A stretch of 64,000 nt of DNA from Owenia fusiformis. Taxonomy: Eukaryota > Annelida > Polychaeta > Sabellida > Oweniidae. Below the pieces are notes generated by a model. That model was not told the DNA's origin. It ran no database searches and saw nothing but the letters and a program-made list of their open reading frames with translations. The position numbers were made by a program, and so were the translations under genes. This document shows positions 1 through 64,000 of this stretch, in pieces. How positions within the stretch are numbered: the first letter of the stretch is position 1; every line of letters begins with the position of its first letter. The stretch is from positions 3,418,356 through 3,482,355 of the forward strand of contig CAIIXF020000005.1 of the NCBI GenBank assembly GCA_903813345.2. The letters are read 5' to 3'.

Positions 1-2799
1 TATGTGGATAGTGTGCATGTATGGATCTACTATACATTCATATATGTGGATAGTATGCATATATGGATCTACTATACATTCATATATGTGGATAGTGTGC
101 ATATATGGATCTACTATACATTCATATATGTGGATAGTATGCATATATGGATCTACTATACATTCATATATGTGGATAGTGTGCATATGTGGATCTACTA
201 TACATTCATATATGTGGATAGTGTGCATATATGGATCTACTATACATTCATATATGTGGATAGTATGCATATATGGATCTACTATACATTCATATATGTG
301 GATAGTATGCATATATGGATCTACTATACATTCATATATGTGGATAGTGTGCATATGTGGATCTACTATACATTCATATATGTGGATAGTATGCATATAT
401 GGATCTACTATACATTCATATATGTGGATAGTGTGCATATGTGGATCTACTATACATTCATATATGTGGATAGTATGCATATATGGATCTACTATACATT
501 CATATATGTGGATGGCATGCATATATGGATCTACTATACATTCATATATGTGGATAGTATGCATATATGGATCTAATATACATTCATTATTTCATATATG
601 TGAATAGTGTGCATATATGGATCTACTATACATTCATATATGTGGATAGTGTGCATATATGGATCTACTATACATTCATATATGTGGATAGTGTGCATAT
701 GTGGATCTACTATACATTCATATATGTGGATAGTATGCATATATGGATCTACTATACATTCATATATGTGGATAGTGTGCATATGTGGATCTACTATACA
801 TTCATATATGTGGATAGTATGCATATATGGATCTACTATACATTCATATATGTGGATGGCATGCATATATGGATCTACTATACATTCATATATGTGGATA
901 GTGTGCATATGTGGATCTACTATACTTTCATATATGTGGATAGTATGCATATATGGATCTACTATACATTCATATATGTGGATGGCATGCATATATGGAT
1001 CTACTATACATTCATATATGTAGATAATATGCATATATCGATCTACTATACATTCATATATGTTGATAGTATGCATATATGGATCTACAAAACATTCATA
1101 TATGTGGATAGTATGCATATATGGATCTACTATACATTCATATATGTGGATAGTGTGCATATATGGATCTACTATACATTCATATATGTGGATAGTATGC
1201 ATATATGGATCTACTATACATTCATATATGTGGATAGTGTGCATATGTGGATCTACTATACATTCATATATGTGGATAGTGTGCATATATGGATCTACTA
1301 TACATTCATATATGTTGATAGTATGCATATATGGATCTACTATACATTCATATATGTGGATAGTATGCATATATGGATCTACTATACATTCATATATGTG
1401 GATAGTGTGCATATATGGATCTACTATACATTCATATATGTGGATAGTGTGCATATATGGATCTACTATACATTCATATATGTGGATAGTGTGCATGTAA
1501 GGATCTACTATACATTCATATATGTGGATAGTATGCATATATGGATCTACTATACATTCATATATGTGGATAGTGTGCATATATGGATCTACTATACATT
1601 CATATATGTGGATAGTGTGCATATATGGATCTACTATACATTCATATATGTGGATAGTGTGCATATATGGATCTACTATACATACTTATATGTGGATAGT
1701 ATGCATATATGGATCTACTATACATTCATATATGTGGATAGTATGCATATATGGATCTACTATACATTCATATATGTGGATAGTGTGCATATATGGATCT
1801 ACTATACATTCATATATGTGGATAGTATGCATATATGGATCTACTATACATTCATATATGTGGATAGTATGCATATATGGATCTACTATACATTCATATA
1901 TGTGGATAGTGTGCATATATGGATCTACTATACATTCATATATGTGGATAGTATGCATATATGGATCTACTATACATTCATATATGTGGATAGTGTGCAT
2001 ATATGGATCTACTGTACATTCATATATGTGGATAGTGTGCATATATGGATCTACTATACATACTTATATGTGGATAGTATGCATATATGGATCTACTGTA
2101 CATTCATATATGTGGAAAGTATGCATATATGGATCTACTGTACATTCATATATGTGGATAGTATGCATATATGGATCTACTATACATTCATATATGTGGA
2201 TAGTATGCATATATGGATCTACTATACATTCATATATGTGGATAGTATGCATATATGGATCTACTATACATTCATATATGTGGATAGTATGCATATATGG
2301 ATCTACTATACATTCATATATGTGGATAGTATGCATATATGGATCTACTATACATTCATATATGTGGATAGTATGCATATGTGGATCTACTATACATTCA
2401 TATATGTTGATAGTATGCATATATGGATCTACTATACATTCATATATGTGGATAGTGTGCATATATGGATCTACTGTACATTCATATATGTTGAAAGTAT
2501 GCATATATGGATCTACTATACATTCATATATGTGGATAGTATGCATATATGGATCTACTGTACATTCATATATGTGGATAGTGTGCATATATGGATCTAC
2601 TGTACATTCATATATGTGGATAGTGTGCATATATGGATCTACTATACATACTTATATGTGGATAGTATGCATATATGGATCTACTGTACATTCATATATG
2701 TGGATAGTGTGCATATATGGATCTACTATACATTCATATATGTGGATAGTATGCATATATGGATCTACTGTACATTCATATATGTGGATAGTGTGCATA
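1..2799. repeat. 42-bp minisatellite, left part (about 66 copies)
   Basis: A head-to-tail array with a 42-bp period runs from the window edge to the mariner insertion. Units begin tatgtggatagt and contain atgcatatatgg followed by ctactatacattcata. Common variants are gtgtgcat versus gtatgcat, tactgtac versus tactatac, gatggcatgc, and one irregular longer unit near 573-603. Because 42 is divisible by 3, long reading frames run through the array on both strands (14-residue repeats). This is a property of the period and not evidence for a protein. The array extends beyond the window to the left. Being on the minus-strand 3' side of EVC, it is either 3' flank or intron of that gene. Confidence 0.97.
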
Positions 2800-4751
2800 C
2801 AGGGTGATCCAGAAGTAACGTCAAAGACATTGTAATTTCAAAAGTATTCATCAGATCTTCATGAAATTTGGTATACATGTACCCACAACATTTCTGAGTT
2901 ACCATCTCAAAGATTGGAATTCAATCATTTCATTGGTTGAAATTATGGTTGCTATAGTAACCCGATATCGCGTAACCCGGGGCAAATTGAAGAGAAACCA
3001 TAACGTTTTTGTGAATTTCTCTAATTTAAAAAGTCAGTAACATTTGAACATGTTCATTGTTTGTTTTCTATGATTTTTATATTTGTTGCCATGGTAACAA
3101 ATATGTAATAGTTGTGATGTCACAATAGGCATTCATAAAAAGCTTTCAATTTCTTTGAATTGCTTCCATCATCCATGACAAATACTAACATGACCAAGGA
3201 CACTAACCCACCCAATTCAAGATGGCGCCAAGTCAGAGTAAAATAGAGCAAAGAACAAACATTAAGTTCTGTGTAAAGTTGGGGAAAGGTGTAAAAGAGA
3301 CTATAAGACAGATAAAGAAGGCATATGGTAAAGCTGCCATTGCTGAGAGAAACATTTACAGGTGGTTTAACAAGTATTCCAGTGGATATGATGAAGTGGT
3401 AGACAAGCAGCGAGGAGGCAGGCCAGTGTCGTCATTCGATGATCAAACCATCAAAGCAATTGAAGCTGATGTTATGGACAATAGGCAAATTTCTATCAGA
3501 GAATTGGCTGAAAAACACGATCTGAGCTATGGGACTGTGCAACGGATACTGACAAAGAACTGTCTGTTAAAGAAGGTGTCTGCTAAATGGGTGCCGCATG
3601 ACTTGACACAGGAGCAGAAAGACCGGCGTGTTAAGGCTTCAAGGGACTTTCTTGCAAAATATCGGAGAGATGGAGATGACTTTCTTAACAAGATCATTAC
3701 GAGTGACGAATCATTGCTATCATTCTACATCCCAGAGACCACGCAACAAAGTTCATCGTGGAAACATGACAACTCCCCAACACCAACCAAGCCTAAAATA
3801 GTACCAGGAATTCCACAAAAGAAACAAATGGTTGTGACATTCTTTGACATTAGAGGAATGGTGTTAACCCATTTTGTTCCCATTGGCCAGAGAATTAATG
3901 CCGTTTACATTGCAAAGGTAAGATATCATTTGTTCTAATAATACATCATACTGTGAATTTTATTTTTAAATTAAAGTATTTAAATGTTGTTCACTGTCAA
4001 TATAATTATAACTCCATGGCCATGATTCAAATCCAAATCCAATCAATGAAACAACTGGTTTAACAACCATTAAACATTTGTTTTTCAGGTTCTGAAGCGT
4101 GATCTTCAACGTTCCCTGAGGAAAAAGCGTCCCGGACATCTGCAGCAGTTTATCTTGCATTGGGACAATGCCCCTACGCACACTGCAATCCTGACCAGCA
4201 ACACAGTCCAAACACTTGGATTTCAACAACTTGAACATGCCCCTTATTCACCTGATCTTGCCCCCAGTGACTTTTATTTGTATGGGGAACTAAAATGAAA
4301 CCTTAGTGGAAATAATTTTCAATCCTGTGAGGAATTGAAAAATGCCGTAGTACTAGCCCTACAAGGAATGAGTTCTAATGGATTTAATTCTGTGTTCAAG
4401 GAATGGGTATCCAGACATGAGAAATGTGTTGCAAATGGTGGCAATTATGTAGAATGAACTATTATTAGTAACTGTGCAATATATTGTTGTGAAATAAAAT
4501 GTTGAGGATATAACAATTTCAGATCTTGTTGATATTTTGAGATTACGCATTACACGTTAAGTAATTTGCCCCGGGTTACGCGATATCGGGTTACTATAGC
4601 AACCATAATTTCAACCAATGAAATGATTGAATTCCAATCTTTGAGATGGTAACTCAGAAATGTTGTGGGTACATGTATACCAAATTTCATGAAGATCTGA
4701 TGAATACTTTTGAAATTACAACATCTTTGACGTTACTTCTGGATCACCCTG
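2800..4751 (+). mobile_element. Mariner (DD34D) transposon with 189-bp inverted repeats, inserted in the minisatellite
   Basis: The element begins cagggtgatccagaag and ends cttctggatcaccctg, flanked by a TA duplication (2798-2799 and 4752-4753), as expected of Tc1/mariner. The terminal inverted repeats span 2800-2988 and 4563-4751. They are equal in length and nearly identical, which is much longer than the ~30 bp of classic mariners. The minisatellite resumes in register on the right, so the element entered an existing array. Near-identical TIRs and a single stop in the transposase suggest a fairly recent insertion. Confidence 0.95.
3222..4457 (+). pseudogene. Mariner transposase, two exons with one in-frame stop
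   Basis: Exon 1 (3222-3917, 232 codons) starts MAPSQSK and carries the N-terminal helix-turn-helix DNA-binding region. The first catalytic Asp lies in ITSDES. A canonical intron (donor aag/gtaaga, acceptor tttttcag) covers 3918-4088. Exon 2 starts at 4089 in phase 0 and contains WDNAPTH and SPDLAPSDF. The second and third catalytic Asp residues are separated by 34 residues, the DD34D signature of mariner. An in-frame TGA at 4296-4298 interrupts the frame soon after the last catalytic motif. Beyond it the frame stays open to a TGA at 4455-4457, coding a typical mariner C-terminus. Introns are uncommon in mariner transposases. The element could be inactive, or the truncated protein could keep some function. 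Confidence 0.88.
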
Positions 4752-5044
4752 TATATGGATCTACTGTACATTCATATATGTGGATAGTATGCATATATGG
4801 ATCTACTATACATTCATATATGTGGATAGTGTGCATATATGTATCTACTATACTTTCATATATGTGGATAGTGTGCATATATGGATCTACAAAACATTCA
4901 TATATGTGGATAGTGTGCATATATGTATCTACTATACTTTCATATATGTGGATAGTGTGCATATATGGATCTACTATACAATCATATATGTGGAAAGTAT
5001 GCATATATGGATCTACTATACATTCATATATGTGGATAGTATGC
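4752..5044. repeat. 42-bp minisatellite, right part (about 7 copies)
   Basis: The array resumes directly after the mariner with the same unit and ends at about 5044. Variant units here (ggatctacaaaacattc) match one near 1080, so this is the same array. Its right edge touches the TAA (5045-5047) that ends the last readable EVC exon on the minus strand. Confidence 0.95.
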
Positions 5045-5116
5045 TTACTGTACCTCCAGTGTCCTGAGTATCTTTTCCTGGTGTTCAATTATATTGCTGC
5101 GCCTTACAGCACCAAT
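5045..5116 (-). other. EVC: EVC exon 16, duplicate of exon 15, ending in a stop or a donor
   Basis: After acceptor ttctttag at 5117-5118, 63 nt (5116-5054) encode a peptide starting IGAVRRSNII. Exon 15 is also 63 nt and starts IGASRRDNII. Both are phase 0 to 0. Exon 16 is followed by GTACAG and then a TAA, so it can end the protein two residues later. Two potential donors (gtacag at 5053 and gtaagc just after) could instead lead to a further exon beyond the minisatellite. Confidence 0.7.
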
Positions 5117-8100
5117 CTAAAGAACACATATCACCCAGTGGTTAGCATAGACAGAGGGTTAACATAATAGATGATCGAGACATTAGTGCAGGTAATATTT
5201 GACAGGTATTTCTGAGAGCAGAGGCCTCACTTTCCCATTAGTAAAAAGGTGATGGGTTTGAGTTGTGTGAGCTCATTGTGTTTACTTTGTCAATGAATCA
5301 GAAATATGCCAAATATTACAATAGTAGTAGACTATAGGGAATGTTTTACATTCAAGGTTCAAGAATGTAGAAGATTGAGAGTAAAGTAGCCATATTGGAT
5401 AATAATCTATATGGACTAAGATGCAGAAAGAATTGTAGGACAAGTAAATGTATGTTAACAGTGCTAAGCCTGTATATATCTAAGCTTTACAAGTGACAAG
5501 TGGGATGACCTAATATTTGGTAAGAAATATATTTTGCCATTGAATGCCATTTAAGGTGACAACTGGGCCAATGGGATAATGAACTCATTATATTAACAAT
5601 TTAGTGTTTCTTTTTCTCAAAAGTAGAATTGAAGAAAATGTTTGCTGGAAGATATTGCAGATTTGTCAAGGCATGTCTAAATAAGTTTTCAACTGGGAAA
5701 GGAGTTTTAATTTCAGTGCCAAAAAAGAATTTGTTTGTGAAAAACAGGTTGCATTGGCCAAATGGTGTTCAAGATGGTAAAGTTTAAAAAGCCATCCCGA
5801 ACCAAATATTGAATGAGCCCACTTGTGACTTATAAAGTATAGCAGGCCAAAGTGAGATAATGTCAGTATATCTTCCAAGGGATATACTTGCTTCCTGCTG
5901 AAAGATTAACATTTTGTGTATTGGTACATTGTAGAGTGCAGGGTGGGGTAGTACAAGTACAATGGGACACTATCCTTTAAAAGAAATTTAAGAGTTATAG
6001 GTTAATCAGAAGGATCAAAACAAACAGATAGAAGTCAAGGTTTTCCACAGATAGATGTCACCGTGTGTGTTACCTCCAGCTCTTTAATTGTGGCATCATT
6101 CTTCTGTATGATGTTGTCTCTTCTAGATGCCCCTATCTGTCATTGAAAAATTAATCATGGAATATTAGAAACATTCTCCTGAAACCTTGAACTAGATGAC
6201 TACTCATTAGCTGAAAGCTAATCCACATAAGCAATATGTAATTACATAAAAAGTAAAGATATCAATTCTTAACCTTGTCATTGCATAACATGTTCGATAT
6301 CATTAATTCAAAAATTATAAACACGCTAGATATCATTAACTAATATTTTAAAATATTTAATTTTACTCCATTCAAACTTAGATTAATCTTCACAAAGACA
6401 TGAATTCCTTACCTGTAATTTGCCAATTAAAATCATAAGCTGTTTTTCCTGAGCCTTTAAAGCATTCTCTGTTTCCTCATTGATGCGATTGCGGAAGGCA
6501 ATTTTGGCATTCTCATTTTCATCATTCATTTTTTGTTCTTCCTCAGCAATATTTGCCTCCTACACATGCAAAAAATAATAATTTAATGTAACACACCAAA
6601 AAAGGTTGATAAGGTTTTTAATAGGCCTGAGCTGCAAATCAGCCAACATTATCTTAATTTTACTGTAACGAAATGTAAATATGGTTTAGTGAATGCAATC
6701 TGAATTCTAGTAACAACTGCTCACAAAATTGTTGGAAATGTATACATTAACTCACCAGTTCTTTTTGAATTTTATCCCTTTCTTTGTCATTCATTTCTTT
6801 TGATTGTTGTTTGGTCTCCTTTTGCTTTTGCTTCAGATCAGCTAGCTTTGCTTTGCGTGCAGCCAGCTTTTGTTCCAGTCTAAGGATTAGAACAATTATT
6901 AAACATGTGTACAATCATACGTACATACAAAGCATGCAATGAACATTCTTTGTAGCTCCTATCACTCTGTTTCATTCAATCATTTTCCAGAAGGAAAAGC
7001 ATTATAAAATACATGCCAAAGTGATGATCCCAAAATCTAAAGTTACGTGGAATATTGATATCAAAACACTTTTGGCTTTGTTGGACTCATTTGCAATGAA
7101 GGGAACATTCACATAAACTTGAACAGTGGAACACAGTTTACATCAGTATATACTCCTGTAATGCAAATATAAATGGGAGTATTGTTATACTCATTGTTTA
7201 CTATTGTATACATGTATAATCAGGGCTTGCATTAACGGCGTCCCGTAAATATTTCCGTTTTTTGGAGGCAGTTTTTTTAGGTCAATACTACAATGTGTTT
7301 ACAACGATACCTAACAAAAACAAATAATTATGATCTCTCACCTTTATTTGAATCGTAAATAAGGCTCAACATGTTGAATATTTACAAATAATCATGATTC
7401 TCTCGAATTTTTTCGACTTTGTTTGTTTTTTGTTTTAGATTTGAAACCATGACACGCCACAGTTTTTCCTATTCAGAAACAAATATTAGGTTATTCATGA
7501 AATAAAATGTATTCATTGTCGAATGAACGAACATGCATTTATTCAGTCCGTACTGAACGTTTACTTCCGTTTTAGATTTGCGGCAAGAAATCAAAAACTG
7601 AAAGGTGTTTTGGTAAAAAATGCTTTTAAAATAAAGTTATACCTCAAAACAGGCTAGAAATAGGGGACACACTTTTTTTCAAAGGACACACTTTTTTTAA
7701 AAAATTGCGTCCTTGGGACTCACAAATTTTCTAACCTAATGCAAGCGCTGCTGTATATTATACTCCAATACTTCACTGATTTATTCTTTTACTTTCACAT
7801 AAACTTGATCCTTTTTTAACACACACTGTGTATCACATTGATATCATAAGTTTGTAAATATTTAAAATTTTAAAAACTAAAAAAACTACTCACTGTTTCT
7901 GTTGTCTGAGTTTACTCATTGAGAGTTGGTTGTTGAGAGCCGTCATGTTTGTCTCGTGTTCTGCCATAATCTTGTCCTTAGCACTGCAACAAAAACACAC
8001 ATCCACATATTTGAATAAATAAGACCAAGCGTGAATTGTTTTCTATATTTTTAATTACTTATATTCAATATTACAGACAATGAATGCTGATGGCTGGACG

Positions 8101-11100
8101 ACAAACGCTGTCACAAAAAGTTGGAAACTATAACAGTATGTCACCCCTTGAGATAAAACTCAAACTGAGTAAAACTCAAAAATCACTCAATGTGTTAACT
8201 GTGACCCACTAAACTGACCTATCTGTGAGTTCCAGCTGTGTTTCAAGAACTTTCTTGATTGAAACCTCTTGTTGTTGCTTGATCTCCTGCTGTTGAGCAT
8301 CATGCATGGCTTGGTTCTCCTCCTGTTTCTGTGCCCTTGCAGCAAGTTTCTCCTGCAGTAATGCATTCATCCTCTTCTTCTCATCTTTCTTATTACCTGA
8401 AATCATTCAATGGCATATAATTTAAAGGAACAAAAGAACATTTAGATTTTCATCCTCATTACCCTCCTTGCCACTTGCGATGATGGGATTAAACTTGTTA
8501 AAAAACTGTTGTAATGCCTCGTAATCTCCCTAGGATTTTTTCTCAGGTGGTTGCAAAATTCTAATTTTCACAATTCAGACCAAAATTGGTCAAAATATGC
8601 CAATTTTTCATGATTTTTCCAATTTTCAAGTGGGTGCACATGAATTTTCAGGTGGGTGCAAGCCTACTTTCAAAATCTCAGGCTTTAATGCTGGGGAGAT
8701 CACTGCCCCTATTATTCCCAACCAATGATTGAAGTTGTCAAAGTGATAAAAACTAGACTTACGTTCATAATCCTCCATGTGTTGTTGATGTCTCCTCATG
8801 ATGGACGCAGCTTCTTTCTCAGTTAACTGAGCCTTGCTCTCAAGTAATTCACCAAGCTTCTCATCTGCCTTCTCAAACTGCTCCTGTCTAAACTGTTCCT
8901 CCTCCTACAAGGCATTCATATTTATGTGTATCATCATTATGCCATTCAAAGTCAATTATATGTTGAACATCTTATTGAGAAGGGTTTGTCAAATGGGGTT
9001 TGAGAAATGGCATGTCAAGAATGATACTCAACTTTAACTTGCATAACCAAATTGATCAATTTCTATTTATCTATCTCATCACAAGACTTACTTCCTGAAG
9101 AATGGGACAATATGGGGAATCTGTGACATCCCTAACGATTCAGCATATATTGTAAATCCTCATACATTCATTCTTTGTTTACCTTTCTAGCCCTGTGTAT
9201 CTCCTCCGCCTCTCTATGGTCCAGCTCTCCAAGCAGATCATCTTGTTCAATTCGCTGCTGGTCAATCAATCCATGGTAAGCTGTTATGAAGTCATCTGTA
9301 TTGACCATCTTGTCAACACTTTCCTTCAGAGTGGCCTGTTCTTTGAGGTGCTTTTGTTCCAATTTCTTCTGCTTCGCCTCGCGATGTTTCTTCAGCTTCT
9401 CTGCCAGACTTTGTTGTTGTGTTAGTATGTCTAGAATACAATGATATACAGTGAATGGTAAGTAATGAGATATATATTCTATAAGATATATTAATGTTTC
9501 TTCAGCTTCTCTGCCAGACTTTGTTGTTGTGTTAGTATGTCTAGAATAAAATTATAAACAGTGAATGGTAAGTAATGAGATATGTATTCTATAAGATATA
9601 TTAATGTTTCTTCAGCTTCTCTGCCAGACTTTGTTGTTGTGTTAGTATGTCTAGAATACAATTAATATATACAGTGAATGGTAAGTAATAAAGAATGTAT
9701 TCTATAAGATGTATTCTTTAAGGTGTAAGAATAAAACAAAAGAGGTGTTATAGCTTGTATGCATTGCTGGTTATCACTGATAAATTGTCTCCCAATAATA
9801 CAGTGTTTAACAAGCTAAATGTGAATGTAGATACATGTTGTAGAGATCAAATTATACTGACTTCATGCTTAATTTTATACATGCATTGAAACTAATAAAC
9901 TGGAATGTATCCCTATATTATACAATATACAACATTATACAATATACAACATTAAGTTAAAAATAGCGCTTACTCTGTTCTTGGGTCTCCTGTATCCTTC
10001 TCAGATCACTCTCATACTGTTCCATAATCTCATCCTTCTGTCTCTCCATCAACTTGCCATCCTTAATTAGATCCCCAACCATATCTTCTTGAGACTCAAG
10101 CTTCACATCAACCTCAGCCTCATTCTGTTGTTTGTTGATATTAGTCAGCTCAGCAAGGTGGCGTCTCTTTGCGATTCTCTCTTCTAACAGCTATGGTGAC
10201 AAATTGTATGATTGACTTTAAATTTTAATCATTTGTAAAATTATTTCATAAAATATTACATACTTGTCAGGACTCAATAAAGTTACATATTATAGTTCAA
10301 ATGATGATTGAATCATGGATTATAATCATTTTGCCAGAAGGTATTTGCGTGTTTCATATCTGTAACTTTCAAAATAGCAACCATTCTTCAAATAATTTGG
10401 AGAGGAATTGTGGCTTGAACTTCATGAGACATTTTGTTCTATACTGTTTTTAATAATCAAGTAATATTTCACTCGCAATTTGTACAATCTTTTTTCATTT
10501 GTCCTTGTTTTGTTTTACAACACTCAAGAGATATGTGATATAGACATTAATGGATCGAACATTAGCAGTATTTGAAAAGGTTGAACAAAACTTACCGCAG
10601 CTTGCCTTGTTCTTTCATCTCCCAGAACCTGCTCACATCTTGCCTTGTCACGAGCCAACTTTGCCATTATAGCATTAATCTCTTTCTCAGATAAACCAGA
10701 ATCCTTTGTCAATTCAGTCTGAATCTTCTCATCAAATTTACGGAATTCATCATTCTGAAACATGTGATTATACGTAAAATGTGCACTTTAAACAAATCAA
10801 AATAGTAGAAATCAATTGAACACATGGAGGATTTAACAATTTAACATTCAAATATAATTTTCTTAAGATTCCCACAAATGTGAGTTGTGATATTACTAAA
10901 CACTGTAATATGGTTTAAGCTGCCATACAAGAACTTCATGCTTTAAATCACTCCAAAATCATTTGAGTCCTTTAACATATTGTCTTCTTGTGACATTAAA
11001 GTCTACTGCACTTATTTTGCAAAGTGTTTTTTATATATGTGAGTTTATTCTGTTTAGTTAACAAAAATAAACAAACAATCAATTGCCAAAGTTTTACAAA

Positions 11101-14100
11101 AAAACTAGCGACAATTGCAAATATGGTAGATATTCGAAATATGGTGTTTTGTGAAAAACTAAAAGATAAACTTAGGACAATAACTTTAAAGCTGTTATTA
11201 CACATCAATTTCAATGTGCTAGTATACCATCTCAAATGGGGCACTTACCAGTTTCTGAACGTACTGTGGATGGAGGTTGGCTAAAGCAATCTCTATTTCT
11301 TCTGCCTCTTTAGATGAAATTTTATCACCTTTTAATTTCTGGAAAAAAAAGATTAAAGACATTGACCCTCAAGTTTTCAAACAAGGTATTAACATGCAAA
11401 ATATCACCACCTGCTATTTTTACAGACACTGACCGCCGTCACTTGTGGTGGTGACATAATAAAAGGGTTAGAATAGATCCACTTTTCTTAAAAAGCCAAT
11501 CACTAAATTCTTGATTGAAAATATGTATGTAATTTGTTAACCAATGCAGTTGCAGAAGTGAATTAATATATCTAAAAATAGAAACTCGCTTTTAAGTAGA
11601 ATATTTTTCTTACCTTTTTATCCAACAATTCTTTTTCTTTTTCATCTTTCTCACTCTGACAAATTTTTGCTATTAAATTCAGATCTGACTCAATTTTTGT
11701 CATAAAATTCTTGTAATAACTTTCCGTGATCTTGCCATCGCGGAATAGAGCATTCAGTTGAATCTTAAGCGTCTGTATGTATGTCTGAAAAATGAAAGAG
11801 ATGTTGTAAACCCATAAACTGCTGCCTGAAAAAGCGAATTACTACAATACATTTTAATTTATAGGCATAAAAGATATTTTTGAATGATAAGGAGATATTC
11901 AATAAATATGCATCCTACTGCTCTTATTTATGAAGATGGAATTTTCATGATTGCTGCAAAAGTGTGTAGAATTCAAGTTTGGTAAGAGTAGCCTACACAA
12001 AAAGCATTCCGATGGTTGTTTTGGTAATGCTGATTCGATACCCCGGACACTTTAAAGTTTGGTAAAAGTAGCAATTCTATGGTTTTGGAAATACCCAATT
12101 CAGTACCCCTGCCACTTTTATTGGTCCATCCTACAGTACTTACTGTTATTTTCTCCTGCCAGAGTTGACCTTCAAGTTTCATGAGAGCTTCAAGATCCAA
12201 ACCCACTAAAATCATGTTGGCTGCATCACTGCAAACACAAGAGGAATTTTCTAGAACAACATATTTCAGGTAATTCCTCCAATTTCTTTTCATTTAAATT
12301 CATATCAGTAACTACAGCAGATCTACTGTATACATGTACATGTCATACTATACAGGGACAGCATAGAATTGACAGCATAGAATTGACAGCATAGAATTGA
12401 GAGCATAGAATTGAGAGCAGTCTGGGCTTACCTGTTTGACTGCAGTAGAGCTTCAGCAAGACCACCTGCAGAATCTGCACTGCCCTCAATATGGTTGTCC
12501 TCAACTGATGTACTATCAGCATCAGGGTCTTTCTTTACCTTCTTCTTCAAGGCACTCTTTCCTCTCTTCTTTGACTTTGGCCTCTTCTTTTTCTTTTTTG
12601 TGTCATCATCACTCTCTTCGCTTGATGCTTCCACTTCAACTTCCACAACAGTCTACGTATATAATAAAAATATATGAGCTACTGCACAGTGCATGTATAT
12701 TTTGGACAAATAAACAGAAATTGACAAAAACTGAAAAAGTACATTATTAAAAAATCTCAAGATATTTACACTTGTTTCATTTAATATTGTGACAATTCAT
12801 ACATCTCTTATGTTATGTCTCGATCACTGTTATATAAATATTTGTTAGCATCTAAGATGAGGGATGTTTTATAATTGGTATGCTTTACATACACCCAGGG
12901 ATGTGACTTATATGTAGCAGTGTTCTCCAAAGGATTTTTTCTCAAGCGGGTGCAAAATTCTCATTTTCACAATTCAGGCCAAAATTGGTCAAAATATGCC
13001 CATTTTCATAATTTTTCTCATTTTCAAGTGAGTGCAAATGGATTTTCAGGAAGGTGCAAGACGGCTACAAGGCTGCAAGTCTGTTTTTAAAATCTCAGGT
13101 GGATGCCACACCCACTTGCTTAAATGCTGGTGAGATCACTTTGTAGTAAAATGATCACAGACAGAGAGTAACAACTGACTCACCTTTCCATTGTCATTTT
13201 CAAAATCATAGATGGCTTTATTCTTCTGGTGCATTGGTATCCCTCTAGCCCTCATCATGGCCATTTCTTGGTCTTGCATCTACAATAAGGCATGGATCAT
13301 CAATAACTTCTACAATAAGGCATGGATCATCAATAACTTCTACAATAAGGCATGGATCATCAATAACTAAATCAACAACAAAAAGGTGATTATAGTAGAC
13401 GAATACTTGTAATAATTCTTAAATCTGTCTGAATATACATGTACTTATGTAGTCCAATGTAGAGTTAAATTATAGTTATAGTACATTTCGTCTCTGAACC
13501 CCCTCCCATCTACTTCTCCCTATTAGGGGAAGGTGTGTTTGAAGGTAAGGGCACAAAATGAATAAAATTATGTGGAATGATAAAATTCAAAATTGTATGA
13601 CCAAATCTACACAATTCAATGATTAAATATAAATACAGTATGACTAAGATAACATTACATTACTTTGAGGCTCCACAAAAAGCACATATTATAAAGTAAA
13701 TCACCTTAAGTGTCATATTATGGCATCTGATGTTCTACAATATAAATGTAGTCTACCAAAAACATTGACACTATACTTAGAAAAGATTGATGAATATGAG
13801 ATCACTTTTAATATGTAGCAAACAAAGGTTGATTAGATATATAATCATAGACTTGATTTACGATGATTGATCATGTTTGCATAACCAATGGAGATCAACA
13901 GATTCTGACAATTAAAATGCGTCTATGTTGAGACATTAGGCATAAACAGAATTACAAGAGTTTGTAGTTTTCTCATAGCAAGCTGATTTTAAAGCTCTGA
14001 AGAGAAGCATCTATTCCATGCTTTGTTAGGTGTTTATATTTTTGACACTATAAATTTACTGATTTGACCGGGGGGGGGGGGGGGGGGGGTTCAAGAGATT

Positions 14101-15263
14101 TGACATCTCACATGCCTCATCCCTCCATATTATATACAATGCAATAAATTATTATAACAGAATACTATTGCTAATTCAGATATACCAAGTGTGTCTCAGC
14201 CAATCAGCTTAGAGTATTCCAGTGCATTAATTCAAGGTTTATGGTCAACTGAGCAGAAACATTATTTACAGTACATGGTGGATTCATAATGAACTGAGCA
14301 GTGCCTTTATTGGTAAAAGAATGACATCATCACAGTGCATTATGGTTTCATAATGAACTGAGCAGTGCCTTTATTGGTAAAAGAGTGACATCATCACAGT
14401 GCATTATGGTTTCATAATGAACTGAGCAGTGCCTTTATTGGTAAGAATGACATCATCACAGTGCATTATGGTTTCATAATGAACTGAGCAGTGCCTTTAT
14501 TGGTAAAAGAGTGACATCATCACAGTGCATTATGGTTTCATAATGAACTGAGCAGTGCCTTTATTGGTAAAAGAGTCACATCATCACAGTGCATTATGGT
14601 TTCATAATGAACTGAGCAGTGCCTTTATTGGTAAAAGAGTGACATCATCACAGTGCATTATGGTTTCATAATGAACTGAGCAGTGCCTTTATTGGTAAAA
14701 GAGTGACATCATCACAGTGCATTATGGTTTCATAATGAACTGAGCAGTGCCTTTATTGGTAAAAGAGTGACATCATCACAGTGCATTATGGTTTCATAAT
14801 GAACTGAGCAGTGCCTTTATTGGTAAGAATGACATCATTAAGTTGCATCATGGTTTTGTGAACAACTTATAAGCATTCATGCATGTACGAGCCAATCCTG
14901 GTAATTTACTTGAGCTCCTAGTGACCCTCATGCATTATGGGTAAGGGTGAGTGCATGTACTCATGCTTTAAAATTTTCAATAATGACAGGATTTTTTATT
15001 TCCTTAATATAACAAAATTAATAAAACATGAAGAGGTTATAAAACTTTACCCGCTTCTTTCGCAGATCCTTCATACATAGTTTGGTTATTGCGACAGCTA
15101 GACCAGCACCTATCAGCAATCCTAACAGAAACCCTACACCTAGCCAAAGTTGGTCTGCATCCCAGAAGCTTTTCCTGTATTCAATATAGTATTCGATGCA
15201 AGTGTCACCAGAATATATCACACTGAAGGGGTCCACAATTGGCGTTAAAGCTGTTGTAGCCAT
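5045..15263 (-). CDS. EVC: EVC-like ciliary membrane protein (EvC complex), 16 exons, about 771 aa
   Basis: EVC is a single-pass protein of the ciliary EvC zone that pairs with EVC2 to promote Smoothened-dependent Hedgehog signalling. Exons in transcript order: 15263-15051, 13279-13184, 12652-12432, 12228-12144, 11784-11614, 11338-11249, 10754-10596, 10190-9974, 9430-9183, 8904-8763, 8396-8219, 7983-7894, 6879-6756, 6559-6413, 6136-6074, 5116-5045. All junctions are GT-AG and all phases agree. Exon 1 starts MATTALTP and has a short ectodomain and a membrane span at about residues 40-61, followed by basic KDLRKKR. Exon 3 is an acidic/lysine-rich linker. Exons 4-16 are almost entirely charged heptad-type coiled coil. 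The identification rests on this architecture and on the head-to-head position next to an EVC2-like gene. Human EVC is ~990 aa, so the 3' end may be incomplete: the last exon can either stop at TAA 5045-5047 or splice onward. Confidence 0.85.
6074..6136 (-). other. EVC: EVC exon 15, paralogous partner of exon 16
   Basis: This 63-nt exon is flanked by acceptor tgacag and donor gtaaca. It encodes 21 residues that align without gaps to exon 16 (IGAxRRxNII at the start, LE at the end). The 957-bp intron between the two (5117-6073) shows no other recognisable coding sequence. Both may be included, extending the coiled coil by 21 residues, or they may be alternatives. Confidence 0.75.
7221..7750. 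mobile_element. Probable hAT-like non-autonomous element in an EVC intron
   Basis: The region starts cagggcttgcatta and ends taatgcaagcgctg, imperfect inverted repeats of about 14 bp. Flanks tgtataat and tgtatatt resemble an 8-bp duplication with one mismatch, if the right edge is placed one base further out. No coding potential was seen. Confidence 0.6.
8521..8703. mobile_element. ~190-bp inverted-repeat MITE, family A, copy 1
   Basis: Begins gtaatctccctagg and ends ctggggagatcac (imperfect TIR). The interior carries the family words caaaattggtcaaaatatg and ttttcaagtgggtgca. Other copies lie at 12919-13140, 28743-28939 (inverted) and 59656-59843. Confidence 0.8.
9384..9713. repeat. 110-bp tandem triplication spanning the 3' splice site of EVC exon 9
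   Basis: Three copies start atgtttcttcagcttctc at 9384, 9494 and 9604. Each contains, on the minus strand, the branch/acceptor region ending ttctag and the first ~47 nt of exon 9. Only the copy at 9384 continues into the real exon. The other two read from the acceptor into CAT TAA, a stop. Confidence 0.95.
12357..12420. repeat. 14-bp tandem repeat beside the EVC exon 3 donor
   Basis: About 4.5 copies of gacagcatagaatt (later copies gagagcatagaatt) end about 11 bp from the exon 3 donor at 12431, on its intron side. Confidence 0.9.
12919..13140. mobile_element. ~190-bp inverted-repeat MITE, family A, copy 2
   Basis: Begins agtgttctccaaagg and ends ctggtgagatcact. The interior matches the copy at 8521-8703, with an extra ~15-bp insertion around gacggctacaaggctgc. 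It lies in the EVC intron between exons 2 and 3. Confidence 0.8.
13281..13368. repeat. 30-bp tandem triplication of the EVC exon 2 acceptor
   Basis: Three copies of a unit starting tacaataaggcatggatc directly abut exon 2. On the minus strand each copy ends ccttattgtag, so three identical acceptors lie 30 nt apart. Using either upstream acceptor would add an in-frame TAG. Confidence 0.93.
14070..14089. repeat. Poly-G run (20 G) in EVC intron 1
   Basis: Uninterrupted G homopolymer. Similar G or C runs occur near 20894, 41180 and 62889. They are likely length-polymorphic and prone to assembly error. Confidence 0.95.
14285..14856. repeat. 64-bp tandem array (9 units) in EVC intron 1
   Basis: Units start at 14285, 14349, 14413, 14475, 14539, 14603, 14667, 14731 and 14795, each beginning cataatgaactgagcagtg and containing tgacatcatcacag. 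Copies are nearly identical, with two carrying a 2-bp deletion (ggtaagaatg). This implies recent expansion or homogenisation. The unit has a CRE/AP-1-like core (TGACATCA), which may be coincidence. Confidence 0.95.
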
Positions 15264-15450
15264 GTTGGTGCTTTAACAGGATACGTTTTTTTATAGGCAG
15301 GTTTTTTTAACTGTAGTATTTTTAACCTGAAAATATTATTATTGCTATGCATTTGTCATACATGTTCATATGAATATCATTTCTATAAAGGAAGGGTAGT
15401 CATAATCTTCAAATATCTAATGTTTATGGAAAAACACGTACATGTAACTG

Positions 15451-16146
15451 AGGGTTTGTGTAAAAACCGAGTGACCGGGTAACCGGGTACCCGGTCGACC
15501 GGGTACCTAACGTTCCTAGCAGGGTTACCAACTTTCAAAGTTCCACATTTCCCCCGATATATAGTAGCGACTTGACTTGACAGACTTAGCCTACCGAGTA
15601 CACTGCTGTTCGATATTTTTACCCTATACGAGACAGAGCACTTTATTAAAATAATCGATCCAGCAAACACTGACGTCCATGTCACATTGCTCATAAGTAG
15701 CATATAAGTTCCTAGAAGACGTTGTACATTTTCGTTCTTTACACATCGAGGCAACGTAAACATGAGACGTCTATTAATGGTATAAAAAGAACGTTGTTGT
15801 AACGTATCCGTAAAGTTCGTTAGTGTGGAAAACATAACAAACAGGAACGTTTGATTTATTACTACATTGGTCCATATGTGAAAACATCGATGGATGGTTG
15901 AATTTCAACATTGTGGCTTCAAATTATTTGTGAGTTAAGGAAACGTTACAAAGACTTCAATATGTTCTCACTTAATTGGTTCATTACCGACATTACCGTT
16001 CATTTTAACGTTGTCAAAGTTCTTACGATGTGACGTCGAAAATAACGTACACGTATCGTCCAGATCCAACGTATTGTAAATAAAAAAAATCCTAACCCTG
16101 CTAGGAACATTAAGTACCCGGTCACCCGGTTTTTTACACAAACCCT
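15451..16146. mobile_element. ~700-bp TIR element in the EVC/EVC2 intergenic region
   Basis: Starts agggtttgtgtaaaaacc and ends with the inverse. Long imperfect inverted repeats also include accgggtacc-type motifs and cctagcagggtta. It is flanked by the 7-bp direct repeat gtaactg (15444-15450 and 16147-16153). The interior encodes nothing recognisable. Confidence 0.85.
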
Positions 16147-16229
16147 GTAACTGATGCTCTTAATAATTCACTATGAAGGTTCTCTATGATATTGCTTATA
16201 CAGGGCAAGAGAGGGAAATACCCCATGTC

Positions 16230-16523
16230 CTCCATACATCACTGGTCAGTATCAAGCTAAGGTTATGGCCATCGACCTCCATATTTAAGATTGCAGACAG
16301 GAAGTGTCAGGTGCCACAATTCAACGATATCTTCCACCACTTAAGGGAAGATTACTGGGATTTGGGTTTTATGTCCCTTACCAATATCAAATATTTCCAG
16401 TAACCTGCCCTAAGCGGTGGAAAACTAAAAATATCGAAATCGACAATTCCCGTCTGCCATTTTGAAAGTGAAGGTGATGGCCATAACCTTCGCTTGATTG
16501 ATACTGACCAGTGATACACATAT
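16230..16523. mobile_element. Foldback element with ~140-bp imperfect arms
   Basis: The left arm (atcactggtcagtatcaa, aaggttatggccatc) recurs inverted at the right (gatggccataacctt, ttgatactgaccagtgat). The complementarity continues inward to about 16370. Short indels separate the arms, suggesting an older insertion. Confidence 0.75.
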
Positions 16524-17073
16524 CTCCATACACAGATGAACCTCTAGACTTAATTTTTACAGAGTTACATGTACATGTCATGTATTTCCTCCTCTTTACA
16601 GTATTTTGCAATTTAAAAAGAGCTACTCTTTCCATTTATTTGCATTAGCTTCTAAAAATAGCTTTGTCTTCACTCTGAACTCACTGAGTTCATCAGCGGT
16701 TATTTAATTAAATCTAATTGTGGAGTCAGAGTAGCAAACAGTTGTTTGTGTGATGACCTTCAATAGCGAGTCACTACTACAGTCTCAGCTGTAGTGGCTA
16801 GTCTTTATGGCTCAAGGGTAGAGCCATGGGCATCTAATTGAAAGCCCATGGCAGAGCGTCTGACTCTGAGAGCAGAAGAGAGATATCTAAAAAGATGGCT
16901 ATGTGCAAATATAGTAAAATTCCCATACGGGGCATTGAATTTAGCACATTCTCTTTCGAGTCTAGTATCTGGCTCGGTACAATACAGCTCCCAGACGAGC
17001 ATGCCCAAGGGTTGTTACATTTGTAAACCCTACTGTGTAAAACTTACAACACAGGACAGTTGTAAACACATGT

Positions 17074-17271
17074 TATCTATTGCAAGACTTACGCCTGCCA
17101 CAACCGTCGCCATGTTAGTCAGTGTTTTTAGCGCAAGGATCCTGCCATGACCGTGGTAGTGTTATCATGTAAGCCTGGTATAACCGTGACAATGCTGTAT
17201 TATATTGCGCTACTTAAAAACACTGAATAACATGGTGACGGTTACGCCAGGCGTTAGTCTTGCAACAGATA
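17074..17271. mobile_element. ~200-bp foldback MITE upstream of EVC2
   Basis: The left arm tatctattgcaagacttacg continues through cagtgttttta. The right arm is its near-complement (taaaaacactgaat to ttgcaacagata). Arms are ~57 bp with few mismatches. Confidence 0.8.
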
Positions 17272-18366
17272 GGGTCTCGTTGCAAAGATTTTGAGAATGA
17301 ATGAAACAAACACTCGACTCCGTGTCAGAGGCCTAGGCAATGCCCATGGTTGAATAAATATAAAGCTTAGGATATATCTACTGCAACTCTGGATTCTGTA
17401 TGGCTCTGAAACTGAATTCACTTGACTTGAGTTTGGTTGAAAGCTTCTGTTCTAAAAAAACATGAAAAATTCAGAATAATTTTCTTACTTGCGTCAATCT
17501 CTGCTTCAAATGAACGCTTTTCCTTCTGTATTTCTAGTTTTTCTATCGTCATTGTTTTTTTTTGAAATGTGAGGTTGTTGTTTTTCTGTATAGTATCATT
17601 CTATATGGATTATTTTAATAAAACATCAGGAAAATCCCTTTAGCGCACCTTGCAGTCGCCATTTTGCATACCTTATATGGTCAATGTGACGTCATTTTGT
17701 AAATATTACGGAGTTTCCTAGTGATCTGTTTCTAGATTTCCCAAACTCTTAGCACATCATAAGGAAAATAGGTCATGGGAATCTGGAAACTATCACCGCC
17801 ATGTTTTATCACCAAAACATTCCCTTTTGAATAGGTTTGAAATATTTCATTTGAAGTGATTTTATTGAATAACACCTTATTGTCTTTGATCTGGACTAAG
17901 GGAAACTATCGATAAGCATGTAGTGAATAAAAATATGAACACAACCTGGAGAAAAAAATGCATTACAACCAGAAAAACAACTGTAAGTGCTCGCTCTAAA
18001 CAAGTGCCACATTTTTATTCACATGATCAGATATAGGCAAGTGGATCAAAAGGATATCGGCATTTGCATGAAGATTACTTAGTTCTTGTAACTAAAATCT
18101 ACAATTGAACATTTGAAGAAGTCATTGTCAGATTTACAGACAACAGTGTGCACATCCATCCATGACTTTCACCTACTGATAAGGTTGCGGAGCGGATGCA
18201 CTAATACTACCTCCTTGCGACACCTTTGTCCATCAGGTTATTGGCTAGAGACGCAAGTAACAATGCACTGTAAGCATGGGGTTTTATTGAAGGTCCATAT
18301 GGGATATTACTTATGACAATGTGTGTTTTTACAGAAGTGACAACAGAATAGTCAGTTGTGTACAAG

Positions 18367-21300
18367 ATGAATGCATGCATCGTTTGTGTTGCACTTTTGT
18401 GCACTTTTGCACTAACGTTTTGTACAGCCGTTCCCATGAGTAATCAGCCAATCGTTTCGTTAGATTACAATGTCGAACATCCAAATTATACAATTAATGG
18501 ATATCAATCTGCATTTTGGGAGGATGACATAACACTGACCCTTGAGGCACATATTGATGTTAACACTATATTAGATGATCCAGCGCATTTAACATTGATC
18601 ATAATGGTACCACATAAGGAAATCAATACAACAGCAACAAGGAACGTATGGACATATGTCAATGAGTCTGGATTGTACAATGAATCTGGATGGTTCAATC
18701 ATACTAAAACAGGATGGTACAATGAGTCTGGCTTCTACAATGAATCAGGATGGTTTGATCATTCAGAATCAGGATGGTACAATGAATCTGGATTTGACAA
18801 TGAATTTGGATCAGGATGGTACAATGAATCAGGGTGGTACAATTATACAGAACCGTACAATGTCACAGAAACAAAGTTCTACATTATGGAAAACCTCCTA
18901 AATAGTACCATAGAACAGAGTGATTTTTACTACGATATGAATGAATTCCAAGTTGGATCAATGCATGTTGACACAAGTCCACTGTTTGAATATCCATATG
19001 GCTCTCATATCTTTGTACATTTTAATGATATTGTATATACTGGCCTTGAAGTCCCACCAAATGCACCTGAGAATGAAAAATATGCAACACTATTGACTGA
19101 ATTCACATTCTCTTTCAAACACTGGGAAAGTGATATCGGTGATCAAGCTTGGTCTACTGAAGTCCCGACCAATGCTCTGTTGGTTAACCTGACGGCTGAT
19201 GCAGTTTTACATAATATTTCATTCTCAGGAAGTAATGATACTGAAGATGGTGTCGATCTTTGGAGACCGTTCAATGGTTCTAGTGATGAACCCATGTATA
19301 ACATGACTGATGTTTGGGGATTCGATACTGCAGACCTTAACATCCTACTCTCGAGACCATCGTTGTATATGCATGAGACAAACAACAAGTCTGTGAACCT
19401 AGAGGTAGGAGATGTTGTCCGTGTGGTCTTCAAATTGGAAAGGAATGCTGCACTTGATGACGGCAGCGATATTCTCAATCTGGAGGTATGTCAAATTAAG
19501 CTCTGTATCAGTTATGACATGCATTTGAGTTGTTTCAATCATTTCAACTCGTTCAATCATATATATTTAAAAGGCTTTGCATCATTTTGTCAGTTTCAAT
19601 GTCTTCACCAAATCAAGGCATTTGGTTATTTAAGATTTGAGTCTGAATATGGTAAAATTCTAGATGAAATGGAGAAATGACCTAAATGAAACTGAACAGA
19701 AATGTTCCTTGTTTCAAGCAGTTCTCCTGTATGTTTCAATCATTTCAGTGTTTGCATTAATTCACCCATTCTATCTTATTGACAGTTCAGTCGTTTCAAC
19801 TGTTTCAATCATTTCACTTGTTGCAGAAATGACTGTCCATTGTTTTCAATCTAAGCAATGTTTTCAATTTATCTTTCCAGTGTGAATACTTCCTAGTTGA
19901 CGGAACAACAAAACTGCCTTCTGGAAATGAGATATCGATATTACCTGACCACGTTGCAACACTTTATAGCAACACTGGTGTGCAAACTAGTCTGACCACA
20001 TCTGTACAGGGTGATCCCTTCAAGACCATTACATTCTCAATGGATACTTTGGGTAGAGCATTAACCAGCACTGACAACAGAATTGAGCTAGAGATGCTAG
20101 TACAGATGGAGAATAACATGAAGTTGTCATATTATGATTATGCGATTGTTGCACAATGCAGCGGGAATCCTGTAAATAAACCTGGTAAGTAGAATTTAAT
20201 CACATTGGATATACAGCCAATCAGAAGATGGAAACTTTTGCCCTTCTCCCTCCCCCTGGAAATCACACTTTATTGACCTAAGTTATAGAATGATCTGAGT
20301 TTGTCCTTCCTGATGTTTTGAGGTGTGATATACGAGAAACTTATGTTTAAGATTTTATTTAGTGGTTTTTATACACCCTTTGATCCCAAATTGTTATTTA
20401 ATGCTTCAATATAACTTAAAAAGTCCACCGCAAAGCATACATGTAGATCCTAAGCTATTTTATGCTGAAAAATAAGGAAAAAACGATTGAAAAATAAGTG
20501 AGAAGTTCACTCAAAATTGAATAATAAATAGTGCTAATAAAAACAATTTAAAAAAATTCTGATGAAAGTAGGGATATTGATTGAAACGGTAAATTACAAA
20601 ATATGTATATACACATCTTTATTGACTCTAATCATGTCAGTCTCTCCATGAACACAGTATAAAGTGTTACTTTGACAACTTGACAATGTGTGTTTGCATT
20701 ATGCATGTTACATTTTACTAAAATATTGGTTAGAGTTACATATAACAGGTTCAATTGCTTTGTTACAGAGTATCCTTTTGCAAAATTTAAGTAAAGAAGC
20801 TTTTTGATGAAACAATTTATTTCTATGAGTCAACATTCAACAACAAAACAACAGCCTGTCATAGTTAACCACCACTTGAATTTAAGGAACAGATGGGGGG
20901 GGGGGCAAAGTGGGCACTTACATTTGTCATCAGCCTTTTTGTGGTTGATTTTGGTTGTTTGGCAAAGTATTTATTTGATCCAATGAGTACCTAGGAATAC
21001 AGTCAGTGGCTAGACTAAATAATCAAATGAAGTTCTTTAAAAAGAGAATTCCCATTTGAGTAAAGGGTATCTGATCAACAGCGTGGATTTACTTGTTAAC
21101 TTTTCAATCCGCCTTTCAATGATCAGAAGGTACAGGTATAAAGTGAAATTACTCTATAATAAGTTTATCAAACACCGCCTCTGTGGGTTAGTATTCCACA
21201 CAAATGTACACAATTGCTTGTACTTTCACTTCAATAGTAACTACAAATAGGCCTAAATATTTGGACTAATCCAGACTACTGCTGCTATAGAAAATCAATA

Positions 21301-24300
21301 GACTTAAAGTGAACCATACAAAGAAATAAGTGCTTGATTCAACCTATAGAACATATAGCCATAATTTTGTATTATCCTATTTCTGATATTATAATGTTCC
21401 TTCTTTTTGTTTTTTTCTGTTGTTTTGGTTTGTTCAGGAAACAAAATATGTTAATGTGAATCAGACCATCATGAGACTTCATTTCAATCTGACTCCTTGT
21501 TTACAGTTTTTTCTTTAAATTCATTAAAAAATGCAACAAATAAATAGAAAAATTCTACTTTATGATCATGATCTTTACTGCTAAACATATTTGTTGCAAT
21601 GAATGTTTTTTAAACCAGTTATAGTTGTTTTTTATTATTATATATATTGCAGGACCAAAATGTATTCATTTTGTATAACGGTCTATATCCACCCCAGGAT
21701 TTCCACTAGCTGGAACTTAATAGTTAGGTTTATAGTCAAGTCCCTTAGCTCCGTATCTACTCTCTGAATTTGTGACGTCGTAGATCTGATGAGCGGGTGA
21801 TATCAGCGGGTGATATATATCAGCGGGTGATATATATATATCACCTGCTGATATCACCCCTCACTTCAGATATCCATATATTCCTGCATGTTATTTACCT
21901 GTAACACTACTAAATATGGAATAATAAGTACTGATAATTAATGATATGAGGTTTAGACACATCTAATTATGTTAAGCATTTTTGTCATCTTCTTGCTGCA
22001 TTATATTCAGAATGTAGAATTGCTTTATCCAGCTCTTCATTACACTGTACATGTATTTTCTTTATTTATAGATGAAGTTTTGTTTATGAATGAACAATTG
22101 CATTTACAAACTATTGGCCTCCCTGCTGACTCCCTGCAACTGAACAGTAGCCTAGGAGGTAACCAGGGTATCGGGGAGGTTGTCACCGTAGAAACCAGAA
22201 TCAACATGCCATTTGGAATGTTGAGTGACTTTAGCATCGATATAGGTAAGGCTTTTGATATTACATATATTTTGCTCACTAGATAAAATACTGGGCATTT
22301 GTAAGTCCTTCTGAAAAGTCCTTAGACATTTGTATATTCACTACTAAACATAAGATCCTTGGACTCTATAAAACATATGAAATCTTTTGTGCATGTCTTT
22401 TAAAACCAAGGCTTCTAAAATATATAAAAATTAACTCGTACCATGTGAGCACCTACCAGTGTTCACCGTGTGACAAATCATAACACCACCTAGAAGGTTG
22501 ATCTTAATTACCAGATGTTCATGTATGTCCATTTCTCAATTTCTCACACATTTTGGTTTTCAGAATTTAAATCTGATATAAGCCCAGTGCCTATATCGAT
22601 GTTATCAGGTCAGCTAGATGCTCCTAGTTACATAGTGATGTCCAACCCTAACAAAAAAGACATTACTGGAGGTGGTTTTGAAGAAATTTCCTCAAGGAAA
22701 CGTCGTGCAGTAGCCCTAAACAATGGATACACATTGAAAAATTGGTATATCGGTGAAATTACAAACCCAAAGTCCAGTGGAAATAATGCAGCACCACTCA
22801 AATTTACAGTAAGTATTATTTCAAGAACATAGTAATGGAAATGAACATAAATGGTGGAAATAAATGTTTTTGTATATTGATACAGAGAAATATTATTTGA
22901 AGTGTAGACAAAATGGCACGATTTATTTTTGCACATTATATTTGATCATATCCTATATTTTCACATTGTATGAGTCTATTACAATTCATTTGTTTTTTTC
23001 CAAGATGTATATATTATATCCTCTGTTTTTACATTCAACACAATTACAGTGTTCAATAATTGTTTTATTGGTTAAAAGCTAGGATGAAGATAAGAAGTAA
23101 CAGCTAGAAATCTGTGACGTTTGTTGAGTTCTGGTCGCAAAATTAAAAATGCGCTGGATCTTTAGTAAGACTGATCCCTATAGGTATGTGTACATGTATG
23201 GTATGTTAATGTGCTTCAGGTGAGCTATGTGATTCCCCACACATATAGTGGAAATGATGGGGGCATTCAAGTCTCTGGTATCGCCAAGCTCCCGTCAGGA
23301 CCCGTCATATTTGCCTCTGGTAACAGCACATTTGGCACGCCACAATTGGAGATCTTCAAAACAATGCAGGTATGACAATGCCGATGTTGAATTTCATCTT
23401 ACATGGAAATGTATGTGTTTGCTATAGTCCATTCATCCATTTTTCTGTTCAGTTGATAACCTGGTACCAGTTAGATTTAGACTGATGCCTGGTTGTAAAA
23501 TTTTTCAAGATTTAAGAATTTGACATTTTTTCACTTGAACCTTGAACATCGCTTTACCAACTTAGGTCATTAATTGTACCTCAAGAGTTATGCATGAGTA
23601 ATTCAGAAGTAAGGTTGTATGTAAGGTTGTATGTTTATTTCATTTCCAGGTGGTTGACAATACAACCGTTCCACATACAGTTCGCTTCAATGTGACTGTA
23701 TCCCACGCGGCAACCACCACAGCACCCGCCTATGACATCACAATTTACGATGCTGCAGATGAATTTGACATATTTTTCTATAAAGACTTCCAGCCAGGCC
23801 TGGGGACCCCTGGGCTGAGAATCACTAACAAAGACAAAGCCATCGCCTATGAGCTTACTAAACTTGATGGTAAATAAAACTATTTCTATAAGGATAAATA
23901 ATAAAATAATCACAAAAATTGAATATATCCTAAAATATTTTGGAACCTTTCACAAGTGTGAGAACAAATAACTACTGTAAAGTTATAAAGACAAGTAACA
24001 TAGTAAAGTACAGTAACACCTGTATATCCAAACACCTCTTTAATACAAACACTTCTCAATGTGAACACTTCTCAGTCCCAAATTTGTGATCTCCCATTGA
24101 CTCACGTATTTAAAAAATCTTGAAATGTGAGCACCTGGCAATCTGAACCTCTCTTCCAGTGGCACTCTGAGTAGACAGGTTTTACTGTATTGTCATTGTG
24201 TATTGTATTTGTGTACTGTCATAGTATTGTATTTGTGTACTGTCATTGTGTTTTATATTTGTATACTGTCATTGTATATTGCAGTTGGAGCGGAAATGTT

Positions 24301-27300
24301 TCTATCATATGAAGCCATACCTAGTGGGGATGGCAGGGACCTGGTGGAATTCGTGAAGTACTACAATGCATCATTCGTATTCAGGAGTGCCAAACCAAGC
24401 ACTTATGGGGCAAGTTTTCTCTTTAATTAAAACTATTGTATACAAGAACCCTAATTCAAAATTTTGTTTTGAGGTTATTCTATTATTTTTTAAATCCTTG
24501 AATTTCCAGAATGGGAATAATGCGCGATTCATGAATCGTGTTCCTGTTTATTCTGTCTGTGTAAGATGGTGCAGTCCCGTAGCCAGGATTTGCCAAGGGG
24601 GGGTTCAATTTTCAAAAATTTCCAGGGGGGGTTCACATTTGACAATTTTGGCCCAAATTAGGCTAAAATCACTAGAGAAGTGCTCAAAATGGTCAAAAAC
24701 TGCATGATTTTGAAAGAATTTTTGGCCAGGGGGGGGTTCGCCCGAACCCTGCGAACCCCCCCTGGCTACGGGCCTGTGGTGTCTGTCACAAATGAACTGT
24801 TTACTGTTATAATTTCCCTTTTGCATTGTATTAAAATGATATATATACAATAATCTTTCAGGTATGAAATTTCAGATAGTATTTTTAATTGCCAATCATT
24901 CTGTTTTTCAGAATGGAAATGTATACACTCCTTCCCTGAAAGGGCCACTGATTAGTCCTGTATGTGTCAACACTACGATGAATGAACTCTCAAATGTAAG
25001 TTTCAACATGGCAACATAGCAATCAGTCTTGCTTGATGTCTAGTTCGCTATTTCCCAAACCAGAGAATTGTGGGATGCAGCAATGTATGACATAACTAAT
25101 ATGAAAATTTAATCTTATAGTACATAATATTTTTTTTTGTTTAAATATTTATTCATTCATCCATTGTTATACACTGTAACATAATGACATACATGAATTA
25201 TTGCATAATCATAGTAGATTGCACATATTATTATGTTTTGGACATAGTATATGAATCAGGGGGCTCTGCAAGACATTGTGAATTTTTGTCAGTCTTGGAC
25301 CTCAACATTGATAATGTTTATTCCATTTTAGTTGTTCCTGAACCATGGCTTCACTGCGCTCTTGATTTGTGTTGGTGTTCTGGTTGGATTTGTTTTGACA
25401 ATTGTTGTCATAGTGATCATCATGAGGTTCATGAAACAAGGACTATTTGCTGATGTCAGACCAGCCTCTGCCATAGATGTACGTTGAATAATTTCTTTTA
25501 TGAATATTTTTTAATCTTTCACGTCACCACCACAACTTTTGTTTGTCTTTTGGTGTTTGGCTTTCAGGGTTTGTAACAAATGGCAGTCAGATGGTGACAT
25601 TTTGCATGTGAATGCCTTGATATTTCAATACACTTACATGTATGGTAGATAAGTAGATAACATGATAGGCCAAGTAATAAAAACATAGTTTAATGATCAG
25701 TACCTCTTTAAATTGTCAGTGTGTCACTAAATTAAAGTGCCAAGATAACATTTTTGATATGTAAATCTTGGTTAATAAATATTACCTGGTCTGATTTATT
25801 CAAATGATTTCAATTTTACAAAATGTGTTAGATACATGACTGCTGTGACTTTTAAATTATGTATTTCTAAATGAATTAGTTTGATTTCGGTGACCTTCAC
25901 CCCAAAAGGATGGAAAATTCATTATTTTATTCATTGTCTTGCAGAACCGAGTGAGACAGGCTGGAGGTAGGGGTCTAATCATGGATCCTGAGGCCCTTGG
26001 TAAAGGGGGGTACACCATCCAAAGTGGGGGCATGGTTGGTGCAGCAGATAGTATTATCATTATTATCACTATGAAAGACAAGCTACAATGCCAGCGGGAA
26101 TTAGATAAGTGAGTGCATTATGAGTGTAATGAATTACAGCACTTTCTGAGTGCCCTTATATAGAATAGATATATCATATTATGAGTTCGACCCACCCCCG
26201 GCCAAAAATTCTTTCAAAATCATGCAGTTTTTCATCATTCTGATGTGATTTTGGCCATTTTTGGACCAAAATTGTCAAAAGTGAACCCCCCTGGAATTTT
26301 TCAAAAATCAAGGAGGATTGGCTCCCAGGATCGAAACTCGATATTTTCCAACAATGAAAACGTCGAAATGTCGTTATTTTCTGAAATTAAAACCGACTAT
26401 AAATTCAAAATAAACAGTTCAAAAGATTCGAACCAATATCTCGATCATTTCTTGTGAGTTTTGGAATTTTTCGTTTGGAAATAAGACCAAAATTCACGAT
26501 TTAAATGTTGAAGTGAACAAAATGGCGGCTGTTTGAATTCGAATTTTGTATTACGACATACCCATATATGGGACAGAATATCGGTGGTGCACTCTGGGAG
26601 CCAATCCTCCTTGTCAAAAATTAAACCCCCCCTTGGCAAATCCTGGCTACTGTTCTGTATTATCATCATGAGTAAATCTTGCTGTGAAATTCTAAACATA
26701 ACATCTAAAAAGGATCTATATTTAAAGCTCATTTTACGAATTGTGAAAATAAGAAATACTGACTACTTTTTTCAAACACTAGTCATGTGTATAGAAATTT
26801 TAACAAGTTTCAGTTAAAGTTTAAATAATAATTAGCAATATTTTTGTTTTAGTCTTGACATTCAAGAGACCATAGAAATTGACCAAGATATAGAGAAAGA
26901 GCGCAACAATGCTACGAAGGAAGCCACCGTCCTGTTGGTCCAAAGTATGCGTCAAAACAATGACATAACCAAGCAGACGGAAGATAAATGCCTCAACAAT
27001 TTCCAGAAAGTCGTCAAAGATCTGGAGAAGAGAATGGAAAGCGAATATAAGACTCAAATCCAAGATTCTATCAAATTGTACAGCATAAAAAACAAGGTAA
27101 TATTACTCTTTTACCATCAATAATATCTTATTGCCTTGTCATTGTTTTATGTAAAGTAAAGCAAACCGTATGATTCAATTCCTTCATTGATGTATTATGG
27201 CTCATTCGATGCTAAATCATGGCCCCAGAGCACTATTTCATCTCTTCATGAAATACATTTACCATCAGCCATACAGATACTTTTTATGTTTGCTTGCTGT

Positions 27301-30300
27301 AAACTATCACAAAATGTTTTAAAAATACAGGATGACCCAAAAAGCAGAACCCTAACACTTATATTCAAATATTTCGGTGGTCACCAGTAAGCATCTGTAA
27401 CAAATGGCAGGTGATGACATTTTGCATATAAATGCCTTGTTAATTGGGTCACCCTGTACTACCATGCATGATCTCAACACATTGTTGCTATTGCAGGAGA
27501 GGATGACAGAGTTGCTGTTGAAGCAGGAGAAAGAGCTGAAGGGACTCAGGTACAATGCTACAAGTGCCCAAATGGATGAGAAGGAACTGATGGAGCTGAC
27601 AGTTCTCATACAACAACAGCATGAAACAGAGCAGAATGAACTGAAGTGCAGACTGAAACTTGAACAGGATGAAGATCTGGAGAAACTCAGGAAGGTAAAA
27701 TGTTTTAATGGATTTTCAATTTATAATGTATATTTAATGTTACGGAATGACCAAATATTAACCCTTATCCTCCCGATTAAAATGGTGAAAAAGTGCAATT
27801 TTGCCCCTTTCTGAAAGCTTAAAATCAAGGTTGAAATAATTACTTTTCAATTTTTTTTAATTTTAAATTGATGGAGAAGACCAATTCAAAAACACATTTC
27901 ACCTAGTTTCTTCGCTATCATCCCCGTGTGTCATACTTCACCTGTTCCAAATCTGCTCTAGTTTCTTCTGAACTGCCTTTTCTATCAATTTATCAGTATC
28001 ATGGTCATATAAACAGCTTTAGTTGCAAGAAAATCGATCGTTTTTTATTTTTCAAACCAGAAATGGTAGTGCTGACATGACATAATCATGAAATCACAAA
28101 ATAATCAGTTTAACTCAATGTCTCCGAATCTATACAAGGGGTTGTAGCTGACCGCGCTTTAAATTGTGTCTGGGAGGATAAGGGTTAAGGCACATACATT
28201 GTTCAATCATACTGGTATACCTGGTACATCTATACATAGTAAATGAAATATACAGTTTCTGTATTTTCCATATGTTTGTAGGAGCATGTGATAAGACACA
28301 GAATGGCTCTGAAAGAATCACAGCAACAACTTCTAAAAGATGTTATCGATGACGGTAAACTGGTGGAAGAACAAGCTGATTGGTTAATAAAAGAGCACAT
28401 GAAAAACCAAAGTAACCTCGAGACTTTATACGATGATGAGATCTCTAAACAGAGGATGGCCCTGGAGGAAAAATTAGCAAGACGTCGGGCACTTGCTGCA
28501 ATACATGAGCAGAATGATGATAATGAGAGTGATCTGTTGAATACACTGGCCTCACAGCAACTCAAGACTATACAGAAAGCAAAAAAGTGAGTTCAATCAT
28601 ATCATTAATTTTACTTGCGAACCGCTTGAGTGTATCACTTGTATTGAGTAAACTTGTTGACTTCAGAAACATTTCATAAGTCAGCTTGTTTAATAGAAAG
28701 GAAATAAATCCAGTGGTATTAGTTTTATTTATTACTTAGAACAGTGATCTCCCCAGCAAGTGGGTGCTGCATTTACTTTAGACTTTAATAATAGGCATGC
28801 ACCCACCCGAGAATCCATTTGCACCCACTTGAAAATAAGAAAATTCATGAAAAAAGGCAAACTAGTATCTTGACCAAATTTGGTCTAAATTGTGAAAATA
28901 AGTATTTCGGACCCACTTGAAAAACCCTGAGGGAACATTGTATTGTACAATATACATAATTTAATAATAATATTGTTGTTGTCAACCTCAGAGAGAGCAG
29001 TATCACTCAGGAAGAAGCTGAGCGCCTCATGGAACAAGTGAAGGATGACATGATGAAGGCAAAGGAAGGTCATGATAAAGAACGCGAAAAACAGGAGGCA
29101 GCTTTACAAAAGACACTCACTGAACGCAAGAAAAAGCGCATGAATGACTTGGTAGGAAATATTTGTTAGTTATCCTAAAATATACACTTCAACATAGAGC
29201 TGTGTTAGATGATGACCATTAAAACACTCAAAATGCTAAGAATGGCATCTCTTTAAAGTAATTGCAATGGACCTCTTGGTTTTATATGTTTTTTTAAATT
29301 TGAACTCAAATTATTATTTTCTTCAAAAAATAATTTTTCACCCATCTAAACAGGGATAAAAGATATATAATGTTTCATTATGTATAACTTGCGTTTGATA
29401 GATTTACAAATAGCTGAAGAGAAACAACCTTCAGGCCCATAGCCAGGATTTGCCAAGGGGGGTTCACTTTTTGAAAAATTCCAGGGGGGGTTCACTTGTG
29501 ACAATTTTGGTCCAAAAATGGCCAAAATCACTTAAAAAGTGCTCAGAATGGTGAAAAACTGCATGATTTTGAAAGACTTTTTGACCAGGAGAGGGGTTCG
29601 CTCGAACCCATCGAACCCCCCTGCCTATGGGCCTGACCTTTTGCTCTAAACATCCACTCATAGATTTCCTTCATGTTGTAGAAAAAGCAGCACCAACTAG
29701 AGAGAGATAATTTCCAGAGAGAACACAAGAACACAAGCTCCATTGGAACAGGTATGTTATACTATCATCTCTCATATACAAGTAGATTTTACAAAACTGT
29801 ATCATTAAAGGTAAAATAAGATAAAGAAAGTGATGTTGTGCAAGTCGGAAATAAAGTTCCATAACACTCATACATGTATCATCATTGTCAAGTATTAGTT
29901 AATGACAACACAGAATGAAATCCTGTGCTAAGGGCTGATGTGAAAGTCAGTCTACCCCAGTGGGGATTGAACCCACGACCCCTCGCTAGCTGTGGGTGTG
30001 GTGCTTTCAAAATTAATATAATTATTGAAGAATTTCATTTTTGATTCTGTGTTTAAGCTTTAATACATGTATAAAATATATCAATTAATGTACATTTGCT
30101 ATTGTTATTTCAGACACCATAGATCTAATAGTGAAGAAGCAGCAAATGTTCTCGTGCCAGCGTGCAGAGATGAATGACCTTGAGAATACGATAGATACAG
30201 AACAAGCAGAAGACCTCTCCAAGGTCAATAAAACCATTACTAAGGACACAGAAGACAATCTCAAAGACACTAGAGGACAATTACTAGATAAATTAAAAAA

Positions 30301-33300
30301 AGAAGGTACAGTTATAGCTGTCTAATCAAATGCAAGTCGGCAGGTGTTCACAAGTCGGCAAGTGTTCACCTTTTGAACACTTTATAACATGGGAGTCTAT
30401 GTCAAATTAGAAGATGGGACCAAAAAAGTTAATTTCGAGAAGTATGGGATTCAAGGTTACAGCATCTCCCTAAGAGTCTGTCAATATATGTTGCAAATCT
30501 TAAAAGTATTTTAGTTCATGAATTGTTGCATACTTCAAAACTCAAAACTGAAGAGTTATTCATGTAGTTATTATTGTTTTTTTTTTATTGAAGCAGATGT
30601 TCTTATTTTGATAATGCTATTTTCTCCCCTGTTTGTAGGAGTGAGTCAGGATCAGTTGAAGAAGATCCTTGCCAAACATGAGAAAGAAGTGACAGCTCTG
30701 AAGGTTGCTCAAGAAGAAGAGAAGAATCAGCAAGAGATCAACTTCCGAGTAAGAACAGTTTTTTATATACATTAAAGGTAGAATGAGAAATATGTAGGGT
30801 TAAAAATTGATCCAATGTTTCATCCACTAGACCTGAAACTTGATTTGAGATTAGACCCCACACTCATAATTACTAGAGTGCTCGAGCGCTCGAGCAATGC
30901 ACCTCCGATACGAGCTGTATCGATACATAAAATGAATATCGGTCGTATCGTTTTTTGACCGGAAGTCCTGTCTTACTTACCCAAAGGAAGGGAAAAACTC
31001 AGCACTTAGAGATGACAGACAGTCATAGTTATGTATCTTGCTTGCCACCTTCGTTTGCCCCTCTAGTTCCCGAATATCACACGTCGTTAAGATGTTTTAA
31101 TCGATGTTAGCATATTTTACACCTTTCTTTGTTTGATGTGAAATTAACGTAATCCGGCTGAAGTACTTCCGGCTTTACACGTTTGAAAAATTAGAACTAA
31201 AAGTCAGTTTTACTTCAATTTACGCTGTATCATTGTATCGTATCGTGAGGTCAGTATCGTAGATACGTATCGATATTCAATTTCTGCTATCGTGGTACCC
31301 CTAATAATTACAGGGTAAAGAATGCTTAGATAAGTCTATACTTATACTTCACACATATCTGTACACTTGTTCTGCTTTTGAAAATAAAGAAAGGATGAAA
31401 AATGATTTAGCCATAATATTTTTGAATTTCCTAAATTTTGTTGCAGAAAAAACTTGCCAAACAACGTAAAGCGTGGAGTGAGCGCAAAGAACAAGAGAGA
31501 TTAGATCAGGAGAGACTCAGGGAGCATGAGGAACATGTTGTACAGTAAGTTCAATCTCATCTCCATGACAACATGTTGTCATGGTGGTGATTTTTCAAAC
31601 ACACGGGCATGTCAGCAACACTTCATATGTATAGAATGCCAGAACATGAACATGTTTACAGTGAGGCAATCCTCTGGAACTGTTCTCAAGGGTATATAAC
31701 AAAAATATTAAGATCAAAGTCAATGAATTTGACATCCTTTTGGTTGCTGTGTTTCATGCCCATTTCTCATCCGTGCAATACAAAGTAAATTATTTTCACA
31801 GTTCCACTTTCATGTATTTCAGTCTATCATTTGTTCCTGTCATGATTTCTTTATGTTTTTGAGACAATGTTTCATGTCATGAATTCCTTTTATTTCCAGT
31901 AAATTGATAGCTAGTCAGTCAGCGATGTCTGAGGAGGAGCGAGAGAGGATCTTAAAGGAACATGAGAAGCAGATGGTGAAACTTGAGAACAGCCTCACAC
32001 TCAATAAACTACAGCAAAAGAGGAAATTTGAGGAGAAATTAGCTCAAAAACGTGAGGCACATATGCAGAAACTTGAGAAAAAACAGAATCTGGAGAAAAA
32101 GGTATGATACTGCTGACAATTTTTGCCGCTAGAAAAATCTCAAATGAAGAATAAGATATTTCATGTGGAAAAACAGCTATAGAGTGCATTATATAAAGGC
32201 TATTTTGAATTGCAGAAACAGGAAAAGTCTCAGGCCAAAGATTCAGATGCTGAAGAAGATGAAAAGCATACTGCCCAAATAGAGTTGATGAAGAAGCATG
32301 CTAAACAGAAGATTGCTGTTCTTGAAGGAGAGAAACTCAAACTAGATGATGAACTGGAGGAGGTATAGTACATTCTCTGCTTTAAACCTCGTAGAACTGT
32401 ATTATTTTCTCGGAAATTATTTTTTATTTACTATCAAGGTTCATAAGGCTTTCATATGTTGAAATAGGCTATCATACATGTATATTAAGTTAGGCCATAA
32501 TATGTTGAACAAATAGACTATCATATGTTGATATCATTTTTTGAATGAGGCCATCATATGTTGAACGTAGACTATTATATGTTTAGATAGGCTATCATAT
32601 GTTGAATTAGGCCATCATATGTTGAACATAAACTGTCATATGTTAAATTAGGCCATCATATGTTGAACATAAACTATCATATGTTGAAATAGGCTATCAT
32701 ATGTTGAAATAGGCCATTGTATGTTGAACATAGACTATCATATGTTGAAATAGGCTATCATATGTTGAATTAGGCCATCATATGTTGAACATAAACTGTC
32801 ATATGTTAAATTAGGCCATCATATGTTGAACATAAACTATCATATGTTGAAATAGGCTATCATATGTTGAAATAGGCCATTGTATGTTGAACATAAACTA
32901 TCATATGTTGAAATAGGCTATCATATGTTGAAATAGGCCATTGTATGTTGAACATAGACTATCATATGTTGAAATAGGCTATCATATGTTGAAATAGGCC
33001 ATTGTATGTTGAACATAAACTATCATATGTTGGAATAGGCTATATATGTCGCCACTTCATTTTGTAGATCCGGGTTGAGATGATGCAGGAGCGTGCTATG
33101 GCCTTGAAGTCCCAGGAAGAACGATTAGGTGCCCTAATGGCCACTCTTCAAATGGAAAAAGCGAAGGAGGTAAATAAATAATAGGACCTGCCAATCCAAA
33201 CACTTTTGGCCCGTCCCACTGGCATTATACAGGTTAAATGGTTTTGTCCAGAATGTTCAGTGAATTTAATCTGCTAGCAGATGAGATCAAACCACTTACC

Positions 33301-36300
33301 CTTTAGTAAGAAGCATGAGAATTTCTGAATTATATGAGGTGAGCCCAAGAAATTGCATACTGAGTCATATTTATTGTTTTCTAGATGGTTAAGATAGAAG
33401 AACAACAGAAGGCTATACATAACCTCAAGTCTAATCTAATGGATGACCTGAATGAGAGAGGTGTCTTGTCCGACCCAGAATGCCAAAGAGTAATTGAGAC
33501 TCACCAGAAAAACCAGGAAGTGTTACAAGAGAAACTGGAGGCACAGAGACTCAAACAAGAGAAGGTTAGTGCTTTTTAGAAAAAATTTATATTTATTTCT
33601 GAACAAATAGAAGTACTATACTAGTATACAGTAAGCAGTACTACAACCAGTTTTGGCCATGAAAGGTCAATATCACTTTTTCTCATATGACTAACAAAGA
33701 TACAGCCATCTTTTCCCCATGCAAGATATTGCCATCTTTCATCCTAAAAAGTCACACGTGTAAGATGAGATTTACTTGTGACATCACTGGTCTATAAACA
33801 TCAACAACATAGCAACAAATACACCGTTGCTAAGAGTATCCATGCTCATTCTACAAAACTAAGCTGTGACGTCATAACAATGGAGCTTTGTTGCCTCGTG
33901 TATCCATGTATTTTCTACAATATTGTTATGACGTCATAACAATTGAAAGATGAAGTTCCTGTAATCTCAAGCTATTTTCACCCAGTTTTGCCATGAAAAC
34001 GTGAAAATAAAGCATAATACAGAGTCATATGAGAAAAACTTTCTTGTACTCGTACCTGTGCAAGATCGTCCATTCTTGACTCGCTTTGATAATGTTTCTT
34101 TATCTCGTCTGCGACTCGATAAAGAAGAATTATCAAAGCTCATCAAGAATGGACGATCTTGCACAGGTACTCATATAAGAACCTCTATATCTTACTTAGT
34201 TTACACAAAGCTATCTCCTGAGATGGCTATGTGCAAATATAATAAACTTTATCAATCAACAAAAATGAAAAGATATGTTGGTTTATTGTTAAAGCTCATC
34301 AAACGTGCACATTCAATTCATATTATGAGCCTATTTTCTAAAATGTGATGCAAGTAACTACAGTTTTACACTGTCTTGCAATCACTCAAAAAGCTAATGG
34401 TCAGTGATACAATCAATAGAGACAAATGTTGCATGGCTTCCACCCTAGTGGTGTATTATTATGAAAATTTTATTAAAGAAATATAAGCAGATACAGATTT
34501 ATTTTCATTTTAACCTATCTCTCTGTTTGCAAGTAATAAAGCACTATTTAGTCTGGAATTAACATGTTACTTTTTTCTAACATGCCTTAGAGGCTAAACA
34601 AGCTACTTCAGAGGAGTTGTAGGTCACTGCTACATGACTTGCTCATCAACCAAACAGCTGAGGTGTTTCATGATATAGTGCCAGAAGGTGACATTGAGGT
34701 GACAATCACTCAAAAGTCACATTACCCATACACAGATAGTCACATATTAATAGTCACATGACACATGAATAGTCATATTTCTTATATAGATAGTTGCATG
34801 ACATGAATCATCCTTTTGGTATGCATGTTTACCACTTTCGGTAATATCACGATATTATCAATATGTTTTTCTGTGTGACATTATGTCACATATTTGGATA
34901 TATGTTGCATTATGAAGGTAAAACAAGACAGCCAAAATTGAGGTCACTGCTGCAAACTTCACTCACTGAAATATACAACATTTTGAAGATAACCTGGTCC
35001 AGATCCCTAATTTATGTATGGATGGTTGAACTTCTATAGCTAAGGATCAGTTGGTCAAAAACAGGTCACTAATACATGTAATGTACCTACGTCAGTTCTG
35101 ATATGAATAGATACTGCATAAAATGAAATATTGATGATGAAGTTATTTCTTTGCCATTTGCTGTAGAATGTAAAACAGAAATAGCAACTTAAAATTTGGA
35201 ATTGATTGAAGAATAACATTGATGATTTTAGTGGGTGATAATAGAGTAACTTTTAAACGAATATTGTATGTTTTTATGAATGACTTAAGCTCTCTTTCTA
35301 CTTGCAGTTGCTGAGAAAGAGGATGTCCGAGCGCCTGATGTCCAGGGAGGCCACAATGGTTCAGACGCAAGAGAGAGAACTTTCCAACCTTTTAGACTCA
35401 TGTAGGAGCAAATCTGCAGCCAGAATCAAGCGTGCCATGCTGGTACATAAACATACACTGCAGATGGAGCAATTTAGGTATGTTCTATGCTTATTAATAT
35501 TCATGATATTTATAAAAGGTCAAGGCCATTTCTGAAGTTCTCTTGGATTTGAAAAATCAATGATTTTGATATTAAAATGGTCATATTTTGTTTATACAAG
35601 TTATACAAGAGTACATGTATATAGAACACATTGTATTGGCACAGGGGCTCCGGTTTTTCATTTATGGCTGATATGACATTGGTTCAGGTACATCTCATTT
35701 TTACTCAAGATTTTTATCCCAGTTTCATATTTTTGTTATGAATTGTAGGAACCGCATGGAGAAGGAATTGAGTCAGACAGTAGAGGACATGAGGAGACAG
35801 AACAAAGCACGACGCCTACAGGTCATGCAAGAACAGGTAACAAAGAATCAATAATAGTGTCCATTGATTAACACTTTAAGCTTTCAAAATCCTATATCAT
35901 ATGTGACATAAAAGATGCAACAAGAAACATTAATTATGTTTTAACAAATCATATTTTCTATTATGTCACCATGTATTACCTTTACATACCTAGTACCTAT
36001 TGAAGCATTTGTATTGGAGTCATTGGAAAAGTAGGAGGCCATATAGTCCTATATAGCCCATTTCATTTATTACCATGACAACATTATGATGCTATATTTC
36101 AATTCTACCAAATTTACATAGCCTCTAAGCACCCTTAATATGCTTTAGTGTGATTTAGTTACCATACACATTACCATACACTTTTCTTCCATTTTGTTTT
36201 AGGAAATGCAATTCATGTCTGGTTTGATCCGACTAGGCAAACTAAAAGTTGGTGAACTTCTGAATGTGCTAGGAATGCTGTTTCCCCGTAAGTCTGGGGA

Positions 36301-39177
36301 GGAGTTAGATGAAATGATCAGAGTCCTCTTTGATGGAGATGCTCCACCTCCTGAGGACAATGACACCATAGACAGTGAGACTGACATGTAAGTGCACACA
36401 CTTGGTAATTTAAAGTGTTCTTTTTATTATTTATTTCAACATCAAAAATACCTGGGATAAGGCGCAATACACATTAGTCAATTCACCCTTCAAAGTTGAT
36501 TCTTAAATTCCTTGAATCAATTTTTGGGTCAGTAATATAATATCAACTTGTCATTAATTTATAAATATTTTTGCTTCACTCTGTTATTCATTTGTGCAGT
36601 CATAATAAACTTGTAATTTTAAATCTATCAGATGCACAATTGAGCTTAAAACCATTGAATACTAACACTCTATGTAATATCAACTTTGCATGGAACCAAA
36701 CATCGTAACTAAAGTAATCTCTATCAAACTGCTTTATACATACCCTGTAGAGTGACCCATCTGAATCACACGTAACTATATAAAGCACCAAATATGACTT
36801 CTGTCTGTAGGCTAAACCAAAGCACACTTGGTGATAGAATAAGAGCTGTGAAACTCTCAGAAGCCAAATCAACACCCAACTCATCTAGACGCAGGTTAGT
36901 ACTTAAGTAGTATGCACATTTCCTCTTAGTACTAGTTATTAAGACACAATAGCTGCCGGCAGCATGCTTTTTAGCTAGTTTCACATTAAATTTTGTTCAT
37001 GTATTTTTGAGCAGTTCTGCTTTATTTGTGCAGCATAAATATTGGTACTTAAGCAATGCTTTCATTAGTTTCATATTTTGTTATTTAGAGTTTAATGTAG
37101 ATCTGTATACAGTAGTACATTTATTATGTAAGATGCATATAGTACTGTGCATGCCTGTAGCCAGCTTTTTGTAAGGGGGTCCCCCATCCACACATAAATT
37201 TTTATCATGCTTAACCAACTTCACATGGTAATTACAAGGGTGTTATTAACAAGATACCAGGGTGAGCCAAAAATAAGGGAGGGATCCTGCGGAAGAAAAT
37301 TAGAGTTTGAATGGCCATAGTTAAGAATGAACTGCTCGGTCTTTAGTCTCTCGGAGTTAATGTTAATGATTCAAGTATTTTATATTTTTTCAATATTTTC
37401 TATCCATCCCTCTAGTTCTATTATGGATGAGATTGAACGAGAACTCACTGCAGTGTCCCCTAGTGCTGTGTCTAAATCACATGTAGAAGTGTCAACATCC
37501 TAGCCAATGGGAAGCCAGCCATCCATTGTGAAAGCAGTACATGCAATGTAATAATGTAGCCTAGTGTACATGTCATGAGCACTTGTGTGTCAGTCATTGG
37601 TGCATGTCATTAACATTGTTTGTGTTCATGTGAAAGTTCATTTGTCATTGTACATGTAAATTGGTGCACCCATAACTGAATGCATTGTGTGCATTATGAA
37701 TGATCATATAGCTGTGTTAAGTTTCACACCTTTAGTTTATTTGGAGTGACCAGGATAATCTACTAACAGGTATTTCTCTACATACAAACATTCACTATGG
37801 ATGGCTGGTCTTGCTGACATTTTCCAAAAATATTCTCCAGAATTTGTCTGAAAGGGATCCTTATAGGAATGACAATCAGAAAGAAACCTACGAGGGGTGA
37901 TCAATAAATAACGAACCTCATACTTTACTGAACAACTGGTCTTGAGAAACAGTTTTGCTGTTTAAAAGTACAAAGTTGTACAGTGAATTTCAGCTCATTC
38001 CTTTGATCCCAGAAGTTTTATGAGTCACAATTTCTTACAGAATCAAACAAACATTTGATTTTGTATTCCTTTGAAGCCTCCATGAGCCACTTATACGATT
38101 CACTATATTTCTTTGATTTTATTGGCTTGTAGTAGTTTGAATGATTATGTGATGGACCTGGATGACCTGAGGCCAATGTCTCGCAAAGGGCGAGCTCTGA
38201 AACAGTTGACATTATGGGATAGAGAGTATGTCACCTGACCTGATGTGTTCTCATGCACTATGTCACCTGACCTGATGTGTTATCATGCACTATACTTTCC
38301 AGCAATTAACATTGTCACTAAACCCTGAGTTTTTATTGTTATATGTCTGTTAAACCCAAGTGAATAGAAATATGACATAATGATGAATAACATTGGTGTT
38401 GCTTTGCTGAGGCTGTTGAGACAAATGCCTCAGTGAGGCAAATATCTCGCCAAATCAAGATAATCTCAGTTAAATCTGGATAACATATGTAAAATCTAGA
38501 TAACTTCATGTAATTAAGGTGTCTTGTGTCATTCAAATTCTGATTTTTCTGGAATTTTAATCCTTTTAAAAATGCATAAATGTTTATTCTTTCAGAATTC
38601 TTCTTTTTTAACACATAACCGTATTGCATTGATACTTTGTGTGATTACTAACATTAATATATTTCTGTACAGAGTGAAACAAAAAATTCAACGCAAAATG
38701 TTTTGAATCACCCTGTATATTACATTTCCACTTCAGTAAAGAATTAGTCAAGTGTTGAATACATCTTTAATTAAATGCAATAAATTTAACATTAAGTAGA
38801 TGAATACTTATTATTTATGAACACTATCTGGTCATTAAAGCTCAGAAACCAAATTTATTTAAGTTTAATATTATTAATCTCTGGTAAAAATGCATAATCA
38901 AAGCTGTTTTTTTACTTTCAGGGATAAGCATAAAAAGAAGAAGAAAGGCCATGCACTTGCTTCATTGAAATCTAAACAGTACAATAATGATGAAGATGCC
39001 TTTGATGCTACTAAGGGGTCTTCACTACCTCCTCTAGGCTATAAGAAACTTTCAGAAAGACCAGATCCACTTGGTCGTAGTGAGACCCCTGAGGACTATG
39101 ACGATGACAATGGCGCTCCAAGGAGACTTCGACCAATCAGTGGCAAGAAGAAAAAGAAGAAGGTAACAGAACTCTGA
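18367..39177 (+). CDS. EVC2: EVC2 (limbin)-like membrane protein of the EvC complex, about 1784 or 1871 aa
   Basis: Exons: 18367-19485, 19881-20184, 22072-22245, 22564-22808, 23220-23369, 23650-23869, 24285-24409, 24912-24995, 25332-25478, 25945-26108, 26853-27096, 27497-27694, 28282-28586, 28992-29151, 29682-29751, 30114-30305, 30639-30748, 31447-31544, 31900-32101, 32216-32362, 33068-33169, 33385-33564, 35308-35477, 35749-35836, 36203-36387, 36811-36894, then 37416-37503 or 38133-38225 plus 38922-39177. Phases agree throughout; exon 7 uses a GC donor. The protein has a signal peptide (starts MNACIVC), an ~800-residue ectodomain rich in N-glycosylation sequons, a membrane span at about residues 814-838, and a long charged coiled-coil tail. 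EVC2 anchors the EvC complex at the cilium base for Hedgehog signalling. Identification rests on topology, coiled coil and pairing with EVC. It is longer than human EVC2 (~1,300 aa). I start at ATG 18367 because a signal peptide follows directly. Confidence 0.88.
18661..18867 (+). repeat. EVC2: [WF]YNESG tandem N-glycosylation repeats in the EVC2 ectodomain
   Basis: Within exon 1, residues ~99-167 consist of six-residue units such as WYNESG, FYNESG and LYNESG, with occasional NHT, NYT and NVT sites. Nearly every unit holds an N-x-S/T sequon. The 18-bp DNA unit is recognisable (tggtacaatgaatctgga). Confidence 0.93.
21794..21859. repeat. AT-rich palindrome with gggtgatat repeats in EVC2 intron 2
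   Basis: Three gcgggtgatat words are followed by an alternating TA stretch and their inverse ending atatcaccc. This forms an imperfect hairpin in the 1.9-kb intron 20185-22071. A G run near 20894 is the only other feature seen in that intron. Confidence 0.8.
24510..24560 (+). other. EVC2: Candidate duplicated EVC2 exon 7b (51 nt)
   Basis: Flanked by acceptor gaatttccag and donor gtaaga. Encodes 17 residues beginning NGNNARF and ending VYSVC with no stop, phase 0 to 0. Constitutive exon 8 (24912-24995) begins NGNVYT and has LISPVC at the same place. Inclusion would keep the frame between exons 7 and 8. A MITE starts 11 bp downstream of its end. Confidence 0.5.
24572..24776. mobile_element. 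~205-bp inverted-repeat MITE, family B, copy 1
   Basis: Ends read cagtcccgtagccagg and cctggctacgggcctg, a 16-bp TIR with one mismatch. The interior carries G-rich gttcac/gttcgc blocks. Related copies are at 29432-29634 and, interrupted, 26184-26651. Confidence 0.85.
26184..26651. mobile_element. MITE family B copy 3, truncated and split by a nested element
   Basis: The left part (ggccaaaaattctttcaaaat to the gtgaacccccctgg block) and right part (ttggcaaatcctggctac) form one inverted family B copy. A 305-bp element lies between them and the left terminus is missing. Confidence 0.8.
26309..26613. mobile_element. 305-bp hAT-like MITE nested in a family B element
   Basis: Perfect 20-bp inverted repeats, left caaggaggattggctcccag and right its exact complement, are flanked by an exact 8-bp duplication tcaaaaat (26301-26308 and 26614-26621). 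An 8-bp duplication is typical of hAT-type transposition. No coding sequence. Confidence 0.9.
27328..27456. mobile_element. 129-bp mariner-type MITE, family C
   Basis: TIRs caggatgacccaa and ttgggtcaccctg with TA on both sides. Interior words aacaaatggcag, gtgacattttgcat and aatgccttg recur as TIR-less fragments at about 25567-25629 and 58541-58600. Confidence 0.85.
28743..28939. mobile_element. ~190-bp MITE, family A, copy 3 (inverted)
   Basis: Starts agtgatctccccagc. The interior (tgcacccacttgaaaat, gaccaaatttggtc) is the reverse complement of the copies in EVC. Confidence 0.8.
29432..29634. mobile_element. ~203-bp MITE, family B, copy 2
   Basis: TIRs caggcccatagccagg and ctgcctatgggcctg. 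The interior aligns over its full length with 24572-24776. Confidence 0.85.
30874..31303. mobile_element. 430-bp hAT-like non-autonomous element in an EVC2 intron
   Basis: Starts tagagtgctcgag and ends ctatcgtggtacccct followed by a. It is flanked by an exact 8-bp duplication ataattac (30866-30873 and 31304-31311). The interior repeats gtatcgata motifs and has no coding frame. Confidence 0.85.
32440..33045. repeat. ~20-bp tandem array with higher-order structure in an EVC2 intron
   Basis: About 30 units of the type ctatcatatgttgaaatagg alternate with ccattgtatgttgaacata and ccatcatatgttgaacataa, forming composite ~61-bp blocks. It ends about 25 bp before exon 21 and has no reading frame continuity with EVC2. 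Confidence 0.92.
34052..34170. repeat. 119-bp hairpin with 28-bp perfect arms
   Basis: The left arm starts gtacctgtgcaagatcg; the right arm (34143-34170) is its exact complement. Inner sequence pairs further (tttgataat with attatcaaa, tttatctcg with cgataaag). It lies in the 1.7-kb intron 33565-35307, where nothing else coding was seen. Confidence 0.9.
37416..37503 (+). other. EVC2: EVC2 alternative last exon, short C-terminus
   Basis: Follows acceptor ccctctag and starts in the phase left by exon 26, encoding 29 residues beginning SSIMDEIEREL and ending STS before TAG. This gives a ~1784-aa protein. Its first residues resemble those of the other ending (SSLND), hinting at a shared origin. 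Confidence 0.75.
38133..39177 (+). other. EVC2: EVC2 alternative 3' exons, long C-terminus
   Basis: Exon 38133-38225 (SSLNDYVMDLDD...) and exon 38922-39177 are joined in phase. They encode a tail with KHKKKKKGH, an acidic stretch and a final lysine cluster before TGA 39175-39177. Skipping the short exon yields ~1871 aa. A gtaaca inside the last exon (39163) could be a further donor, but no later exon was found. Confidence 0.75.
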
Positions 39178-42100
39178 GGAGTTTCGAGGAAATGTAGTCA
39201 TAATAATCTACCTTGTTAATTATAGTGCATTGTCTCTGGAAAAATAGCATAATAACAGCCCATGGTCCATCTTAAAGAGAGACATAATGATCTACAAAAT
39301 ACAATGAAATGGCTGGGAACATATTATTGTTGATATATAGTATAAGTAACTAAAAATGTACATGAATTGATAGTGATAGTAATGAAATTTAATTTCCTTA
39401 CTAACAATGCAGTTCTGGAAGGATTAATGTTACAGTTAACAGATAAAACCCGCATGGCTGCCAACTGCATGCCATATTGAACTGTTCTAGTACTAGGCAC
39501 CACCTGTATCTGAGATACAACCATTGTGCAAAATACTTTTGAACTGTGATTTAGTAAAGGATAGTAAGAATTGGGCATGTTGTCTCTTAACATAAATATT
39601 GTGAGAAAGGTTTTTAACAATTTTCCTCTGAGATGGATGTGCATAGTATATTTAGAATATAATACTCAGAGTTTTATGTTATCCTGAATGTCGATAATGA
39701 TGTTTTTATAAATGCACATTTTATAGACCAATTGTATTGTAAATAAGGTCATTAGACCTAAACATGCCTTGTAGGGCATGTATGTTGACAATCTGTGATA
39801 TCTTATAACTTACCACTTATAACTTAAACCACAGGGTACCCCAAAAAGTTGGTCACACGTATTCTAAATGAAAACAACAAATCGCATCAATGTGAAAATA
39901 TGGGAACTGTTCATGCATTAACTATAACACATCTTTCCCAATGAGTCTATCATGGATGGAAAAAGTTATTTTGGAATATTCTGGCCCACTGTTTGTCAGT
40001 TACCCACGATTATATTTTGTTAATGTGGTATTTAAGTCAGAAAAGATAATGTGGTATTATAGTCAGAAATAATGTGATATGAAAGTCAGAAATAATTGAA
40101 TAATTGTGACACTGTTAACTGTCAATGCAACATATTCAGTCATTTTGTGAATTATACAAAAAAGTTTATTTAGTACATGACTATAATGAACCCATTTAGT
40201 GTGTATATTTATATTGAATGTGTAAAACAGGTACTTATTTTTAACTGTTTTGCATGTCACATTCCAATAATAATCAGGGTCTCATTAGAGAGATTTCGCA
40301 ACTCACTTATAGGATGTTTATCATTCATGTATAACGTACAAGTTATGAAGCATTTGATTACATCATCATTTATTGCACAGCCATAACTGTGATATTCTTA
40401 AGTATGGATGACAATTTATAAGAATATCACACCTATGGACGTGTTGAGCTGCGCAGTAAATGATGACGTAATCAAACGCTTCATTAGTTAGAGGGGAATA
40501 ATAAACATGCTATAAGTGAGTTGTCAAATCTCTCTATTGTTTATAATATGATGTTGCAGTCTGTTATCTTTACATTGAATCCCTCCATATTCTACAGTTC
40601 TTTAACATGACTGCTCTTTACACTATAATTATATGTAGCTCAAGTTTTGCGACTTTTCTTGACATATATTTTATACCTTTATAAATATTAATGTGAGTCA
40701 AGTCTTGAAATTGTACATGTATTCATAAATTGTATTTTATAAATGTTTTTTTGTGATTACATGTAATGTGATATTCGTCTTTTTCTAATATTTTACAAGT
40801 TGTATGTATCTTGTTCCAAAGATATAAAAGTACATTGGTATGTAGATATGTACATATTGACTGGTAGTAACAACCATTTCAAGATAAAAATCAAAACCAT
40901 GTTCATATATTTTACTTTATGATTATATACATTGTACATGTATTTTGATTTAAAAAGATTAATGTTTTTATAAGTATAATACTTAATTGTGTGATATTGA
41001 AAATAAAATACTCACAATTTAAAAACAATGAAACAATTAGTTCTTCAATACACGATAATATCATTTTAATATTTTGGTGCGAGTAAAATGATAATTGTAG
41101 ATAATATATATTAAGGTCGAAAATTTAGTGATAGTTACTCAGTCTTTTAAATGGTAACAGAAACTACCTCTGACACGACACCCCCCCCCCCCCCCCCATG
41201 AAGAAATAAAACATTGAAATTTTTTTCTTGATAACTTCAATTTTGCAAAATTCTGATCGACAAGTTTTTTTGCGAGGAGCAGGGTGAGATGGCAAATGTT
41301 ATCTAATAATAATTGTCCCTACCTCAACATATTTTTCAAAATATCGGACTTATTTTCTCAAAAGATGATCTTGTTTTTCACATTTTTATTGTATAAATAG
41401 ATTATACAAGAAGACATCTATAATTTCTCAAAAGTAGAAAGCCTAAATTGGGTGATTAGGCAAAATTAGGCTGAAAGCAATGGACTGCATGGGATATGAA
41501 GTTTTCAACTTTATAACATTTCAATGCCCCCCACCTTTCAAAAGCTACTTATATAGTGCAGAAGGAACTTTTGAAACAGTAAAATGAGGAAAGGAGGGTC
41601 ATCATTTCAGGAATAAGTCTGGCATTTTGAAAGCAGTGCAGTGTCAAGATCGAAGGTCCTTAGATGGGGTCATTTTAAACTCTTATTCTAATTCTAACAT
41701 GTAGTAAATTGTATTTCAAAAGCCTACAAAGAACAATATTAACTGACAAACACTAAAATACATTTATATTTATTACTTTATTCTAAATGATGATAGAAAA
41801 CATGTTCACGATCCTTAGCAATATCTAAATAAAGCAAAGATCTACACAAACTCATGACAAATACAATCTTAGACTTACTTCAACTGAATTCAGTACACAT
41901 GGACTGTACAATTTTGCGAATGAAAAATTTACATTTAACAGATATGGGAAGCCTTCTAAAGAAAGGTTTAAAACACTTCAAATTCGAAATGTGATATCAT
42001 CGCTAAAGCTTTTCGAATTATTTCTAAGCATTTCATTTCTCGACATCGAGGGATGAGAGATATCAAACTTTTTAAGAATTCCCTAAATATCTGATTAAAG

Positions 42101-42987
42101 ATGTCCCATGATTTTATACATCTACATACATTGAGCAGATATGGACACATAAATACAGAATTGTAGTTTTTGAAACATCCTGTATGTACATGTAGAATCC
42201 CGATAATGACTGGTGATTCTGTATAGATAAAATAATTTAGCAATTATGATCTGAAATTCATAAACATGAAATGGTGAATTATTATTATTTGACATGCACA
42301 TGTACATGTATTGATGGAATTCATTTTTTCTTTTCAAAATCAAATATCGAAACATGAATTACAGCGAAATGGTAATATTTTTGAAACCCTTCTCAGGAAA
42401 TGTACTATTAATGATAAATATGATAGGGTATTTGATAATTTGTGACACACTGTACAACTATATACATAATAATTATTTTATACCCCTTGCACCCATTCAT
42501 AAGAAATGAAAAAAACTGAGATACTCAACATGTAGATGATTTAAAAGCTAAAATAAACATCAAGATAAAACTTGATAACATTTTTAAGGTATGCCCTAAA
42601 TAATGTGCAAGTATGAATATTTACATTCTTTTGAAAATGTATGTCCTCTTTTATAGTATGTTATGAACAATATATGAACATATGAACAATGTTTCTGTAC
42701 AAGTATATCACCCATTTTTAATGGATGCAACTCAAGATATATAAACCATAGTACATTAAGTTTAGATTACTCTTTACAGTTTTTCATATAATTTCAAATA
42801 GATGGCCAATGGCCACGATATAGTAACATAAAGTATTGTCCAAATACAGTATATGAAAAATAGGTCCAAATATTTTGAAGTTTTGTCAGTGTAGCAGAGA
42901 TCCAAAATTTGGCGAGACAAATGTAAATACTTGTTATAATTTGTTTACTTCTTCCATTTTTTAAATTTCCTAGAGTAATACTTTCAT
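39178..42987. other. Convergent EVC2-TMED intergenic region
   Basis: No coding exon seen. It holds a foldback at 40284-40538, a poly-C run near 41180, an aataaa at 41002-41007 (a possible EVC2 poly(A) signal), and several cagggt-type mariner-like remnants (for example near 39832). Confidence 0.6.
40284..40538. mobile_element. 255-bp foldback element
   Basis: Left attagagagatttcgcaactc, then acttataggatgtttat, pairs with right ataaacatgctataagt and gagttgtcaaatctctct. Further inner pairing joins tttgattacatcatcattta to its near-complement at 40450-40490. Confidence 0.85.
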
Positions 42988-45900
42988 TTATACTAATTTC
43001 TTGGCCTCAAAGAAAGATTTTAGATGTCGCATCTGCCAGAATCCAGTGACGAGGAGAATTGATGTCTGGCCAATGGACCACCATAAGACTCTCTGATTGG
43101 TCGATTCACTAGTTTGCCTAAATCGTTCTTCACGGTACTGAAAGAGAAAATTCATTACAAGTTTAAATAAATCATATGTAAAGGCAGGATTCCAATATTA
43201 CATTGTATGTATTTTTAATTTAACAATTGCATATAATTGAATTAATTTTAATATTAAATTAAATATCAAGTTATAATCAAACTAAATGTATATATCTGCT
43301 TTGAATGGACTTATTACCCTTTTGCAGATCATCCAAATAAAAATATAGGGATTTCTCATTAAAACTTCTTCTACAGCTAATTAAAATCTAAACCAGCTCA
43401 TAAACAAACCTTCCTAAGTGACCAAATCTTTGTTAATAAACCAAATGAAGCCCTACTCAAGACTGGCCACCCCAGTAAAATAATACAATGTATAGCTCAA
43501 TGTTCTATACTATATTCAAGTAGGCCTACTCATTTTATGGATCATGGACCACCAATTGAAAGTACATTCAAAATAATGCCCAAGGGTGGATTGTGGAAAT
43601 TATCAAATTTTCATACAACAAGTGTGGTCTAAATAGGACGAAGTCTCAAACATAGAGACTCCTTTGTTTGACCTAATTTACGATCTTCTGGCAAATTTTC
43701 AATCATAATAATACTGAATATTCAGTTTGTAATAGCTTTTCAGATTTTATTACAATATCCGAATACAAAGTGGGCCAAATTTACAAGTCCAAAGTGGTCC
43801 AAATTTACAAGTCCAAAGTGGTCCAAATTTTCAAGCCCAAAGTGGTCCAAACTTTCAAGCCCAAAGTGGTCCAGATTTTCAAGCCCAAAGTGGGCCTATA
43901 TTGAAAGTACTTTCAAGATAAGCCTTTTATATGAGGAGAAACGTGAAAACATACGCCCAACTTTTATATCAGAACCAAGGTTCTAATTGAGAAAATGGGT
44001 CATCTAGTATAGTAATTTCAAATTGTTAGTACATTGTAATTCTGAAATTAAAACTGCATAAACCAATTCAGATTAATGCTTTGAACAGAGAATAATATCA
44101 AATATCTACCACATGAAAAGTAAACCATGTATATTTCAAGCACCAGCGGATCAACCTCTCTCTTTGCGTTTTCAAAATCTCACCCGACTTTGAGTTAATT
44201 CACTTTTGACGATTTCTAAACGTAATTGCACATTCCTGATTCGGTCACTTAGGAAATCACGCCTGTCTTCGGTTGGTATAGGTTCATACAAAGGATCTCT
44301 GATCTCTACGTCATAATGCACCCGCTATATAAAACAACAACACGAGTTATGAATTATCACACGAGGACTGGTTACTATAGAGATTACTGACCCTCTGGTA
44401 GTTCTGTTCTTTAGTGATCTGCTCCACTTGGTCTAGCAGTTGTCTTACTCTCAGTTGGAGCTCTGTCAGTTTGTCCTTCTGTGCAATCTCTTTGTAGTCA
44501 TTGGCATGCTCTCCTACTTGGATGTCTAAGTGGACTCGCTGTAAAGAATCTAACCTCATCAACAAATGTAAATTTATGAAATACCACCATTAAACATATG
44601 TTCCAAATGAAACCACTAAGGGAAAAAGATAAACAAGACAGACTGAATCACAGTTTTTTACCACAAAGTAATTTACCCAGCGCATGCACAACAAAACCTT
44701 ATCAGATATTCGCAGTAGTCTGCTCTTGCATCTTTTAAGATAAACATGTATTTTTTCCTTGAATTTTGATGACAAGATGTATGTGTGCACTAATATTAAT
44801 ACTTGTGAATCATTGGAGAAAATGACATATTTTGGGTACCTAAAGGTGGATGCAAATATGGGTGATTTTCTGAAATTAAATGATCAACAAGATTAAAAAT
44901 ATAAATCAGTTACTTTTTTTCATATTCAATATTCGGTGTATATTGCATTACATTCTGATGAGTTATTATAGGAGCACATCAAGTATTTTTATAATTCTGG
45001 GAACGATATAAACTTAAAATAAAGTTGTTACCCACCAGTTGTCCACCACCGAACCAAGCTGATGAGTTGCTATGGAGACAGATGATGTGTTCTCCTGCTG
45101 TGTGAGATGTAAATGTAAATCTTCCTTCTGCTGCATATGTCTACAATAAGTGGTGAACAAGTTATAACAGCCCTTCAGAGGTGAAAAGGGCAATAAAGGG
45201 GTTTATTTGAACTGCTGACAACAGGCAAAATGAATGAAAACAACACAAAATCATTTGAAATTATAATTCTAACATTGAAACAATTACAAAATTTCTCAAA
45301 ACAGTAGTGGTTTTGGGAATAAAATGGCAGAAAATCGCCTGTTGCATACAGTTCATGAAACCACTGTAATTACCCATATGACAACAGGTGTACAGGTATA
45401 GCTGTACAGTACTTGATATTTTATTTTATACTATAATTATACAAACAGATTGAAAGTATTTATGATGCAATAAAATATTAGATATATTGATACAAAGATT
45501 TTATTAATTCTAGTGATCAACTACATTTCAATAAAAAGATTGTATATTTTATCTAAAATGATATGTACTATAAATATAATGTACAATTCTATTTTGATAC
45601 TTACAACTTTTGCAAAATAATTGGTATAGTAATAACTTTGATAGCTTAATCATAATTGCATATTCTCATATACATGTACTCTATTCAAGATTTAAGAGTA
45701 TTAATGCCACACAGTCAACCAAGTCCTTTAAGCTACTTCAGCAAAGCAGGTTGAAATGCCATAATTTTATGACCTATAATGGGTTCACTTTTCAGAAATG
45801 AAAAGCTACCAGGAGAGACACCTATTGGAAATTCACCCTGGTTAAATTTTGCCAAATGTTTTGTGAAAGGAAGGAAAAAATATTCAAATGTTTTTGATTG

Positions 45901-48900
45901 CAACTGTGTAACATTAAACTTATTGAAACCATATGATAAAATAAACAGAAGAGGTTGGGAAAGATATAAGTGATGATCAAGTCAAATGCACGATGTTTGA
46001 TTTCATTTAAGAAAGAAAAGAGGAGGGGTTTATTTTATCAAGAGTGTGACCTAGAATAATGTAGACTTTGTTTGCTGCAGAGCTGCTTTAAGTAAATTAA
46101 GAATTATTAGTATCAAACTCTAATTAACACCAAACACTAAAAACTGCATTTAAGACAAACTCTGAAGACACACAACAGAACTGATCCGTAACCAACATCA
46201 TTGCAATCTCCCAACACCATCCGATATTACCAAATATAAATAAACTTAATACCCTTGCTAGAACTATGTTTTGAGTAGGATCTGTGACTTCAATAAGGAC
46301 ACCAGCGTCAGACCTTGCCAAAAAGTCGTTGGCATCCTGATCATAGTCTAATACTCTATAGTTACCTTGAAGAAACAGGATAGGTGTTACAATATAACTA
46401 AGTATAGTACAGCTACAGAGTAACAAGTACAACATGTATATGGTACATATCCTACACCACATTTAAAAGCACAAGCTGAAATAAATGAAAAATCTGTGAT
46501 TTAAATGAAAATAGCAAAGCAAAGCAAAAAAATGATGTGCAAAATACACTGCCTCCATCGCACGTGGCCGTGGATGCAATGTGAAAGGTGTAAGAAGCTC
46601 ATAGAACAAGGCATTAACAATTTAGAAACATTAGTATTCATTTCAGTTTATTGTTTATCATTAATGCATTGTTTTCACAAGCTAACCTTTGTGCATGTCC
46701 ATCTTCACACCGGAATAGTCTGACAACGGTAAAGTCAGATACCATTTTTTGTGACAACGGTATCTAATAGGGATGGGACGGTTACCCAAAACTGTCCAGT
46801 TCCGCAGTATTTGGGTTCGGTATCGGAACTCGGAACACAAGGCAGCACTTTCGGAACGGGACAAGGGGCTCAAAACCAGCGTAGTTTTAGCGGCTATTCA
46901 CTCCCAAGTGTTTCTGAATCATTACCTGTTTTCTTCCAGAAGCAGTGGTTAGTACTTTTTAGTGATCTTCATGACCACTTGTCACTTTATTGAGGTTAAA
47001 AACTTAATTTTATCGAATTTTACATCGCCATCTTGGATAATGCTGACCGATCATTTTCTCCTTAGGGTATTTCTGTGATAGACTAAGTAATTGCAATGAT
47101 AAACCTAAACAAATTGACCGATCCCTTGGTAATGTTTATCGGGAAGCACATGGGTTAGGGGGCGAATCAAAAATGCAACAAAACAAACCTAGACCGAACA
47201 AGACGTAAGTTCATACTCCCTTCCAATAGTGTAAGCGATCGTATATGTATCTCAAATTAACATGTAAAACCCTGCCCCAATTGCCAAACCGCTAGATTTA
47301 TGATCCTAAGTTACCTTCGCTAGTTATATAAAAAGTTTCAGCGTAGCTGACATTCCTTGAGATGCTCCCTGCGCAGACACATTGCGCAGTAGGTTTATCA
47401 ATGCCGGCCACAGTGACCTGATCTATCGAGAGTTGTCGCTAAGTATCTTGAATTACTCCCTCAAGAGGAGAGGTTAAATTCACTAGATCTGAACGATTCC
47501 TATAAAGGCTGATACCGGGCACATGGAGATCCAGCTGATCGAATATTTAAAGGGGGTTCAGATGATATACTAGGTATGAAAACAAATCCACTTTCAGTTT
47601 CATATGATCAGGTAGATAGAAAGATTACCATATTCACATTAAATAATGCACAGTAGCGTTATCAGTCTTTTTTTGGAATTCAATTTTGTCCCATTCTGAA
47701 GTTCCGAAGGCCAAAATATTGTCCCGTTCCATTCCAAAGTTTTTTTGTTCCGTCCCATCCCTAGTATCTAACTTTACCATTGTCAAGCTATTCCAATGTA
47801 ATCTTATTATTCTCGTAAATATTTTCCAGTTCAGTCCATTGATACTGTCTTATGCTATATAAGATGAGGAGTACTGTATTCTACTAATGTTGAAACATCA
47901 ACAAACAGATGACAATCAAGCAATGCCTACTAGTATACAAATACATGGTTTACACAACAACAAAGAAATGAAAACATATACAAGAATCAAAATCTAAGGG
48001 TGCCATGTGTAGAAACGTCTCAGAATTGACACAAAGAACTAATTTGAAACAATCAAAGAACCAGGTACCCTTAAGTTGACAAAATCAAATGCTAATGAAC
48101 ACGAGCAAACTCCAGCGTTTGCCATCTCTTACCCTTGACAAAACAACTTCTTCATCAGGATCTTCAACAGTCACATGCATAGCCAAATCTTCCACTTGTT
48201 CAAACCTATCTGTGTCCTCGTCCTTGATCTCTAACTTGTAAGCCCCTGAATGTCAACAGCACATGGCCTCATAAACAATATGTTGATGGTTCCATCTTAA
48301 TACCATTTCAGATATATTTCCAAGCTCATGCCAATAAACAATCAATCAAACAAGCAAATACTAGATAATAGAAGACACCTGCAGTCAAAAACATCATAAA
48401 GACAAAATCTGATTGCCATATGATGTGGTCTTCCAACGACACTATAAAAATAGCAGAATTAACAGACACAACAAAAGCCATCAAATGGTTAGTTGGTAGT
48501 ATAGCTAAGCATAAGAAGCATGGCTTCAAAATTTAGTAAGAGACAAATTTTGAATCTGAGGCTATTTCAGCTATCACAGTGCAATATGCATATTCTCTTA
48601 TACAACAATGTCAATTTAGAAAAATACTTAACTTTCAGTCAAGTCTTCTTTGAAAATAATTTGAAACAATTGTGAAGCCATTTTGAAGCATGTTATATAG
48701 CGGTGAGGTAGTGAAGCAGGATGTGACTGTGATACATGTAGTCTGCCAGATGGTGATGGTACAGCTTCACTGGAAAGTGCTATATGTAGCTAATCCTACA
48801 ACTCTTACCCGTGACATTATAATCTTCATATCTGAATCTTTTACTTCAACATGCATGCCAAGTCCTGATACGGTAGGCACATATTCATTTCTTGATTTGT

Positions 48901-50034
48901 CATACATTTCCACTTTATAATTTCCTGAAAAAGGTTTATTTTTAAGCATTGTATTTAGTTTTAGCATTCGTCTAAGACCACTGATAGTCTACAGGACACC
49001 CAATCTAACTCTATGTGCTAATAATGTATAATATGCCTGTATGAAAATTATATAAGTATATAATCAAATAATATCATAGACAACATTCCAAATATTTCAT
49101 TTTTTCCACTTTGGTCAAATTTCATGTTTCCCAATATTTTCACATTTTCCTGAAATCTTTGTTCCCTCCAAAATTCAATAGCAGGTGAGAGTGGGATAAT
49201 GGGTTAATTCTGCATATTCTGTTTATAAACGTTTGTTAATTCATTCATTCATTGTACTCATTCATCATGGATATATCATATACTCATTCAGTATAAACAC
49301 AATACAGAGAATGAACCGTTATGTGTATAATATAAGTTCCATGTACCTCATTTATTAAATAATTCACATAATAAAATACAGATACCAAGATAACAAATTT
49401 ACATATTCTACAAGTTTATTTAATAATATCATGAATGATTAGTTTTGATCTTCGAGCTACAAATGGGATAAAAATAAACAAATAAAATGTATGTTAGCAA
49501 ATACCTATAAAATACTCTTCAATGCATGAACAGAAACAAATTCAACACAAGAAAATAATAAGGGTGAGTCATAAAAATCGACCCAGGTTTTTTGGGTACG
49601 ATATCTGCTTTATATGGGCTTATTAGCCTTTTGCAGATTATTGACATAGACATAGATCGTAACTTACGATACAGAAATCCATTATCTACTTTTAGAAGAA
49701 CGATGCAATCAAATTGTAAGTCACCATGGTTCCAAAAACTTATCCCACATCCACTTACTTTTAATACAGGCTAATTAATTTTGAAAAGTCATTAAGCTTA
49801 GAGCTAAAGTTTCTCAATCATTCTCAATCTGTATCTCCAGTCAATGGCATCGGAGAAAAATCAAAAAATCTGAAAAATATGGGAGATGATATTGTGTTTC
49901 TTACCGACAACCATGGTCTCATCTGGAATTTCTTCGATAAAGCATTTCTTCTCAGTTTCTCCGATGTGGAAATAAAGTCCAGAAATTACAGGAATAAGCA
50001 GAATACAGCAGAAATATGAGAGTATTGTAGTCAT
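42988..50034 (-). CDS. TMED9-like: p24 cargo receptor, TMED9/TMED4-like, 215 aa, with alternative exon clusters
   Basis: p24 proteins cycle between ER and Golgi in COPII and COPI vesicles, selecting cargo such as GPI-anchored proteins. Constant exons: 50034-49905 (signal peptide, mature start GLYFHIGE), 45140-45036 (end of GOLD domain), 43137-42988 (membrane span). Between them lie exon 2 versions A 48924-48809, B 48245-48133, C 46365-46253 and exon 4 versions a 44538-44392, b 44324-44184. Using A and 4a gives the canonical protein: GOLD domain ~21-117 with Cys31 and Cys103 as the likely disulfide, coiled coil ~118-170, membrane span ~183-202. The cytosolic tail has Phe208-Phe209 (COPII) and a KKLV end (COPI dilysine). 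The final TAA is 42988-42990. It is divergent with CCDC149. Confidence 0.97.
43767..43896. repeat. 24-bp tandem repeat in the last TMED intron
   Basis: Five units of aaagtggtccaaattttcaa plus gccc (early copies acaagtcc) and a partial sixth. No coding role seen. Confidence 0.92.
44184..44324 (-). other. TMED9-like: TMED exon 4b, alternative coiled-coil exon
   Basis: 141 nt, 47 codons, starting RVHYDVEI and ending ELTQSR, with acceptor ttatatag and donor gtgaga. Phase 0 to 0, as in exon 4a. Residues RVHxD, the middle RxxxxQLRL and the final R match 4a, but the region [12 protein letters not shown] is replaced by a more acidic, proline-containing stretch. Only 67 bp separate it from exon 4a. 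Confidence 0.85.
44392..44538 (-). other. TMED9-like: TMED exon 4a, canonical coiled-coil exon
   Basis: 147 nt, 49 codons, starting [15 protein letters not shown] and ending EQNYQR, highly typical of TMED9/TMED4. Acceptor tctttacag, donor gtcagt. Confidence 0.95.
46253..46365 (-). other. TMED9-like: TMED exon 2 version C
   Basis: 113 nt, phase 1 to 0. Encodes G + [14 protein letters not shown], then [14 protein letters not shown] and IVLAR. Acceptor cttcaag, donor gtatta. The NYxV, tyrosine/aspartate, VxIEVxD and IxLxR positions match version A. Confidence 0.85.
46768..47763. mobile_element. 996-bp hAT-like element between TMED exon versions B and C
   Basis: TIRs tagggatgggacgg and ccgtcccatcccta with an exact 8-bp duplication gtatctaa (46760-46767 and 47764-47771). 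No transposase frame remains, so it is non-autonomous or decayed. Confidence 0.92.
48133..48245 (-). other. TMED9-like: TMED exon 2 version B
   Basis: 113 nt, phase 1 to 0. Encodes G + [16 protein letters not shown], then [18 protein letters not shown]. Acceptor gacattcag, donor gtaaga. More acidic than version A but with the same fold positions (xYKxE, MHVxVxDxD, V/IxSR). Confidence 0.88.
48809..48924 (-). other. TMED9-like: TMED exon 2 version A (canonical)
   Basis: 116 nt, phase 1 to 0. Encodes G + [16 protein letters not shown], then [12 protein letters not shown] and IIMSR, the version closest to the TMED9/TMED4 consensus. Acceptor ctttttcag, donor gtaaga. Confidence 0.93.
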
Positions 50035-50337
50035 TTTTATAAAATAAATTCCACGTCCTTGTTCCGGTTTTGAGGCGCATGCGTATTAATGCCACGTAGA
50101 GTACGAAACTAATCATCCATAGCAGTTTCAATGATTTGTTTTATTTGGCATAAATTGGAGTGCTTAAGAAACTATTAAATTTGATTGAACTAATTAAGTT
50201 GATGTTTTTGTTAACCATTTTATGTGGTGCAATATCTACTTTCAGGAAGTGCTATTATCGGATTGATTATTATTGATTGCTGCTAGCTTTGCATGAAATA
50301 AAAATTAAAAAATTATGTCAAGTTGTTCAGATGGAAA
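50035..50337. promoter_or_regulatory. Bidirectional TMED/CCDC149 promoter with NRF1-like and ETS-like sites
   Basis: Start codons of the two genes are 303 bp apart and divergent. The interval contains gttccggttt (ETS core) near 50061 and ggcgcatgcgta at 50074-50085 (NRF1-like, consensus YGCGCAYGCGCR). Both motif types are frequent in TATA-less bidirectional promoters of housekeeping genes. No TATA box was seen. Confidence 0.65.
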
Positions 50338-59620
<9,283 letters not shown>

Positions 59621-59655
59621 GCTATTTTGAAATATAAAAATTGAATATACATTCC

Positions 59656-59843
59656 AGTGATTTCCCCAGGATTATATCCCAAGTGGTTCAAAATTTAAAC
59701 CCAATTTAGTCAAAATATGGCTAATTTTCATGATTATTCTTATTTTCAAGTGGGTGCAAATGGATTTTCAGGTGGTTGCAAGCCTGTTTTTAAAATCTCA
59801 GGTGGGTGTTGCGGCCACTTACTTTAATGTTGGGGAAATCAGT
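59656..59843. mobile_element. ~190-bp MITE, family A, copy 4, in the CCDC149 3' UTR
   Basis: TIRs agtgatttcccca and tggggaaatcagt; interior as in the other family A copies. It begins 36 bp after the CCDC149 stop codon, so it probably lies in the transcript. Confidence 0.85.
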
Positions 59844-60195
59844 GCATTCATTGGTACTTTTTTCGTCTAGTCCCATAAGTCCAAACTACATGTATTATGA
59901 AATGTTGATATATTCTCTAGCTCAGTGTAATCTAGGCTTTGTGTGCAATATGTTCTGCCAATTAAAATATTATGAAATGTGAAAATTGAATATAGCTCAG
60001 TAAATTCATTGGCACTTTCATGGGCTTTCAAGAGAAAAGTCCAAACTATAATGAAATGTGGATATTTCCATTGGCATTAATTTTTGTCATCTGGCCTATT
60101 ATGAAAGGTGAAAATTAAATATAGCTGATTGCCATATGATATATATGCTTTGTGTGCAATATGTTATGTATAAACTCTTATGAATGTGAAAACTC

Positions 60196-60201
60196 AATAA
60201 A
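60196..60201 (+). terminator. Candidate CCDC149 poly(A) signal
   Basis: First aataaa found downstream of the stop codon (575 bp). A second aataaa lies at 60581-60586. Choice between them needs transcript data. Confidence 0.4.
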
Positions 60202-61036
60202 CATGAACATGTAGCTTGATAGTCTGATAGTAGATATTCACAGTCTAACTTTTAATATCGTTTAGTCCCTAGCCTAAAATCTAAACTGTAATTTAACTGA
60301 AAATTTAATATAACTCAGGTGACGTTTGTCGTCTGACATTTATGTGTGAACTATATTTTGCATGAACTATAATGAAATATGAAATGTTAGTATAGTGGAT
60401 ATCGCATTGCAGCTTTGTTATTAATTCCCAAAAGTCAGAACTTTTTATGAATTATGGAAATTAAATTAAGTTCTATCGGATTGTCTTTCGCAATGATGAA
60501 GAATATAAGTACTTGAAGATGATTACAAAATATAGATGGTATTGCGGACATGTAGTATCTGTAAGCTATAACATAATTGAAATAAAATATAATATACCAT
60601 TATTCTAATACTTATTTATTGTTCATTGTATAGAATGCTGTATTGTCACATTGTCTCTTAGATAAAGAAACCTACTGGAGGACACCATTTCTGTTAAATG
60701 GCCCTCACAAGCGACAACCTGTTATGCAATAGTGCCATCTATTCTGATCATGATATCTGAGCTGAGGCCCAGGTGTAAAAGGGTAGGAGTTCCTATCAAA
60801 TTATGGTCCTACTCTCCATTGATTTATATGGTGACACTGACCTAAATACAACTCTTTCCCTCATTATCTTATACGCAATCAGGGCCAGTAAGGGCCGTTA
60901 AGAAAGGGGACCATAATCCCTGGAGGACCATCATTTCTTTCACACCGGTATATAGTCATTAACAAAAAATCAGTCTTTATTCTTATACATTTAAGTATTC
61001 TATCGTAAAAGAGTCCGTATAATATATAGAGGATAT

Positions 61037-61143
61037 CCTATGATTTATGAGTGATATGATTTTTATCCACGAATGGATATGATATCGAGTGGAGTGGAGT
61101 GGACCATGAGTGGATTAAAATCATATCATGAGTAAATCATAGG
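61037..61143. repeat. 107-bp imperfect hairpin downstream of CCDC149
   Basis: Left cctatgatttatgagtgata, then tgatttttatccac, pairs with right gagtggattaaaatcat, atcatgagtaaatcatagg. A second inverted pair (ttattccatagtta at 61153 with taactatggaataa ending about 61434) nests beside it. They may be one foldback cluster. The rest of 59844-61993 shows no gene. Confidence 0.8.
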
Positions 61144-61993
61144 ATGTTCTTTTTATTCCATAGTTAAAGTCATCATCAGAATCTTCGGAAATTAAGTCAT
61201 TTAATTCGAATTTTCCAAACGATCCGGCGATGTTGACACTTAGCCTCGTTTTGAGTCTGAAGTAGCAAAAATCCATAAACCATCGCATACGACGTCGTAT
61301 GTCATGGCTAAAAAACCGTATGCTATGGTTAAGTGAAAATTTCTCAAAAATATCATATTTTACCACTGATTACAAAAATACCGTTTTTATTTTCACATGT
61401 TATCCTATGAATATCATGCTAACTATGGAATAAACATGTATACACCACGCATTACCAACTCAGTACACTAGGGGACTTTTTAAACATTTTTAACGTATTC
61501 CTGGGCCTCAGTATCTGAGTATGTCCCTATTTTTGATATATGACATTGGATGATAAACGAAGATATGTCAGATTGTCAATACATGTATGCATTTGCTGAC
61601 ATTGGACTTATTCATTTCCTCTGTATCAAACATGTGGTCGGTATAAAATAAAATACATATCTATCTATAGGTATTTGCATACCAAGTTTTAGATAATCTG
61701 GCACAAAATGCAATCCTGTAATTTTGTATTTTTATATTAATTTTATGAGGTTGAACACCATGAAACTAAACAGCGAAATGGATACAGTTGAGTATGCGCA
61801 TTCTCTACGAAGATCAGTTTGAGCACCAGATTGCTGTCATACAAAGTGAATTACGTTCAGGTCAATTTGGATCAATGATTGAGATCTGGATTGTTTTAAA
61901 TGGCATCAGAATTGCTTTGGTCGTGTATCAAATTCGGCCGAGAAGTACAACTCAAAGGAAAAGTATTTATGTTGTCCTGTGAATGTTGACTCA

Positions 61994-62830
61994 TTAGGGG
62001 TTTGGTAAAGTCTTTTTAAGATCAAGCGGGGGAAGCGTGACTTTTTGAGGTAAGGTATCTAAAGGATGGTCCTTGGCAGGCAGATTATGATGTGTTTTTC
62101 GCACATCTGGCAATATAGGATGTTGGCCTTTGGACTCGAGTCCTGGAAGTGGTTTGAGGGGCCGTAAACTACCTTTACGTTTCATTGTTTGTACTTTTGA
62201 TCGTTCCCTTTTGAAATATGGTTTTCTTACACTTAGATTAGTTGGATGTCGACTAAGACCTAATATTTCAGAATCTTCATCATCTTCATCCTTAATTGTC
62301 AACATTTGTCGTTTTCGCTCCTCTCTAGCGCGTTGTTCCGGAGTATCGAACGCATCAAGGTTCTTCTCTATCAATTTCAAACACTCACTCCTATTGCGTT
62401 CAATCTTCTTCTTGGCCATTAATTCTCTACGAACAGCCGGTTGCATTTCGATAAGGGTAGAGTTTATTTCAGGTTTCAGTGCTTGAAAGCTGTACTTCTT
62501 GTTCAGTGATTGTTTGTAGTCTTTAGATCTTAGGATACTATTGTTCTGTGTCACCTTCTTGTAGGCTTGTATATGTTTCAAGCGCTCCTTTAGGACTCCT
62601 GTGGCTCGATTGTATTTTATACGCTCGAGATTATTTCGGTTTACCATCCTTGAAAGTGTTGTTTTTTGTTTGAGTTTTTCGTGGAAATTGAGTATTTCGA
62701 CGCGTTTACGACTGTCCTCTGTAAAACTGGTAACGGCCATATAGCGAGAGGTTTTCCCGAACGAACTGGAATCCATCTCCATCATTAATTGTCGGTTGTG
62801 TACTTGAGGCATCGTGATTTCTATATTCAT
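61994..62830 (-). CDS. Uncharacterised basic protein, 278 aa, intronless
   Basis: A single open frame starting MNIEITMPQVH (a second Met six codons on is equally plausible) and ending LPNP-stop. I do not recognise the family. It has no signal peptide or membrane span. Residues ~30-130 are Lys/Arg-rich and probably helical (EKLKQKTTLSRMVNRNN, ERLKHIQAYKK), followed by KKKIERNRSE, an acidic DEDDEDSE patch, and a proline/lysine-rich low-complexity tail. Length, steady amino-acid composition and isolation from repeats support a real gene. A spliced 5' exon cannot be excluded. Confidence 0.7.
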   Translation of the reverse strand: MNIEITMPQVHNRQLMMEMDSSSFGKTSRYMAVTSFTEDSRKRVEILNFHEKLKQKTTLSRMVNRNNLERIKYNRATGVLKERLKHIQAYKKVTQNNSILRSKDYKQSLNKKYSFQALKPEINSTLIEMQPAVRRELMAKKKIERNRSECLKLIEKNLDAFDTPEQRAREERKRQMLTIKDEDDEDSEILGLSRHPTNLSVRKPYFKRERSKVQTMKRKGSLRPLKPLPGLESKGQHPILPDVRKTHHNLPAKDHPLDTLPQKVTLPPLDLKKTLPNP

Positions 62831-64000
62831 CCACTCTTTCGTTCTCTAGAATACTTGTTATGCTATTTAGTGATATCACCACATCACGAAAGGGGGGGGG
62901 GGGTCGATGAGAGTTTCCTGCTATTCCAAAGTCAGGACGCAATTACTAGTATATTATATTGATGCAGTTCCGCTCTCTAATCAACGCCAGAGCCAATAGA
63001 CCAAGTAATGTTACATCCAATCCATAGACAGAAAACACACTAGTTTCTGTCTTTAATAATCCTTGGAATGTTATAATTTTAACTGATGTTTTTCGACTGA
63101 TAATCCTTCATACAAAATGATACATTCTTCTCTGAAATTAGAGTAAATAACAAATTGACCGTTGTAGAAAGTATGCCACTTTTGTTGTTTCCTCCAATAC
63201 TAATTGTGTCTTTGTTGTAAACGCCATTGTTTGATAGGCACCTCTATAGCCTCTGTAAATTATCGAGGAACGATGGCGAAGTTATGCATACCCTAAAAAC
63301 AAATCAATCAAACCACCAACCAAACTTTTAAAGAATATTTTTCAATGTCAATGTCGGAAATCAATGTTTCATAACAAAAGCTTCTTGATATAATCATCGG
63401 CAATCCATTTAGTGCCAAATGAGTCCTTAATTCTTTTTGATTCGCATCTCGATTAATTCATTGTAAGTTTCCAAGAACATCAAGTTTAATCCGAAGGTTT
63501 AATTCATCTACTTAACATGGATGGATTAACCGGATTTAAAAGTTGGAAATAAATTTTGATACAGGATAAGGATCAAATCGTATTTGTTGCTATGTCAGTG
63601 CTAATAAAAGACGATTCAACATTCAGCACTCGGGGGTCTGACATTTAGCTGTAGCCGATAACGTTCATTAACAACAAGAGTAAAAGGAAATTTTAGGAAA
63701 AATATTTTGATACAAAATGGAATTAAGTTGTTTATGAATGAAGTAGTTTATTAATCCCATGAATAGACAAGTTCAGGGTGATATAGAAAAGGGTTCCATT
63801 CTTTCATGGTCAACAACTCTTGCCCAAGTTTTCAGAGTTTACAAATACACATAAAAGTTCCCCATTTTGTTTTTCTTCAATTTACCAATTAATTCCATGA
63901 AACTCTTTATGATTGACGAAGCTGTGATGATTCATAAATAGAGATACATCATCTGCAAGGGCAGTGTCGGAAGTTAGAACCCCTAACAACCAGTTCACTC
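62831..64000. other. Upstream flank of the orphan gene, no gene seen
   Basis: Contains a poly-G run near 62890 and AT-rich unique sequence. No exon-like frame with splice sites was recognised up to the window end. Confidence 0.5.

What the first reader, a model, noticed from the sequence alone, without database searches (positions are those of the whole stretch)
46253..48924. Three tandem alternative versions of the p24 GOLD-domain exon
Exons at 48924-48809, 48245-48133 and 46365-46253 (minus) are homologous, all phase 1 to 0, all with good splice sites and no stops. They encode alternative middles of the GOLD domain, the presumed cargo or partner-binding part of a p24 receptor. Including one keeps the protein intact, and including two would duplicate interior beta strands. 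This looks like mutually exclusive splicing that diversifies an early-secretory cargo receptor, which I do not know to be described for p24 proteins.
Basis: partly seen in the sequence, partly recalled or inferred. Interest (0 to 1): 0.88.

Follow-up and report, generated by a model that had tools for sequence, protein, structure and literature searches.

The report
One-of-three exon switch in secretory receptor
A single animal gene for a cargo receptor of the early secretory pathway carries three interchangeable versions of part of its cargo-side domain and two of its stem, which would let one gene make up to six receptors; which versions the animal really uses still has to be read from its RNA.

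Summary
The three exons are real, at the stated coordinates. They are homologous alternatives for one GOLD segment (human TMED9 residues 62-100) of an alpha-p24 (TMED4/9-type) gene, the only alpha-type locus found in the 498-Mb genome. B and C are exon A's best partners among 1951 candidate exons in the window; 0 of 1000 shuffled introns reach either score. In the whole protein they fit the p24 profile as well as A (193.6, 196.2 against 194.4 bits).

One claim is wrong: all three exons are 3n+2 nt, so including two, or none, gives an early stop. Exactly one must be included, the known frame-shift type of exclusive exon.

One gene could thus make 3 x 2 = 6 receptors.

No RNA or related species could be consulted; use of B, C and 4b is inferred. 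Exclusive exons are a known kind, and a muscle-specific TMED2 micro-exon is published, so regulated p24 splicing is not new. My searches found no report of exclusive homologous exons in a p24 gene.

The parts
49905..50034 (-). exon 1 (coding part, 130 nt): start codon, signal peptide (by eye), start of the GOLD domain with the residues matching human TMED9 C49 and E52/E53; donor GTAAGA
48809..48924 (-). exon A (116 nt), alternative GOLD segment, closest to human TMED9 (22 of 39 identical)
48133..48245 (-). exon B (113 nt), alternative GOLD segment (12 of 38 identical to human TMED9), strongly acidic (net charge -9)
46253..46365 (-). exon C (113 nt), alternative GOLD segment (15 of 38 identical to human TMED9; net charge -4); donor GTATTA, weaker by eye
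45036..45140 (-). exon 3 (105 nt), constant later part of the GOLD domain with the second Cys; no alternative version in the scan
44392..44538 (-). exon 4a (147 nt), canonical segment from the end of the GOLD domain into the coiled coil (43 of 49 identical to human TMED9)
44184..44324 (-). exon 4b (141 nt), homologous alternative to 4a, not in the finding; keeps hydrophobic residues at three of the four published core layers and changes six of the eight listed inter-trimer positions that fall in this exon
44325..44391 (-). 67-nt intron between 4a and 4b; two candidate branch points, about 20 and 45 nt from the donor (my reading)
42988..43137 (-). exon 5 (150 nt), end of the coiled coil, transmembrane helix, tail ending KKLV, stop codon
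43411..43428 (-). intron stretch able to pair over 18 nt with exon 4b (44238-44255); a possible regulator of 4b

Best explanation
This is an alpha-p24 (TMED4/9-type) gene with two clusters of mutually exclusive exons. Cluster 1 (A, B, C) swaps residues 62-100 (human TMED9 numbering) of the lumenal GOLD domain. Cluster 2 (4a, 4b) swaps residues 138-186, from the end of the GOLD domain into the coiled-coil stem. Shown by sequence: homology, matching phases, intact frames and splice sites, and that only one of A/B/C gives a full-length protein. Inferred: each transcript carries one of A/B/C, because zero or two destroys the frame (probably followed by nonsense-mediated decay), and one of 4a/4b, because the 67-nt intron between them is short for efficient splicing. 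Inferred further: the versions keep the fold and the ER-Golgi cycling tail but change surface charge (A 0, C -4, B -9) and contacts between coiled-coil trimers. They would thereby retune which partners, cargo or p24 subunits the receptor joins. One gene would make up to six alpha-p24 receptors, where flies and humans have two alpha genes.
For: Only single inclusion of A/B/C gives a full frame; the other five combinations stop at codon 67, 87 or 88. B and C are the best matches to A in the window; 0 of 1000 shuffles reach them. 4b scores 48 with 4a, the next unrelated candidate 21 (936 candidates); 0 of 1000 shuffles reach 48. With 4a, B and C isoforms score 193.6 and 196.2 bits against the p24 family, A 194.4; five scrambled versions (three of A, two of B, none of C) score 164 to 177.7. 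A/4b scores 152.5, two scrambled 4b versions 121.7 and 127.9. Third codon positions are strongly diverged (15, 15, 16 of 37 equal), yet frames and splice sites are intact; in a neutral simulation at 43% DNA identity 0.1% keep both (0.55% at 54%). Second positions are better kept than third: p 0.009 A-B, 0.027 A-C, 0.0006 4a-4b. Exons 1, 3 and 5 each have one match in the window at E below 0.1, and B and C have no second copy in the genome, so they are not parts of other genes. 4b keeps hydrophobic residues at three of the four published core layers.
Against: No RNA evidence at all, no second species. B-C second-position excess is not significant (p 0.09). Codon usage supports B (0.28, above the maximum 0.21 of 2000 intron samples) but not C (0.02) or 4b (0.14; 99th percentile 0.18); the measure is weak, since constant exon 1, in the training set, scores only 0.07. 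C and 4a have weak-looking donors. 4a and 4b are both multiples of three, so joint inclusion or skipping keeps the frame. phmmer alone does not link 4a and 4b (E 0.92); alone, 4b, B, C and also A do not match the p24 model, while 4a does. L161, one of the four core layers, is Arg in 4b. No competing intron pairing stood out for A/B/C. Functional consequences are inference only.
Confidence: 0.82

Rival explanations
1. B and C (and 4b) are unused relic duplicates of A and 4a, drifting without function.
For: No transcript evidence; C has a weaker-looking donor; codon usage of C and 4b lies inside the range of open intron stretches; B-C second-position excess p 0.09.
Against: Third positions are strongly diverged but frames, splice sites and hydrophobic pattern are intact; the neutral chance of keeping frame and splice sites is 0.001 at 43% and 0.0055 at 54% DNA identity in simulation. 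B and C fit the p24 profile as well as A, scrambled versions do not.
Confidence: 0.08
2. Cluster 1 serves mainly as a switch between productive and unproductive mRNA: joint inclusion or skipping gives early stops, so splicing sets the amount of receptor rather than its kind.
For: All five non-single combinations give an early stop.
Against: That function needs no protein-level conservation of B and C, but both keep p24-like sequence.
Confidence: 0.06
3. 4b is not an exclusive partner of 4a but an optional addition, giving a receptor with a doubled stem (261-262 residues), or 4a and 4b can both be skipped.
For: Both exons are multiples of three and share phase 0-0, so all combinations stay in frame.
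Against: The intron between them is 67 nt, with candidate branch points about 20 and 45 nt from the donor, below the 50-bp limit used for steric interference in human exclusive exons (PMC5740500, section 7); 4b aligns with 4a over its whole length.
Confidence: 0.15

Closest known systems
Homologous mutually exclusive exon clusters of the frame-shift type (criteria of PMC3228551; mechanisms in PMC5740500 section 7)
   Same: Tandem homologous exons of near-equal length, same phases, lengths not divisible by three, inside a folded domain; multi-cluster genes are known (PMC5740500 abstract passage).
   Different: TMED and p24 do not occur in the main texts of four such papers by term search (PMC5740500, PMC9741552, PMC3228551, PMC7954323). 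Here one gene carries a frame-enforced cluster and a second cluster with a very short intron.
Human TMED4/TMED9, Drosophila eclair and p24-2 (alpha-p24)
   Same: The A/4a isoform aligns to human TMED9 over residues 15-215 (E 1.7e-103), with the KKLV tail.
   Different: Flies and humans have two alpha genes each (passage; start of the abstract of PMC10620864 in the listing); here one gene with alternative exons. Term searches of the TMED9 review and the fly p24 paper find no 'splic' or 'exon'.
Muscle/heart-specific micro-exon of TMED2 (beta-p24)
   Same: Regulated splicing of a p24 gene: a heart-specific micro-exon 3 switched on in fetal heart (PMC12925949), changed by CELF1 (PMC4448682); the muscle isoform is lost without QKI (PMC10202634); a tissue-specific TMED2 exon is listed at residues 125-132 (PMC3715437). 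Passages only.
   Different: One cassette micro-exon that is in or out, in a beta-p24; the passages describe no homologous, mutually exclusive alternatives.

Membership tests
mutually exclusive homologous exon cluster (A/B/C) | tandem neighbouring exons with sequence homology | tested here: met
   12-15 of 38 identical; 0 of 2000 residue shuffles for each pair; 0 of 1000 intron shuffles for A-B and A-C
mutually exclusive homologous exon cluster (A/B/C) | similar length, same phase, compatible splice sites, no in-frame stop | tested here: met
   116/113/113 nt, phase 1 to 0, AG..GT
mutually exclusive homologous exon cluster (A/B/C) | joint inclusion or omission not productive | tested here: met
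   5 of 5 non-single combinations stop early
mutually exclusive homologous exon cluster (A/B/C) | RNA junction reads for each exon and absence of productive joint reads | not testable with these tools
   no RNA data held
mutually exclusive homologous exon cluster (4a/4b) | homology, phase, splice sites | tested here: met
   13 of 47 identical, phase 0-0, 0 of 1000 shuffles reach score 48; phmmer alone E 0.92
mutually exclusive homologous exon cluster (4a/4b) | a mechanism against joint inclusion | tested here: inconclusive
   67-nt intron, candidate branch points about 20 and 45 nt from the donor; frame does not forbid joint inclusion
alpha-p24 / TMED4-TMED9 | EMP24_GP25L/GOLD family profile | tested here: met
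   151.7-196.2 bits against cut-off 25.9 for all six isoforms
alpha-p24 / TMED4-TMED9 | closest to TMED9 among solved p24 proteins; GOLD cysteines; KKxx tail | tested here: met
   (TMED9 E 1.7e-103, TMED10 3.4e-28, TMED2 9.7e-13, TMED5 0.0073); tail KKLV; Cys matching human C49 and C121 in exons 1 and 3
alpha-p24 / TMED4-TMED9 | ER-Golgi cycling with COPI/COPII | not testable with these tools
   needs cell experiments
Dscam-type docking/selector RNA control | intron elements near each variant pairing with one docking site | tested here: inconclusive
   (exact 10-nt seeds, mobile element masked): none for A/B/C stronger than shuffles; one strong duplex for exon 4b (1 of 100 shuffles as strong); single species

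The most novel reading that the evidence does not exclude
A single alpha-p24 gene makes six receptors by two independent exon choices, one in the GOLD domain and one in the oligomerising stem. Cells then tune cargo or partner choice and p24 complex assembly by splicing, a layer of regulation in the early secretory pathway done elsewhere by gene duplication.
Probability: 0.5. Interest if true: 0.7.

Novelty: new member of a known kind. Interest (0 to 1): 0.55.

Why it matters
It is debated whether the GOLD domain or the coiled coil sets how p24 proteins assemble and what they carry (passage of PMC10932740). A gene that swaps exactly these two parts by splicing, while keeping the signal peptide, membrane anchor and sorting tail, is a natural domain-swap experiment. 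It gives three GOLD and two stem variants in one context, testable for binding to partner p24s, Tango1 and cargo.

Tried and rejected
Retrocopies that would record spliced isoforms: none found. B or C as parts of separate genes: rejected, since exons 1, 3 and 5 each have one match in the window at E below 0.1. A second alpha-p24 gene: not found. The other five p24 loci look like delta, beta and gamma members (labels by eye and from recall), and exon-by-exon searches can miss weak matches. Further alternatives for exon 3: none in the scan; for exons 1 and 5 only phmmer was run. Related loci in the bacterial/archaeal and viral collections: none, as expected for an animal gene. Organism: not identified; no COX1 match in the assembly. 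Intron pairing as the control of A/B/C: no candidate stronger than shuffles. Structure prediction was not tried: the spliced proteins are not given letter for letter by contiguous window DNA, which that tool requires.

Literature: one open-access library. One search listed 25 of 353 papers, none of the 25 with 'mutually exclusive exons'. Of the 16 papers I opened 8, by term search only. Read: section 5 of PMC11414720 (plus abstract) and section 7 of PMC5740500 (plus passages). Passages only: PMC9741552, PMC3228551, PMC10932740, PMC9888432, PMC6961840, PMC7954323, PMC12925949, PMC10202634, PMC5840707, PMC4448682, PMC3715437, PMC7532667, PMC9875686. All others: search listings.

Changed on re-check: my notebook says the mobile element lies on C1-C12; the list lacks C7. 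Interest was lowered from 0.57 to 0.55 (and interest if true from 0.72 to 0.70) after searches showed the TMED2 precedent.
Full report
WHAT IS THERE. On the minus strand lies one alpha-p24 gene: exon 1 (50034-49905), A (48924-48809), B (48245-48133), C (46365-46253), exon 3 (45140-45036), 4a (44538-44392), 4b (44324-44184), exon 5 (43137-42988, stop). The A/4a isoform of 215 residues matches human TMED9 at E 1.7e-103, TMED10 at 3.4e-28, TMED2 at 9.7e-13 and TMED5 at 0.0073 among solved structures. It scores 194.4 bits against the p24 family model, cut-off 25.9, and ends in KKLV. It is therefore an alpha-p24. A genome-wide search with this protein gives 10 matches: the 5 best are this locus (77-98% identity), the other 5 are other p24 genes (24-43%). 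A search with a B+3+4b segment gives 4 matches, all in this locus. Five other p24 loci were seen; such counts are lower bounds.

THE THREE EXONS. Identity is 15 of 38 (A-B), 14 of 38 (A-C) and 12 of 38 (B-C); residue-shuffled copies never reach these scores (0 of 2000 each). phmmer against 3646 open frames of the window and the five other p24 loci gives A-B E 1e-4, A-C 0.0066, B-C 0.36. I repeated the logic of the published predictor of exclusive exons (similar length, same phase, splice sites, no stop, homology; PMC3228551, passages) over both strands of the window. With A as query there are 1951 candidates outside A. The seven rows printed are B, C or stretches overlapping them. Dinucleotide-shuffled introns reach at most 18, against 73 for B and 67 for C (0 of 1000). 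B (with short flanks) and C have no second copy in the genome (one search also lists A at E 7.4).

EXACTLY ONE. The exons are 116, 113 and 113 nt, all 3n+2. Joining every combination shows that only single inclusion gives a full-length protein. None gives a stop at codon 67; A+B, B+C and A+B+C at codon 87; A+C at codon 88. The arrangement is the frame-shift type of exclusive exons: 377 human clusters (60%) in PMC5740500 hold exons whose lengths are not divisible by three (section 7).

A SECOND CLUSTER. Exon 4a encodes the segment from the end of the GOLD domain into the coiled coil (43 of 49 identical to human TMED9, residues 138-186). After 67 nt comes 4b, phase 0-0, with 13 of 47 residues identical to 4a. 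It scores 48 with 4a where the next unrelated candidate of 936 scores 21 and shuffled introns at most 7 (0 of 1000). phmmer alone is not significant (E 0.92), so the case rests on position, phase, splice sites and global alignment. Both exons are multiples of three, so frame does not forbid joint inclusion. The intron is 67 nt, and its two candidate branch points lie about 20 and 45 nt from the donor, under the 50-bp limit used for steric interference in PMC5740500. The branch points are my reading, not a measurement.

ARE THE EXTRA EXONS ALIVE? Four lines. (1) In the whole protein with 4a, B and C score 193.6 and 196.2 bits against the p24 model, equal to A (194.4), while five scrambled versions (three of A, two of B, none of C) score 164 to 177.7. 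A/4b gives 152.5, against 121.7 and 127.9 for two scrambled versions of 4b. Scanned alone, only 4a of these exons matches the model; A, B, C and 4b do not. (2) Third codon positions are strongly diverged (15, 15 and 16 of 37 equal; about 28% expected from intron composition, my arithmetic), yet frames and splice sites are intact. In a neutral simulation (substitutions only) at 43% DNA identity 0.1% keep both and 0 of 2000 keep 37% protein identity; at 54% the figures are 0.55% and 1.6%. (3) Second positions are better kept than third: p 0.009 (A-B), 0.027 (A-C), 0.0006 (4a-4b), but 0.09 (B-C). (4) Codon usage: B is above all 2000 open intron samples; C and 4b are inside their range, and so is constant exon 1. 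The fourth line is weak and supports B only. The weak-looking donors of C and 4a count against strong constitutive use.

WHAT THE SWITCH CHANGES. The switched GOLD segment equals human TMED9 residues 62-100. Nine columns are hydrophobic and six invariant in human TMED9, A, B and C alike, as expected if the strands are kept and the surface varies. Net charge goes from 0 (A) to -4 (C) and -9 (B). The cysteine pair and E52, whose mutation to Arg weakens binding of a misfolded cargo in human TMED9 (PMC11414720, section 5), lie in constant exons 1 and 3. Cargo binding at that edge should therefore be shared, and partner contacts or other cargo sites are likelier to change. In the stem, the paper names four core layers (L161, L164, L171, I178). 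4b has Arg, Leu, Val, Val there, and Ile, Leu, Leu at three further heptad positions that I added (168, 175, 182). Eight of the paper's 14 residues that may bridge trimers fall in this exon; 4b differs at six of them, among them Q177, whose mutation to Ala compromises TMED9 oligomers. The likely effect is a change in oligomer or partner choice. [quoted passage not shown] These functional steps are inference.

REGULATION. Among pairings with an exact 10-nt seed (mobile element masked), none between introns of A/B/C is stronger than shuffles give. One does stand out for 4b: 18 nt within exon 4b (44238-44255) pair with 43411-43428 in the next intron, with one G-U pair; the duplex with 12-nt flanks is -35.0 kcal/mol, matched by 1 of 100 shuffles. 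It could hide 4b; it is a lead from one species only.

NOVELTY. Exclusive exons are well known. Six searches paired a p24/TMED term with a splicing or exclusive-exon term, and four more covered exclusive exons or p24 structure alone. None listed a report of exclusive homologous exons in a p24/TMED gene, but most hits were seen as listings only. I opened 8 of the 16 papers by term search. They show a real precedent for regulated p24 splicing: TMED2 has a heart-specific micro-exon 3 and muscle isoforms (a tissue-specific exon placed at residues 125-132), a cassette exon and not an exclusive pair. TMED and p24 do not occur in the texts of PMC5740500, PMC9741552, PMC3228551 and PMC7954323. Gene annotation databases of invertebrates could not be searched, so predicted isoforms may already be listed there. 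I therefore rate it a new member of a known kind, with an interesting place in biology.

Noticed in passing
window 44324-44184 and 44391-44325: Second alternative exon 4b for the start of the coiled coil, with a 67-nt intron after 4a; not in the finding as given.
   Followed up: yes
window 44238-44255 with 43411-43428: 18-nt near-perfect complementarity between exon 4b and its downstream intron (-35.0 kcal/mol with flanks; 1 of 100 shuffles as strong).
   Followed up: partly
window 46756-47775: Dispersed element with inverted ends and an apparent 8-bp duplicated flank (TTAGATAC) in the B-C intron; looks like a hAT-type element (label from recall); 51 matches listed on contigs C1-C6 and C8-C12, this copy included.
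   Followed up: partly
window about 50338-51200, plus strand: Head-to-head neighbour gene of the CCDC149 family (Pfam CC149, E 6.1e-29, from exons joined by hand), its apparent start about 300 bp from the p24 start, suggesting a shared promoter.
   Followed up: partly
window 43742-43931: 24-nt tandem repeat in the last intron of the p24 gene.
   Followed up: no
window 43292-43345 and 49601-49654: A 54-nt sequence occurs at 81% identity in the first and the last intron of the same gene.
   Followed up: no
G000 C8:5960511-5961098 (L005): Intronless p24 gene in an open frame of 226 codons, gamma-like by eye; possibly a retrogene that stayed functional.
   Followed up: no
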